Shown here: positions 1 through 50,043 of the stretch, one piece after another
Layout of the letters: the number at the start of each line of letters is the position of its first letter
How positions within the stretch are numbered: position 1 is the first letter of the stretch
NCBI GenBank assembly: GCA_017303735.1
Contig: JAFLCF010000008.1
Coordinates: 1-50,043 of the forward strand
Direction of reading: 5' to 3'
Length of the DNA stretch: 50,043 nt
Source of the DNA: Anaerolineae bacterium
GTDB taxonomy: Bacteria; Chloroflexota; Anaerolineae; Anaerolineales; Villigracilaceae
Program-made: the position numbers and the translations under genes
The notes under the pieces: generated by a model
Told to the model about the DNA's origin: nothing
The model's database searches: none
The model's input: only the letters and a program-made list of their open reading frames with translations

Positions 1-896
1 ATAACCCTGCCAACTACATCCTCGTCCGCTCTACAACAGGTACCTTCAATACCCTCAGTTGTGCCGGTGGCGTGGTCGCACCAGATATCATCACACCTGT
101 TACTTCGGTGACTTATAGCAACGGCGGCGGCTCCGGTCCCTTTGTCGCTACGGTCACATTGAGTACGCCCATCACTACCAATGGCTATTACCGCTTGTTC
201 GTCTGCGGCACCACTTCCATCGTACAAGCCAATAACACGGCACTTGCTTTGGCTGGCAATGGCATTGCCAATGGGACGGACTTTGTCCGCAACTTCCAAC
301 TTGTCACTCCGGCTGCCGGTGGCGGTAGTGGTGGCAGTGCTGGCGCAAGAGAGGATGACTTAGCTGTTGCCGCACTGCCTGCTACTGGTTTTACTCCGGG
401 TCGCATTACCAAGTTGCCCGTTCAGCCAGATGAGCTTGCCTACTCTGACCTCAGTGAGATGTGGATCGAGATCCCTGCCTTGGGCATTAAGACCAGCATT
501 GTCGGTGTGCCACAGACTGCCGATGGCGAATGGGACGTTACCTGGCTTGCCAACAATGTCGGCTGGCTCAATGGCACTGCCTTCCCCACCTGGGAAGGGA
601 ACTCGGTGGTCACAGCGCATGTCACCAATGCCGATGGCGTCGATGGTCCTTTCGCGAACTTGAAGAAGCTCAAGTATGGTGACCAGATCATCATCCATCT
701 CTATGGACAGAAGTACATCTTTGAAGTCCGCAATTCAAGGATGAGCAAACCCTTTACAACCAGCTTTGCTTTCGAGCATCTTGAAGATCAATCTTATCTG
801 ACCCTTATCACCTGTCAGGTTTACCTACCTAAGAGCGATACCTATCTATATCGTCGCGTAATTCGCGCGGTGTTGGTTGAAGTGGAAGGCGAGTAG
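1..896 (+). CDS. Secreted Ig-like protein with LPATGF motif and C-terminal sortase domain (5' truncated by window edge)
   Basis: The frame is open from base 3, so this is the 3' part of a longer gene; the GTG at 72 is an internal Val codon, since it sits inside a module shared with the two paralogs. Visible order: the end of an SbsA-like Ig module, a Gly/Ser-rich linker, LPATGF (codons from 375), about 20 residues with QP, then a sortase fold. Sortase hallmarks are His in TAHVT (618-620), Cys in TLITC (813-815) and Arg-Arg 13-14 residues after the Cys. No transmembrane segment follows LPATG, so this is not a classical C-terminal sorting signal. The protein is paralogous to those at 2318 and 6596, and its first 274 bases are almost identical to 10599-10872. 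It is followed by a strong terminator. Function inferred: cell-surface protein that may process itself; substrate unknown. Confidence 0.85.
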   Translation, partial: NPANYILVRSTTGTFNTLSCAGGVVAPDIITPVTSVTYSNGGGSGPFVATVTLSTPITTNGYYRLFVCGTTSIVQANNTALALAGNGIANGTDFVRNFQLVTPAAGGGSGGSAGAREDDLAVAALPATGFTPGRITKLPVQPDELAYSDLSEMWIEIPALGIKTSIVGVPQTADGEWDVTWLANNVGWLNGTAFPTWEGNSVVTAHVTNADGVDGPFANLKKLKYGDQIIIHLYGQKYIFEVRNSRMSKPFTTSFAFEHLEDQSYLTLITCQVYLPKSDTYLYRRVIRAVLVEVEGE

Positions 897-911
897 CATC
901 AATCAATAAAG

Positions 912-953
912 AAAAGAGCTGACAGGCTGCTTTGAAACCTGTCAGCTCTTTTT
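912..953 (+). terminator. Rho-independent terminator
   Basis: Near-perfect 15-bp stem (912-926 with 938-953) rich in GAGCTGACAGG, 11-nt loop, then a T run. It ends the sortase-protein gene and overlaps the 3' end of the convergent nucleosidase gene. Confidence 0.9.
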
Positions 954-1626
954 ATATCTTCACACTTCTCAGCCAATCGGGTAACTGCTCAAATAACTTG
1001 TACATAACGTCTTTTGTACGTTCTTCAAACAACGCCAAGTTATCATATGCCTCCCCTGCCTTTTCATTTACCAAGTCGCTAACGCCGCGCAGAATCAACA
1101 ATCGTGCGGCGTTTTTATTTGCCACCCAAGCCATCGCACCTGATTCCCAGTCTCCTGCAATGGCTCCCAACGATTTGAGATACGCAATCTTATCCGGCGG
1201 CAGGTCGCTATCGGCGGAGGCGAGGATTCCCTTTCGGACGGGGTAAGGGTAGGGTTCGGGCAACCAACTCAAATTAAGAGTCGAGGCGTAATACTCCACG
1301 ATGTTGAGATCGCCCATGAGTTCGACAATGTCATAGATGAAAGTCCGCTCAACCAGCACGATATCGTTCAGACCGATATTGCCTTCAAAGCCGCCGCAGG
1401 TGCCGAGGTTGACGATCAGGTCCGGCTGGTCGTGATCGATCACATACTGAATCGCACCCGCCGAAGCGATCTTGCCCCAACCGCTATGCAGCAACTTAAG
1501 TTCAAAACCATGATGGTGAAGAATTCCAGTATCACCATACGGTGAAGGCGTAATTTCAAGCGCGGGGAAAATTTCTTTCACGGCTTTCCATTCCGCAATG
1601 GCAGAGATCATCACAACAGTTTTCAT
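952..1626 (-). CDS. Phosphorylase-superfamily nucleosidase (MTA/SAH nucleosidase-like)
   Basis: A 224-residue cytosolic protein of the PNP/UDP phosphorylase fold. Residues at the expected places for a 5'-methylthioadenosine/S-adenosylhomocysteine nucleosidase are Glu12 (AEW), Glu161 in GDWESGAMA and Asp184 in RGVSD; LGTCGGF at 74-80 resembles the family glycine loop. The length is typical. Such enzymes hydrolyse the N-glycosidic bond of MTA or SAH; futalosine hydrolase or another nucleosidase specificity cannot be excluded. The start ATG at 1626 overlaps the stop of the upstream pncC-like gene by 4 bases (ATGA), so the two are probably translationally coupled. Confidence 0.75.
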
Positions 1627-2108
1627 GCGAGCCTCCCATCAAGATAATCAAGGATGAATTGCAGCGCGGCTTCGCTGGATAATTGCTTATTAAGAATGCG
1701 ATCCCCATCCCAGACGAAGTGCCGCGCCTCTTCCCCGCTCGGAGTTGCCAGCCCGACCCAGACCGTGCCTACGGGTTTATCGGGTGTGCCGCCGCCGGGT
1801 CCGGCAATGCCGCTGACACTGACGGCGATATCGGCAGTGAACACCCTGCGTGCGCCTTGTGCCATTTCAATGACCGTTTCTCTTGAGACCGCGCCTTTTG
1901 TGTTTAACGTATCCCACGAGACGCCCAGCAGGGAGGCTTTGGCTTCATATGAATACGCAACGATACCACCCAGAAAATATGCCGACGAGCCAGATACATC
2001 CGTAATGCGGCTGGCAACCAAACCGCCTGTGCATGATTCGGCTGTGGCGAGGGTGAGGAGTTTCTTGGAGAGCAATTCACTTACACGCAGTTCATAGTAA
2101 TTATTCAT
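1623..2108 (-). CDS. pncC: CinA C-terminal domain protein, nicotinamide-nucleotide amidohydrolase
   Basis: A 161-residue stand-alone CinA-C domain. Recognised by [15 protein letters not shown] near residue 22 (family Ser/nucleophile region), the [10 protein letters not shown] segment, GAVSRETV and [19 protein letters not shown]. In characterised members this deamidates nicotinamide mononucleotide to nicotinate mononucleotide for NAD recycling. The molybdopterin-like N-terminal half of full CinA is absent, as in many pncC proteins. The ATG at 2108 has AGGA five bases upstream. First gene of a two-gene unit with the nucleosidase. Confidence 0.85.
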
Positions 2109-2162
2109 GTTTATCCTAGGTAATGACCTGTATTTTATCAGTGCTTTATGAAGGAAAATTCG

Positions 2163-2190
2163 TTGACAAATGGTGGATTCACATTAGAAT
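2163..2190 (+). promoter_or_regulatory. Sigma-70-like promoter for the 2318 sortase-protein gene
   Basis: TTGACA (2163-2168), 16-nt spacer, TAGAAT (2185-2190). The same layout, TTGACT-N16-TAGAAT, with the same preceding AAGGAAAATT context, occurs at 6141-6168 before the unit that contains the third paralog. Confidence 0.75.
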
Positions 2191-2267
2191 AGGATTAATG
2201 TTAACATTTTTGCAAAGAGCTATTCTTTTATCCGTTTAAGTTGGGTAACTTTTACCCAATTAATCCT
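2191..2267 (+). promoter_or_regulatory. Structured 5' leader of the 2318 gene
   Basis: AGGATTAAT (2191-2199) is perfectly complementary to ATTAATCCT (2259-2267). It encloses a GCAAAG box (2212-2217) and a perfect hairpin TTGGGTAA/TTACCCAA (2241-2248/2252-2259; the last base is shared with the outer arm). The closed structure starts directly after the -10 element. I do not recognise it as a known riboswitch class. Confidence 0.4.
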
Positions 2268-2317
2268 AAAAAGGCTTTATTTTATTTTTTCGGTTTCATC
2301 AAGATGAGGATTAAAAA

Positions 2318-5300
2318 ATGAGAAAATCGATTTTTACCAAAGCTTTTTCTGCAATTTTGATCTTGATTCTGGCATTAGTAACGATACCGGTAAAACCTGC
2401 TGTGGCTGCTACAGCCGTTGATAACTTCTCCACACCAGGTACATTTACCTGGACTGCCCCACCCGATGTCACCTCCGTTACAGTAGAAGCATGGGGCGGC
2501 GGTGGACGAGGCGGCGGTATTGCTTTAGTGGGTGGTGAAACCGTTCGCGGCGGCGGCGGTGGCGGTGCTTATTCCAGTTCTGTCGTTACTGTTGTTCCGG
2601 GGAATACTTATACGATTGTTGTCGGCGCTGGAGCAACTGTATTGGCAGCCGCAGGCGGAGACTCATATTTTGGCACTGCCACAACCGTCATGGCAAAAGG
2701 CGGGAACTCTGCAGCCAACAACAATACAACTGGCGCCACCGGTGGGTCCGCCGCGGCTGGTTTTGGAACCATTCGATTCTCGGGTGGAGCCGGAGCAAAT
2801 GGAAATGCCGGAGCAAATTACAGTGGCGGCGGTGGCTCTTCGGCAGGGACTGGTGCAAACGGCAACACTGCTACAAATGCAACCGGCGCAACAGCACCAG
2901 CCGGAGGTGGCAATGGCGGCAACGGCAGAGCTACCACTACGGGTGCAGGGGTGATTGGCGCAACACCTGGCGGCGGCGGCGGCGGGGCGTATAGCAGTGG
3001 AGCTACTCTTGCACAAGCCGGAGGCAATGGTGCTGATGGCAGTGTCGTTCTCACATATACCAGTGATTACAGAATTTTTAACACCCCAGGTACCTCTTCA
3101 TGGACGGCTCCTGCTGGTGTCACATCGATTGATGTCGAAGTGTGGGGTGGCGGTGGCAGAGGCGGAAATGTAGGTGGAGGATTCAGCGGCGAAGTTGTCG
3201 CTGGCGGTGGAGGTGGAGGCGCTTACTCCAGATCTACCCTTACTGTTATTCCAGGGAATACCTATACGATCGTTGTCGGTGCAGGATCAACTTCCACTGC
3301 CGCAGGCGGAGACTCATATTTTGACACTGCCACAACCGTTATGGCAAAAGGTGGAAATTCATCCAACAGCGCAACTGGTGCGACCGGCGGTTCTGCGGCA
3401 GCCGGGTTTGGAACTACAAAATATTCAGGCGGAGCAGGAGCAAATGGAGATGCCACTGGAAACTATGGTGGTGGGGGCGGCTCTTCAGCAGGTACAGCTG
3501 CGATTGGAACGAATGCCACGAATGCGACTGGCGCATCTGCCCCGGCTGGGGGCGGCAATGGCGGCAATGGTAAATCTGCCCCAACTGGCGCAGGGTTGGT
3601 GGGGAATCTACCCGGCGGCGGTGGCGGCGGGGCGTATAGAAATGGAGCTGGATTTGGACAAAATGGAGGCAATGGAGCCAATGGGCTGGTTGTGATTACT
3701 ATCAATGTCAATACACCTCCTACGGGAGGGAATGGTGCCGTCACAACAAATGAAGATACGACCTACACATTTACTACGGCTGATTTCACCACCCTGACCA
3801 CTCCCCCATATAGCGATGCGGAAAGCAACCCATTTGCTGGTATCCGGGTTACTTCGCTGGAAACCGCAGGGACTTTGCAATGCGGTGGTGTGGATGTTCC
3901 ACTCAACGGTATTTGTGCAGATGTCACAACGCTGACATTTGCCCCAGTTGCAGATGCCAATGGCACACCATATGCCACATTCCAATTCGAGGTGTATGAC
4001 GGCACGGCATACAGCATCAGCAGTTATACGATGACCATCAATGTGACTTCGGATAATGATATTCCTGTTGAAACCGTTGCCCCAGATCAATTCAGAACGG
4101 ATGGAACCACGGTCATTGCTCAAGGCGGAATTACCAACGAAACCTCGGTAGTTTTCAAAGGCACTGCCACAGATACAGAAGGTGATCAATATACGCTCGA
4201 AGCGGAAGCAGTCAGTGATATATCACCCTTTACTGGTGTTTCTACCTGTACTAGTCCGCTCACCAACAGTGGCACAGAAGCAAGCACCGGTTCATGTGGA
4301 CCCTTTGCTTCGGGCTCTTATATATGGCGTTATCGCTTCGTGGATAGCGGCGGCGGGGCTACTGCATGGACAGTTTTCGGTGTAAGTGACCCGGACTTTA
4401 TCGTTGATAGTACCCTTCCAGTTGTTACCAATGTCACATCCACAACTGCGGACGGAACGTACTTTACCGGCGCGGTGATCAATGTCACCGTAACCTTTAG
4501 TGAGATCGTCTATGTGACTGGCGCACCTCAGATCACTCTTGAATTGGGCTCCATAGATGGAATCGCAAATTATGTAAGTGGAAGCGGCACAGATACCCTT
4601 TCATTCACATATACAGTTGCGCTTGGCGACACCACGCCTGATCTGGATTACGTCGCACCAACCTCATTAACCTTAAATGGTGGGACCATCCAGGATGCCG
4701 TGCTCAATAATGCGGATCTGACGCTTCCAATTCCAGGAGCGGCAGGTTCACTAGGTGCGAATAAAGACATCGTGATCGATACTACGCTTCTGATGATCAC
4801 CACCAATGGCATCGACTCAAACCCAGATACGGGTGATGGAAACGTAGGCGAAAACGAATCCATTCCAACCACGCATAATGTGACTCAACTGATCGTACAC
4901 TTCAACAAGGATGTGTACGATCCACCTGGTGATGTCGATTCGGATGATGTCACCAACCCCGCCAACTATAGGCTCCTTTACTCTACCACTGCCGTTTTTA
5001 ACACCCTGGGATGTGGATCAGGCGGAGCTCCGCTCCCGATCGTTGCCCCTGATATTCCGATCCCTGTTACTTCAGTAGCTTATAGCAACGGCGGCGGTTC
5101 CGGTCCATTCATTGCAACACTCAACCTCAGCACACCGTTGACAGTCGTGGGGCACTATCGCTTGTATGTGTGTGGGACAACGTCCATTGTACAGGCAAGC
5201 AGTACAGCCTTTGCCCTCGCTGGTGACGGAACAGCCCCCTCGACCGATTTCGCACGCAACTTCCAACTCACCACCCCTAGTTCAAGCGGAGGCGGCACAC

Positions 5301-5857
5301 TAGTAGAGGATGATGACTCGCTTACCATCGCAGCCCTGCCCGCTACGGGCTTCGCCCCGAACCGTGTCACCCTATTGGCGGAACAGCCGCAAGACCTCGC
5401 TTACACTGATCTCGGCGACTTATGGATCGAGATTCCTTCGCTTGGCATCAAGACAAGCATCGTGGGTGTGCCTCAGACCAAAGAAGGCGATTGGGATGTG
5501 ACTTGGCTCGCGAACAACGTCGGCTGGCTCAACGGCACCGCCTTCCCCACTTGGGAGGGCAACTCTGTGGTGACAGCTCATGTCACCAATGCCGACGGAC
5601 TGAATGGTCCATTTGCAGACTTGAAGAAACTCAAGTATGGTGACCAGATCATCGTCCACCTCTACGATGAGAAGTACATATTTGAAGTACGCAACTCACG
5701 TCTCTCACGCCCCTACACAACAAGTTTCGCGTTCGAGACCTTGGAAGACGAGTCCTATCTAACTCTGATCACCTGTCAGGTCTACCTACCCAGCAGTGAT
5801 ACATACTTCTTCAGGCGGGTGGTTCGTGCGGTGTTGATACGTGTTGAGAACGAGTAG
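2318..5857 (+). CDS. Giant secreted Gly-rich/Ig protein with LPATGF motif and C-terminal sortase domain
   Basis: 1179 residues. The signal peptide (about 1-31, hydrophobic core ILILILALV, end AVAA) directs export. Two tandem glycine-rich modules follow (about 35-245 and 247-465, each opening with a WTAP-GVTS stretch), then a cadherin-like stretch (about 466-580), a repeat module with a Cys pair (about 590-700), an Ig-like module (about 700-820), an SbsA-like Ig module (about 825-985), a Ser/Gly linker, LPATGF at 1007-1012 and a sortase domain to the end. Catalytic candidates are His1088 (TAHVT), Cys1153 (TLITC) and Arg1166/1167. There is no C-terminal membrane anchor. AGGA lies 7 nt before the ATG. 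It has its own promoter and terminator, so it is monocistronic. Sortases are cysteine transpeptidases that cleave LPXTG-like motifs; self-processing here is inference. Confidence 0.88.
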   Translation: MRKSIFTKAFSAILILILALVTIPVKPAVAATAVDNFSTPGTFTWTAPPDVTSVTVEAWGGGGRGGGIALVGGETVRGGGGGGAYSSSVVTVVPGNTYTIVVGAGATVLAAAGGDSYFGTATTVMAKGGNSAANNNTTGATGGSAAAGFGTIRFSGGAGANGNAGANYSGGGGSSAGTGANGNTATNATGATAPAGGGNGGNGRATTTGAGVIGATPGGGGGGAYSSGATLAQAGGNGADGSVVLTYTSDYRIFNTPGTSSWTAPAGVTSIDVEVWGGGGRGGNVGGGFSGEVVAGGGGGGAYSRSTLTVIPGNTYTIVVGAGSTSTAAGGDSYFDTATTVMAKGGNSSNSATGATGGSAAAGFGTTKYSGGAGANGDATGNYGGGGGSSAGTAAIGTNATNATGASAPAGGGNGGNGKSAPTGAGLVGNLPGGGGGGAYRNGAGFGQNGGNGANGLVVITINVNTPPTGGNGAVTTNEDTTYTFTTADFTTLTTPPYSDAESNPFAGIRVTSLETAGTLQCGGVDVPLNGICADVTTLTFAPVADANGTPYATFQFEVYDGTAYSISSYTMTINVTSDNDIPVETVAPDQFRTDGTTVIAQGGITNETSVVFKGTATDTEGDQYTLEAEAVSDISPFTGVSTCTSPLTNSGTEASTGSCGPFASGSYIWRYRFVDSGGGATAWTVFGVSDPDFIVDSTLPVVTNVTSTTADGTYFTGAVINVTVTFSEIVYVTGAPQITLELGSIDGIANYVSGSGTDTLSFTYTVALGDTTPDLDYVAPTSLTLNGGTIQDAVLNNADLTLPIPGAAGSLGANKDIVIDTTLLMITTNGIDSNPDTGDGNVGENESIPTTHNVTQLIVHFNKDVYDPPGDVDSDDVTNPANYRLLYSTTAVFNTLGCGSGGAPLPIVAPDIPIPVTSVAYSNGGGSGPFIATLNLSTPLTVVGHYRLYVCGTTSIVQASSTAFALAGDGTAPSTDFARNFQLTTPSSSGGGTLVEDDDSLTIAALPATGFAPNRVTLLAEQPQDLAYTDLGDLWIEIPSLGIKTSIVGVPQTKEGDWDVTWLANNVGWLNGTAFPTWEGNSVVTAHVTNADGLNGPFADLKKLKYGDQIIVHLYDEKYIFEVRNSRLSRPYTTSFAFETLEDESYLTLITCQVYLPSSDTYFFRRVVRAVLIRVENE
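2440..3710 (+). repeat. Tandem glycine-rich module repeat inside the 2318 gene
   Basis: Two roughly 620-bp copies encode WTAP-GVTSV-VE-WGGGGRGG, then GGGGGAYS, NTYTIVVGAG and GGDSYF-TATTVMAKGGNS motifs in the same order. DNA identity is interrupted, so the duplication is not recent. This resembles the glycine-rich domains seen in bacterial surface proteins. Confidence 0.8.
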
Positions 5858-5879
5858 TTTGTAAAAGTTTAAACAATTG

Positions 5880-5930
5880 AAAAGACTTCCGAAGTGCCAA
5901 CTAAGTATGGTGGCTTCGGGAGTCTTTTTA
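5880..5930 (+). terminator. Rho-independent terminator
   Basis: Long stem (5880-5899 with 5908-5929, small imperfections at TCC/GGG) around an ACTAAGTA loop, ending in a T run, 22 bases after the stop of the 2318 gene. Confidence 0.88.
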
Positions 5931-5943
5931 TTTTCAATGAACC

Positions 5944-6047
5944 TCTTGCATAGGTAGCCACAGAGAACACAGAGACCTTGAGAGAAGTCTTAAGACCTCT
6001 TTTTCTCTTTAAACTCTGTGGAAAATAAAACTTTTGCATAAGGTCTA
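5944..6047 (+). repeat. Dispersed imperfect palindrome containing CCACAGAG/CTCTGTGG
   Basis: CCACAGAG (5958-5965) and CTCTGTGG (6014-6021) are inverted arms around an AGAGACC/AGACCTCT core. TTGCATAGGT and TTGCATAAGGT flank the element as near direct repeats. A second element with the same arms is at 30124-30240. No gene is visible in 5858-6281 apart from this element, the terminator, the promoter and the leader. Confidence 0.6.
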
Positions 6048-6140
6048 TTACTGTATAGCACTCAAGGTTAAGGCACTTCGCCATTTTATGTTTATGCGCA
6101 TTTTTTCGGCCCATCCCGTCCGTTTGTTAAGGAAAATTTA

Positions 6141-6168
6141 TTGACTTTTCCTTGAATAGGATTAGAAT
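6141..6168 (+). promoter_or_regulatory. Promoter for the XRE-regulator/sortase-protein unit
   Basis: TTGACT (6141-6146), 16-nt spacer, TAGAAT (6163-6168), preceded by AAGGAAAATT exactly as at the 2163 promoter. Confidence 0.7.
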
Positions 6169-6190
6169 AATATGAGCGCCTTGCAAAAGT

Positions 6191-6220
6191 GCAAAGTGAC
6201 CGGAAAACCGGTTCTTTTTT
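6191..6220 (+). promoter_or_regulatory. GCAAAG leader box and attenuator-like hairpin
   Basis: GCAAAG (6191-6196) lies 22 nt after the -10 element, against 21 nt in the 2318 leader. It is followed by ACCGG-AAAA-CCGGT (6199-6212) and TTCTTTTTT, which looks like a short intrinsic terminator inside the 5' leader, 60 nt before the regulator start. It could reduce read-through into the downstream genes. Confidence 0.45.
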
Positions 6221-6281
6221 GTATTTCGTTTCAAAAATATATTTATAAAAATACTTTTAATTAAATTTAAAAAGGAAATTC

Positions 6282-6536
6282 ATGCAGCCCACCCACACCC
6301 CACCCATACCAGCCAAAAGCCGCGTGCAAGAACTAGCTGAACGTATCAACATGTCTGTAGATGAATTTATTGGAGAGATGCGCAAACTGGGTTGCAGTGA
6401 ACCCACCGCTATGAAGATCTGGCGCGGGGAATACGAAGAGTTCGATGATTTCAATGATAACAATGTGCAATTAAGCAATTTACGTAAAGCATCGGTCGTG
6501 CTAAAAGTCGGTACAGGGTCATTATTACCTAAATAA
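6282..6536 (+). CDS. Small XRE-type helix-turn-helix protein
   Basis: 84 residues. Residues about 13-75 fit a Cro/C1-type fold: LAERINMSVDEFIGEM, then a turn and recognition-like helix CSEPTAMKIWRGEY, and a final NLRKASVVLKV helix as in one-domain XRE regulators. AAGGA precedes the ATG by 7 nt. It lies between the 6141 promoter and the 6596 giant gene, with no terminator between (59-bp gap), so it is probably co-transcribed and may regulate the surface-protein gene or itself. Target unknown. Confidence 0.65.
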   Translation: MQPTHTPPIPAKSRVQELAERINMSVDEFIGEMRKLGCSEPTAMKIWRGEYEEFDDFNDNNVQLSNLRKASVVLKVGTGSLLPK

Positions 6537-6595
6537 GAATTTATTTTTTTATTTTCTATTCACCCATCACAATAAGGAAAAACAAGGAAAAAACA

Positions 6596-9500
6596 ATGAA
6601 CAAATCTTTTTTCAACAAGCTTTTTTCTGCAATTTTGATCGTGATGCTGGCACTGGGGGCACTGCCCATCACACCAGCATATGCGGCGACATCTGGTCCA
6701 AATCTCCCGGATGTAGGAGCAAATGTCAATGGACCAGGAACGGTTAATTGGACAAATTCTGGAAACGTGATTTCCAATAATAATGTATATGCGACAGTAG
6801 CCGTAAATAATTCAACGTCAGAATATTTACAAGCTACTGATTTTGACTTTGCTATTCCAGCAGGTTCGAGTATTGCAGGAATACAAGTTACTATAGGAAG
6901 ATTTGGGTCAACCGGTGGCGGGCAGGATATACAAGATAACGTTGTCCAGTTGATTAAAGGTGGGTCATTGGTCGGGAGCAACCTCGGAAATACCACAACA
7001 GATTGGCCTGGTACTGAAGCTGCAGCAAATTATGGCGCTGCTAATAATTTGTGGGGAACAACTTGGACACCAGCAGAAATAAATGACGTAAATTTCGGTG
7101 TAGCGCTAGCAGTTGACAGCACTAACACAAGAACTGCAAGTGTTGATTATATCCAAGTAACGGTTACATACTTTTTGAATTCAACAACTGTTGGTGTTGC
7201 AACAGCTACTTCGGGTAGTAGTTCATCAATCAATGTTTCTATGCCTTACACAGATGATGGCGATGCTGACAACACGTATACAGTCGAATACTGTCTGACT
7301 TCAGCAAATTGCCCAGTATCTGGCTCATGGACTACCTTCGTATCCGGGGCAGCGCACAGTGCATCTCCATTTGCCACAAGTATTACAGGGCTGGCACCTG
7401 CAACAAGTTATGATGTCCGCGTAACCTACAATGATGCAGATGGTATAACTGGGACAAATCCGCAAACGATCGCAAATGTTACAACAGCAGCATGCGGCGG
7501 TTCCCTCACCTATACCATCCCAGCTGGGTCTGATCGTGTCGTAGTCGTGATTGTATCCAGTGAAGGAGGCGGGGCAATTGGAACACCAAATCTTTCAGGG
7601 TTTGGTGCGGCAACTTTAATTGCGAACCCCGTAAATGGAAATGCAAGAATATATGCTGGCTATAGGGTCGTTGGCACTTCAGCAGTTGCTCAAGCTACAA
7701 CAATCACCGCAACCAATGGCACTTGTTTTTACGCGAATACCTATACGGGCATCAACCAGACAGCTGGGACGGGTGTCTCAAATACCATCAATAGCTCAGC
7801 AACTGGAACAGCTGCTGCTGGAAATACAACAACGAATACAAGTGTATTCAACGCCGCTGGTGGTGCAGTTGTTAACCAAGCAGGTGGGCGCGTTATTTAT
7901 GCCACCAATATGAACAATGCTGGTCCATCTGGCACGGGAACTTCCGGGGTCTGGACGTTTAGCGAACTATTTGATGGAAGCCAGACAGCAGATGGAAATC
8001 GAACTGCCGTGGGTCAAAGCACGGCTACTACCGCAGGCTCCGCCACAATCACCGTCACAGATGGTGGGACAGCCCATAATCGCTCGGTTTTGGTCGGTTT
8101 CGCCTTGAACCCTGCCATAACCAACACCGCCCCTAACGCTCCTTCTACCATAAATCAATACAGAACCGATGCCACCACTGTGATCGCACAGGGCGGTTAT
8201 ACAAACCAAACTCAGGTTGTCTTCAAAGCCACGGCAACAGACCCTGAGGCGAATCAATATCAATTGCAAGTGGAAGTACTGCCAAATGCAAGTGCGTTCA
8301 CGAATACTGCCACTTGTTCAAGCCCATTAACCAACAGCGGAACCGAAACCAGCACTGGTTCCTGTGGAGCCTTTGTAAGCGGCACCTCCTATAAATGGCA
8401 ATATAGACTTGTAGATAGCCTCGGCGCAGCAACAGCTTGGACATCCTTTGGCGGCTCAGACCCAGACTTTACGGTTGACTCAACCGCCCCAGACACTACC
8501 ATCACTGCCAACCCGCCCCTCCTAACAAATTCTAGTACAGCAGCGTTCTCCTTCACTGGCAGCGACCCCGGCGGCTCTGGCGTTGCTTCCTTCCAATGTC
8601 AATTGGATGGCGGCGGTTTCAGTGCCTGTACCAGTCCGCAGAATTATGTCGGTCTGAGCGACGGTAGTCACACCTTCCAGGTACGCGCAATTGACAATGC
8701 GGGCAATGTTGATTCGACCCCTGCCTCTTATACCTGGACCGTGGATACAACTGCTCCTGCAGCGCCGGTGGTCACTACGCCAGCCAATGGTAGTGTAATA
8801 AGTAATCCGACACCTCTTGTCTCCGGCACCGCCGAACCCAATAGCACAGTTACAGTGTATATCGATGGTTCTCCCGTAGGCACTGCCACAGCCGATGGCA
8901 GTGGCGACTGGAATTACACTCCTGCCGCACTTAGCGATGGTTCTCACACAGTTAGAGCCACTTCTACAGATGCAGCAGGAAATACCAGTCCTAACTCGAA
9001 CACCAACACATTTACGGTGGATACCGTTGCTCCTGATACCACCATCACTGCCAACCCGACCAATCCAACAAATTCTAGCAATGCATCGTTCTCCTTCACC
9101 GGCAACGACTCCGGTGGCTCTGGTGTTGCTTCCTTCCAATGTCAATTAGACGGTGGTGGTTTCAGTGCCTGTACCAGTCCGCAGAATTATGTCGGTCTGA
9201 GCGACGGCAGTCACACCTTCCAAGTGCGTGCAATAGATGTGGCTGGCAACGTGGATACCACTCCTGCCTCCTATACGTGGACAATTGACACGGCTGCGCC
9301 AGATACGACCATCGATTCCAATCCGACCAATCCGAGCAACGACAACACCCCCACCTTCACCTTCAGTAGCCCGGATGTGACTGCAACCTTCCAATGCAGT
9401 ATTGATGGTGGTGCTTTCTCTGCCTGTACCACGCCGAATACTCTTGCAACTTTGGCAGATGGTCTCCATACCTTTGCCGTCCGCGCTGTTGATCTTTTGG

Positions 9501-11497
9501 GCAATACAGATGCGTCTCCTGCTACATACACATGGACAATTGATACCATCGCGCCAGATACAAACATCGACTCAAGCCCAGCCGATCCGAGCAACGACAA
9601 CACCCCCACCTTTACCTTCAGCAGCCCGGATGTGACTGCAACCTTCCAGTGCAGTATTGATGGCGGTGCTTTCTCTGCCTGTACCACACCAGATACTCTT
9701 GCTTTGGCAGATGGATTACATACCTTCGCTGTCCGTGCTGTGGACCCGGCTGGCAACGTCGATGGAACGCCTGCCACCTATACCTGGACAATCGACGCCA
9801 CAGCACCAGACACAACAATTGTTTCCAATCCGACCAACCCAAGCAATAACGCTACACCCACTTTTAATTTCAGCAGTTCAGATGTGACAGCGACCTTTGA
9901 ATGCAGCATTGATGGTGGCGCTTTCTCTGCCTGTACTTCACCCAACTCTCTTGCAGCCTTGGCTGATGGACCACACACCTTCGCCGTTCGCGCCATCGAT
10001 CCCTTGGGCAATGTCGATCCAACTCCTGCTTCCTATACTTGGACGGTCAACACCAGCGCCCCCATCGTGACCAACGTCACCTCACCGGATGCCGATGGTA
10101 CCTACTTCCCTGGTAATACCATCACCATTCTAGTCACATTCGATGAAGCTGTCACTGTAACTGGCACACCGCAACTACTACTTGAATTAGGCGTAGTGGA
10201 TGGGCTTGCCAATTATGTCAGTGGCAGTGGTACAGATACGCTAACGTTCACCTACACTATCGTAACAGGTGATAATACGCCCGATCTAGATTACGTCGCC
10301 AACACCTCGCTAACCCTCAACGGTGGCAGTATTCAAGACGCCGCTCTCAATAACGCGAACCTGACCTTGCCCAACCCCGGCGCAGCAGGCTCGCTGGGTG
10401 CCAACAAGGATATCGTCATTGACGCCCTCATCCTCACAGTTGTCAATAATGGTGTGGGCTCCGTTCCCGATACAGGCGACGGTTCGATCTCTGAAAACGA
10501 ACAGGTGGTAAACACCCTAAACATCAACCAACTGGTTGTGACCTTCAACAAAGATGTATACGATGTTCCCGCCAGCACCACCGACCCCGATGAAGTGGAT
10601 AACCCTGCCAACTACATCCTCGTCCGCTCTACAACAGGTACCTTCAATACCCTCAGTTGTGCCGGTGGCGTGGTCGCACCAGATATCATCACACCTGTTA
10701 CTTCGGTGACTTATAGCAACGGCGGTGGCTCCGGTCCCTTTGTCGCTACTGTCACATTGAGTACGCCCATCACTACCAATGGCTATTACCGCTTGTTCGT
10801 CTGCGGCACCACTTCCATCGTACAAGCCAATAACACGGCACTTGCTTTGGCTGGCAATGGCATTGCCAATGGCACTGACTTCACCCGCAACTTCCAACTT
10901 GTTGACCCTGCCGCCGCCGGTGGTGGAGGCGGCGCTGCTGACACAAGAGAAGATGCAAAATTAACTGTAGGAGCCTTACCTGCCACCGGCTTCGCCCCGA
11001 ACCGTGTCACCATGTTGGCAGAACAACCGAAAGAACTTGCATACACCAGCCTCGGCGACTTGTGGATCGAGATCCCTGCGTTGGGAGTTAAATCCAGCAT
11101 TGTAGGTGTGCCGCAAACCAAAGAAGCCGAATGGAATGTGACCTGGCTTGCCAATAACGTTGGCTGGCTCAACGGCACCGCGTTCCCAACCTGGGAAGGC
11201 AACTCGGTGCTCACTGCACATGTCACCAATGCCGATGGGTTGGATGGTCCCTTCGCGAATTTGACGAAACTCAAATTTGGCGATCAGATCATCGTCCATG
11301 CCTTTGGGCAGAAATATATCTTCGAATTACGCAACTCACGAATGGTCAAACCTTTCTCCACCAGTTTCGCCTTCGAAGACCTTGAGGATGAGTCTTACCT
11401 GACGTTGATCACCTGTCAGGTCTACCTCCCCAAGAGTGACACCTATCTCTATCGCCGCGTGATCCGCGCTGTATTGGTGAGCGTCGAGAACGAATAA
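6596..11497 (+). CDS. Giant secreted multi-Ig protein with LPATGF motif and C-terminal sortase domain
   Basis: 1633 residues. Signal peptide about 1-30 (ends AYAA). Order: a beta-rich domain with QLIKGG (32-200), FN3-like module (201-300), a further beta module (300-505), a Cys-pair module (510-630), five Ig-like units of 84-89 residues starting at 632, 813, 902, 987 and 1071 with a different Ig unit at about 721-812, an Ig-like module (1155-1275), an SbsA-like module (1280-1440), Gly/Ala linker, LPATGF (1461-1466) and the sortase domain. Catalytic candidates are His1542 (TAHVT), Cys1607 (TLITC) and Arg1620/1621. AAGGA precedes the ATG. No membrane anchor follows LPATG. Each of the five units carries two Cys about 11 apart, plausibly a disulfide. 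It is the longest of the three paralogs and is probably exposed on the cell surface. Confidence 0.88.
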   Translation: MNKSFFNKLFSAILIVMLALGALPITPAYAATSGPNLPDVGANVNGPGTVNWTNSGNVISNNNVYATVAVNNSTSEYLQATDFDFAIPAGSSIAGIQVTIGRFGSTGGGQDIQDNVVQLIKGGSLVGSNLGNTTTDWPGTEAAANYGAANNLWGTTWTPAEINDVNFGVALAVDSTNTRTASVDYIQVTVTYFLNSTTVGVATATSGSSSSINVSMPYTDDGDADNTYTVEYCLTSANCPVSGSWTTFVSGAAHSASPFATSITGLAPATSYDVRVTYNDADGITGTNPQTIANVTTAACGGSLTYTIPAGSDRVVVVIVSSEGGGAIGTPNLSGFGAATLIANPVNGNARIYAGYRVVGTSAVAQATTITATNGTCFYANTYTGINQTAGTGVSNTINSSATGTAAAGNTTTNTSVFNAAGGAVVNQAGGRVIYATNMNNAGPSGTGTSGVWTFSELFDGSQTADGNRTAVGQSTATTAGSATITVTDGGTAHNRSVLVGFALNPAITNTAPNAPSTINQYRTDATTVIAQGGYTNQTQVVFKATATDPEANQYQLQVEVLPNASAFTNTATCSSPLTNSGTETSTGSCGAFVSGTSYKWQYRLVDSLGAATAWTSFGGSDPDFTVDSTAPDTTITANPPLLTNSSTAAFSFTGSDPGGSGVASFQCQLDGGGFSACTSPQNYVGLSDGSHTFQVRAIDNAGNVDSTPASYTWTVDTTAPAAPVVTTPANGSVISNPTPLVSGTAEPNSTVTVYIDGSPVGTATADGSGDWNYTPAALSDGSHTVRATSTDAAGNTSPNSNTNTFTVDTVAPDTTITANPTNPTNSSNASFSFTGNDSGGSGVASFQCQLDGGGFSACTSPQNYVGLSDGSHTFQVRAIDVAGNVDTTPASYTWTIDTAAPDTTIDSNPTNPSNDNTPTFTFSSPDVTATFQCSIDGGAFSACTTPNTLATLADGLHTFAVRAVDLLGNTDASPATYTWTIDTIAPDTNIDSSPADPSNDNTPTFTFSSPDVTATFQCSIDGGAFSACTTPDTLALADGLHTFAVRAVDPAGNVDGTPATYTWTIDATAPDTTIVSNPTNPSNNATPTFNFSSSDVTATFECSIDGGAFSACTSPNSLAALADGPHTFAVRAIDPLGNVDPTPASYTWTVNTSAPIVTNVTSPDADGTYFPGNTITILVTFDEAVTVTGTPQLLLELGVVDGLANYVSGSGTDTLTFTYTIVTGDNTPDLDYVANTSLTLNGGSIQDAALNNANLTLPNPGAAGSLGANKDIVIDALILTVVNNGVGSVPDTGDGSISENEQVVNTLNINQLVVTFNKDVYDVPASTTDPDEVDNPANYILVRSTTGTFNTLSCAGGVVAPDIITPVTSVTYSNGGGSGPFVATVTLSTPITTNGYYRLFVCGTTSIVQANNTALALAGNGIANGTDFTRNFQLVDPAAAGGGGGAADTREDAKLTVGALPATGFAPNRVTMLAEQPKELAYTSLGDLWIEIPALGVKSSIVGVPQTKEAEWNVTWLANNVGWLNGTAFPTWEGNSVLTAHVTNADGLDGPFANLTKLKFGDQIIVHAFGQKYIFELRNSRMVKPFSTSFAFEDLEDESYLTLITCQVYLPKSDTYLYRRVIRAVLVSVENE
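8489..10050 (+). repeat. Tandem Ig-like repeat array within the 6596 gene
   Basis: Five units begin with PDT-I at 8489, 9032, 9299, 9554 and 9806. Each contains a FQC-(Q/S)-DGG-FSAC segment, GLHTF/GSHTF-VRA-D and PA-YTWT. The first two are close copies of each other, and the last three form a second sub-family, so duplication happened in steps. Arrays like this commonly vary in copy number. Confidence 0.85.
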
Positions 11498-11519
11498 GAT
11501 CGAATCTCCTTCTGTAAGA

Positions 11520-11556
11520 AAAAGCTCCGAGGTTTATAGCCTCGGAGCTTTTTTTA
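11520..11556 (+). terminator. Rho-independent terminator
   Basis: AAGCTCCGAGG/CCTCGGAGCTT perfect stem (11522-11532/11540-11550) plus seven Ts, just after the 6596 gene. Confidence 0.92.
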
Positions 11557-11572
11557 TGAAAATGGATTCGGT

Positions 11573-11578
11573 TATAAT
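11573..11578 (+). promoter_or_regulatory. -10 element placing the transcript start at the kinase ATG (leaderless)
   Basis: TATAAT 7 nt before ATG 11586. No Shine-Dalgarno and no -35 box are visible. Confidence 0.6.
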
Positions 11579-11585
11579 CCGCCCC

Positions 11586-13625
11586 ATGTCCACTTGGAAT
11601 GGTAAATCTCTCGGCAATGTTGTGATCGGCGATCTGATCGCCCGCGGGGGTATGGCAGAAGTTTATTACGGAAAACATTCCACACTCGACCGCAATGTAG
11701 CCGTCAAGATCATGCGCGATCATGTCGAAGAAGATCCTGATTCGCGCACACGCTTCGCGCGAGAGGCACGCGTGGTTGCCGGGCTCGATCACCCCAACAT
11801 CATTCAGATCTTCGACTCCACGCTTGTTGATGGACGCCCATGCATCGTCATGGAACTTGTTCCGGGTGCGTCGCTTGGCAGTTACCTCAAAGAACTCCAC
11901 AAACACGGCAACAAACTTTCACATTCATCCATTGCGCAATTGCTCAAACCCATCGCCGCCGCCATGGACTATGCCCACAACCGCAATATCGTCCATCGCG
12001 ATATAAAGCCAGCCAATATTTTGCTCCGCTCCAAAAATTCACAAGTGATCGCAGGTGAGCCCCTTCCTGAGGATGTAGAACCGGTTCTCACCGACTTTGG
12101 GCTGGTGCGCCTGCTCGATTCCACCACCCAAACCTCAACCGGAACTGTCTCCGGAACACCCTCGTACATGAGTCCCGAACAAGCCCGTGGTGACCGTGTA
12201 GACCGGCGAACAGACATCTACTCACTCGGTGTTGTGCTATATGAAATGCTGGCAGGCGAAGTTCCGTTTGACGCTGAATCTTCCTTCGGCGTATTAATGA
12301 AACATCTAAATGACCCTCCCCCGCCCATCCCTGGCATCTCAAAAGACCTACAGTCCGTGATCAACCGCGCGCTCGCCAAAGACCCAGCCCATCGTTATGA
12401 TTCTGCTGGAGAATTGGTGGATGAGTTTGATGCCGTTCTCAGCGGAAAAAAACTTTCAAAAAAAACAGACACGCTCAAAGATATTGTCGTCAAAGCCGCT
12501 GTTCCTCCGCAGGCTGTGGCGGCACCATCGCGCCTGCCCATTCTGGTTGGAGGCGTGATCGTCCTCACCTTGATCGTTATCGCAGGCATCTGGCTGCTCC
12601 GCCCGACTTTCATGCCAGGTGCCGCGCGCCTGGAACCCAATCAGCCTGTTGGGCACATCACCTACAATGATTTCAACTATCTTGTCGATCAGGTGATCAT
12701 CTCCGTCAATGGGTTGCCCCTGCCCGAGCCGGGCACCCACTTTGAAGTGTGGTTGCTCTCACAGGGCGGAGAGAGGCGGCGCAGCATCGGCAATGTCGCC
12801 TTTGATGGGAACAGCGGTCAGTTGAATTACATTAATCCTGATGGAGATAATTTGCTTGCGGAGTTTGATCAATTTGAGATCACACTTGAACGGGACGATG
12901 GTGACCCAACCCACAGCAATGAAGTAGTGGCTTCTTCGGTTTTCCCACCGTTGGCTCTGCCGCATATACGGCATTTGTTGGTTTCCACCGGCAGCACGCC
13001 AGATGGAATTGCCCTCATTCAAGGATTGTGGGATGGCGCTGATACGATCAACACTTCGGTTATGGAATTGCGCGAAGCCTATTCAGAAGAAGATGAAGAG
13101 ACTGTGCGATTAAAGACCGAAGAGATCATCAATCAACTTTCAGGCAATAAAAATTTAAACCAGTATAAAGATTGGAACGGAGACGGCAGCATCGACGACC
13201 CAATGGATGGATATGGTCTACTTGCAAATGGAGACCCAGAGCAGGGATACATTCCTCAAACCCTGCACACGGTGCGCCTTGCTGCTGAATCCGACGATGC
13301 CACCCGGGGCATTCAAGAACATCGTCAAACCATTAACGTATGTATTCTCAATATGGAAACATGGAGCAAAAGCCTGCTCGACCTGGCACTGGAATTGCAA
13401 GGCATGCCATACGGGACAGAAATGGAAGCTGTTATTACAGAAATGGAAATGCTCTCTAGTCATTTATTATACGGTGAAGATGCCAATGGCAATGGGCGCA
13501 TTGAACCCATCACAAATGAAGGCGGTGCAGATACTGCCTATGTAGAAGCATATTTCATGGCTGAAATGCCGCTGCTGCCCGGCGCACAACGCATCCCGCC
13601 GCCAGCGAAAGAGATTGAGCCTTAA
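11586..13625 (+). CDS. Transmembrane Ser/Thr protein kinase with RskA-like outer domain
   Basis: 679 residues from ATG 11586. An in-frame ATG at 11556 lies in the upstream terminator T run and is rejected. Kinase domain about 14-290: glycine loop ARGGMAEVYYG, Lys41 (VAVK), HRD 137-139, DFG 170-172, SGTPSYMSPEQ and DIYSLGVVLYEML, i.e. a PknB-type Hanks kinase. One membrane helix at about 318-340 is followed by an outside region. Its GTHFEVWLLSQGG and GNVAF parts resemble the sensor domain of RskA-type anti-sigma factors, and an acidic NGDGSIDDP calcium-loop-like stretch occurs near residue 540. No PASTA repeats. Likely a surface-signal sensor; ligand and substrates unknown. Monocistronic, ending in a shared terminator. 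Confidence 0.85.
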   Translation: MSTWNGKSLGNVVIGDLIARGGMAEVYYGKHSTLDRNVAVKIMRDHVEEDPDSRTRFAREARVVAGLDHPNIIQIFDSTLVDGRPCIVMELVPGASLGSYLKELHKHGNKLSHSSIAQLLKPIAAAMDYAHNRNIVHRDIKPANILLRSKNSQVIAGEPLPEDVEPVLTDFGLVRLLDSTTQTSTGTVSGTPSYMSPEQARGDRVDRRTDIYSLGVVLYEMLAGEVPFDAESSFGVLMKHLNDPPPPIPGISKDLQSVINRALAKDPAHRYDSAGELVDEFDAVLSGKKLSKKTDTLKDIVVKAAVPPQAVAAPSRLPILVGGVIVLTLIVIAGIWLLRPTFMPGAARLEPNQPVGHITYNDFNYLVDQVIISVNGLPLPEPGTHFEVWLLSQGGERRRSIGNVAFDGNSGQLNYINPDGDNLLAEFDQFEITLERDDGDPTHSNEVVASSVFPPLALPHIRHLLVSTGSTPDGIALIQGLWDGADTINTSVMELREAYSEEDEETVRLKTEEIINQLSGNKNLNQYKDWNGDGSIDDPMDGYGLLANGDPEQGYIPQTLHTVRLAAESDDATRGIQEHRQTINVCILNMETWSKSLLDLALELQGMPYGTEMEAVITEMEMLSSHLLYGEDANGNGRIEPITNEGGADTAYVEAYFMAEMPLLPGAQRIPPPAKEIEP

Positions 13626-13627
13626 AA

Positions 13628-13662
13628 ACAAAAAGCTCCCGCAATGTTGCGGGAGCTTTTGC
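13628..13662. terminator. Bidirectional terminator between convergent genes
   Basis: Perfect stem AAAAGCTCCCGCA/TGCGGGAGCTTTT (13631-13643/13648-13660) with A and T tracts on both sides. It serves the kinase gene and possibly the convergent small membrane-protein gene. Confidence 0.88.
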
Positions 13663-13673
13663 TAATGATCATC

Positions 13674-13979
13674 TTACGGGGCAAACTGGAAAGATTCTCC
13701 AGAGACAGCCATATATGCGCCAAGCGCTCCGTTGATGCAGGCGGCAAACAACCCAAGCCCGCACAATACCATACCAATGATCGCCATCGTTTTCTGCGAA
13801 GGGTCTTTCATACCAAAGAAACCGAGGACGATTCCAATAATACCCAGTGGGACACCGCAGATCGGTAAAAACCACGCACACAGGTTGATCACGCCGATCA
13901 CAAGTGATGCGATCGACATCATTCTTTCATTCCCACCAGAAGCGGGAGCAGGTGAAGGGCTAACGGGCTGTGATTCCAT
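13674..13979 (-). CDS. Small membrane protein, DUF4190-like
   Basis: 101 residues. A Pro/Ser-rich N-terminus is followed by two or three hydrophobic helices (about 21-57 and 64-92) with the GVPLGIIGIVLGFFGMKD and IIGMVLCGLG pattern of DUF4190-type proteins. AGGAG lies 8 nt before the ATG at 13979. Function unknown. Confidence 0.65.
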   Translation of the reverse strand: MESQPVSPSPAPASGGNERMMSIASLVIGVINLCAWFLPICGVPLGIIGIVLGFFGMKDPSQKTMAIIGMVLCGLGLFAACINGALGAYMAVSGESFQFAP

Positions 13980-14035
13980 GATTACATTCTCCTTTTGAGT
14001 TGGTTCATAAATTTTACTTCAATTTCGCCACAGGG

Positions 14036-15388
14036 TTATCCGTCCAAAGTCCTATCCGTGATCTTCAAGGCTTCATCCAAAACGTCGATGCCTTCCTTCA
14101 ATTCCTGCTCCGTGATCACGAGTGGCGGAATGATCAAAACCGTATGCCAGTGTGTATACAGGAACAATCCATGATCCAGACAATATTTTCGCAAAGCCGT
14201 CATCTCCGGCGATGATCCATTCCACGGTGCCATTGGTTCCTTCGTCTTACGATCCTTCACCAGTTCAAGGATGCCGAACAGACCAATACTGCGGACCTCA
14301 CCCACAGATGGATGCGCCTCACCCAGGTCAGACAACATACGCCTCAAAACCGCGCCCATGCCTGCCGCATGCTCGACGACTTTATCCTCCCTCATGGCTT
14401 GGATGTTCGCCACAGCCGCCGCCAAAGAAATGGGATGCGAGGTATACGTCAGCCCGCTTTCAAAAGCATGCTCATCAAAAGCCGCCGCGATCTCCGGTTT
14501 CATCGCCACAGCTCCCAACGGCGCATACGCAGACGTGAGTCCCTTTGCCATGGTGATGATATCCGGCACCACATTCCAATGCTCAATAGCAAACCACTTG
14601 CCCGTGCGTCCGAATCCGCTCATGACTTCATCGCAGATCATCACAATGCCGTACTTATCACACAACCTGCGCACACCCTGCATATACCCTTCCGGCGGGA
14701 TGATGATGCCGTTTGTCCCCGTCACCGACTCGAGCATGACCGCCGCAATAGACTCGGGTCCTTCATATAAGATAATCTCTTCCAAATGGTTGACATAGTC
14801 CTGGGCAAAATCCGCTTCGGAAATATTGGGGTTGGTTCGGTGAAAGGTGGAGCGATAACGATACGGGTCAAGGAAATGCACCACGCCACTCATCAGGTTC
14901 GGCTCCCATGCCACACGGCGCGGATCCCCCGTCGCTGCCATGGCTCCGGCAGAAGCGCCATGATACGAACGATAACGAGTCAGTATCTTATGTCGCTTGG
15001 TGTATCCACGTGCAAGTTTGATGGCGTTCTCGTTCGCGTCCGCGCCGCCGAGGGTAAAGAGGACTTTGCTCAATGCACCATTTGGCGTGACACTTGCCAC
15101 TTCCCGGCTCGCCAATGCGCGGATTCTCGTCGTCATCCCTGGAGCCGCATAAGGCAATTCTCCCGCCTGCTTCTGCATGGCTTTGATGATGCGTTCGTCT
15201 CCATGTCCGATATTGACACACATTGTCATCGAGTTGAAATCGAGGTAGCGTTTATCGTCTACATCCCAGAAATACACGCCTTTGGCACGTTTGATAGCAA
15301 TGGGATTTACTTTGGCTTGTGCAGACCACGTCCAAAAAACATGTTCCTTTGAAAGAGGGAGAATTTCGTTATCAGGAAGGTCAAACAT
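14036..15388 (-). CDS. Class III PLP-dependent aminotransferase
   Basis: 450 residues from ATG 15388, chosen because AAGGA precedes it by 6 nt; the upstream in-frame ATGs fall in an intergenic repeat. Class III hallmarks: GGADANENAIK (PLP phosphate region), RYRSYHGASAGAMAATGD, the IICDEVMSGFGRTG-type strand with Asp, and MAKGLTS, whose Lys should form the Schiff base. The YTSHPISLAAAVANI segment is typical of taurine-pyruvate/omega-amino-acid aminotransferases, but the substrate cannot be fixed from sequence. Cytosolic. It is transcribed divergently from the 15469 gene. Confidence 0.85.
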   Translation of the reverse strand: MFDLPDNEILPLSKEHVFWTWSAQAKVNPIAIKRAKGVYFWDVDDKRYLDFNSMTMCVNIGHGDERIIKAMQKQAGELPYAAPGMTTRIRALASREVASVTPNGALSKVLFTLGGADANENAIKLARGYTKRHKILTRYRSYHGASAGAMAATGDPRRVAWEPNLMSGVVHFLDPYRYRSTFHRTNPNISEADFAQDYVNHLEEIILYEGPESIAAVMLESVTGTNGIIIPPEGYMQGVRRLCDKYGIVMICDEVMSGFGRTGKWFAIEHWNVVPDIITMAKGLTSAYAPLGAVAMKPEIAAAFDEHAFESGLTYTSHPISLAAAVANIQAMREDKVVEHAAGMGAVLRRMLSDLGEAHPSVGEVRSIGLFGILELVKDRKTKEPMAPWNGSSPEMTALRKYCLDHGLFLYTHWHTVLIIPPLVITEQELKEGIDVLDEALKITDRTLDG

Positions 15389-15403
15389 GGGAAGTCCTTG
15401 TGA

Positions 15404-15440
15404 TGCGTAATTCGTAATGCGTAAATTCGGGTTCCGCATT
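15404..15440. repeat. Short degenerate tandem repeat (GCGTAATTCGTAAT type)
   Basis: TGCGTAATTCGTAATGCGTAAATTCGG consists of shuffled TGCGTAA and TTCGTAA units, followed by GCATTTCGTA. It fills the divergent spacer between the aminotransferase and kinase-like genes. Other tracts of this style are listed at 35985, 36820, 37364, 38112 and 49182. Confidence 0.55.
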
Positions 15441-15453
15441 TCGTATCCCGAAT

Positions 15454-15459
15454 TATAAT
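15454..15459 (+). promoter_or_regulatory. -10 element for leaderless transcription of the 15469 gene
   Basis: TATAAT 9 nt before ATG 15469; no Shine-Dalgarno or -35 box is seen. Confidence 0.5.
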
Positions 15460-15468
15460 CCTCTGCCC

Positions 15469-16038
15469 ATGAACCCATTTCCCTATAAACGCATTGTCGT
15501 CATCGGCACGACCAGTTCGGGCAAATCTACATTGGCGCAAGAACTCTCAAAGCGACTGGGTATTCCCTATGTGGAGTTGGATGCGTTATTCTGGGAACCC
15601 AATTGGCAGGAAGCCTCCCCGCTCGATTTTTGGCTGAGGGTCGAAGCCGCCATCGAACCGGAAGACTGGGTGGTGGCAGGCAACTACAGCCATGTACGCG
15701 ACCTGATCTGGGAACGCGCCGACCTCGTCATCTGGTTGGATTATTCCTTCCACATCGTATTCTGGCGTCTGCTCACCCGCACCATCCGCCGCGCATGGAC
15801 TCAGGAGGACCTCTGGAACGGCAACCGAGAAACCTTCTGGTGGCATCTCAAATTTTGGTCAGAAGAGTCATTATTCCATTGGCTGTTCAAAACCTATTGG
15901 AGAAGGAAACGCGAGATTCCGGTTTTGCTTGCCCGCCCTGAATACGAACACCTTCAAGCAATCCGTTTCAATCATCCGCATGAGGCAAAAGAGTGGCTTG
16001 AAACGATCAACGCCGGGGCTTTACATCCCAATCCCTAA
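15469..16038 (+). CDS. P-loop adenylate-kinase-like / topology-modulation-type protein
   Basis: 189 residues. Walker A GTTSSGKST at about 13-21, then PYVELDALFWEPNW and VVAGNYSHVRDLIWERADLVIWLDY, the pattern of small AAA/adenylate-kinase-related proteins annotated as FlaR or topology modulation proteins. The C-terminal half is Trp/Arg rich. Exact substrate unknown. Its 3' end overlaps the convergent 16021 gene by 18 bases. Confidence 0.75.
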   Translation: MNPFPYKRIVVIGTTSSGKSTLAQELSKRLGIPYVELDALFWEPNWQEASPLDFWLRVEAAIEPEDWVVAGNYSHVRDLIWERADLVIWLDYSFHIVFWRLLTRTIRRAWTQEDLWNGNRETFWWHLKFWSEESLFHWLFKTYWRRKREIPVLLARPEYEHLQAIRFNHPHEAKEWLETINAGALHPNP

Positions 16039-16443
16039 AACAAACGCGATCACAACTGCACCCGCCGCAAGAATGCCGATGCGAATCAAATGACGACGCG
16101 TCATTCCCTTTGCATCTTCACGAGGAGGTAAAAATCTTATTTTTTGTCGAAACTCTGTCAGGTTCCAGGCAAACAGACCAAAGACCGCTCCGCTAAACAT
16201 TAAGCCAGGAATAAATTTAAACCAGACGCCAAATGCCGCCAACCCTAAAGAGATCAGCACGACTGGGGCAGAAAACCATTTCCATTTGCGCCATAAAGAG
16301 ACGAGCCAAAAAAACCCAAGAGCCATGATCCACTCGGCGGCGTTTTCATAGCCAGCCAGCCAATAGCCCCATGCAAATGAGCTGCTTGATATCAGAATAC
16401 AAATGACAAGCACCGTGATGATCAAACTTCCTCCGGAAAACAT
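16021..16443 (-). CDS. Integral membrane protein, paralog of the 17055 protein
   Basis: 140 residues from ATG 16443, the start at which the first helix begins (FSGGSLIITVLVICILI). Longer in-frame starts would run into the divergent DUF309 gene. About four to five helices. The segment FGLFAWNLTEFRQKI followed by REDAKGMTRRHLIRIG matches FSLLAWDLTAFEARL and REDAVRMEWAHFIRLG in the 17055 protein, so the two flank the DUF309 gene as paralogs. Function unknown. Confidence 0.65.
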   Translation of the reverse strand: MFSGGSLIITVLVICILISSSSFAWGYWLAGYENAAEWIMALGFFWLVSLWRKWKWFSAPVVLISLGLAAFGVWFKFIPGLMFSGAVFGLFAWNLTEFRQKIRFLPPREDAKGMTRRHLIRIGILAAGAVVIAFVLGIGM

Positions 16444-16462
16444 TTTACCATCCGGCTTAAGA

Positions 16463-16468
16463 TATACT
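16463..16468 (+). promoter_or_regulatory. -10 element for leaderless transcription of the DUF309 gene
   Basis: TATACT exactly 6 nt before ATG 16475; no Shine-Dalgarno. Confidence 0.55.
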
Positions 16469-16474
16469 CCCAGC

Positions 16475-17017
16475 ATGTCAAAGGATAACGGACCAATCCA
16501 AATTTCTTCACACACAGCTGAAGATTGCGCAGGTAGCCTGCATCCCAAAGCCATTGAAGGGATGCAATATTTCAACGAGGGAAAATTCTTCGACGCGCAT
16601 GAAGAGTTGGAAATAGCATGGAAGGAAGAACCCGGCTCAGTGCGTGACCTGTATCGGGGTATCCTCCAGATAGCTGTAACCTACCTGCACATCACTCGCG
16701 GAAATTACGATGGCGCGGTCAAAGTCTATGACCGGAGTTTGAAATGGATGCAAGGCTGGAACGATGTCTGCCGGGGGATCCATGTGAAAAAGATCAGGGA
16801 GGATGCGAGCAAGGTCATGCAGGAAGTGGAACGTCTTGGGAAAGAGCGCATTGGGGAATTTGACACAGCCCTGTTCAAACCGATCCAATGGAACGAAAAA
16901 CGGCAATGGATTTGTGATCGCTGCGGAAGCCCGATGCACGAAAAGAATTGTAAAGTGACCTGTCCCAACTGTGGCAATCGGTTCGATTGTTCGGATCTGA
17001 ATTTATATTTCGATTGA
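16475..17017 (+). CDS. DUF309 protein fused to a C-terminal zinc ribbon
   Basis: 180 residues from ATG 16475 (leaderless start). Residues about 28-105 are a DUF309 helical domain (AIEGMQYFNEGKFFDAHEELE, then DLYRGILQIAVTYLH). The C-terminus carries CDRCGSPMHEKNCKVTCPNCGNRFDC, with two CXXC knuckles typical of a zinc ribbon; most DUF309 proteins I know lack it. The role is unknown. It sits between two paralogous membrane-protein genes on the opposite strand. Confidence 0.75.
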   Translation: MSKDNGPIQISSHTAEDCAGSLHPKAIEGMQYFNEGKFFDAHEELEIAWKEEPGSVRDLYRGILQIAVTYLHITRGNYDGAVKVYDRSLKWMQGWNDVCRGIHVKKIREDASKVMQEVERLGKERIGEFDTALFKPIQWNEKRQWICDRCGSPMHEKNCKVTCPNCGNRFDCSDLNLYFD

Positions 17018-17054
17018 TTCAGGCAACCATCACGCTAAAAGCGTGACCTACTTT

Positions 17055-17549
17055 TTATTCCCGGCTGCGTAAACGATAGACTAGTGTACTGATGCCCCAA
17101 ATCCCTACCACCGCCAGTATCAAGGCTGAGCCGAGAGTAAGATTTACTTTAATAACTCCGGCAATAATCACCCCACCCACACCTAAACCGATCACCAAAC
17201 CAAGCCTTATGAAGTGAGCCCATTCCATTCGGACGGCATCTTCCCGGTTGGACGTACGCTCCAGGCGGGCTTCAAATGCAGTCAGATCCCAGGCGAGCAG
17301 GGAGAATACCATACCAGCCAATGCCAGCAGATGGGGTACACCTGCCCATATCACCCCAGTAGATATCAGCCCGAAGAGAATGAACGCCGCATCTGTAAAA
17401 CGCGTGTTCCTGCGCAGATGCAGAACCAGCCATGCGACACCAAACAAAGCAACGATGATCCCTTGGGTGATAAATCCGTGGGTGACAAGCCCATACGTTA
17501 AGAATCCGGCTCCAGCCACAATGGATAGAAGAGCTGCGTAGCGCGTCAT
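17055..17549 (-). CDS. Integral membrane protein at the end of the MoxR operon
   Basis: 164 residues from ATG 17549, which overlaps the stop of the DUF58 gene by 4 bases (ATGA). Four to five predicted helices, with a charged LERTSNREDAVRMEW loop. Homologous to the 16021 protein. It is the last gene of the unit that begins at 21219; function unknown. Confidence 0.7.
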   Translation of the reverse strand: MTRYAALLSIVAGAGFLTYGLVTHGFITQGIIVALFGVAWLVLHLRRNTRFTDAAFILFGLISTGVIWAGVPHLLALAGMVFSLLAWDLTAFEARLERTSNREDAVRMEWAHFIRLGLVIGLGVGGVIIAGVIKVNLTLGSALILAVVGIWGISTLVYRLRSRE

Positions 17550-18835
17550 GAACGCACCCCGCGTTGAATGGCATACATCCACGCTGCCGGGCGACTCAGT
17601 GCCGCTTGGGCAACCTGCTCGAAGGGATGCGCCACATCCCAATTGACGACCTGAATTGCCATGTGACGCAATTCGCGGATCATGGCTTCACGCTGCAAGC
17701 GCAGGATGCGCATGGAAAGCTCCGCCGCCGGGCGTGAATCGAGTCCGCGCGCTTCGAAGGAGATCGGGTCTGGGCTGATAACCATTAATTGAAAGCCACT
17801 GGCACGCATTTTGCCCAACAGCGAAACATCGTCTGGAAGAAGCGGGCTGATAAGGATGATCAGCGATTTGGGTGGGAAGAACCTGCGCGGAATGGCAAGC
17901 GACTGGAAGCTCTGGTTATCTCCAGTCTCTGCAAGAGCAAGGGTTTGCATAATGCGTTCACGCTGATATTTTCCATAACCGGGCGAGGTCCACTTGCTGC
18001 GTTTACCGTGTACGAACAAGCCAACGCGATTCCCTTCTGCCAAAAGAGACGAAGAAACCGCCACTGCCGCACGCACCGAGTCTTCGAAGATCGTGCGTCC
18101 ATGCCCGAAGTCGTTGACATTTCTTCTACCATCGAGCACGATGCCCACATCAGCGACCCGTTCTTGTTGATATTCATTTGAATAAAGTACATTCGTTTGC
18201 CGGGCTGAAACGCGCCAATTAACATGACGCGGGGAATCACCGATCTGATATTCGCGTACGCCGAAGAATTCAATACCAGTTCCGCCCTGGTTGGCAGGGA
18301 TCACACCGGAGTACACGCGGGTTTGGCGAGGTAGGATGGAAATGTGTCGGAGGCGCACCAAGCCTGGAAGGATGAGCACCTGCCCGGTCGTGGGAAGAAG
18401 CGCGCGCTTCGTCATCAATCCCAAACGGTCTGTGGCAACGGCTTGCACTCCGTCAAACGCATGACTGCCGCGCTTCCCTTTAACTGTGTACGACCATGAA
18501 ACTTCGCCGCCCGCCGGGAGTGACAGAATCCGATCTGGCGCACCTTCGATCACTTCAAGAAATTTTGGCAGCGGGTCGAAGAGATGCACCTGCTCCAAAT
18601 GCCCACCATTATTTTTAACCGTGACATTCACCGTGATGCTGCTGCCCGGCGAAACGCGCTCCTCGCTGAGGGTGCGATGAGCCGAAAGATTCAGATCATC
18701 AGGCGCGCGCCACAAACCAGCCAGCAGGTACAAGACCAGCGGCAATGCAAGCATGATGACAGAACCATTCAACGTAGCGACACCCGCCAGAAAAATGACG
18801 TAGGTCAGCGCGGCGAGCAGACTGATACGACTCAT
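17546..18835 (-). CDS. DUF58 domain protein
   Basis: 429 residues. Two N-terminal helices (about 1-42), then a beta-rich CARDB-like stretch (VNVTVKNNGG) and the DUF58 signature GGTGIEFFGVREYQIGDSPRHVNWRVSARQ-type region at about 185-215, followed by a vWA-like part (DVGIVLDGRRN, LIILISPLLPDD). DUF58 proteins are coupled to MoxR ATPases, thought to act in assembly or maturation of envelope or enzyme complexes. The start follows the MoxR stop by 7 bases without a clear Shine-Dalgarno, so translational coupling is likely. Confidence 0.85.
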   Translation of the reverse strand: MSRISLLAALTYVIFLAGVATLNGSVIMLALPLVLYLLAGLWRAPDDLNLSAHRTLSEERVSPGSSITVNVTVKNNGGHLEQVHLFDPLPKFLEVIEGAPDRILSLPAGGEVSWSYTVKGKRGSHAFDGVQAVATDRLGLMTKRALLPTTGQVLILPGLVRLRHISILPRQTRVYSGVIPANQGGTGIEFFGVREYQIGDSPRHVNWRVSARQTNVLYSNEYQQERVADVGIVLDGRRNVNDFGHGRTIFEDSVRAAVAVSSSLLAEGNRVGLFVHGKRSKWTSPGYGKYQRERIMQTLALAETGDNQSFQSLAIPRRFFPPKSLIILISPLLPDDVSLLGKMRASGFQLMVISPDPISFEARGLDSRPAAELSMRILRLQREAMIRELRHMAIQVVNWDVAHPFEQVAQAALSRPAAWMYAIQRGVRS

Positions 18836-18842
18836 GGATTAA

Positions 18843-19799
18843 CTATCCAGCCACCGGCACGGGAACTTTACGCAAGACTTCGTTGATCACTTCGCCCGCA
18901 ATATCACGAGCCACCCAATATTCAGGCAGAAGAATGATGCGATGCGAAAGGATCGGCACAGCGAAGCGTTTGATGTCATCTGGCAAAATGAAATCACGTC
19001 CATTCATGGCGGCATTGGCACGCGCCATTTTCAAGAACGCCAGTGACGCGCGCGGGCTGGCACCCACTGCCACACGGCGATCCGTGCGGGTTTCATGCAC
19101 AATGCGCACAATGTATTCTTCCAAGTCGGCATCGACATGAATCGACTCGATGGCATTGCGAAGTTTCAGAATTTTTGCCGCCGAAGTAACCGCCTTTAAC
19201 TCCACTTCTTCCTGTTTGCGCACATGACGACGGTTAAGGATCTCACGTTCTTCGGCAAGGCTGGGGTAGCCCATTGAAAGTTTCAACATGAAGCGGTCTA
19301 GTTGCGCTTCTGGCAACGGAAAGGTGCCTTCATATTCGATGGGGTTCTGCGTTGCCATCACAAGGAATGGATCGGGCAATAGTATGCTCTCACCTTCGAG
19401 CGTCACCTGCCCCTCTTGCATGGCTTCGAGCAACGCCGATTGTGTTTTGGGTGAAGCGCGGTTGATCTCATCGGCTAACACAATGTTGGTGAAGATCGGT
19501 CCCTGCCGTAATTGAAAACGATTGTTCGAACGGTCGAGCACATAGCCGCCGGTAATATCGCCGGGCAAAAGATCAGGCGTAAATTGAATGCGTTTGAAAT
19601 CAAGCCCAAGCACAGTGGAGAATGAACGCGCGATCAGCGTCTTGCCCAAGCCGGGGAAATCTTCCAACAACACATGCCCGCCTGCCAGGGTTGCCGCGAA
19701 GATCATTTCAAGCAATCCGCGCTTACCCACCACGGCGCGTTCCACTTCTGCCAACACGTTCTGCCCGGTGGTTGCCACATCTATAAATTTATTGCTCAT
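18843..19799 (-). CDS. MoxR-family AAA ATPase
   Basis: 318 residues. Walker A in LLEDFPGLGKT (45-54), Walker B LADEIN (108-113), sensor 1 VMATQNP, the family EGTFPLPEAQLDRFM motif and a lid domain RASLAFLKMARANA. Cytosolic chaperone-like ATPase working with the DUF58 and DUF4129 proteins of the same operon. Its ATG overlaps the preceding stop by 4 bases. Confidence 0.92.
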   Translation of the reverse strand: MSNKFIDVATTGQNVLAEVERAVVGKRGLLEMIFAATLAGGHVLLEDFPGLGKTLIARSFSTVLGLDFKRIQFTPDLLPGDITGGYVLDRSNNRFQLRQGPIFTNIVLADEINRASPKTQSALLEAMQEGQVTLEGESILLPDPFLVMATQNPIEYEGTFPLPEAQLDRFMLKLSMGYPSLAEEREILNRRHVRKQEEVELKAVTSAAKILKLRNAIESIHVDADLEEYIVRIVHETRTDRRVAVGASPRASLAFLKMARANAAMNGRDFILPDDIKRFAVPILSHRIILLPEYWVARDIAGEVINEVLRKVPVPVAG

Positions 19800-20392
19800 C
19801 GTTGGATCTCCATCTGTTCTTCAAGGTAATCGAGCACTGGTTCCAGTTCAATATCGAGCACGGTCGGCTCATTCTTTTTGAAAACACTCGGCGTGGGAAA
19901 ATCCACATAAGATTTGTTGAGCCCTGCATCCAAATAGGCTTCAATATCCGGCGGCGCAGCCTGCACCCGTCCTGATGTATTTTGATAATGGCTCTGATGG
20001 ACTCGTCCCAGCAAATGGGCAATGCGCCACTTGAAGTAGACTCCACGCCGCCGTTCATCGATCCAATCTGCCATCGCCTCCACCGGACCCGGAACCGGGT
20101 CTGCCTCCATGCGGCTTGATTCATCCTTTGAGTACTTGCCGTAAAAACTTCCCACCGCAACATACACAATGAGGATCACGAGCGCGATCCACACACCTTG
20201 TGGAGGGATGATGCGCCCGAATAAATTCAACGACCAAACGAGATAAGAGAACGAATAGACCAACCCACCCACGATCTGGTTCCGAAAGATGAGCAAAATT
20301 CCCGCAATCAGAAACACGGAAGCGATGGAGAACCAGCGCTTCAGATCATTTATACTTTTGTTTCGCATGCTTTGAGAATTTGCGTCAGGCAT
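19796..20392 (-). CDS. Membrane protein of the MoxR operon, unknown family
   Basis: 198 residues. ATG 20392 is chosen because a perfect AAGGAGG (20400-20406 on the plus strand as CCTCCTT) lies 7 nt upstream. The gene therefore overlaps the 3' end of the DUF4129 gene by 43 bases. Two helices (about 22-38 and 66-84) are followed by a soluble tail of about 110 residues with no motif I recognise. Conserved position between DUF4129 and MoxR suggests a part in the same complex. Confidence 0.7.
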   Translation of the reverse strand: MPDANSQSMRNKSINDLKRWFSIASVFLIAGILLIFRNQIVGGLVYSFSYLVWSLNLFGRIIPPQGVWIALVILIVYVAVGSFYGKYSKDESSRMEADPVPGPVEAMADWIDERRRGVYFKWRIAHLLGRVHQSHYQNTSGRVQAAPPDIEAYLDAGLNKSYVDFPTPSVFKKNEPTVLDIELEPVLDYLEEQMEIQR

Positions 20393-21219
20393 CGCTTCGC
20401 CTCCTTGATCTCATCAGGGCTGGCATCTCGCCCACCATAGCGGACGCGCTCAAAAACCTCAGTCAGCCCATGCACGGCATCGAGCGGCATTCCCATCGCT
20501 TCGAGGCGCACTGAAAATTCAGCAGGCGTGGTCGCCGCATCGCGGACGAGTCCGCGCTTCTCACCCACTGCATGATTCATATCCAAATAACAACGCACGA
20601 TCACGTTTTTAGAAGGCTTCGCGCCTGAAAGGTCATTCAATGCGGTACGGGCGATCTCTGCGATTTCATCCATATCTTGAGGCGGTTTGTAAAATCGGTC
20701 AACGGCGCGGTTAATCAGAAGAACAGCTACAAACCCAAGGACGATCACGAGCAGGCTCGTGATCCAAAACGCCCAACCCGCAGTGACCTGCGGCGCGGAA
20801 AACTCCTGCAATTGCATATCATCCGCCGCGCCAGCTCCGGGCAGCCCCGCCAAAGCTTCTTCTGAAAGCAAACCGCCTTCCTTTGCCATATAGCTAAAGA
20901 CGACCACAAAAAACAAGATGAATGCCAACGTGCGCAGCAGGATGCTCCACAAACTGCTGCCATTCCGCGGTTGAGGGCGCCCAAGAAAAAGCAGATACAT
21001 CAATAACAGCAAACCAGGGATCAAATAACGGAACCATTGGCTCCCTGTGCCAGAATCAATGCTTGAAAAATCGAATGGATTCGAATCACGCTGCATACCC
21101 GTCGCGAACATCGACGGAAACTCCATCTCTCCCAACCCCGAAGCGAGAACGATCAACCCCATCAATGCGAGCACGACCAAAAGAATGACCCAGGTTTTAT
21201 TTTCAAAAAATGACTTCAT
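20350..21219 (-). CDS. DUF4129 domain membrane protein, first gene of the MoxR operon
   Basis: 289 residues. Helices at about 10-28, 62-82, 90-110 and 148-170. The C-terminal DUF4129 domain (about 190-285) contains VIVRCYLDMNHAVGEKRG, TPAEFSVRLEAMG and LTEVFERVRYGG. In better-known clusters DUF4129 is found with MoxR, DUF58 and transglutaminase-like membrane proteins; no transglutaminase is present here. First gene of a five-gene minus-strand unit (21219 down to 17055). Confidence 0.82.
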   Translation of the reverse strand: MKSFFENKTWVILLVVLALMGLIVLASGLGEMEFPSMFATGMQRDSNPFDFSSIDSGTGSQWFRYLIPGLLLLMYLLFLGRPQPRNGSSLWSILLRTLAFILFFVVVFSYMAKEGGLLSEEALAGLPGAGAADDMQLQEFSAPQVTAGWAFWITSLLVIVLGFVAVLLINRAVDRFYKPPQDMDEIAEIARTALNDLSGAKPSKNVIVRCYLDMNHAVGEKRGLVRDAATTPAEFSVRLEAMGMPLDAVHGLTEVFERVRYGGRDASPDEIKEAKRCLTQILKACETKV

Positions 21220-21308
21220 AAGGTGATTATGATAATTCTACCATCTGCCAATTTTCACTGTTATACTGCCAAAAACCCTATTACGAACATGCGAGAGAGC
21301 TCACTACT

Positions 21309-22097
21309 ATGAACAAATCTTTTGAGAACAAGATCGCCCTCGTCACCGGTTCGGGACGGGGAATTGGAAAAGCGATCGCTTTGCACTTCGCTCAACACGG
21401 CGCGGATGTGGCAATCAACTTCTTTCGCAACCGCACCCCGGCAGAAGAGACTGCCCACGAAGTGGAAAAGCTTGGCAGGCGCGCCCTGCTCGTCAAAGCG
21501 GATGTGGGAGATCTCGACGACCTGAACCGGCTGTTCAATGAGGTGGAAAAAGAATTCAACGGGTTGGATATTTTCATCCACAATGCAGCATCGGGGTATA
21601 ACCGCCCAGCAATGGAGCAAAAGCCGAAAGGCTGGGATTGGACGATGAACATCAACGCCCGCGCCCTGTTATTTGCCGCCCAACGCGCCGCGCCTCTCAT
21701 GGAAAAACGCGGCGGTGGGAGCATCGTCAGCATTTCGAGCGCAGGGTCGGTGCGCGTACTGCCAGATTATGTCGTGGTTGGTGCGAGCAAGGCGGCTTTG
21801 GAATCGTTGACGCGCTATCTGGGCGTGGAACTGATCCAGCGTGGTATCCATGTCAACGCGGTGTCACCCGGCGTGGTGGAGACAGAAGCGTTAAATCATT
21901 TCGCATCCATGAAGGGGCAGGAAAACATCATCAAAAAATTCATCGAACAGGTTCCCGCCGGGCGGCTCATTCTGCCAGAAGAGGTGGCGGCGGTGGTCGC
22001 CTTTTTGTGTTCACCCGCTGCATCCATGATTGTCGGTCAAACGATCGTGATGGATGGCGGTTATACTTTACCGATACAAAATAATAAGACAGGATAA
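21309..22097 (+). CDS. fabL: SDR oxidoreductase, enoyl-ACP reductase FabL-like
   Basis: 262 residues. Nucleotide-binding TGSGRGIGKA (13-22) and HNAAS (91-95). The active site reads Tyr154-X6-Lys161 (YVVVGASK), the spacing of FabL-type enoyl-ACP reductases, whereas ordinary SDRs have Tyr-X3-Lys. FabL reduces enoyl-ACP with NADPH in fatty-acid elongation. Typical C-terminal IVGQTIVMDGGYTLP. TATACT (21262-21267) is a plausible -10; no strong Shine-Dalgarno is seen. Very close to the following peptidase gene (4-bp gap), so probably co-transcribed. Confidence 0.75.
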   Translation: MNKSFENKIALVTGSGRGIGKAIALHFAQHGADVAINFFRNRTPAEETAHEVEKLGRRALLVKADVGDLDDLNRLFNEVEKEFNGLDIFIHNAASGYNRPAMEQKPKGWDWTMNINARALLFAAQRAAPLMEKRGGGSIVSISSAGSVRVLPDYVVVGASKAALESLTRYLGVELIQRGIHVNAVSPGVVETEALNHFASMKGQENIIKKFIEQVPAGRLILPEEVAAVVAFLCSPAASMIVGQTIVMDGGYTLPIQNNKTG

Positions 22098-22101
22098 TTC
22101 C

Positions 22102-22845
22102 ATGTTCCAAGCTGCTCCCCCAACCCGTTTTGACCTGCGTTTCAATATTGCAGGCTTTCCCGTGCGCGTTCATCCCTTGTTTTGGGTAATCGCCATCCTG
22201 CTCGGTTCCGGTTCTGATAATCTTTTGATGATCCCGGTCTGGATCGTGATCGTATTCGTCTCCATTCTCGTCCACGAGTTGGGGCACGCCCTAGCCTTTC
22301 GTCGTTACGGGCAGGACTCTCACATTCTGCTGCATTTCTCTGGCGGGTTGACCATTCCCGAGTCCTTGCCGTGGGGCGGCGGATACGCCAATGTGGGGCT
22401 GACCCCCAACCAACATATCGTCGTCTCGCTCGCCGGACCTTTTGCCGGATTCCTGCTCGCAGGCTTGACCCTCGCTGTGGGCGCGGCGCTGGGCGGCGAG
22501 ATCATCGTGACCACCATTCTCGGCGTCATCCCCTTCCCCATCGTGCTCATGCCGATCAGCACTCTAACCGACATCTTCATCACTGCCTTATGGGTCAACA
22601 TCTTCTGGGGCATCATCAACCTCCTACCCGTCTTCCCCTTGGACGGCGGTCATGTGGCGCGCTACATCCTGATCCAAACCGACCCCATGGGTGGCTTGCG
22701 GACTTCACTATGGGTATCCATCATCACCGGCGGTTTGCTGGCTGTAGTTGGTTTTCTCTTGTTGAACAGCATTTATATGGCGTTTCTGTTCGGTCTGCTT
22801 GCGTTCCAAAGTTACCAAATGCTGCAAAGTGTGGGGCGGTATTGA
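22102..22845 (+). CDS. Site-2-protease-like M50 membrane metallopeptidase
   Basis: 247 residues from ATG 22102 (AGGA 7 nt upstream), rather than the longer in-frame start that would overlap fabL. HELGH at 58-62 supplies the zinc ligands, and NLLPVFPLDGGH (173-184) the third ligand region. Five to six hydrophobic helices. Intramembrane peptidases of this class cleave membrane-anchored regulators, for example anti-sigma factors; no CBS or PDZ domain is present. Substrate unknown. Confidence 0.88.
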   Translation: MFQAAPPTRFDLRFNIAGFPVRVHPLFWVIAILLGSGSDNLLMIPVWIVIVFVSILVHELGHALAFRRYGQDSHILLHFSGGLTIPESLPWGGGYANVGLTPNQHIVVSLAGPFAGFLLAGLTLAVGAALGGEIIVTTILGVIPFPIVLMPISTLTDIFITALWVNIFWGIINLLPVFPLDGGHVARYILIQTDPMGGLRTSLWVSIITGGLLAVVGFLLLNSIYMAFLFGLLAFQSYQMLQSVGRY

Positions 22846-22870
22846 GTTCGGCAAGCAAAACAGATAAATC

Positions 22871-22908
22871 AAAAAGATGGGCAGCTCTTGGAGCTGCCCA
22901 TCTTTTTA
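22871..22908. terminator. Bidirectional terminator
   Basis: Perfect 17-bp stem (22871-22887/22891-22907), 3-nt loop, A and T tracts at both ends, between the convergent peptidase and beta-helix genes. It is directly followed by two copies of TTATTGAAATACAGG (22906-22935). Confidence 0.9.
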
Positions 22909-22939
22909 TTGAAATACAGGTTATTGAAATACAGGAAAT

Positions 22940-25789
22940 CTACGGTGTGGTCAACACGAAGGTGCCTGAAAAATTGACCGTGAAGGTGATGAAGTTATCC
23001 ACCTGTTGTACACCCGAGACCACAAGACGTGGATCATCAGGGTTCTCCGGGTGGAGCGGGAAGCTGGTGCCCGCTTCAAAAGGCGGAAGTTTCACCCAAC
23101 CGCCTGCGCCGTCGTTCAACGCCTGATCCCAGAACAGAACGGAGTGATTCCTGCCACGTGAATTCTCAGGGATGGCAAAGTTGATGGTAACAGTTCCATT
23201 CTGGTTGAGGATCGTATTGCCCTCCGCATCGGTCAGGCTGACAACCATGCCGTCCACAAAACTTGTGCCCGCGCCCAATGCTCCCGGCAGTTCCGTTACA
23301 AGGATGCCATTCATATTGCTGAAACCTTCATACGGGCAACCAACATTTACAAAGGAGCCGTTTGGGAGTTCATGAATGGTGCTGGTGAATAATTCACAAT
23401 CCTGCTCCACGGGTTCATTCGGTGGGTTTCCCGCCGCCGGAACATAAATCACATTGGGTTTGTCTATATCTTCGGGCTCTTCCGGTTCAGGAGGACAAAT
23501 TTCCGCTTCGCTGAGGTCAACCAAAAAGTCGCCCACCCCGTTGCCGCCGAACACAGTGGCAGGAGCAAAGAAATTCAGCTCACCGGAGGGTCCAGCCTGG
23601 ATGAAGAATCCGTATTCTCCATTATCCATGACCGTACCGCCTTCCACGTTGACGATTAGATTGACGACCGGATCATTCTCTTTGCGGCACGAGGCGGTCT
23701 GGGTGTTGTAAGCTTCCACGCCATTAATGCCATTCCCATCAGCGGTAACATTGACCAATTCAGCCGTATTGTTACCAATGATCACCAACCCGGCATTCGT
23801 GTTCAACTCAAAAATGCTGTCGATCACAAAAATGGTACCACCGCCATGCGCGATCAATAATGCGCCAACATCGGTCAGGTCGTCAGCGGGGGTGGTAGCC
23901 ACCTGGTCATCGCCGGTCACGATCACATTATTGAGAGTGATATCGCCTTGGTTGGCACTCGCGTAAATGCCGTAGTGACCATTCTCCACAAACAGGCTGT
24001 TCTCAATGAACACGTTGCCCATTCCATGGCTATTCACATAGGTGCCTTTACTGTCATTATAAGAAGCTTGAATATCCAACAGTGTGATGTCGCCATTCCC
24101 GGTAGTAGCCTGAACGCCAAACAATCCATTTTCATTGAATTGGGAATTCCCCGGTACCGTACTTGAGACGTGGATATTCCCAGCGCCATTCGTGCTTAAA
24201 ACCGCACCAGCGCCGAAGTCATTGCCGTTGGCAACCACATCCAACAACGTGATGTTCCCGCCGTTGCTATTTGCATATAAACCTGGGTCCTGCGGGAAGT
24301 TGAAATGCACATTCTCATTGAAAGCGCCATTCTCAACATAAATATCGCCTTGTGCCACCACATACGCGCCGTTAGTGCCATTATAGGAAGCAATCAGGTT
24401 CGTCAGGGTAACATTCGCACCAGACTCAATATGCAGACCAGTCCAAGTATTGCCAGTCAGGTTACTGTCGCCGAAGGTACTATCTGAAACGAAGACAGAA
24501 CCGGTCCCATGAGTAGTATCCAAAAATGCGCCCAAGTTATTGGAGTTTGCTGTTACGTTACTTACATTGATATTACCGTCTGTATAAACATCCAACCCAT
24601 AGGCATTTGCATTTCCAGAGAAATCACTCTCGTCAATGACCACATCGCCCGTGCCGTTATTATCCGCGCTGGTGATCACTGCACCATCAAGCGCATTATC
24701 GTTCGCCTGAACATTATCCAATGCCGCACCGCCACCCGAGTCAATGTTCAAGCCGATGAAACCATTATCGTTAAACTGGTTTCCTGTTGTGCTGGTGACG
24801 ATTACAGAACCGTTCCCGGCACAAAGACCCGTCGCAGAATTATAGATACAGGTATCAATACTTGCGCCGGTCAGGTCATTTCCACTGGCAGAGACGGTGT
24901 CCAATTCGACATCTCCACCAGATAAAATCTGCAAGCCATTGCCCGCATTGTTATCAAATTGGCTGTTGGTAGCAGTGACATTCCCCGAGGTTGCGATCAG
25001 TGCGCCATCTCCATAGCCATACGAATTGAGAGCTGTATCAGAAACGGAAACGTTATCAAGAAAAACACTGCCTGAATTATTGACCAACAAGCCAAAGCCG
25101 CTTCCATCCTCCGCGGCGATTGCCAGGTCATTGAGGCTTACGTTACCGCCCCAATTCACAATCACAAGGGAAACATCCAAGTTAGAGGAGCCGGTCACAT
25201 TGGTGTTATTACCTCCGCTCCAACCGCCCTGAATAGTCAGGTTGCCGCTACCGACATTGGTGAGCACCGAGCCGTTGAGTTCGATCTGGGCATTGTCATT
25301 ATCGTTATATGTATCCTCGACCCAGATCACGCCATTGCCCGTGAATTGAGGCGTGACCAGCAAAGCATCGGCTGCCAATGCGTCAATTAATTCATCAAAT
25401 GTCCCAAAGCTACTGGTACAACCCGTATCCCCGGGGGTAACACCTTCAGGGCACCACATCGGGTCGCTGGTCGAGATGATCGCCGCCGCTTCTTCTGTTA
25501 CCAGCGGAAGCACCTCTCCAGTCTCGTTGACTACGACCACCTCGGTGCCTTCGGGAGCCTGTTCAAGCACTTCGGGAATGGAAACCGGCTCTTCCACAAC
25601 GGGTTCATCCCCCGTCGGCTCGGAGGCGGGAACTTCATCCCCTGTCGAGTCAGAGGTGGGAGCCTCCTCCCCGGAAGGTTCAGTCGTTACCCCATCATCT
25701 GCATAAACAGCGTATGGACCAACGGCGCTCGCCAGCAAGGCGGTAATAACCGCCGCCATGAGCAAAAATAAATGAGTCGTTCGCTTCAT
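22940..25789 (-). CDS. Secreted parallel beta-helix surface protein
   Basis: 949 residues. Signal peptide about 1-30 (hydrophobic LFLLMAAVITALLASAV, ends VYA). A Pro/Glu/Ser/Thr-rich acidic stretch (32-75) is followed by about 25 beta-helix coils (about 150-740) rich in Asn/Gly/Asp, with recurring V-ANGN and N-LTN-type ladders and Cys pairs, then a C-terminal beta domain (about 800-949). There is no LPXTG-like motif and no membrane anchor, so it is probably secreted or non-covalently attached. Function unknown; polysaccharide binding or degradation is common for this fold but no catalytic site is recognised. Confidence 0.8.
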   Translation of the reverse strand: MKRTTHLFLLMAAVITALLASAVGPYAVYADDGVTTEPSGEEAPTSDSTGDEVPASEPTGDEPVVEEPVSIPEVLEQAPEGTEVVVVNETGEVLPLVTEEAAAIISTSDPMWCPEGVTPGDTGCTSSFGTFDELIDALAADALLVTPQFTGNGVIWVEDTYNDNDNAQIELNGSVLTNVGSGNLTIQGGWSGGNNTNVTGSSNLDVSLVIVNWGGNVSLNDLAIAAEDGSGFGLLVNNSGSVFLDNVSVSDTALNSYGYGDGALIATSGNVTATNSQFDNNAGNGLQILSGGDVELDTVSASGNDLTGASIDTCIYNSATGLCAGNGSVIVTSTTGNQFNDNGFIGLNIDSGGGAALDNVQANDNALDGAVITSADNNGTGDVVIDESDFSGNANAYGLDVYTDGNINVSNVTANSNNLGAFLDTTHGTGSVFVSDSTFGDSNLTGNTWTGLHIESGANVTLTNLIASYNGTNGAYVVAQGDIYVENGAFNENVHFNFPQDPGLYANSNGGNITLLDVVANGNDFGAGAVLSTNGAGNIHVSSTVPGNSQFNENGLFGVQATTGNGDITLLDIQASYNDSKGTYVNSHGMGNVFIENSLFVENGHYGIYASANQGDITLNNVIVTGDDQVATTPADDLTDVGALLIAHGGGTIFVIDSIFELNTNAGLVIIGNNTAELVNVTADGNGINGVEAYNTQTASCRKENDPVVNLIVNVEGGTVMDNGEYGFFIQAGPSGELNFFAPATVFGGNGVGDFLVDLSEAEICPPEPEEPEDIDKPNVIYVPAAGNPPNEPVEQDCELFTSTIHELPNGSFVNVGCPYEGFSNMNGILVTELPGALGAGTSFVDGMVVSLTDAEGNTILNQNGTVTINFAIPENSRGRNHSVLFWDQALNDGAGGWVKLPPFEAGTSFPLHPENPDDPRLVVSGVQQVDNFITFTVNFSGTFVLTTP

Positions 25790-25845
25790 ATTCCAACCTT
25801 TCCAATTTTAACAATCATGATAGAAACCCGATGACGGGTATACGA

Positions 25846-25874
25846 ATCTTAGAATGTAAATGGAAAAGCGTCAA
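25846..25874 (-). promoter_or_regulatory. Sigma-70-like promoter of the beta-helix protein gene
   Basis: On the minus strand TTGACG (25874-25869), 17-nt spacer, TAAGAT (25851-25846); start codon 57 nt downstream. Confidence 0.6.
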
Positions 25875-25961
25875 TTTAAACCCCAAAAAACAACCAACAC
25901 TTTTGTTAGTGATATTTTCCTTTGCTTATCTTGAAAATTTTTCAACCCTCTATTTACACCC

Positions 25962-28900
25962 TCACCCCACCTTACGGATCGCCATCATGGTCAGGTCATC
26001 TGCAAGAGGCAGCGGGTCAATAAAGTCATTGAGACATTCTTCGATAGACCTAATCACCTCTTCCGCCGCATCCGCCGCCAAAGAACTCATCACATCCAAC
26101 AGGCGCACTTCACCGAACAAATCGCCATCTGGCGAAAAGGCTTCGGTCAATCCATCGGTGTAAAGCAGAAGCGTATCTCCCAAAGCAATCGTTACGGTTC
26201 GTTCTTCGATAACGGGCTGCTCCATCACGCCCAATGCGATCGATGTGCGGGTTAATTTTTCGAGACTACCATCGGTCTTCACCCAAAACGGCGGGTTATG
26301 ACCGGCATTCACATAAGTGAACGTGCCCGTATTCAAATCCAACACACCATACACGGCAGTGATAAACATCCCCTGCTGCGTATCGGGCAACAAAGAGTCA
26401 TTCACGCGCCGAAACGCCTCGGCAGGCGAAGAAGTTTCCACCACCGCCGCGCGAACCAGTGTGCGAGTCAACGCCATGAACAATGCCGCTGGCATGCCTT
26501 TATCAGCCACATCGGCAATAAAGATGCCAAGTTTATTATTCGACAATTCGATCACATCGTAAAAGTCACCGCCCACCTGCCGCGCGGTACGCCATCTCGC
26601 CGCAATCTGCCAGTTTTCATGAGTCGGCAAAACGCTCGGGATGAAGGTCTGTTGAATTTGGCGAGCCAGCTGCACTTCCGTTTCGAGGCGTTCGCGCACC
26701 ACCATCTCTTGTTGCAGTAGATCATTCTGTATTGCCAGCGCCGCCTGCTGTGCGATGCCCGTAATAATCTCCAACCGTCTCGCACGAAAACGGCGTGCAT
26801 TTTCAGCTTCTTCAATTAATAAGACGCCAAACACATCACTCTTGATGGAAAGCGGAACCGCGATCAATAATCGGTCTGGATTAAGCCCATCCGCTTCATC
26901 CCACGCTCCTGGCTGGATCTCCAACCAATCTTTTGGCTCCGCCTCAGCTTTCAGCGAATGGGTCACCAAGGTATTCTGTTCCAACGCCCAGATCAAAAAA
27001 GGAAACTCAGACAAAGGCAGGCTCTTCTCGGTGAGAAGAGATTCTTCCTCCTCTGAAAACCCATACTCGTGTGAAGCCTGCAACGCATCCTCTACGCCAT
27101 TCAAACGATAAAGAACCACCCGTTTTACACCCACAAGGATCGGCATGATACGAATAATAGAGCCGAGAATTTCATCCAGATCGTTCAGGCTCACCACCGA
27201 TTGCGCCACTTGCAACAACGCCGCCGAAGCATACGCCTGCTCTTGTGTCGCATCGAACAGCCGGGTGTTTTCGATCGCAACCGCCGCATAATTTGCAAAG
27301 GTGCCAGCAATGGTGCGGGCTTCATGACCATACCGCCCAGGCGAATGATGAGCAAGAGTCATTACCCCAAGCGGGCGGTCGCCCACACGCAGAGGGGCAA
27401 TAATGGAGGAATAATTCGAGTCGAATCCGGCGGTTAAACCTGCTGGACCGATTGGATCTTCAGGACGGCGAATGATAGGAACATCCGCTTCAAGCGCATC
27501 GATCATGGCAAGGGTCGTTTCAGGGAAGGCAATGCAGGTGCTTTCCAACTGGTTGCCATCCATGCCATGTACAGCCGAAAGGCACAACGACCCATCCTGT
27601 AACAGCCAGATGGCAGAAGTATCCACAGGCAGGTTGCGGTCTAATTCACCGAGGATCATTTCGAGAACCTCATCCAACCCGGCATTGCTCGAAACCAACC
27701 CAGCCACATCACGCAAACTATCCGCCACCTGCCGCCGCCACTGTTCGGAACGGTACAGATCAGCATTGCGGATCGCCGCCGCCATCGTATCGGCGACAGC
27801 CTCGAACATGACCTGGTCGTCTTCAGTGAATACATTCGGTTGGTCTGATTGAATATCCAGCAGCCCCACAACTCGTTCATTAAAGATCAATGGAACGCAC
27901 AACTCAGATTTGGTGTTCTTGGGCGGCAGTGGCGAATGAACGTAGCGCTTATCTTTGGAAACATCGTTGGCAAGCACGGTTCTTCCATTGCGTGCCACCC
28001 AGGGCATGATGCCTTTCTCTTCATCAAGCGGAATGTTATACCCTTCAAGTTTTTTACTGCGCTTACCGCTGCCGGCTTCATACATGATCATACGTCGGTT
28101 GGGATGGACGGTGAACAATGAAACATGAGGGTAGCCAAATTTTTCATGGATCAGTTTTGCAGCATCACGCATAAGCTGGGAAAGGTCGAGCGTGGAGGTT
28201 ACGCTTTTGCTTACTTCAGAAACCAAAGTAAGTTGATTGGCGCGGCGACTCAGGTCGCTATATAACTTTGCACCTTCTACAGCGCGCGCCACATTATCAG
28301 CCAGCGCGCGTAGGATGAGCAAGTCGATGGGATGGAAGGCGCTGGGCTGGTTGCTTTGTACATCCAATGCGCCGAGGATGCGGTCTTCGATCTTGAGTGG
28401 AATGACGACTTCGGAACGGGTTTCAGGCAGGCTATCTATAAATCGATAACGCGGGTCGGCTTGAACATCGTCACAGACGATCTCGTTTCCGGTTTTTGCA
28501 GCCTCACCGATCAAACCCTGACCGATTTCCACCTCCAGGGCGATGGTGGCTTTTCGTTTTCCTTTGCGCGGGGCGACGGCGCTGGCACGAAAATGCAAGG
28601 CATGATCGTTCGCTTCAAGTGTAAAAAATGCAACGTAATAAAAGTTGAAGGTCTTTTGGATGAGTTTGGTCACCTGCGCGGCGAGTTCGTTTACATCCAA
28701 CACGTTGGCGATCTGTGCGCTGACTTCGCGCACCAAATTTAATTGGCGTAAACGGAACTGCTCCACCTCAGCGCGATGGGAGGCGAACAGGTTGATCGAG
28801 ATGATCTGCCCCAAGCCTTGGAGCAAGTTTATTTCATCGGTTGAAAATTCTGGTCCTTTGGGACGGGTGACTTGAAGCGCTCCCAGCGTAATCCCCTGAT

Positions 28901-29225
28901 CCTCGAGCGGAACCGCGACAAAGGTCGAGCGGGAGGCGGTGCCCGTTTTCTTCCCCTTGGTGTTCTTTTTTACGAGCTTGCCCGATTTTACAGCCCGCTT
29001 CATTGCATCCAATGTGGGTAGAGATGGGAATAAAGAACCATCCTCCCAATCGGGCAGACGAAAGATGCTTTCTTGAAGCCAGACATCGACCCTACCAGCA
29101 ATCAGGCGATTTGCCATGGCGGCGATACGGTCGCGCTGTGCGCTGAGTGAGTCTTCGCTCCGCAGTTGCTCGCCCAGGCTGGCGAGTTGGAGCCAGTCCC
29201 ATGAGGATCGTGTTGCGGCGCTCAT
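25962..29225 (-). CDS. Multi-GAF PP2C-type phosphatase (RsbU/SpoIIE family)
   Basis: 1087 residues, soluble. Five GAF-like modules at about 15-155, 165-320, 330-500, 510-660 and 670-845 are followed by a coiled segment (LETEVQLARQIQQTFIPS) and a PP2C/SpoIIE domain at about 865-1087. Metal-binding motifs: GGDFYDVI, FIADVADKGMPAALFM, NAGHNPPFW, YTDGLTEA and DDLTMMAI. In partner switching such phosphatases dephosphorylate the STAS anti-anti-sigma factor and so release a sigma factor. The upstream anti-sigma kinase and STAS genes support that role. GAF ligands unknown. It starts 4 bases after the previous stop. Confidence 0.88.
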   Translation of the reverse strand: MSAATRSSWDWLQLASLGEQLRSEDSLSAQRDRIAAMANRLIAGRVDVWLQESIFRLPDWEDGSLFPSLPTLDAMKRAVKSGKLVKKNTKGKKTGTASRSTFVAVPLEDQGITLGALQVTRPKGPEFSTDEINLLQGLGQIISINLFASHRAEVEQFRLRQLNLVREVSAQIANVLDVNELAAQVTKLIQKTFNFYYVAFFTLEANDHALHFRASAVAPRKGKRKATIALEVEIGQGLIGEAAKTGNEIVCDDVQADPRYRFIDSLPETRSEVVIPLKIEDRILGALDVQSNQPSAFHPIDLLILRALADNVARAVEGAKLYSDLSRRANQLTLVSEVSKSVTSTLDLSQLMRDAAKLIHEKFGYPHVSLFTVHPNRRMIMYEAGSGKRSKKLEGYNIPLDEEKGIMPWVARNGRTVLANDVSKDKRYVHSPLPPKNTKSELCVPLIFNERVVGLLDIQSDQPNVFTEDDQVMFEAVADTMAAAIRNADLYRSEQWRRQVADSLRDVAGLVSSNAGLDEVLEMILGELDRNLPVDTSAIWLLQDGSLCLSAVHGMDGNQLESTCIAFPETTLAMIDALEADVPIIRRPEDPIGPAGLTAGFDSNYSSIIAPLRVGDRPLGVMTLAHHSPGRYGHEARTIAGTFANYAAVAIENTRLFDATQEQAYASAALLQVAQSVVSLNDLDEILGSIIRIMPILVGVKRVVLYRLNGVEDALQASHEYGFSEEEESLLTEKSLPLSEFPFLIWALEQNTLVTHSLKAEAEPKDWLEIQPGAWDEADGLNPDRLLIAVPLSIKSDVFGVLLIEEAENARRFRARRLEIITGIAQQAALAIQNDLLQQEMVVRERLETEVQLARQIQQTFIPSVLPTHENWQIAARWRTARQVGGDFYDVIELSNNKLGIFIADVADKGMPAALFMALTRTLVRAAVVETSSPAEAFRRVNDSLLPDTQQGMFITAVYGVLDLNTGTFTYVNAGHNPPFWVKTDGSLEKLTRTSIALGVMEQPVIEERTVTIALGDTLLLYTDGLTEAFSPDGDLFGEVRLLDVMSSLAADAAEEVIRSIEECLNDFIDPLPLADDLTMMAIRKVG

Positions 29226-29229
29226 GGCA

Positions 29230-29637
29230 TTACTCTTTCCGTTTGGTCATTGTGAGCAGGTTGCCCGATGTGGAGGATTCATACCGGACAGAGTCCATTA
29301 ATTTGCGCATGAGGTAAACACCCAACCCGCCGATCTGCCTTTCTGATAGTTCGGCTTTGAGGTTGGGTTCTTTTACCTTGGTTGGATTAAAGGTTTTTCC
29401 CTGATCGCGCATGGTAATGATGATCTCACTCCCCCGCATGTCGCATGTCATAAATAAAGATGCATCCGAAACGCCTTCGTAGGCGTGTTCAATAATATTT
29501 GATGCAGCTTCATCCGCGGCAAGCTGGAGAGAATAGATGGTCTTTTCGGAAAAGCCGCCGCTACGCGCGACTTCCGCTACTGCATCGCGGATCTCATCCA
29601 GATATTCGAACCTGGCAGGAAATATATATTCTGGCAT
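29230..29637 (-). CDS. RsbW-like anti-sigma factor, serine kinase
   Basis: 135 residues, GHKL ATPase fold. N box DEAASNIIEHAY (about 43-54), G1 DQGKTFNP and G2 IGGLGVYLMRK. Such kinases bind a sigma factor and phosphorylate a STAS partner; a direct effect on the PP2C protein is also possible. TATCAT lies 6 nt before the ATG and no Shine-Dalgarno is visible, so the gene may also be transcribed alone as a leaderless message. No sigma-factor gene is near. Confidence 0.88.
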   Translation of the reverse strand: MPEYIFPARFEYLDEIRDAVAEVARSGGFSEKTIYSLQLAADEAASNIIEHAYEGVSDASLFMTCDMRGSEIIITMRDQGKTFNPTKVKEPNLKAELSERQIGGLGVYLMRKLMDSVRYESSTSGNLLTMTKRKE

Positions 29638-29643
29638 AAAGAA

Positions 29644-29649
29644 ATGATA
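29644..29649 (-). promoter_or_regulatory. Candidate -10 for leaderless transcription of the anti-sigma gene
   Basis: TATCAT on the minus strand, 6 nt before the start codon at 29637. Upstream lies a perfect hairpin ATGCCGTCTC/GAGACGGCAT (about 29650-29680) that could separate this gene from the STAS gene. Confidence 0.4.
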
Positions 29650-29704
29650 TGCCGTCTCTGAAACGTACGAGACGGCATTCCAGGGTTCTTTGTGAACCCC
29701 TTGA

Positions 29705-30040
29705 TTAGAAACTTCCTACTGCGGCAACAGTATCGTCGAAGGTTTTGAAGAGTTCGGTGAAGCCCGCCAGTTCGAGCGCTTCACGGATGCGCTCCGGTAC
29801 GTGAACCAGCACCACTTCGCCGCGATTGTATCGTTTGCAATTGCGTTGGGCGGCAAGCAGGGCGCGGAACCCAGCGCTGGACATGTATTCCAGCCCACTC
29901 ATATCGAGAGCAAGTTTGAAACGCCCATTGTCGTTGGCATTTTCAAGTGCTTTTGCAAATTGGGGAGCTGTTGCACTGTCAACTCGTCCTTTAACCGAGA
30001 TAAGATCGCAGTGCTTGAATTCCTGTGTGCTGATTTCCAT
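29705..30040 (-). CDS. STAS-domain anti-anti-sigma factor
   Basis: 111 residues. LALDMSGLEYMSSAGFRALL (about 43-62) is the family core, with Ser54/55 at the phosphorylation position. GGAGGAG precedes the ATG by 6 nt. First gene of the STAS-kinase-phosphatase partner-switching cluster, where its phosphorylation state would control sequestration of a sigma factor or other target. Confidence 0.9.
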   Translation of the reverse strand: MEISTQEFKHCDLISVKGRVDSATAPQFAKALENANDNGRFKLALDMSGLEYMSSAGFRALLAAQRNCKRYNRGEVVLVHVPERIREALELAGFTELFKTFDDTVAAVGSF

Positions 30041-30123
30041 AATTTCTCCTCCGGGCAGGGGTTTATGTTGTTGATTTGGAAAATTATATCACGTCCCACA
30101 AGTGAGAATCGCATGGAAAGTCG

Positions 30124-30240
30124 GAGTGGCGATTGTTGTGTGTGAAGCCACAGAGATCGCAGAGATTTTGAGTTTTCTTCCTCTATGAACTCATTGACCT
30201 CTGTGGCAAAAAGGGTTTTACACACTGGTCTCGCCACTCC
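30124..30240. repeat. Dispersed palindromic element containing CCACAGAG/CTCTGTGG
   Basis: Nested inverted arms: GAGTGGCGA (30125-30133) with TCGCCACTC (30231-30239), and CCACAGAG (30148-30155) with CTCTGTGG (30199-30206). Shares its core with 5944-6047. It occupies most of the 319-bp divergent spacer (30041-30359). The rest holds a TACAAT candidate -10 near 30319. Confidence 0.6.
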
Positions 30241-30359
30241 CATTTCGGGAGGTCAACCGGATAAGATTATAATCATTGCAAATCTCTGCAACTCCCCTAC
30301 CTGAACCCAACAAATCGTTTACAATAGAGAAACAGGTAATAACTAAGAGGAGATTTACA

Positions 30360-30803
30360 ATGCTAGGCACCCCTATTCTTGTGATGCTTGTAGAAGATAA
30401 TGCAGACCATGCTGAACTCGTCATTCGGACGATGGAGAGCCATCACATTCCAACTCGGATATTACACTTAACAGACGGCGAATCTGCCTTGGATTACCTA
30501 CTCCGGCGTAATATGTATCAGGAACCTGAAACCAGCCCGCGCCCACACATGATCCTGTTGGACCTGCGCCTGCCGCGTGTGGATGGTCTTGAAGTCCTGC
30601 GTGTGATCAAAGAGGAAGAGGAACTCAGGAGCATTCCCGTCGTCGTACTCACCACCTCCGAAGCCGAGCGGGATGTGACTCATGCGTACGACCATTATGT
30701 GAATAGTTACCTGGTTAAACCAGTGGGCTTCGATGATTTCAGCAATCTTATGAAAGACCTTGGCGTCTACTGGCTGGGTTGGAACAAACAATTACGCGTT
30801 TAA
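30360..30803 (+). CDS. Single-domain response regulator (Rcp1-like)
   Basis: 147 residues from ATG 30360, preceded by GAGGAG (8 nt). REC domain only: acidic pair VEDN (11-14), phospho-acceptor Asp68 in LLDLRLP, LTTS (98-101) and Lys120 in YLVKP. The long alpha4 region (DVTHAYDHYVNSYLV) is typical of Rcp1/phytochrome-type regulators. It probably passes phosphate to or from an unlinked histidine kinase. Six bases separate it from the next gene, forming an operon. Confidence 0.9.
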   Translation: MLGTPILVMLVEDNADHAELVIRTMESHHIPTRILHLTDGESALDYLLRRNMYQEPETSPRPHMILLDLRLPRVDGLEVLRVIKEEEELRSIPVVVLTTSEAERDVTHAYDHYVNSYLVKPVGFDDFSNLMKDLGVYWLGWNKQLRV

Positions 30804-30809
30804 TCTCTC

Positions 30810-32195
30810 ATGACAAGTGAAATCATTCGAATTCTGCTGGTTGAAGATGAAGACCCCCATGCAGAACTGATACAACGTGCGTTTGAAGACCAGGGGGAGG
30901 AATTCCAGATTGTTCGCGTCCGGTCGCTCAGTGAAGCACGCGAACGGATCCGCGAACAGGAACCCCGGCTTATCATTGCCGATTGGCGACTCCCGGATGG
31001 AGAAAGCCTGGAACTGCTGCCCAACCATCGCGACCCGCTCGCAACCCCCATCATCCTAATGACAAGTTACGGCAATGAACGCATCGCTGTTGAGGCGCTC
31101 AAATCTGGTGCGTTGGATTATGTCGTCAAATCTCCCGAGTCCATGTTGGATATGCCTCACCTGGCTCGGAAAGCGCTCGACCAATGGAATTCACGCGCCG
31201 ACCGCATTCACATGCAACAAGCACTTTCAGACAGCGAGGCGCAGTTCCGCTTGCTTGCCGAAAACGCCAGCGACATGATTGCCCGCCTCAGTTTAAACGG
31301 GGAAATGTATTATGTCTCCCCGGCTTGTAAAACCATTCTTGGTTACAGCCCCGATGAATTGACCGGGATGAACATTATTGATTTGATCCACGAAAAAGAT
31401 CAGCAGTCGGTTAAGGATATGCTGAAACAGACATCCAATGAAGATACTTCCTTCACGGTCACTTACCGCGCTAGATCGAAAGACGGGAACCATATCTGGC
31501 TGGAAACCTCTGCCCGGGCAATTCTCGAACCCATATCAAAGGATGTGATTGAGATCCAATCTGCCTCCCGCGATATCACAGAACGCAAACGCGCCGAAGA
31601 AGCCCTGCAACAAGCCCATAACCAGCTTAGTGACGCCTACGAAAGGACCATCGAAGGCTGGGTACGCGCCCTCGACTTGCGCGACCGCGAAACCGAAGGG
31701 CACACTCAACGAGTCACCGAGATCACCGTCCGCGTGGCGGCACAGCTTGGGTTTAGTGAAGAGGAACTCTCACACATCAAACGAGGCGCACTTCTACACG
31801 ACATGGGCAAGATCGCCATCCCCGATGAGATATTGCAAAAGCCGGGTCCGCTTAACGAAGCGGAGTGGGAGCGGATGCGCCAACATCCCCAATATGCCTA
31901 CGACATGCTTGCCCCCATTGAATACCTGCGCCCGGCATTGGACATTCCCTACTATCATCACGAACGCTGGGATGGGAGCGGATACCCGCATGGATGGAAA
32001 GGCGAGAAGATTCCGCTTTCTGCGCGCCTCTTCGCCATCGTCGACGTTTGGGATGCGCTTCGCAGCGACAGACCCTATCGCAAAGCGATTCCGCGCGAGC
32101 AGGTGATCGACTACATCCAGGAAAATTCAAACCTGCTCTTCGACCCAAAACTGGTGGAACACTTTCTAAAGTTCGTCGAAAACAATCAGGTGTAA
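30810..32195 (+). CDS. REC-PAS-HD-GYP protein, probable cyclic-di-GMP phosphodiesterase
   Basis: 461 residues. REC domain with Asp58 (IIADWRLP), PAS at about 142-262 ending with a PAC-like SRDITERKRAEE, coiled linker, then HD-GYP (about 275-461). Metal-binding HD at 330-331 (LLHDMGKIAIPDE) and the HHERWDGSGYP signature at 383-393. HD-GYP proteins hydrolyse cyclic di-GMP. Co-transcribed with the upstream regulator. No GGDEF protein is in the window. Confidence 0.92.
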   Translation: MTSEIIRILLVEDEDPHAELIQRAFEDQGEEFQIVRVRSLSEARERIREQEPRLIIADWRLPDGESLELLPNHRDPLATPIILMTSYGNERIAVEALKSGALDYVVKSPESMLDMPHLARKALDQWNSRADRIHMQQALSDSEAQFRLLAENASDMIARLSLNGEMYYVSPACKTILGYSPDELTGMNIIDLIHEKDQQSVKDMLKQTSNEDTSFTVTYRARSKDGNHIWLETSARAILEPISKDVIEIQSASRDITERKRAEEALQQAHNQLSDAYERTIEGWVRALDLRDRETEGHTQRVTEITVRVAAQLGFSEEELSHIKRGALLHDMGKIAIPDEILQKPGPLNEAEWERMRQHPQYAYDMLAPIEYLRPALDIPYYHHERWDGSGYPHGWKGEKIPLSARLFAIVDVWDALRSDRPYRKAIPREQVIDYIQENSNLLFDPKLVEHFLKFVENNQV

Positions 32196-32196
32196 T

Positions 32197-32225
32197 TTGA
32201 CACACCTCCCTTCATCGGGTATGCT
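32197..32225 (+). promoter_or_regulatory. Promoter of the SRP RNA gene
   Basis: TTGACA (32197-32202), 17-nt spacer, TATGCT (32220-32225). It starts directly after the HD-GYP stop codon and gives a start near 32232. Confidence 0.8.
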
Positions 32226-32231
32226 TGCGGC

Positions 32232-32336
32232 TGTCCGGGCAGGCCCGGCGCGGCGAAACCTTTCGAACCCCGCCAGGATCGAAAGATAGCAACGGTAAGG
32301 AAGAGTCTTCGGGTGCCGCCGATCCCCTGCCCGGAT
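32232..32336 (+). ncRNA. ffs: Small bacterial signal recognition particle RNA (4.5S type)
   Basis: The conserved apical core is visible: CCGCCAGG at 32270-32277, a GAAA tetraloop, then AGCAACGGTA, and a closing TCTTCGGGTGCCG. The ends pair as CCGGGCAGG (32235-32243) with CCTGCCCGG (32326-32334). About 105 nt, the short form without an Alu domain. It binds Ffh for co-translational targeting. Boundaries were estimated from the promoter and the terminal stem; a weak T run follows. Confidence 0.9.
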
Positions 32337-32349
32337 ATTTTGTTAAACG

Positions 32350-32355
32350 TATGAT
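32350..32355 (+). promoter_or_regulatory. -10 element for leaderless transcription of the 32362 gene
   Basis: TATGAT exactly 6 nt before ATG 32362; no Shine-Dalgarno. Confidence 0.55.
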
Positions 32356-32361
32356 CCCCTC

Positions 32362-32721
32362 ATGTCCTCATCAAAAATCATAACGGTCATTATCATGCTT
32401 GCCATCGGCATAGGGCTCGGACTTGCCTACGGATGGATTCTCGCGCCGGTTGAATACACCGATGTCACCCCCAACGTTCTGCGTGAAGATTACCGGGTCG
32501 ATTTTATACTCATGACCGCCGAAGCCTATCAAAACGATTTTGATGCCGCCGCCGCCGCACGCCGCATTGCCCTGCTCGGGAGTACCCCCCCAGCCGACAT
32601 CGTTTCATCTGCGTTGAATTACGCCAGCCTCAATGGGTTTAGTCAGGATGAGATCACCGCCCTGCAAGGGTTGCTCACTGCCATGCAAACCTATCAACCA
32701 GAAGAGGATACCAGCCCGTGA
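32362..32721 (+). CDS. Membrane-anchored protein, first of a tandem paralog pair
   Basis: 119 residues: one N-terminal helix (about 7-28, IITVIIMLAIGIGLGLAYGW), then an exported domain. Its LREDY..DFILMTAEAY and AARRIALLGSTPPADIV parts align with LRADFKDQYRIIISASY and AQARLSLLGDTDPIDAL in the next gene. The GTG start of that gene overlaps this stop by 4 bases. Family unknown. Confidence 0.7.
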   Translation: MSSSKIITVIIMLAIGIGLGLAYGWILAPVEYTDVTPNVLREDYRVDFILMTAEAYQNDFDAAAAARRIALLGSTPPADIVSSALNYASLNGFSQDEITALQGLLTAMQTYQPEEDTSP

Positions 32722-33611
32722 GCCGGATCTTTCAATCCTCTCTGATTCAAATGACCTTCGCGCTTCTTGCCGGATTTGGGCTGGGTCTGGCATACGCATG
32801 GCTTCTCTCCCCTGTCACCTATGTGGATGCAACCCCGGCACTTCTGCGCGCAGATTTCAAAGATCAATACCGCATAATCATCTCCGCATCCTATGCTGCC
32901 AACCAAGACCTCCCCCGTGCCCAAGCTCGCTTAAGTCTGCTCGGTGACACAGACCCCATCGACGCGCTCAGCGCACAGGCACAGCGTATGCTGGCTTCTG
33001 GTGAAACATTCGAAAATGCCCGTCCGCTTGCACAGCTTGCTACAGACCTTCAACGCGGTTTTGTCAGTGAGCCGTTCACATCCACGCCTTTCCCAACCTT
33101 CAGCACGCCAGATGTACAGCCCACCAATACACCATCTGTTGTTGAAACACAAGTAGAACCTAACGACGAGATAACGGTCACACCGCCGCCCACCGTCGTC
33201 TTTGAACAGACTCCACTTATTCCCCTCTTTCAAGAGACCGTTACCCCGCGCCCAACTTTTACATCAACCGCCGGTCCTGGCGAACCTTTTGTGCTTACCG
33301 GTCAGGAACCTCTTTGCGACCCTGGCTCATCAAAGCTGATGCAGTTCATTCTGACAGATTCGAATCGCCGTCAGATCGCAGGTGTTGAGATCATCGTCAC
33401 TTGGAGTCAGGGTGAAGACCGCTTCTTTACCGGATTCAAGCCCGAGCTTGGGAATGGATACGCTGACTTCGTCATGGAAGCAAGTGTGGTCTACAACATC
33501 CGCATTGTCACGGGCGGCGCCTTCGTTCCCGATATCAGCGCGCCAAGCTGCACCGACCCGAATGGTGTGGAATACCCTGGCGGCATCCTGTTGACTTTTC
33601 AACAACCCTGA
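32718..33611 (+). CDS. Membrane-anchored protein, second paralog with extended beta-rich C-terminus
   Basis: 297 residues from GTG 32718, in a 4-base overlap (GTGA) with the previous gene. One N-terminal helix (about 10-30), the shared helical domain (about 30-110), a Thr/Pro-rich linker (about 125-190) and an extra C-terminal beta domain (about 195-297) with two Cys (GQEPLCDPG, SAPSCTDPNG). The linker suggests that the last domain is held away from the membrane. Function unknown. Confidence 0.75.
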   Translation: MSRIFQSSLIQMTFALLAGFGLGLAYAWLLSPVTYVDATPALLRADFKDQYRIIISASYAANQDLPRAQARLSLLGDTDPIDALSAQAQRMLASGETFENARPLAQLATDLQRGFVSEPFTSTPFPTFSTPDVQPTNTPSVVETQVEPNDEITVTPPPTVVFEQTPLIPLFQETVTPRPTFTSTAGPGEPFVLTGQEPLCDPGSSKLMQFILTDSNRRQIAGVEIIVTWSQGEDRFFTGFKPELGNGYADFVMEASVVYNIRIVTGGAFVPDISAPSCTDPNGVEYPGGILLTFQQP

Positions 33612-33676
33612 TCTCTCTGCAACCAAACTTGTGTTCAATCGTTATATCCACCAGATAAAAAATCAAGGAGCAACAA

Positions 33677-34189
33677 ATGAACACATCCTATTCTGAACAA
33701 AAACCTGGGCTGGTTACCACTATTGCCCTAATGACCCTTATTAGTGGGATCATCAACCTCTTCTGGGGGTTTGTTGCATCTGCAACTGCCCTCGGCACAA
33801 TCATTGGTGTAATCTGCCTGCCGCTCACCATCTTGCCAACTATTCTGGGAATCTTCGAGATCATTTATGCCGCCAAGTTGTTAAGCGCCCAGCCCCAGCC
33901 GGTACAGCCCTCCACTTCCATTGCAGTATTTCAGATCCTTACCTTTTTGATGGGCAATATTTTCTCGATGGTCGTTGGCATCCTCTCACTCATCTTCTAT
34001 AACGACCTGACCGTAAAAGACTATTTCTCCCGCCTCAACCATGTACATGTTGCTTCGCCTGCACCTGTAATCGTAGAGCCGCAACCAACTCCTCTTATTG
34101 AGCCCGCGATCGAAGAAGTCTCAACATCTGTTGAAGAACCCGTTGCGGTAGAAAAGCCAAAGCGTGCAAAGAAATCTTCTAGCAAATAA
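33677..34189 (+). CDS. Membrane protein with Lys-rich cytosolic tail
   Basis: 170 residues, AAGGAG 8 nt before the ATG. Three to four helices between about 12 and 115, a Pro/Glu/Val-rich stretch (about 125-155) and a basic end KPKRAKKSSSK. No family is recognised. Followed by a terminator. Confidence 0.65.
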   Translation: MNTSYSEQKPGLVTTIALMTLISGIINLFWGFVASATALGTIIGVICLPLTILPTILGIFEIIYAAKLLSAQPQPVQPSTSIAVFQILTFLMGNIFSMVVGILSLIFYNDLTVKDYFSRLNHVHVASPAPVIVEPQPTPLIEPAIEEVSTSVEEPVAVEKPKRAKKSSSK

Positions 34190-34202
34190 TCTAGCCTATT
34201 TA

Positions 34203-34240
34203 AAAAATCAGCAGCCTCGTGAGGCTGCTGATTTTTTATT
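34203..34240. terminator. Bidirectional terminator
   Basis: Perfect stem AATCAGCAGCCTC/GAGGCTGCTGATT (34206-34218/34221-34233) with A and T tracts, between convergent genes. Confidence 0.9.
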
Positions 34241-34257
34241 CATTCAACGACAAAAAC

Positions 34258-35028
34258 TTACGGTTCAGAAATGGTGAAATAATCCACTTCAATCTTCACC
34301 GGAATCGCCCGAAGCGCGGAGATCGAAAATCCAACGCCGCCTTCGCGCAGGCTATTCTTGTTGTCAATATATGGACTGCCGCGCTGTTCTTCACCATTGA
34401 TGAAGAATGAAATCTCATCATCCTGACATTCCATGGCATAGACATTGACATCCTTGCCCTGATTGATGTCGTTTGAACCGCCATTGGTCAGGCGGCTAAA
34501 ACCACCGCTTACAAAATATAGGTACCATAAGCCGTCGCTTTGAACTGCCCACTCATACCAGCCATCCTCACCAAATCGACAGACCAGGCTGACCTGCTGG
34601 GTATTCACACCGCGGTTCTCAACTTTGATCTCCACGCGCACATCTTCATATGAGTACTCCTGATAAAGGTAATACGCATACAAGAAAGACTCGGGGATAT
34701 CGAAGATCATCAAGCTGTCTTCAAAGGAAACAGAAACACTTTCAGGGTCAGAATCCTGGCTATCTTGAAGAACTTCATAGTACCACTGGGGATCAGAGTC
34801 AAATTCCTCAGTAAAGAAGGCTCCTCCAGATGTTGCAGGCTGTTCTTGGGGCTGCTCCTGAGGTTGTTCTTGGGGTTGCTCTTGAGGCTGTTCCTGTTGC
34901 GCTTCCCGGGTTGGGACGGGAGGCAGGGTGGGCTGCGCGGCAGGCTCTCCTGAAGAGAAAGCGCCACAAGCCAGGCTGACTACTAAAATAATGCTTGCGA
35001 TCATCAAAAATGGGCGATAGGGTTTCAT
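34258..35028 (-). CDS. Lipoprotein with QEQP repeats and a jelly-roll-like domain
   Basis: 256 residues. Lipobox VSLAC gives a lipidated Cys21. A linker with about five QEQP units (12-bp DNA repeats at about 34830-34900) is followed by a domain (about 70-256) of beta-rich laminin/DUF1080-like character: FFTEEFDSD, WYEWAVQSDG, ISFFINGEE and GGVGFSISAL. It is probably an extracellular sugar- or glycan-binding lipoprotein, but no ligand can be named. AAGGAGA precedes the ATG. Confidence 0.72.
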   Translation of the reverse strand: MKPYRPFLMIASIILVVSLACGAFSSGEPAAQPTLPPVPTREAQQEQPQEQPQEQPQEQPQEQPATSGGAFFTEEFDSDPQWYYEVLQDSQDSDPESVSVSFEDSLMIFDIPESFLYAYYLYQEYSYEDVRVEIKVENRGVNTQQVSLVCRFGEDGWYEWAVQSDGLWYLYFVSGGFSRLTNGGSNDINQGKDVNVYAMECQDDEISFFINGEEQRGSPYIDNKNSLREGGVGFSISALRAIPVKIEVDYFTISEP

Positions 35029-35108
35029 ACATCTCTCCTTATATAATTGATTGTTTACATTTTAGCATATCCCATGCAGCATCTCATGTATCTTTTCTGC
35101 ATCAATGC

Positions 35109-35114
35109 TACAAT
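35109..35114 (+). promoter_or_regulatory. -10 element for leaderless transcription of the Memo gene
   Basis: TACAAT exactly 6 nt before ATG 35121; no Shine-Dalgarno. Confidence 0.55.
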
Positions 35115-35120
35115 GATTTT

Positions 35121-35951
35121 ATGAAACCGCTCGACATCCGACCATCCCCCATTGTTGGGACTTGGTACCCCGCAGACGCGCAAACCCTTGGTGCCAGCAT
35201 CGACGGGTATCTTGCAGAGGCAAATCTGCCCAAGATTCACGGGCAGGTCATCGCAGTCATTGCCCCACATGCCGGGCATCGTTACTCAGGCGCGGTTGCT
35301 GCGCATGCCTTCGCCACCCTGCGCGGACTTTCTCCCGACCTGGTCGTCATCCTTTCCCCTTTTCATCAATACGACCCAAGACCTCTTCTGACCTCGAAAC
35401 ACCAAGCCTATGCCACGCCTCTTGGGCATATCGAAATCGACGCGGAAGCACTGGCAGAACTTCAATCTCATCTACCAACTCGCATTACACCCATCCCCAA
35501 CGACCCAGAACATGCCATTGAGATCGAACTACCATTCTTACAGCGTATCTTTCAACATAAATTCAAACTTCTGCCAATCATGATCCGCGAACAAGAGGTG
35601 GGCACGGCAAGACAACTCGGCGACGCATTGGCACAGGTTCTTCAAAAAAAGAATGCCCTTCTGATCGCCTCCACCGACCTTTCACATTTCTACGACCAGA
35701 ACACTGCCAAAATACTTGACCAGGAAATGCTCAAACGCTTCGAATCTTTCAACCCTGAAACTATTTTCGAAGCAGAGTACAGTGGCAAAGGGTTTGCCTG
35801 CGGACATGCCGCCGTCGCCGCAGTAGAGTGGGCATCACAAGCCCTAGGCGCAAATAAAGTTCAACATCTCAAACATGCTACTTCAGGTGACGTCACTGGC
35901 GATACAAAATCCGTCATCGGTTACGGCGCAGCCGTGATCCTTAAACAATAA
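35121..35951 (+). CDS. Memo-family protein (AmmeMemoRadiSam system protein B-like)
   Basis: 276 residues from ATG 35121; the longer open frame upstream is rejected because the -10 element points here and the family starts with a short RPSPIVGTWYPAD-type N-terminus. Metal/dioxygenase-fold motifs: APHAGHRYSG, LSPFHQYD, EHAIEIELPFLQ, ASTDLSHF and GFACGHAA. Members are often encoded with an AMMECR1 protein and a radical SAM enzyme; neither is adjacent here. Biochemical function is unsettled. Confidence 0.82.
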   Translation: MKPLDIRPSPIVGTWYPADAQTLGASIDGYLAEANLPKIHGQVIAVIAPHAGHRYSGAVAAHAFATLRGLSPDLVVILSPFHQYDPRPLLTSKHQAYATPLGHIEIDAEALAELQSHLPTRITPIPNDPEHAIEIELPFLQRIFQHKFKLLPIMIREQEVGTARQLGDALAQVLQKKNALLIASTDLSHFYDQNTAKILDQEMLKRFESFNPETIFEAEYSGKGFACGHAAVAAVEWASQALGANKVQHLKHATSGDVTGDTKSVIGYGAAVILKQ

Positions 35952-35984
35952 CGCGCCAGAGTCACCTCCAGCGCGCCCATCCTA

Positions 35985-36027
35985 TTCACTACTCACTATT
36001 CCCCTTTTCACTTTCCTACTTTCTACT
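35985..36027. repeat. Short degenerate repeat tract (TATTCACTACTCAC type)
   Basis: Shuffled TATTCACTAC, TCACTATTC and TTCTACTATTC units. The tract reaches into the 3' end of the 36016 gene and supplies its last codons and stop. Confidence 0.5.
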
Positions 36028-36453
36028 ATTCCAATCCTTCACTACTTGCAACAAGGTTTCCTTTAGTTTTTCATCGGGCAAACTGGCGACTCCTTCATAC
36101 TTGACGCCATCCACCCAGATCTCCAACCCGCCGTCATCTGCTGTTCCAAAATCGATCTTGAATGATTTTAAGTACGGGTCATTCTCTGCCTTGGCACGCA
36201 AAATATCCTCGATCTGTTCAGCAAAAGGTGCAGCGAGTTTCTCACCTTCATCATGGTCAAATAAAGTGATCCCTTCACCATCTGCCAATGTAGCTGTGAC
36301 AGTTTCTTCCGGCGGCATGGCATGCATCCATTCCGGCTTACCCTCCGTTTTTTCGGTCAAGTTAACCTGATTGGCTTTTATAAACATAAACGCCAAAAGC
36401 CCCAATCCGATCAAAATCATCAACCCACCAGCCACAAGAATGAACATACTCAT
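36016..36453 (-). CDS. Membrane-anchored protein of unknown family
   Basis: 145 residues from ATG 36453, chosen because GGAGG lies 6 nt upstream; the longer frame would run into priA. One N-terminal helix (about 4-25), then a soluble acidic domain with TLFDHDEGEKLAAPFAEQIEDIL and GGLEIWVDGVKYE. The C-terminal residues NSRK and the stop are encoded by a repeat tract. Divergent from priA, with overlapping promoter elements. Confidence 0.65.
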   Translation of the reverse strand: MSMFILVAGGLMILIGLGLLAFMFIKANQVNLTEKTEGKPEWMHAMPPEETVTATLADGEGITLFDHDEGEKLAAPFAEQIEDILRAKAENDPYLKSFKIDFGTADDGGLEIWVDGVKYEGVASLPDEKLKETLLQVVKDWNSRK

Positions 36454-36472
36454 AGTTACCTCCGTTTCAGAC

Positions 36473-36480
36473 ATTATAAT
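36473..36480. promoter_or_regulatory. Palindromic -10 shared by divergent promoters
   Basis: ATTATAAT reads TATAAT on both strands. On plus it lies 6 nt before the priA ATG (leaderless). On minus it lies 19 nt before the 36453 start codon, whose GGAGG is in between. Confidence 0.6.
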
Positions 36481-36486
36481 GCAGGC

Positions 36487-38931
36487 ATGTTTGTTCGTCT
36501 GGCTGTCAATATTCCTGCAATCTCTGGCGTCTTCGATTACTCCGTCCCCGCAGAACTCGCCCCTCACCTACAGGCAGGCTGCCTCGTCACAGCCCCGTTT
36601 GGGAATCAAACCGTGCAGGGCATCATCGTCGAGTTGACCGAGTCTTCTTCCGTACCGAATCTCAAACCGATCCTCGACCTGCTCGACCCTGCACCGCTTC
36701 TCACCCCGCCCCAGCTTGCTCTTGCCATGCGGCTAGCGGACTCTACGCTGAATCCCCTCTCCGCCATCATCGGCATGATGATCCCCACCGGGTTGAGTCA
36801 ACAGGCAGATGTTCTTTATCAGACCGTGGACGGCAGACCGCAGACCGCAGACAACGGTCAGCCGTCCGCCGTCAGCGGTCGCCTTTTGAAACTCCTCACC
36901 GAACGCGGACCTCTCCGCGGACGCCAGATCGACTCCCATTTCGCCAAAGTCGACTGGCGCAAGACCGCCAATATGCTCGTCAAAAAAGGTGTGCTCACCT
37001 CAAAGAATGTGTTGCCCCAGCCCAGAGTTAGACCCAAGAATATTCGCGTTGCCCAGCTCGCAGTCACGCCAGAGGCGGCAGAGGCTGAGATGGAATCACT
37101 CGGCTCCACGAAGCAGACTCAGGCGCGACGCGAAGCGGCTCTGAGATTCCTCATCCAACAACCCGAGCCTATCAATCTTTCATGGGTTTATGCCCAAACC
37201 GGTTGTAATATTTCAGACTTGCAAGAACTTGAAGAACGCGGATTGATCCGCCTCTTTGAAAATGAAATCTTCCGCGACCCGTTGGAGAGAATCGAGAAAC
37301 AAGAAACGGGTAATGAGTTAGAACTTACGCCTGAGCAAGTCGAAGCGCTCAATGCTATTACGCATCACGTTTCACGCGTCACGCATCACGCATTCCTGCT
37401 CTATGGCGTAACCGGCTCCGGCAAAACAGAAATTTATTTACGGGCAGCTGAAGAAGTGATCAAGAACGGCAAACAAGCATTGATCCTTGTGCCCGAAATT
37501 GCGCTCACCCCGCAAGCCGTGCGGAGATTTGTCTCACGCTTTCCTGGGCAAGTGGGGTTGGTCCACTCGAAACTTTCTGAAGGCGAACGCTACGACACTT
37601 GGCGACGTGCGCGTGATGGAAAGTTGAACGTCATCATCGGTGCGCGCTCGGCGTTGTTTGCGCCATTACCCAATATTGGTCTCATCGTCGTGGATGAATG
37701 CCATGACAGTTCATACTACCAAAGCGAGCCGCCCTATTACAACGCCGTGACCGCCGCGCAAGACTATGCAAAACTTTGCGGCGCGGTTTGTGTGCTCGGC
37801 TCTGCCACGCCCACCATTGAACAGCGTTTCCTTGCGGAGCAAAACCAGATCACACGGCTCGACCTGCCCAACCGCGTCACCGAATCGACGTTGCCACCGG
37901 TACAAGTAGTGGACATGCGTGAGGAGTTGAAGAATGGCAATCGTGGCATTTTCTCCAAACCTTTAGCCGAATCACTAGCTGAAGTCTTGGAACGCAAAGA
38001 ACAAGCCATCGTCTATCTCAATCGACGTGGAACATCTACTTATATTTTCTGCCGCGATTGCGGAAACACGTTGAAATGCCCGAATTGCGAAACGCCGTTA
38101 ACGTTGCATGCTGAAACGTTCAAACGTTCAAACGTTCAAACGTTGTTATGTCATCGCTGCGGATACACCCGCCAAATGCCCAAGACCTGCCCCACTTGTG
38201 CCAGCAATCAAATCCGCGAGTATGGGTTGGGCAGTGAACGGGTGGAAGCGGAGATCAAGTCCATGTTCCCGCAAGCGCGCACCTTGCGCTGGGACTGGGA
38301 CACGACCCGCCAAAAAGATGCACATGAGATCATCCTCACCCACTTTGCCAATCATCAAGCCGATATTTTGGTGGGCACACAAATGCTCGCCAAAGGCTTG
38401 GACTTGCCACTGGTTACATTAGTTGGGATCGTTCTAGCCGATGTTGGTTTAAACCTGCCTGACCCCTTTGCCAGTGAACGTGTTTTTCAAACATTGACTC
38501 AGGTTGCAGGCAGAGCTGGGCGTTCTTCACGCGGTGGCAAGGTCATTATGCAGACTTTCGCACCGGAGCATTATGCACTTCAGTTTGCGTCAGGACATAA
38601 TGTAGATGGTTTTTACTCGCGCGAATTGGAATACCGCCGTTCATTGGGGTATCCCCCATTTGCTAGACTAGCTCGTTTGGAATATCGTAGTGCAGATGCG
38701 CTCAAGGCGGAAGAAGAAGCCAAGAAGCTGGCAGACAAGCTCAAGGTCAAGTTGGAGGCGGGCGGGTTTCGTCAAACAGAATTGATTGGACCTGTCCCCT
38801 GTTTCTTTGCGAAGGAAAATGGAGAGTACCGCTGGCAGGTGGTCTTGCGTGGACCCGACCCGGCAGCGGTACTTAAAGATTTGCGTTTCAACGATTGGCG
38901 AATTGAGATCGACCCAATCAATATTCTGTAG
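36487..38931 (+). CDS. priA: Primosomal protein N' (PriA) replication-restart helicase
   Basis: 814 residues from ATG 36487 (leaderless -10 6 nt upstream). N-terminal DNA-binding domain (about 1-100), winged-helix part, Walker A GVTGSGKTE (about 307-315), DEXH as DECHD (about 403-407), two-zinc binding module starting about 522 with CRDCG, CPNCE, CHRCG and CPTCA, and the helicase C-terminal motifs including QVAGRAGRS. PriA reloads the replisome at stalled forks. Three short repeat tracts are inserted in frame (36820-36885, 37364-37395, 38112-38148), all in predicted loops, leaving the motifs intact. Confidence 0.95.
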   Translation: MFVRLAVNIPAISGVFDYSVPAELAPHLQAGCLVTAPFGNQTVQGIIVELTESSSVPNLKPILDLLDPAPLLTPPQLALAMRLADSTLNPLSAIIGMMIPTGLSQQADVLYQTVDGRPQTADNGQPSAVSGRLLKLLTERGPLRGRQIDSHFAKVDWRKTANMLVKKGVLTSKNVLPQPRVRPKNIRVAQLAVTPEAAEAEMESLGSTKQTQARREAALRFLIQQPEPINLSWVYAQTGCNISDLQELEERGLIRLFENEIFRDPLERIEKQETGNELELTPEQVEALNAITHHVSRVTHHAFLLYGVTGSGKTEIYLRAAEEVIKNGKQALILVPEIALTPQAVRRFVSRFPGQVGLVHSKLSEGERYDTWRRARDGKLNVIIGARSALFAPLPNIGLIVVDECHDSSYYQSEPPYYNAVTAAQDYAKLCGAVCVLGSATPTIEQRFLAEQNQITRLDLPNRVTESTLPPVQVVDMREELKNGNRGIFSKPLAESLAEVLERKEQAIVYLNRRGTSTYIFCRDCGNTLKCPNCETPLTLHAETFKRSNVQTLLCHRCGYTRQMPKTCPTCASNQIREYGLGSERVEAEIKSMFPQARTLRWDWDTTRQKDAHEIILTHFANHQADILVGTQMLAKGLDLPLVTLVGIVLADVGLNLPDPFASERVFQTLTQVAGRAGRSSRGGKVIMQTFAPEHYALQFASGHNVDGFYSRELEYRRSLGYPPFARLARLEYRSADALKAEEEAKKLADKLKVKLEAGGFRQTELIGPVPCFFAKENGEYRWQVVLRGPDPAAVLKDLRFNDWRIEIDPINIL
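36820..36885 (+). repeat. In-frame repeat tract 1 in priA (GGACGGCAGACCGCAGACCGC type)
   Basis: ACCGCAGACCGCAGACAACGG followed by the roughly inverted GTCAGCCGTCCGCCGTCAGCGGTC. It encodes a DGRPQTADNGQPSAVSGR segment between the N-terminal and winged-helix parts of PriA. Confidence 0.55.
37364..37395 (+). repeat. In-frame repeat tract 2 in priA (CGCATCACG type)
   Basis: ACGCATCACGTTTCACGCGTCACGCATCACGC contains CGCATCACG twice with CGTTTCACG and CGCGTCACG variants. It encodes THHVSRVTHHA just before the Walker A strand. Confidence 0.6.
38112..38148 (+). repeat. In-frame repeat tract 3 in priA (CGTTCAAA type)
   Basis: Three consecutive CGTTCAAA units plus flanking CGTT. It encodes ETFKRSNVQT between zinc-binding cysteines of PriA. 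Confidence 0.7.
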
Positions 38932-38960
38932 GGACACCCTTCACGGGTGTCCTGTTATTT
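38932..38960 (+). terminator. Terminator-like hairpin after priA
   Basis: GGACACCC/GGGTGTCC stem (38932-38939/38945-38952) then a T-rich TGTTATTTA. A second hairpin GGGCGACC/GGTCGCCC (38969-38976/38982-38989) follows, flanked by TAGGG/CCCCTA, and lies at the 3' end of the minus-strand peroxidase gene. Confidence 0.6.
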
Positions 38961-38995
38961 AATACATAGGGCGACCGTAAAGGTCGCCCCTACGG

Positions 38996-41245
38996 TTAAC
39001 CGATCAAACCAACTGCAAAATTCAACACACGCCAATACAAGTTATACAACGGCTGGGGCCAGTTGCTCTTGGGCAAGGCAGGCGGGAAGGAAGTTTTCGC
39101 ATTCGGTTCGTCGAAGCGATTATCCACACCGGTGGTATCCCACACAATGTCGAAGCCGCTGCCGAGCATATTCTTCACGAACGGATCCGCATCGTAGCCG
39201 TTGTTCTCGTAAATATTATCGTGCGCAAAGTTATGGTCAGGGTTGGGGTCTACATCGATCTCTTCGGGCGAGAAGCCGATGGTGAGGTTGAAGACAGCCA
39301 AGCCAACGGTCTTATTGCCCTTGAACGTATTACCATACACTTCCACATGGTCGGCGGCAAGGATGAGCATACCCGTTCCCGGCGGGATGAGGGAAACCGC
39401 TGTGCCGGGCTTGCCAAAGTTTGCGCCATTGTTATTCTCAGAGACGTTGTTATACACCTTGGTATACATCGAAACTTTGGAGGGCAACTGCGGCAAGAGG
39501 TCGATGAAAATACCGATAGTGTTATCGTGGGCGACGTTGTTATACACTTCACCGTTGACGGTGTTTTCCAACTCGATGCCGATCACGTTGCCATAGGTCA
39601 ACGTATCGCGGATGACCACATCTTTAGACTTCCCCGCATAAATGGCAGCATCATTCATAAGCGTACCTTCAATGCGTTCGATCAACACATCAGTGCAGCG
39701 CACTGGGTACACGCCATACACACCCGTATTCTCGATGTACATATCATGCAGGTAGACATGCGTTGAACCTTCGACCAAGACACCGTTGCTCGTAAAGTTC
39801 TTCACCTGGAAGTATGCCATCTCAAAGTTGTTACCAGAAGCGATGACACCATCTGAGCCTGTGCCATTGCCTTCAATGATAGGCCACTCGCCCGCATCGT
39901 TTGGAATACCAAAGAACTTGATATCGCTCACATCGATGATGACATGTTCTTCATAAATTCCATAAGGGACTTCGATGGTATCACCGGGCAATGCCTGATC
40001 GACAACTTCCTGAATCGTCTGACCCGGCTCGACTCTCAAGGTCACCGGCTCGTGCGTAGACGTGGAAGTTGATTCTGTTTCTGAAGCATTCACCTCGCTG
40101 ACAATTTGTCTTGCCTGCACAGGTTCAAGCTTTTTCACAACATCCAAGCCCGAAGGCACAGACGTGGGAATCTCTGGCAGGTTGCTCTCATCAGTTAACG
40201 CATACATAAAAGCGACTAGGTCTGCTTTTTCCTGCTCGGTCAATTCAAAGCCGAGGACGTGAATATCCACGTCGGCAACACCGGCATCCCGTCCGCCGCC
40301 TTTGGCGTAGAAATCCACCACTTCTTCAAGAGTATTGAAAGCACCATTGTGCATATAGGGAGCGGTCAATGCAATGTTACGAAGTGTAGGGGCTTTGAAG
40401 GCGCCATCCAAACCTGAAGGTTCAATGGCTTTTCGTCCTTCATCATGCGGCTGACCGGGCAAATCTGGCACGCCGGTCACTGAGAACGACTCATCGGCAA
40501 AGGTCGGCGCGGCGTGACATTCAAAACAACGCGTCGCTGCCGAACGGAAGAGACCAAGTCCACGGCGTTGTGACGGGGTGAGTGCATTCACATTGCCAGC
40601 GGCATATCGGTCAAATGGCGAGTCGTTGGTTATCAATGAACGCTCAAAAGCGGCAATGGCGTATGTGACATTTTCATAGGTCACAGCGTCGGCAGACCCA
40701 AATGCCTTTTCGAAAAGTTCTACATATTCAGGGATCGCTTTTAACTCAGCGACGAGGTCATCAGGAGAACTGCCCATTTCATTTTCACTGGTGAGCGGGA
40801 TCTCCATCTGTTCTTCCAGAGAGGCAGCGCGACCGTCCCAAAAGAAGGAGGTGTTATATGCCACGTTCCAAAGGCTCATGGCACTGCGTGGAAGCGCCTC
40901 ACCGTCTGCGCCGATGGCTTGGGCATTACCATCGGTGAAGCCCATGTCGGGGTGGTGGCATGAGGCGCAGGACATGTCGTCGTTTTGAGACAAGACCGGG
41001 TCGAAGAAAAGGAGGCGACCCAATTCCACTTTTTCGGGCGTGGATGGGTTATCTGCTGTTTCGTTCGAAGCAGGGAAGTCACGTTGTAATCCGCTCCAGG
41101 CGGGTTCGACACTGCTTGAGCCTGCCCCCCATTGTTCTTCGGGCAATTCCACTGCGGGCGGCAATGGGATGAAGGCAGCGAGGGCTACGCCAACCAGCAA
41201 CGCAATGCCCAAACCTAAAAAGATACGTTTGATCCAAACTTTCAT
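38996..41245 (-). CDS. Diheme cytochrome c peroxidase fused to a NosD-like parallel beta-helix domain
   Basis: 749 residues. N-terminal helix (about 7-26) as signal or anchor. The peroxidase/MauG-like part (about 65-360) has CASCH (93-97) and CFECH (240-244) heme sites, plus GRLLFFDPVLS, FWDGRA and APTLRNIALTAPYMHNG. A Thr/Ser linker leads to a parallel beta-helix (about 395-700) with RVEPGQTIQEVVDQALPGDTI and repeated N-V-NN coils. Peroxidases reduce H2O2 or modify protein tyrosine/tryptophan; the helix may bind or position a substrate. It lies 46 bp after the lipoprotein cytochrome c, a likely electron donor. Confidence 0.85.
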   Translation of the reverse strand: MKVWIKRIFLGLGIALLVGVALAAFIPLPPAVELPEEQWGAGSSSVEPAWSGLQRDFPASNETADNPSTPEKVELGRLLFFDPVLSQNDDMSCASCHHPDMGFTDGNAQAIGADGEALPRSAMSLWNVAYNTSFFWDGRAASLEEQMEIPLTSENEMGSSPDDLVAELKAIPEYVELFEKAFGSADAVTYENVTYAIAAFERSLITNDSPFDRYAAGNVNALTPSQRRGLGLFRSAATRCFECHAAPTFADESFSVTGVPDLPGQPHDEGRKAIEPSGLDGAFKAPTLRNIALTAPYMHNGAFNTLEEVVDFYAKGGGRDAGVADVDIHVLGFELTEQEKADLVAFMYALTDESNLPEIPTSVPSGLDVVKKLEPVQARQIVSEVNASETESTSTSTHEPVTLRVEPGQTIQEVVDQALPGDTIEVPYGIYEEHVIIDVSDIKFFGIPNDAGEWPIIEGNGTGSDGVIASGNNFEMAYFQVKNFTSNGVLVEGSTHVYLHDMYIENTGVYGVYPVRCTDVLIERIEGTLMNDAAIYAGKSKDVVIRDTLTYGNVIGIELENTVNGEVYNNVAHDNTIGIFIDLLPQLPSKVSMYTKVYNNVSENNNGANFGKPGTAVSLIPPGTGMLILAADHVEVYGNTFKGNKTVGLAVFNLTIGFSPEEIDVDPNPDHNFAHDNIYENNGYDADPFVKNMLGSGFDIVWDTTGVDNRFDEPNAKTSFPPALPKSNWPQPLYNLYWRVLNFAVGLIG

Positions 41246-41291
41246 ACATTCTCCTCTGTATTCAGTTATTTTTCCTGCAAAGGCTTGCAGG

Positions 41292-41672
41292 TCATTTCAA
41301 TGTCAACAAAAATGCGACCAGGGCGTTCATATCTTCACTGGTGACTTCTTTCGCAAGGTTGGTGATCATCACATTATTAAAACCTTCCACCACATAATCA
41401 CCAGGTCTTAAGATGGAGAGCGTTATATACTCCTCAGCATCCTGTCCGGCAACGCGGGTTTCTGCGCGGGTGGCAATGCCATTGAGCGACGGTCCAATAA
41501 TGATGGTGTCGGGCACAAGCGCATGGCAGGTGGCGCAACGGGCATTGAAGACGGCTTGTCCCTGCAGGGCAATGGGGTCGAGCGTGGGCGTAGGTACTGG
41601 TGTGGCAGCTGAAGAACAGGCAGAAAGACATAGCACTGCCGCCAACAGCAAAAATGGGATCTTATATTTCAT
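41292..41672 (-). CDS. Lipoprotein c-type cytochrome
   Basis: 126 residues from ATG 41672, chosen for AGGA 6 nt upstream and a proper signal peptide. Lipobox LSAC (lipidated Cys19), Thr/Pro linker, one heme motif CATCH (46-50), and GPSLNGIATRA as in cytochrome c class I. The C-terminal NALVAFLLTLK helix is typical. A Met near DYVVEGFNNVM may be the sixth ligand. Probably membrane-attached electron carrier for the downstream peroxidase. TATAAT at 41705-41700 (minus) is a plausible -10. Confidence 0.85.
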   Translation of the reverse strand: MKYKIPFLLLAAVLCLSACSSAATPVPTPTLDPIALQGQAVFNARCATCHALVPDTIIIGPSLNGIATRAETRVAGQDAEEYITLSILRPGDYVVEGFNNVMITNLAKEVTSEDMNALVAFLLTLK

Positions 41673-41788
41673 GGCACATCCTGATTTTGGAATTGCCAGA
41701 TTATACTTGTTGAGTTTCAATATGAAAACAATCGTTTCGCCAAGTTTGCTATAATCTGTGACATATTGAACAAAAAGGAGAGTGTAAA

Positions 41789-42691
41789 ATGCAAAGTTTT
41801 TCACGCGGTTGGTCGTTCCTGCAACAGGCATGGAGCATGGCATTTAAAGATAAAGACCTGCTCAAACCTTCGGTGTATGCACTCATCGTTGGAGGGATCA
41901 TCTCCTTCATCGGCATCATCCCCATTGCGATTGCGGCTGTCGTCTTGGGAGGCAGCGATTTTGGGAATATCGTCCTGGCTGTGATGGGCGGCATCTTAAT
42001 GTTCATTCAATTCGTCGTGACCTATGTGTTCTCCGGCATGACGGCTTACTTGATCTATGGCTACATCACCAAAGGAGATGGTCGCATGGATCACGCATGG
42101 GCAATCGTCAAGCGTGACTTTTTCGACATCCTGACATTGGCAGCGGCATCCACAGCTGTTTCCATGCTTCGCAATGCGGCACAACGTAATCGGCGCGGCG
42201 GGATGGCATCCAGCATCGCCCGTCAAGCCACCGGTCTGCTTGAAACGTTGTGGACGGAAGCGGCGGCACTGGTCTTGCCTGCCATGGTCATCGATGATCT
42301 CAATCTCAAAGACGGCATGCAGCGCATTTGGAAGATCACAAAAGAGAATCTTCTTTTGATCGGTATCAGCACGGTCGGCGTGCGCTTCGTGGCAGGGTTG
42401 ATCGGTTTCTTGTTTGGGCTGATCGGCTTTATTATTGCGCTTGCCGTTGGCGGCGGGCTTGCGTTTGCCTCTGGTGGAAACACGGCTGTGACCGTAACCG
42501 GCATCGTGATCGGTGCAGTGATCTTCTTCACTTTCGTGATGATCTCAAGCGTGTTCAGTTCGTACACCACCACGGCATATCACACCTGCCTCTACATTTG
42601 GGCGCGCGATGTGGAAAAAGCCACAGCGGAAGGAAGAGTCCCGGCGCAGGTTGCGGCTCCGGCTCCGCTCGCAGCGGTTTTGGCATCCTGA
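41789..42691 (+). CDS. Polytopic membrane protein, DUF6159-like
   Basis: 300 residues, AAGGAG 9 nt before the ATG, TATAAT at about 41750. Five to six helices (about 32-55, 60-90, 110-130, 190-225, 240-262). N-terminal RGWSFLQQAWSMAFKDKDLLKPS and the FFTFVMISSVFSSYTTTAYHTCLYIWARDVE end are typical of this family of unknown function. Followed by a hairpin terminator. Confidence 0.75.
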   Translation: MQSFSRGWSFLQQAWSMAFKDKDLLKPSVYALIVGGIISFIGIIPIAIAAVVLGGSDFGNIVLAVMGGILMFIQFVVTYVFSGMTAYLIYGYITKGDGRMDHAWAIVKRDFFDILTLAAASTAVSMLRNAAQRNRRGGMASSIARQATGLLETLWTEAAALVLPAMVIDDLNLKDGMQRIWKITKENLLLIGISTVGVRFVAGLIGFLFGLIGFIIALAVGGGLAFASGGNTAVTVTGIVIGAVIFFTFVMISSVFSSYTTTAYHTCLYIWARDVEKATAEGRVPAQVAAPAPLAAVLAS

Positions 42692-42700
42692 TAATTGAGT

Positions 42701-42737
42701 AGACCCTAAAGGTTCTTCAAACCTTTAGGGTCTTTCC
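42701..42737 (+). terminator. Intrinsic terminator
   Basis: GACCCTAAAGGTT/AACCTTTAGGGTC stem around TTCTTC, then TCTTTCC. Confidence 0.75.
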
Positions 42738-42749
42738 ATCTTCTTTTGA

Positions 42750-42755
42750 TAAAAT
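42750..42755 (+). promoter_or_regulatory. -10 element for leaderless transcription of the phosphoribosyltransferase gene
   Basis: TAAAAT exactly 6 nt before ATG 42762; no Shine-Dalgarno. Confidence 0.5.
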
Positions 42756-42761
42756 ACACTT

Positions 42762-43277
42762 ATGAAACCTGAACCCCGCCGCCAAGAAGCCATCACCTGG
42801 GAAGAAGTGGACAAGTTGATCGATCACTTGATCCCACAATTCAAACGTGAATTTACTGCCATGGTCATGATCACGCGCGGCGGTATTATCCCCGGCGGCA
42901 TGTTGGCAGAAGCCATGGATATCACCCACATCCTCACCGCCGCAGTGGATTTCCCCGCGCAAACTCAAAACCAGCAATCGTCTGCGTTTATGGCGTGGCC
43001 CGAGTTCATTCAATTCCCATCAGAAGACAAACTGCGTGGACGCCCCACCTTGATCGTGGATGATGTTTGGGGGTCAGGTCGCACAATCACAGCGGTTAAG
43101 AATCGCGTTTCAGCCGCAGGCGGATTCCCTGAAACTTGTGTGTTGCATTTCAATCCATACCGCAATCTCTTTGGTAGTGCACGCCCCGATTATTATGCGG
43201 CGATCACTGATGCTTTCATTACCTACCCCTGGGAGATCGACCGTGGACCCGATCAGGTGCTCCTGGGCGAAGTGTAA
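42762..43277 (+). CDS. Type I phosphoribosyltransferase
   Basis: 171 residues. PRPP-binding motif TLIVDDVWGSGRT (96-108) preceded by an ITRGG loop (38-42). Such enzymes use PRPP to convert free bases; this one has the short-hood shape of hypoxanthine/xanthine-type enzymes, but the substrate cannot be assigned. Six bases before the Crp/Fnr gene, so probably an operon. Confidence 0.82.
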   Translation: MKPEPRRQEAITWEEVDKLIDHLIPQFKREFTAMVMITRGGIIPGGMLAEAMDITHILTAAVDFPAQTQNQQSSAFMAWPEFIQFPSEDKLRGRPTLIVDDVWGSGRTITAVKNRVSAAGGFPETCVLHFNPYRNLFGSARPDYYAAITDAFITYPWEIDRGPDQVLLGEV

Positions 43278-43282
43278 TTGGA

Positions 43283-43966
43283 ATGAGAACGATCGAATCC
43301 AGCTTGAAACAAAAGATGGAAGCCTTACGGGGGAATCAATATTTTGATGATGTATCAGATGAGATGTTGAAAGATATAGCAACCCATACCCGCCTGGCAG
43401 AATATCAGCGCGGGGATGTTTTGTTTTGGGAAGGAGATGTCTGCGAGGGTTTGTTCATTCTTCAACAAGGCAGCGCCAAGATCTTTCGCCTCTCGCCCCA
43501 AGGACGGCAGTATATCGTCCGCATTTTGCAGGAAGGCGACACCTTCGCCGAAGTGCCCGCTTTCGATGAAGGGACCAGCCCGGTCAATGTAGAGGCGCTG
43601 GAGATCTGCCGCGTTTGGATCATCGACAAGAACAAGCTACATGCCCTGGTCATGGAACATCCTGCATTTGCCCAAAAGGTATTGGTCAATTTTGGGAAGA
43701 TGCTGCGCGGAATGGTGCGCATGGTCAGTGAGATGGCGTTCTATCAGGTCACGCATCGGCTGGCACGCCTGATCGACACAGAACTGCCTCAAGATAAATC
43801 CGCGGCTTGGACGCAGGAACAACTTGCGGCGCGGTTGGGAACCGTGCGTGAGGTGGTGGCGAGGTCGATCAAGGAATTGGAACGCAGCGGCGCGATCAAA
43901 ATGGAAGACCGTCGCATCCAGATCGCGGACAGAGAAATTTTTGAGCAGTGGATCATGCCCAATTAA
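43283..43966 (+). CDS. Crp/Fnr-family transcription regulator
   Basis: 227 residues. Cyclic-nucleotide-fold domain (about 20-135), long dimer helix (about 140-160) and a HTH_Crp domain with AARLGTVREVVARSIKELE (recognition helix). No N-terminal or clustered Cys, so not an iron-sulfur FNR, and the cAMP-contact signature is not conserved; a DNR/NnrR-like heme or NO sensor is possible. The recognition pattern R-E-X3-R equals that of Crp and predicts TGTGA half-sites, which occur before nrfHA (46552-46567). Confidence 0.88.
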   Translation: MRTIESSLKQKMEALRGNQYFDDVSDEMLKDIATHTRLAEYQRGDVLFWEGDVCEGLFILQQGSAKIFRLSPQGRQYIVRILQEGDTFAEVPAFDEGTSPVNVEALEICRVWIIDKNKLHALVMEHPAFAQKVLVNFGKMLRGMVRMVSEMAFYQVTHRLARLIDTELPQDKSAAWTQEQLAARLGTVREVVARSIKELERSGAIKMEDRRIQIADREIFEQWIMPN

Positions 43967-43983
43967 CAAAACAAACATATTTT

Positions 43984-44057
43984 GGGGACGCAGAAAAACG
44001 CTGACTCACGCTGATAAAAGCAAATGATCAGCGTTTTTCTGCGTGAATCAGCGTCCA
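43984..44057. repeat. Large palindromic intergenic repeat
   Basis: Perfect 17-bp arms ACGCAGAAAAACGCTGA (43988-44004) and its complement (44028-44044). Outer GGACGC/GCGTCC extend the symmetry. Looks like a dispersed REP-type element. Confidence 0.75.
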
Positions 44058-44065
44058 ATGGTTTT

Positions 44066-44121
44066 AAAGACGAACACACCCGCGAAACCATAATTTCGGG
44101 GTGTGTCATGTTTATTTTTTT
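44066..44121 (+). terminator. Terminator after the Crp/Fnr gene
   Basis: ACACACCC...CGAAA / TTTCG...GGGTGTGT hairpin (44074-44106), then CATGTTTATTTTTTT. It may also end the minus-strand lipoprotein gene (stop at 44123). Confidence 0.7.
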
Positions 44122-44122
44122 C

Positions 44123-44566
44123 TTACTGAAGAACTTCGAAGTTCTCTACTTGGTAAAAGATCTCATCATCCACTGCTTCTTTGATCTGATCCACCGAGAT
44201 CGAAGTAGGGAACCCATAGGTGGTGTCGTAGGTGACAAGGACTTCGTCTGCATCTCCATTTAAGTCTGCTTCGAGCATGGTAAAAAGAGCATCCATGCTG
44301 GCAGCAGAAGTAAACAATTCATACGATGGGTCTTCAGCAGTGACGACCACACCATCTACCTGGGTGATCGAAACCACTTCCCCATTTTGCACTTCGATCG
44401 TCAACGGCATAACATTCCGGAACGGACAAAAACAGCCAATGAACAGGTCAAAACGATAATGGTCAATATTTGCTTCCTGCCATTTCTTGAGGTTCTGGTC
44501 ATATTCAGAAGAGGCAGAACAAGCAACCAGCAAAAGTGAAAGAACAAGTAATAAAATTTTCTTCAT
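44123..44566 (-). CDS. Lipoprotein, DUF6174-like
   Basis: 147 residues from ATG 44566 (AAGGAG 8 nt upstream; an upstream in-frame ATG is rejected). Lipobox LLLVAC gives lipidated Cys16. The mature part has HYRFDLFIGCFCP, a CXC pair, then VQNGEVVSI and a TYDTTYGFPTSISVD ending, typical of DUF6174. Exported; function unknown. Confidence 0.75.
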   Translation of the reverse strand: MKKILLLVLSLLLVACSASSEYDQNLKKWQEANIDHYRFDLFIGCFCPFRNVMPLTIEVQNGEVVSITQVDGVVVTAEDPSYELFTSAASMDALFTMLEADLNGDADEVLVTYDTTYGFPTSISVDQIKEAVDDEIFYQVENFEVLQ

Positions 44567-44616
44567 GTAAAACTCCTTATCCATAGAACGAACATTATCC
44601 CAGAAATGTTCCCAAA

Positions 44617-44650
44617 TAAAAACGCCCTGCCAGGTTGGCAGGGCGTTGAT
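44617..44650 (-). terminator. Terminator of nrfHA
   Basis: AACGCCCTGCCA/TGGCAGGGCGTT perfect stem (44621-44632/44636-44647) with a T run on the minus strand. Confidence 0.88.
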
Positions 44651-44662
44651 GTTGAAAAGATT

Positions 44663-45997
44663 TTACGGGTTGGTTTGGTAATATGTGCCAGTCGTCAGCA
44701 GGGCGGGGTCATTGATGGACTGAGCCGCAAGCATCTGGGCACGCCGCGCTGTGTCTATGGAATTGGAGAGCACTTCCAGCGCATATTCGGGGTTGTGGAA
44801 ACCGGTCGAATTTTCCGCCGAGATGAAGTCCCACATAAATTGGGCTTCGCGGTGTAACTTCTTGGCTTCATCGAGCAGAGCCGGGTCTGCATTTCCCGCC
44901 GCAACCGCCGCCTTGATGGCAGTCATCGCATCGATGATGGCATCTTCGGCAGTGATCTTCGTCTTAGCCACCTGTTGTTGAATGATCGCAACGCGTTCGG
45001 TCACATATTCAGTATCAGTATGGCACTGTCCACAGGCTTGTTCAGGGTTGAGCAATGGACTATGAACATCATGCGATGAGTATTTTTCGGCTCCATCACG
45101 CACATACGGCATGTGGCAATCTGCACAGGAGACGCCCGCTTCGTAGTGGGTGCTGCCCGCCGTGAAGAACTCATATTCGGGGTGCTGTGCTTTCAGCATG
45201 GGGCTATCTGTTTCGGGGTATACCCAATCTTTGAAGCCAGCTTCTTCATAGTAGGAGATGATCTCTTCGACCTTGGTGCCGTTATCCCACGGGAAGGTCA
45301 AATACTTGCCATCGCCCTTGAAATAATATTCAACATGGCAGTTGGCACAGACGAGGGAGCGCATCTCCTGGCGAGAATAAGTCTCCCAATCCTTGCCCTG
45401 GCGTTCGAGGGCTTCGATCAATGCCGGGTTGGTCGCTATCAAGCGCATCGTCCCTGCTTCGTGGCAGTTCGAACAACCAATGGAGTTGTTGATGTTCGGA
45501 GTCATCTCATTGAATGACATGGCATCGTAGGCTTCCATACCTAGCTCAGCCCACAAGCCGGGGTTATCAGATGATTTGCAGGAATAGCATGTGGCAGGTG
45601 TGTGTTTTGGATCTTCATCGTTCAGGTTCAAACGCTTGGTCGCACGGACATCCTCCAACGCATTGGCATGTCCACGGTCATCGTTGTAATCTTTGCTAAA
45701 CGGATACCCACCAAACAAAATCACCTGGCGCGGGTCGCGTTCCAACCATGAGAACTGCGAAGAGCCCGCATAGGTGGTATCAATATTATTGGTTTCGGTC
45801 TTCAACAAAGAATGATATTGATTGGGATAATTAATGCCCCACTTGGCAGAGTCTGGTTCCATCGGTGCGATCTCCACCAAAGGCTGAATGGAACGCACTT
45901 CAGCGGGCTGATTCTGAATGTAGACCATCACACCGATCAACACCGCAGCGAGCACGATCACCAACCCAGCAAGAATTAAAGTTGTATAGTTTTTCAT
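44663..45997 (-). CDS. nrfA: Ammonia-forming pentaheme cytochrome c nitrite reductase
   Basis: 444 residues. ATG 45997 is preferred to the ATG at 46003 because AAGGAG (46010-46005) is 7 nt away from the former and one from the latter. N-terminal helix as signal/anchor. Five hemes: CYSCK (137-141, the active-site heme with Lys ligand), CSNCH (175-179), CANCH (217-221), CADCH (291-295) and CGQCH (322-326). The enzyme reduces nitrite to ammonium with six electrons outside the cytoplasmic membrane, supplied by NrfH. The Shine-Dalgarno overlaps the nrfH stop, so the two genes are co-translated. Confidence 0.96.
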   Translation of the reverse strand: MKNYTTLILAGLVIVLAAVLIGVMVYIQNQPAEVRSIQPLVEIAPMEPDSAKWGINYPNQYHSLLKTETNNIDTTYAGSSQFSWLERDPRQVILFGGYPFSKDYNDDRGHANALEDVRATKRLNLNDEDPKHTPATCYSCKSSDNPGLWAELGMEAYDAMSFNEMTPNINNSIGCSNCHEAGTMRLIATNPALIEALERQGKDWETYSRQEMRSLVCANCHVEYYFKGDGKYLTFPWDNGTKVEEIISYYEEAGFKDWVYPETDSPMLKAQHPEYEFFTAGSTHYEAGVSCADCHMPYVRDGAEKYSSHDVHSPLLNPEQACGQCHTDTEYVTERVAIIQQQVAKTKITAEDAIIDAMTAIKAAVAAGNADPALLDEAKKLHREAQFMWDFISAENSTGFHNPEYALEVLSNSIDTARRAQMLAAQSINDPALLTTGTYYQTNP

Positions 45998-46008
45998 TTG
46001 CATTCTCC

Positions 46009-46494
46009 TTACTTCGTCGGATAAATTACAGAATCTTGATACGGAGCGCCCGTAATGCCGCGTTCGCCATGCGCAACGCTACGATGACACTCCCAACAAT
46101 AGCGATCCAAAGGTTGTTCGCCTGCCAGCATGGCGTCCACAGTACTTTCGTGGCAATGAATGCAATTCTCCTGAACGATCTCTTTCGTCTTTTCCTCAGC
46201 ACGGATCGCCACCGGAATATTCCCCGTCACAAAGGCATAGGTATCCTTCGCGCCCTGGCGTCCTTTCTCCATGTAATACGAAACAAAGTTATCGTGAGGC
46301 AAATGACAGTCTGTACATTTCGCCACCTGAGCATGCCCCCCATGCGCCCAGTTTTCATACTGCGAGTCCATTGCATGGCAGTTCGCACACGTCTCTGGCG
46401 CGCTTCCCCCGTACGCAGCGGCATCCGACACCAGCGCAAAATATCCCAGCGCAAGGATCGCAACACCAATGGCAATGATAGGAAGTTTAGACAT
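46009..46494 (-). CDS. nrfH: Tetraheme quinol dehydrogenase subunit NrfH
   Basis: 161 residues: an N-terminal membrane helix (about 4-22), then four hemes CANCH (36-40, followed by Ala-Met, the Met ligand pattern of NrfH heme 1), CTDCH (60-64), CIHCH (111-115) and CWECH (133-137). It takes electrons from menaquinol and passes them to NrfA. First gene of nrfHA, with a Crp-like site centred 41.5 nt before the predicted transcript start. Confidence 0.95.
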   Translation of the reverse strand: MSKLPIIAIGVAILALGYFALVSDAAAYGGSAPETCANCHAMDSQYENWAHGGHAQVAKCTDCHLPHDNFVSYYMEKGRQGAKDTYAFVTGNIPVAIRAEEKTKEIVQENCIHCHESTVDAMLAGEQPLDRYCWECHRSVAHGERGITGAPYQDSVIYPTK

Positions 46495-46524
46495 GGATTA
46501 ACCTCGCATTAATGACTTGCCTAA

Positions 46525-46568
46525 AATATACCGAAACTCATCAAAATATCTTGTGACTTTAGTTACAA
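46525..46568 (-). promoter_or_regulatory. nrfHA promoter with Crp/Fnr-type operator
   Basis: -10 TATATT (46530-46525 on minus) and palindrome TTGTGACTTTAGTTACAA (46551-46568), i.e. TGTGA-N6-TTACA. Predicted start is 46518, so the operator centre (46559.5) is at -41.5, the class II activation position. The regulator at 43283 is a candidate. Confidence 0.7.
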
Positions 46569-46757
46569 AACCAGCAGTCAGTGACAATCCTCATACCAGG
46601 CAATGACAACGACCATTATTAAGAATACACCTAAATCGTACCATTTTTATCCGAATTTACAAATTAATCTTTATCCTGATTTCATCATGACATCAAAACC
46701 GCCTCCCCACTACGGGAAAGTTGCCCCATCGCTGCAAACCTTTCCCCTTCATCCAAA
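46569..46757. other. Gene-free stretch, nothing recognised
   Basis: AT-rich spacer between the nrfHA operator and the terminator at 46758. A plus-strand open frame of 80 codons (46603-46845) lacks a Shine-Dalgarno, has a low-complexity product and crosses the terminator; it is not believed. Confidence 0.5.
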
Positions 46758-46790
46758 CAAAAAACCCCGCCAGACCTTGTCTGACGGGGC
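46758..46790 (-). terminator. Terminator of the PCuAC gene
   Basis: On minus: GCCCCGTCAGAC-AAGG-TCTGGCGGGG hairpin followed by TTTTTT. Confidence 0.9.
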
Positions 46791-46829
46791 AAAGAGAATG
46801 CGCATGGCGATGCGCAGTATTACTACAGT

Positions 46830-47324
46830 CTACGGCATGTTGTGACCATCCATGCTTTCGCCGCCCATATCAGCAGCGTCTTTCACAGGGACGGTGAGCG
46901 TAATTTCACCGGCATGTTCAAAGGTTAGGGTAATGGTGATCTCACTGCCAGCCATCAGATCCTGCTTGAGCCCGATCAACATGACATGGTAGCTGCCCGG
47001 TTTCAATTCCACTTCACCATCGGCAGGCAGGTCGATCTTTTCCTGTTGGATCATTTCCATGGTGCCGTCGGCGTTCATCTGGCTCAAGTGCAGTTCCACA
47101 GCTTCCGCCACATCCGAGCTGGCGCTGATCAGAGCATCGGCTTCGGCACCGTGGTTGTGAAGCAGCATATAAGCGGCGCTGTTCCCACCCGCCATTGCGG
47201 CGCGAGCCCAATAGTCATGAGCCTCCACGCCTTCCCCATCTTCGTGTTCCCCACCCGACATCCCACCGCCACAAGCGCTCAACAAAAGCGCACCGGCTAA
47301 CACAAAAGCAAAAATCTTTTTCAT
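46830..47324 (-). CDS. PCuAC-type copper chaperone lipoprotein
   Basis: 164 residues. Lipobox LSAC (lipidated Cys18). The PCuAC/DUF461 domain (about 38-150) has DYWARAAMAGGNSAAYMLLHN, AVELHLSQMNADGTMEM and LKPGSYHVMLIGLKQDL, giving the His/Met copper(I) ligand set. The C-terminus is Met/His rich (GGESMDGHNMP). Such proteins deliver copper to cytochrome c oxidase outside the membrane. It lies 33 bp from the HTH-NosL-like gene, probably in the same unit. Confidence 0.85.
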   Translation of the reverse strand: MKKIFAFVLAGALLLSACGGGMSGGEHEDGEGVEAHDYWARAAMAGGNSAAYMLLHNHGAEADALISASSDVAEAVELHLSQMNADGTMEMIQQEKIDLPADGEVELKPGSYHVMLIGLKQDLMAGSEITITLTFEHAGEITLTVPVKDAADMGGESMDGHNMP

Positions 47325-47357
47325 TCTCTTATCCTCGTATCTTATTTTTTTTCTGAA

Positions 47358-47933
47358 TCACATGTTTGAGTGCATGTGCATCATCCCACGCATATGTTGA
47401 ATGGTCTCATCCATGCCAAGCAAATGACCACCAAACCCTTTTTGGAAATTCTCTGCATCGGCTTTTGCGCCAAATGCCAGAATGCTCGGAACACAGCAAA
47501 TGCTGACCGTGCTCCCTACCAAATAAAAAGCCTGCCCGGCACTGATCATGTGACCATATAAATAATCCATCGTCATAGATTGCCAGACATTTTGAGAACG
47601 GCTTTGCAGCATCAAACCACAATGAGCGCAGCAAGCCCGCAGTTCTTCGCCATCATCCAATTTAACAATAAACAAAGTGCGTGGAGAGATGCTCTTGCCG
47701 CACATCGCACAGCTGGATGATTCGTCCGACATCTTGTTAGCACCAGATTTTGGTAACGTGGCACCACCATGCTTCTTAATGATCTTCCCCGCATTTGCTA
47801 ATTTATGCAAATCACGATGGATGGTCATATTGGACACGCCAAACATCTCAGCCAATTGCAGGATGGAAGCACTGCCATTGTCTTGAAGGTATTCTAAAAT
47901 TTGATTTTCACGGTCTAAGGAGTTTGAAGTCAT
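47358..47933 (-). CDS. DeoR-type HTH protein fused to a NosL-like metal-binding domain
   Basis: 191 residues. DeoR-type winged helix at about 5-60 (ILQLAEMFGVSNMTIHRDLHKL). Then CAMC (75-78) and CCAHC (101-105) clusters, and a region (about 115-172) resembling copper-binding NosL: DYLYGHMISAGQAFYLVGS, CCVPSILAF and AENFQKGFGG. The C-terminus is HMRGMMHMHSNM. Inference: a cytosolic metal-responsive repressor, probably for copper, controlling itself and the adjacent copper lipoprotein gene. It lacks the sugar-phosphate sensor of normal DeoR proteins. Its start codon lies inside a half-site of the likely operator. Confidence 0.7.
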   Translation of the reverse strand: MTSNSLDRENQILEYLQDNGSASILQLAEMFGVSNMTIHRDLHKLANAGKIIKKHGGATLPKSGANKMSDESSSCAMCGKSISPRTLFIVKLDDGEELRACCAHCGLMLQSRSQNVWQSMTMDYLYGHMISAGQAFYLVGSTVSICCVPSILAFGAKADAENFQKGFGGHLLGMDETIQHMRGMMHMHSNM

Positions 47934-47980
47934 TTGTTACATTTTGTTATATTTAACGTGAGATTACGTAATATAACAAA
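47933..47980 (-). promoter_or_regulatory. Operator of the HTH-NosL-like regulator
   Basis: TTTGTTATATT (47943-47953) and its perfect complement (47970-47980), with a further direct half-site TTTGTTACATT at 47933-47943. The regulator start codon overlaps the last. TTGATG with a 17-nt gap to TTATAT is a candidate promoter within. Confidence 0.6.
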
Positions 47981-48013
47981 CTTGACCTGATTTCATCAAG
48001 AGGACAAATGTCA

Positions 48014-49177
48014 CTACTTTGAGTGATATTTCCTTCCACGCCAGGTAACCCCTTGCCCGGTCAATACTTTCCAGGCAGAAGTAAGCATCATCGCGGCAAA
48101 AACCCCCGCCCCTAGTGGAGTAGTCACCCCATACCAGGGAGAAATTTCCATCAGCTGGGCGATGCGCACACGGTAATAGATCAAATATCCCCACACCGAC
48201 AAAGCCTGTATAAACACACCCACCGCCATCCACCCGCCACCGTTGAAATACCAGATCAACCCAAGCAGGGGCCAGAGGGGTAACAACAAAGCAGCAAACA
48301 ATGCCAGCGATGCCCCGAATGCGCCCAACAACAAAAGATAGGGATGGTCTCTCAAGCCAAGATAAATATTTTTTGTCCAACCCTCCCACATGGTTTCGAG
48401 CGATGTATACATGCGCGTACTGACAACTTGCATGCCATCTGCCACCACCAAACGGTGACCATTCCACTTCACACTTTCAGAGAGGGCTTTGTCTTCCACA
48501 ATTTGATCTTTGATTCGTTCATGCCCGCCGATCAAATCATAGATGCTGCGTTTGATAAAAATGAACTGTCCATTTGCCACAGCATCACGGCGCGCTGGGT
48601 CATTGACCTTGCGTGGTGAAAATCCCACCGAGAGCGCGGTCATCACCAATGGCATCACTGTCCGCTCCCAGAAGGAGCCGAGGATTTGCTTGGTCATCAC
48701 AGTGAACAAGTCCGCTTGTGTCTCTGTCGCTTTGGCATACACCGCCGAAAGCGCGTTCGGTGCGAGGAAGGTATCGGCGTCCACAAAGCAGAGCCACTCG
48801 CCTTTTGCCACAGCTGAGGCTTGATGCAAAGCATGGGGTTTGCCTGCCCAGCCTTCGGGTAAGTCTGAGCCGCTAATTGGGATGAGACGAGAGTCGCGGG
48901 ATGCGATCTCTTTCAATAGAGACAGAGTGGAATCGGTGGAGCGATCATCCAAAACGATGATTTCAAAATTTGGGTAATCTTGACGAAGAGCCGCTTCAAC
49001 ACAACGCCGAATGTTGGTCTCTTCGTTGCGAGCCGGGATACACACCGAAACCTTCGGCGCGGACATGGGCGCAGGCACCGGTGTGACGACGATATCGAGA
49101 TGATATTGGTTGTGAATCCAGTAGATGATGATGAGGGCGAGGAGGAAAAGGATGGTGGAGAGGATGAAGTAGAACAT
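48014..49177 (-). CDS. Membrane family 2 glycosyltransferase (HpnB-like)
   Basis: 387 residues from ATG 49177 (-10 TACTAT 6 nt upstream). An N-terminal helix (about 3-20), GT2 domain with VSVCIPARNEE, DDRSTDSTL, CFVDADT (metal-binding DXD) and QIVEDKAL, then three to four C-terminal helices (about 280-370). The family includes HpnB-type hopanoid-associated and carotenoid glycosyltransferases; the acceptor is unknown. Confidence 0.8.
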   Translation of the reverse strand: MFYFILSTILFLLALIIIYWIHNQYHLDIVVTPVPAPMSAPKVSVCIPARNEETNIRRCVEAALRQDYPNFEIIVLDDRSTDSTLSLLKEIASRDSRLIPISGSDLPEGWAGKPHALHQASAVAKGEWLCFVDADTFLAPNALSAVYAKATETQADLFTVMTKQILGSFWERTVMPLVMTALSVGFSPRKVNDPARRDAVANGQFIFIKRSIYDLIGGHERIKDQIVEDKALSESVKWNGHRLVVADGMQVVSTRMYTSLETMWEGWTKNIYLGLRDHPYLLLLGAFGASLALFAALLLPLWPLLGLIWYFNGGGWMAVGVFIQALSVWGYLIYYRVRIAQLMEISPWYGVTTPLGAGVFAAMMLTSAWKVLTGQGVTWRGRKYHSK

Positions 49178-49181
49178 TGGT

Positions 49182-49236
49182 AAATAGTAATTGGTAATTA
49201 GAGATTGGTATTTACCATTTACCAATTACTAATCTC
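49182..49236. repeat. Degenerate ATTGGTAATTA repeat/palindrome
   Basis: AGTAATTGGTAA (49186-49197) and TTACCAATTACT (about 49219-49230) are perfect inverted arms with further TTGGTA/TACCAT units inside. It fills the spacer between the SbcC-like and glycosyltransferase genes and contributes the candidate -10 (TACTAT, 49189-49184) of the latter. Confidence 0.6.
49184..49189 (-). promoter_or_regulatory. -10 element for leaderless transcription of the glycosyltransferase gene
   Basis: TACTAT exactly 6 nt before the start codon at 49177; no Shine-Dalgarno. Confidence 0.45.
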
Positions 49237-49241
49237 TGACC

Positions 49242-50043
49242 TTATACCACCCGTACCGAACTCCCCCGCTCGGTCTTTTCGATCTCAATGCGATTTGGGA
49301 AGGCATCTTTGAGTTCATCGAGATGAGTGATGATAAAGATCTTTGAGAAATCATTTTTCACAGCATTGATGGCTTCCACCAAACGCTGACGTCCCAACGC
49401 ATCTTGCGAGCCGAAGCCTTCATCAATGACAAGCGTCTGCAAACGCGCGCCTTTACGCTGGGCAAGGATTTCGGACAGCGCCAACCGAATCGCAAAGTTG
49501 ACGCGGAAGGCTTCACCACCAGAATACATTTCATAATCACGCATGCCCGAAGAGTCGCTGATGTGAATATCGAGGGTCTCTTTCAAGTCATCACGTTTTT
49601 TATCGCGATATTCTGCCTGTGTGACGAATTGGATCATCATCGTACCATCGCTCAGGCGTTCGAGAATGTCGTTGGCTTTTTGTTGAATTTGCGGAAGCGC
49701 CTGTTCAATCAGCAAGGCTGGAACGCCATCTTTACCGAAAGCACGTTCCAATGATTTATGGCGCACAATATTCTGGCTTATCTCTTCGCGTTGACGTTCA
49801 TACTCTGCGCGGCGGTTACGCAGAGTTGCCAACACATCCACCCGCTGACGTGCCGCCCCGGCTTCATCGCGCACGCGGTTTTCATCTTCACGCAATTCAA
49901 AGAGTTTGCTTTCGGCATCCTGCAAGTTCGGCGCACCCGATTCAGACTCGGCTAAAACGTTCTGTGCCTCACCAAAGGTTTTCTCCGCTTCAGCAACTTC
50001 TTCTTTCTTCTTTTCTCTTTCTTCACTTAATTCATCGATCTCT
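49242..50043 (-). CDS. SbcC/Rad50-like ATPase, C-terminal part (5' end beyond the window)
   Basis: Open to the window edge, so 267 codons are visible. The upstream part is coiled coil rich in Glu/Lys. The C-terminal ATPase half has the YSGGEAFRVNFAIRLALSEIL signature, LVIDEGFGSQDALGR (Walker B and D-loop) and FIITHLDEL (H-loop). SbcC works with the SbcD nuclease in processing DNA ends and hairpins; sbcD would be expected upstream, outside the window. A TTG at 49925 inside the coiled coil is not a start. Confidence 0.88.
   Translation of the reverse strand, partial: EIDELSEEREKKKEEVAEAEKTFGEAQNVLAESESGAPNLQDAESKLFELREDENRVRDEAGAARQRVDVLATLRNRRAEYERQREEISQNIVRHKSLERAFGKDGVPALLIEQALPQIQQKANDILERLSDGTMMIQFVTQAEYRDKKRDDLKETLDIHISDSSGMRDYEMYSGGEAFRVNFAIRLALSEILAQRKGARLQTLVIDEGFGSQDALGRQRLVEAINAVKNDFSKIFIITHLDELKDAFPNRIEIEKTERGSSVRVV

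Follow-up and report, generated by a model that had tools for sequence, protein, structure and literature searches.

Chloroflexota surface proteins that end in an LPxTGF motif fused to a sortase: a candidate self-sorting module

Introduction

In textbooks the sortase is a reusable membrane enzyme in its own right, and the known sortases of classes E and F are separate membrane enzymes. Fusions of substrate and sortase have been made by engineering, among them STEPL, which is reportedly built with S. aureus-type SrtA. As an excerpt of PMC11561820 describes such constructs, a protein with LPETG and a sortase are joined in one chain, and addition of poly-Gly frees the tagged protein; within the limits of that excerpt, engineered fusions such as STEPL show such chemistry to be feasible. 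A comparable mode of action is found in Hedgehog and intein (HINT) proteins, whose C-terminal domain takes up the preceding part of the chain as a thioester and hands it on a single time (PMC7664689, in excerpt). Class C (pilin) sortases carry a lid with the sequence Asp-Pro-aromatic (DPX), which, compared in crystal structures, falls on the LPAT peptide of SrtA and has its proline in a similar position (PMC3493515, in the part available to us). In listings of the open-licence literature, to which our search was confined, we recognised no paper on a natural fusion of an LPXTG signal with a sortase.

In this work we describe such an arrangement in a stretch of 50,043 nucleotides (the window) from an Anaerolineae bacterium, in which three paralogous proteins end in an LPATGF motif followed by a sortase domain. 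Like the classical LPXTG signal (PF00746), this module combines LPxTG with a presumably removable tail, and here the tail is an enzyme rather than a transmembrane (TM) helix with Arg/Lys. Compared with class C sortases, it is predicted to hold a full LPxTGF in the place of the lid, lacks a TM helix and forms the C-terminus of a giant surface protein. It shares with STEPL and other self-cleaving sortase fusions the single chain, but is natural and widespread where STEPL is man-made. The likeness to HINT domains concerns mode of action only, as fold and chemistry differ.

Results

Three paralogs with motif and sortase in one chain

An earlier note on this DNA had placed an LPATGF motif at nt 375 ahead of a sortase with its catalytic His and Cys, and these positions proved exact to the base (Table 1). 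The same layout, claimed at 5336-5857 and 10976-11497, was recovered at both places, with motif, His, Cys and Arg-Arg located. Counted from the L of the motif, 173 residues remain to the end in all three paralogs (172-173 had been given), and in all three the His lies 65 residues before the Cys and the Cys 13 before the Arg, in keeping with the 13-14 first proposed. The sortase domain reaches in each case to a few residues before the stop, and the module regions are 73-86% identical, so the three paralogs are not independent of one another. A hydrophobic N-terminus is followed in paralog 2 by two stretches matching Pfam Gly_rich_2 and in paralog 3 by five stretches of Big_13 Ig-like repeats, the module coming last in both; the hydrophobic N-termini of these complete proteins read by eye as signal peptides. 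No further xPxTGF (x being L, I, V, M, N, S or A) was present in stop-to-stop frames of at least 60 residues in the window.

Table 1. Coordinates of the fused paralogs, their parts and an adjoining gene within the window
Feature	Position	Strand	Basis or remark
Paralog 1, C-terminal 297 aa, with the LPxTGF-sortase module at its end	3..896	+	open frame; 5' end cut by window edge
LPATGF sorting motif, paralog 1	375..392	+	sequence and homolog conservation
Conserved linker from motif to first strand, paralog 1 (T136, L138, Q141, P142, Y147)	393..461	+	
Sortase domain PF04203, paralog 1	465..878	+	Pfam, residues 155-292, 70.8 bits
Catalytic residues, paralog 1	His 618-620; Cys 813-815; Arg-Arg 852-857	+	
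Paralog 2, complete frame, 1179 aa	2318..5857	+	open frame and Pfam
LPATGF, paralog 2	5336..5353	+	
Sortase domain, paralog 2	5426..5836	+	Pfam
Catalytic residues, paralog 2	His 5579-5581; Cys 5774-5776; Arg-Arg 5813-5818	+	
Paralog 3, complete frame, 1633 aa	6596..11497	+	open frame and Pfam
LPATGF, paralog 3	10976..10993	+	
Sortase domain, paralog 3	11066..11479	+	Pfam
Catalytic residues, paralog 3	His 11219-11221; Cys 11414-11416; Arg-Arg 11453-11458	+	
Putative Ser/Thr protein kinase, 58 bases downstream of paralog 3	11556..13625	+	reads by eye

A frame with the same kinase motif as the putative kinase gene lies 3' of the fused gene in loci L001 and L003, and was not seen in L002, L004, L005 or L006. 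Elsewhere in the window, reading by eye suggests a di-haem cytochrome c peroxidase fused to a right-handed beta-helix (38996-41245), two adjoining multihaem cytochrome genes resembling nitrite reductase NrfA and NrfH (44663-46494), and a DeoR-like helix-turn-helix seemingly fused to a Cys-rich NosL-like domain (47358-47933).

All three paralogs fall within the Sortase superfamily PF04203, at 70.8, 65.4 and 67.2 bits (paralogs 1, 2 and 3) against a gathering score of 26.6, with the His, Cys and Arg all present. None passes the cut-off of any NCBIfam sortase model: class C gives 43.5, 40.0 and 40.9 bits against 160, class F (NF033748) gives 49, 41.9 and 40.6 against 166, and the general model TIGR01076 gives 39.0 against 39.35 for paralog 1, whose best NCBIfam score is that for class F; the class E model (NF033747) has its cut-off at 160. 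Of the two closest standalone relatives, L044 gets its best score from the class E model and L046 from the class F model, both under the cut-offs. As to the classical PF00746 anchor, the motif is present and a hydrophobic helix with charged tail is absent. There is likewise no indication of a HINT fold, since Pfam gives Sortase and the structure model aligns with sortases.

Conservation of motif, linker and catalytic residues

Homologs were gathered by searching 5.8 billion proteins twice, and the best 120 of 471 together with the best 120 of 498 matches form a set of 240 near relatives, including two of the window's own proteins. In this set the P, T, G and F of the motif are kept in 239, 239, 240 and 239 sequences (the single one without P being truncated at the motif), and the catalytic H, C and R in 240, 240 and 239. 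Among 89 representatives at 70% identity, too, 88-89 keep each of these residues, and the motif positions rank beside the catalytic ones in conservation. The 20 residues upstream, by comparison, are Gly/Thr/Ser-rich and poorly conserved (115 rows, first search). Because the motif is conserved as strictly as the catalytic residues and its upstream surroundings are not, the presence of LPATGF beside the sortase is, judged from these alignments, not due to chance.

The first motif position is more permissive among these 240 best homologs (L 187, I 27, V 7, M 6, N 5, S 4, A 2, T 1, and one gap). N, S, A or T replace it in 12 of the 239 sequences that are complete there (P0188, P0195, P0216, P0224 and others), while P-x-T-G-F stays. 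Its association with positions in the sortase is weak and was set aside, the best mutual information being 0.30 bit at residue 273, in a scan that had only these 12 rows outside L, I, V and M and left the relatedness of rows in.

Downstream of the motif, the five linker residues named in Table 1 are conserved. In all 240 best homologs 23-25 residues separate the motif F from the first-strand Glu, and in 177 of them the number is 25, so that the linker of about 20 residues described earlier is indeed present but is nearer 25 residues long. The accompanying claim that the enzyme takes the place of a membrane-helix tail is borne out by the last 180 residues of the same homologs, where a hydrophobic 19-mer occurs in only 1/240 and there looks like the first strand.

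The motif is retained as well in members recovered by other means, for example ahead of two diverged sortases of genome G290 (IPDTGY in L195, IPQTGF in L197). Four genomes that had appeared to hold motif-less homologs (G577, G614, G571 and G622) were rejected as such, LPxTGF being present with a longer linker, which means that the 23-25 residue spacing is not universal. In a motif check of 48 loci, 45 frames passed the filter and 43 of these held the motif, the two misses being one place. Of the three loci that yielded no frame, L135 and L136 carry LPxTGF, and L151 (G378:C79) is a 76-residue fragment and a true miss, like those in G051 and G230. These last are a sortase remnant without motif inside the fused clade (G051, L041) and a 169-residue frame without motif (G230, L128 and L150, one place); both motif-free copies look decayed.

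Distribution and ectodomains

Applying a cut-off of 1e-25, we found the module in 76 of 151 genomes sampled from the order and in 29 of 400 sampled from the phylum, where 3 of the 57 matches start past query residue 7. A class-level sample searched at a looser cut-off gave 6 of 120 genomes with matches starting at or before residue 5 and at least 41% identity, plus the remnant in G051. Genomes carry up to 7 copies. Organism names on the named matches are Chloroflexi, Chloroflexota, Anaerolineae or Anaerolineales, with one bioreactor metagenome, and the proteins themselves are mostly called 'sortase', 'class F sortase' or 'LPXTG-site transpeptidase (sortase) family protein'. Ectodomains vary widely among homologs, from the Gly-rich and Big_13 regions of the window's own paralogs to Pfam accessions that we take to include Ig-like, DUF11, beta-helix and cadherin-like families. 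Given these differences, the module behaves as a portable C-terminus.

Predicted placement of the motif

Whether LPATGF can reach the active site, a question raised in the earlier note, was addressed by structure prediction. In a model of the 297-residue fragment (59 rows) the motif and linker had pLDDT values of 50-55 and were not confidently placed. A model of the 177-residue module (102 rows) had a mean pLDDT of 93.1 and a pTM of 0.89, with 83 for the motif block, 96 for the next ten residues and 88-96 over the linker block of paralog 1; it shows a sortase beta-barrel fold, and the motif is predicted to lie in the active-site groove, much like a class C lid.

Among 50 rows of structural alignment, 17 start from the first residue of the model. 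B. anthracis SrtA (class A) is one of these, and the other 16 are class C or pilin-type sortases. Two class C rows did not align over the motif, 3re9 starting from model residue 24 and the lid mutant 6bwe from residue 21. The comparison of lid registers left out 2w1k, whose register would presumably be one residue off, as well as 2xwg, 3g66, 7cg9, 3o0p and 4d7w. For four enzymes the register was derived from the first-aligned residues and the lid residues were taken from print, so far as excerpts of the papers give them: D58/W60 in 2w1j (PMC5640630), D84-F86 in 4g1h and D90-Y92 in 4g1j (PMC3493515), and D81/W83 in 5k9a (PMC9126251). If there is no gap in the first seven residues, L5-P6-A7 of the model fall on the Asp-Pro-aromatic of each. 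The LPA of the motif is thus predicted to occupy the site of the class C pseudo-substrate lid; its placement in the model is lid-like, but the sequence is LPATG and not DPX. AlphaFold may have learned class C lids beforehand.

A second fused family

A different design occurs in a protein of about 3960 residues in G112 (L066:2318-14191), in which LPTTG comes before two TM helices separated by a short Arg-rich turn, and a Pro/Thr linker then leads to the sortase. Its C-terminus has 24 database matches, one of them 99% identical, and xPxTG, two TM helices and a sortase follow one another in 24/24. The proteins of this family (L066; P0241-P0264) are giant and DUF11-type. Between xPxTG and sortase core lie 101-178 residues in 23 of the 24 rows; for P0262 the spacing count picked up a nearer APTTG, and its LPATG lies further upstream. 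Catalytic residues, assigned by pattern only, comprise a His in 24/24 and a Thr-Cys strand in 20/24, the remaining four holding a Cys whose position was not placed.

In a quick sortase tree (95 rows, 144 columns) the 24 rows of the second family form one branch (SH-aLRT 96), and 44 sampled rows of the window type together with one remnant form a separate branch (SH-aLRT 100), both lying among non-fused Anaerolineae sortases. Two independent fusions of motif and sortase are likely on this evidence; with the deep forks among fused families and standalone enzymes unsettled, they are probable rather than proven.

Standalone sortases and ordinary tails in the same genomes

In eight genomes inspected by family search (G001-G005, G032, G290 and G443) there is one standalone sortase apiece, 308-345 residues long, with a TM helix and without xPxTG, beside 1-6 fused sortases; additional sortase-like items are a small sortase in G004 (L015) and a weak match in G032 (L194). 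Of 27 non-fused sortases, the remnant L041 included, 2 have a loosely matching xPxTG (SPMTG and APRTG) no more than 60 residues from the core, compared with 238 of 240 in the window family.

A PF00746 search of five genomes, with E values up to 1 allowed, yielded 17 matches, none over the cut-off; loci were obtained for 10, of which two (L027, L031) had LPxTGF. As this yielded little, an LPxTGF DNA pattern was scanned instead in five genomes, in frames of at least 60 residues, a strict pattern blind to IP, VP and first-position variants other than L or F. It found one ordinary LPxTGF-TM-Arg tail each in G005, G032 and G443; one in G003 was found through PF00746. The same strict scan gave 5 fused proteins and zero ordinary tails in G001, a draft genome, and 4 fused and zero ordinary in G290, which has the two diverged fused copies besides, for a total of 6. 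L156, L161, L070 and L092 apparently represent one family of small membrane proteins with this classical tail, present once each in G032, G443, G003 and G005 and not in G001 or G290. This small protein is perhaps the substrate of the standalone sortase.

Discussion

We propose, at a probability of roughly 60%, that the module is a loaded, self-sorting and probably single-turnover sortase. The C-terminal ~173 residues would act as a self-contained sorting module. After export by way of the putative signal peptide, the sortase would fold, and the conserved linker would lay the LPxTGF of the same chain into its own active-site groove. The Cys would then attack the Thr-Gly bond, leaving the large ectodomain as a thioester on its own sortase, from which it would pass to an envelope amine while the sortase is released with a new N-terminus, GFxP. 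The enzyme would thus act about once, on itself, as an intein or a Hedgehog autoprocessing domain does, but with a sortase fold.

Cutting could instead occur in trans: the standalone membrane sortase, or another fused copy (which might build polymers), would cleave the fused LPxTGF as a normal sorting signal, and the fused sortase would act on other proteins. The standalone TM sortase found in all eight genomes could do such cutting, and the classical LPxTGF-TM-Arg proteins of G003, G005, G032 and G443 indicate that a trans system exists. The fused proteins, however, lack the TM helix that keeps substrates by a membrane sortase, their enzymes exceed the ordinary tails found (6 vs 0 in G290, 5 vs 0 in G001), and cutting in trans leaves the conserved linker, fixed spacing and predicted docking unexplained; we consider it unlikely. 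Sortase folds are built for amine acceptors, which counts against another variant, in which the module cuts itself at LPxT-GF, the thioester is hydrolysed and the ectodomain is shed rather than anchored, as does the fact that proteolytic release would not need a sortase rather than a protease. Although the sequence evidence is the same as for self-anchoring, and a sortase can cleave without transfer under some circumstances (PMC11561820, in excerpt), we regard shedding as highly improbable.

The two models of the earlier note, self-cleavage and a pseudosubstrate lid, both fit the predicted motif position. An uncleaved LPATGF might plug the active site as a DPX lid does, making the module a tethered, regulated sortase for other substrates, and the predicted coincidence with class C lids, the conservation of the linker in the manner of a structural element, and the description of GBS PI-1 class C lids as pseudo-substrates (PMC3493515, in the part seen) would suit this. 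A lid has no need of a Thr-Gly scissile bond, yet T is kept in 239/240 and G in 240/240 of the best homologs. That T-G-F is invariant, and that its F recurs in the ordinary LPxTGF signals which some of these genomes carry, speaks for a genuine substrate rather than a dead lid, and the small number of ordinary tails found in the examined genomes likewise counts against a lid. A tight lid is also hard to reconcile with the second family, where xPxTG precedes a TM hairpin far from the enzyme. On these grounds we judge the lid rather doubtful and the motif a true substrate; the self-sorting reading is the one to which the second family, as read from its sequences, points as well.

A broader proposition, which to us stands at about even odds, is that sorting signal and sortase have been fused naturally into single-turnover self-anchoring proteins in at least two designs, and that this cis mode has largely replaced the trans economy in some Chloroflexota.

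Very large, putatively secreted proteins of Chloroflexota thus end in an anchoring signal and its enzyme, and each probably anchors itself once. If true, the module would represent a naturally occurring, single-use form of what is otherwise a reusable enzyme standing on its own, as well as a natural counterpart to engineered sortase fusions, and would add to protein anchoring a self-processing mode in which each substrate comes with its own enzyme. It would further show how the class C lid and the substrate may be related, and would offer a first handle on how giant surface proteins are attached in uncultured Chloroflexota.
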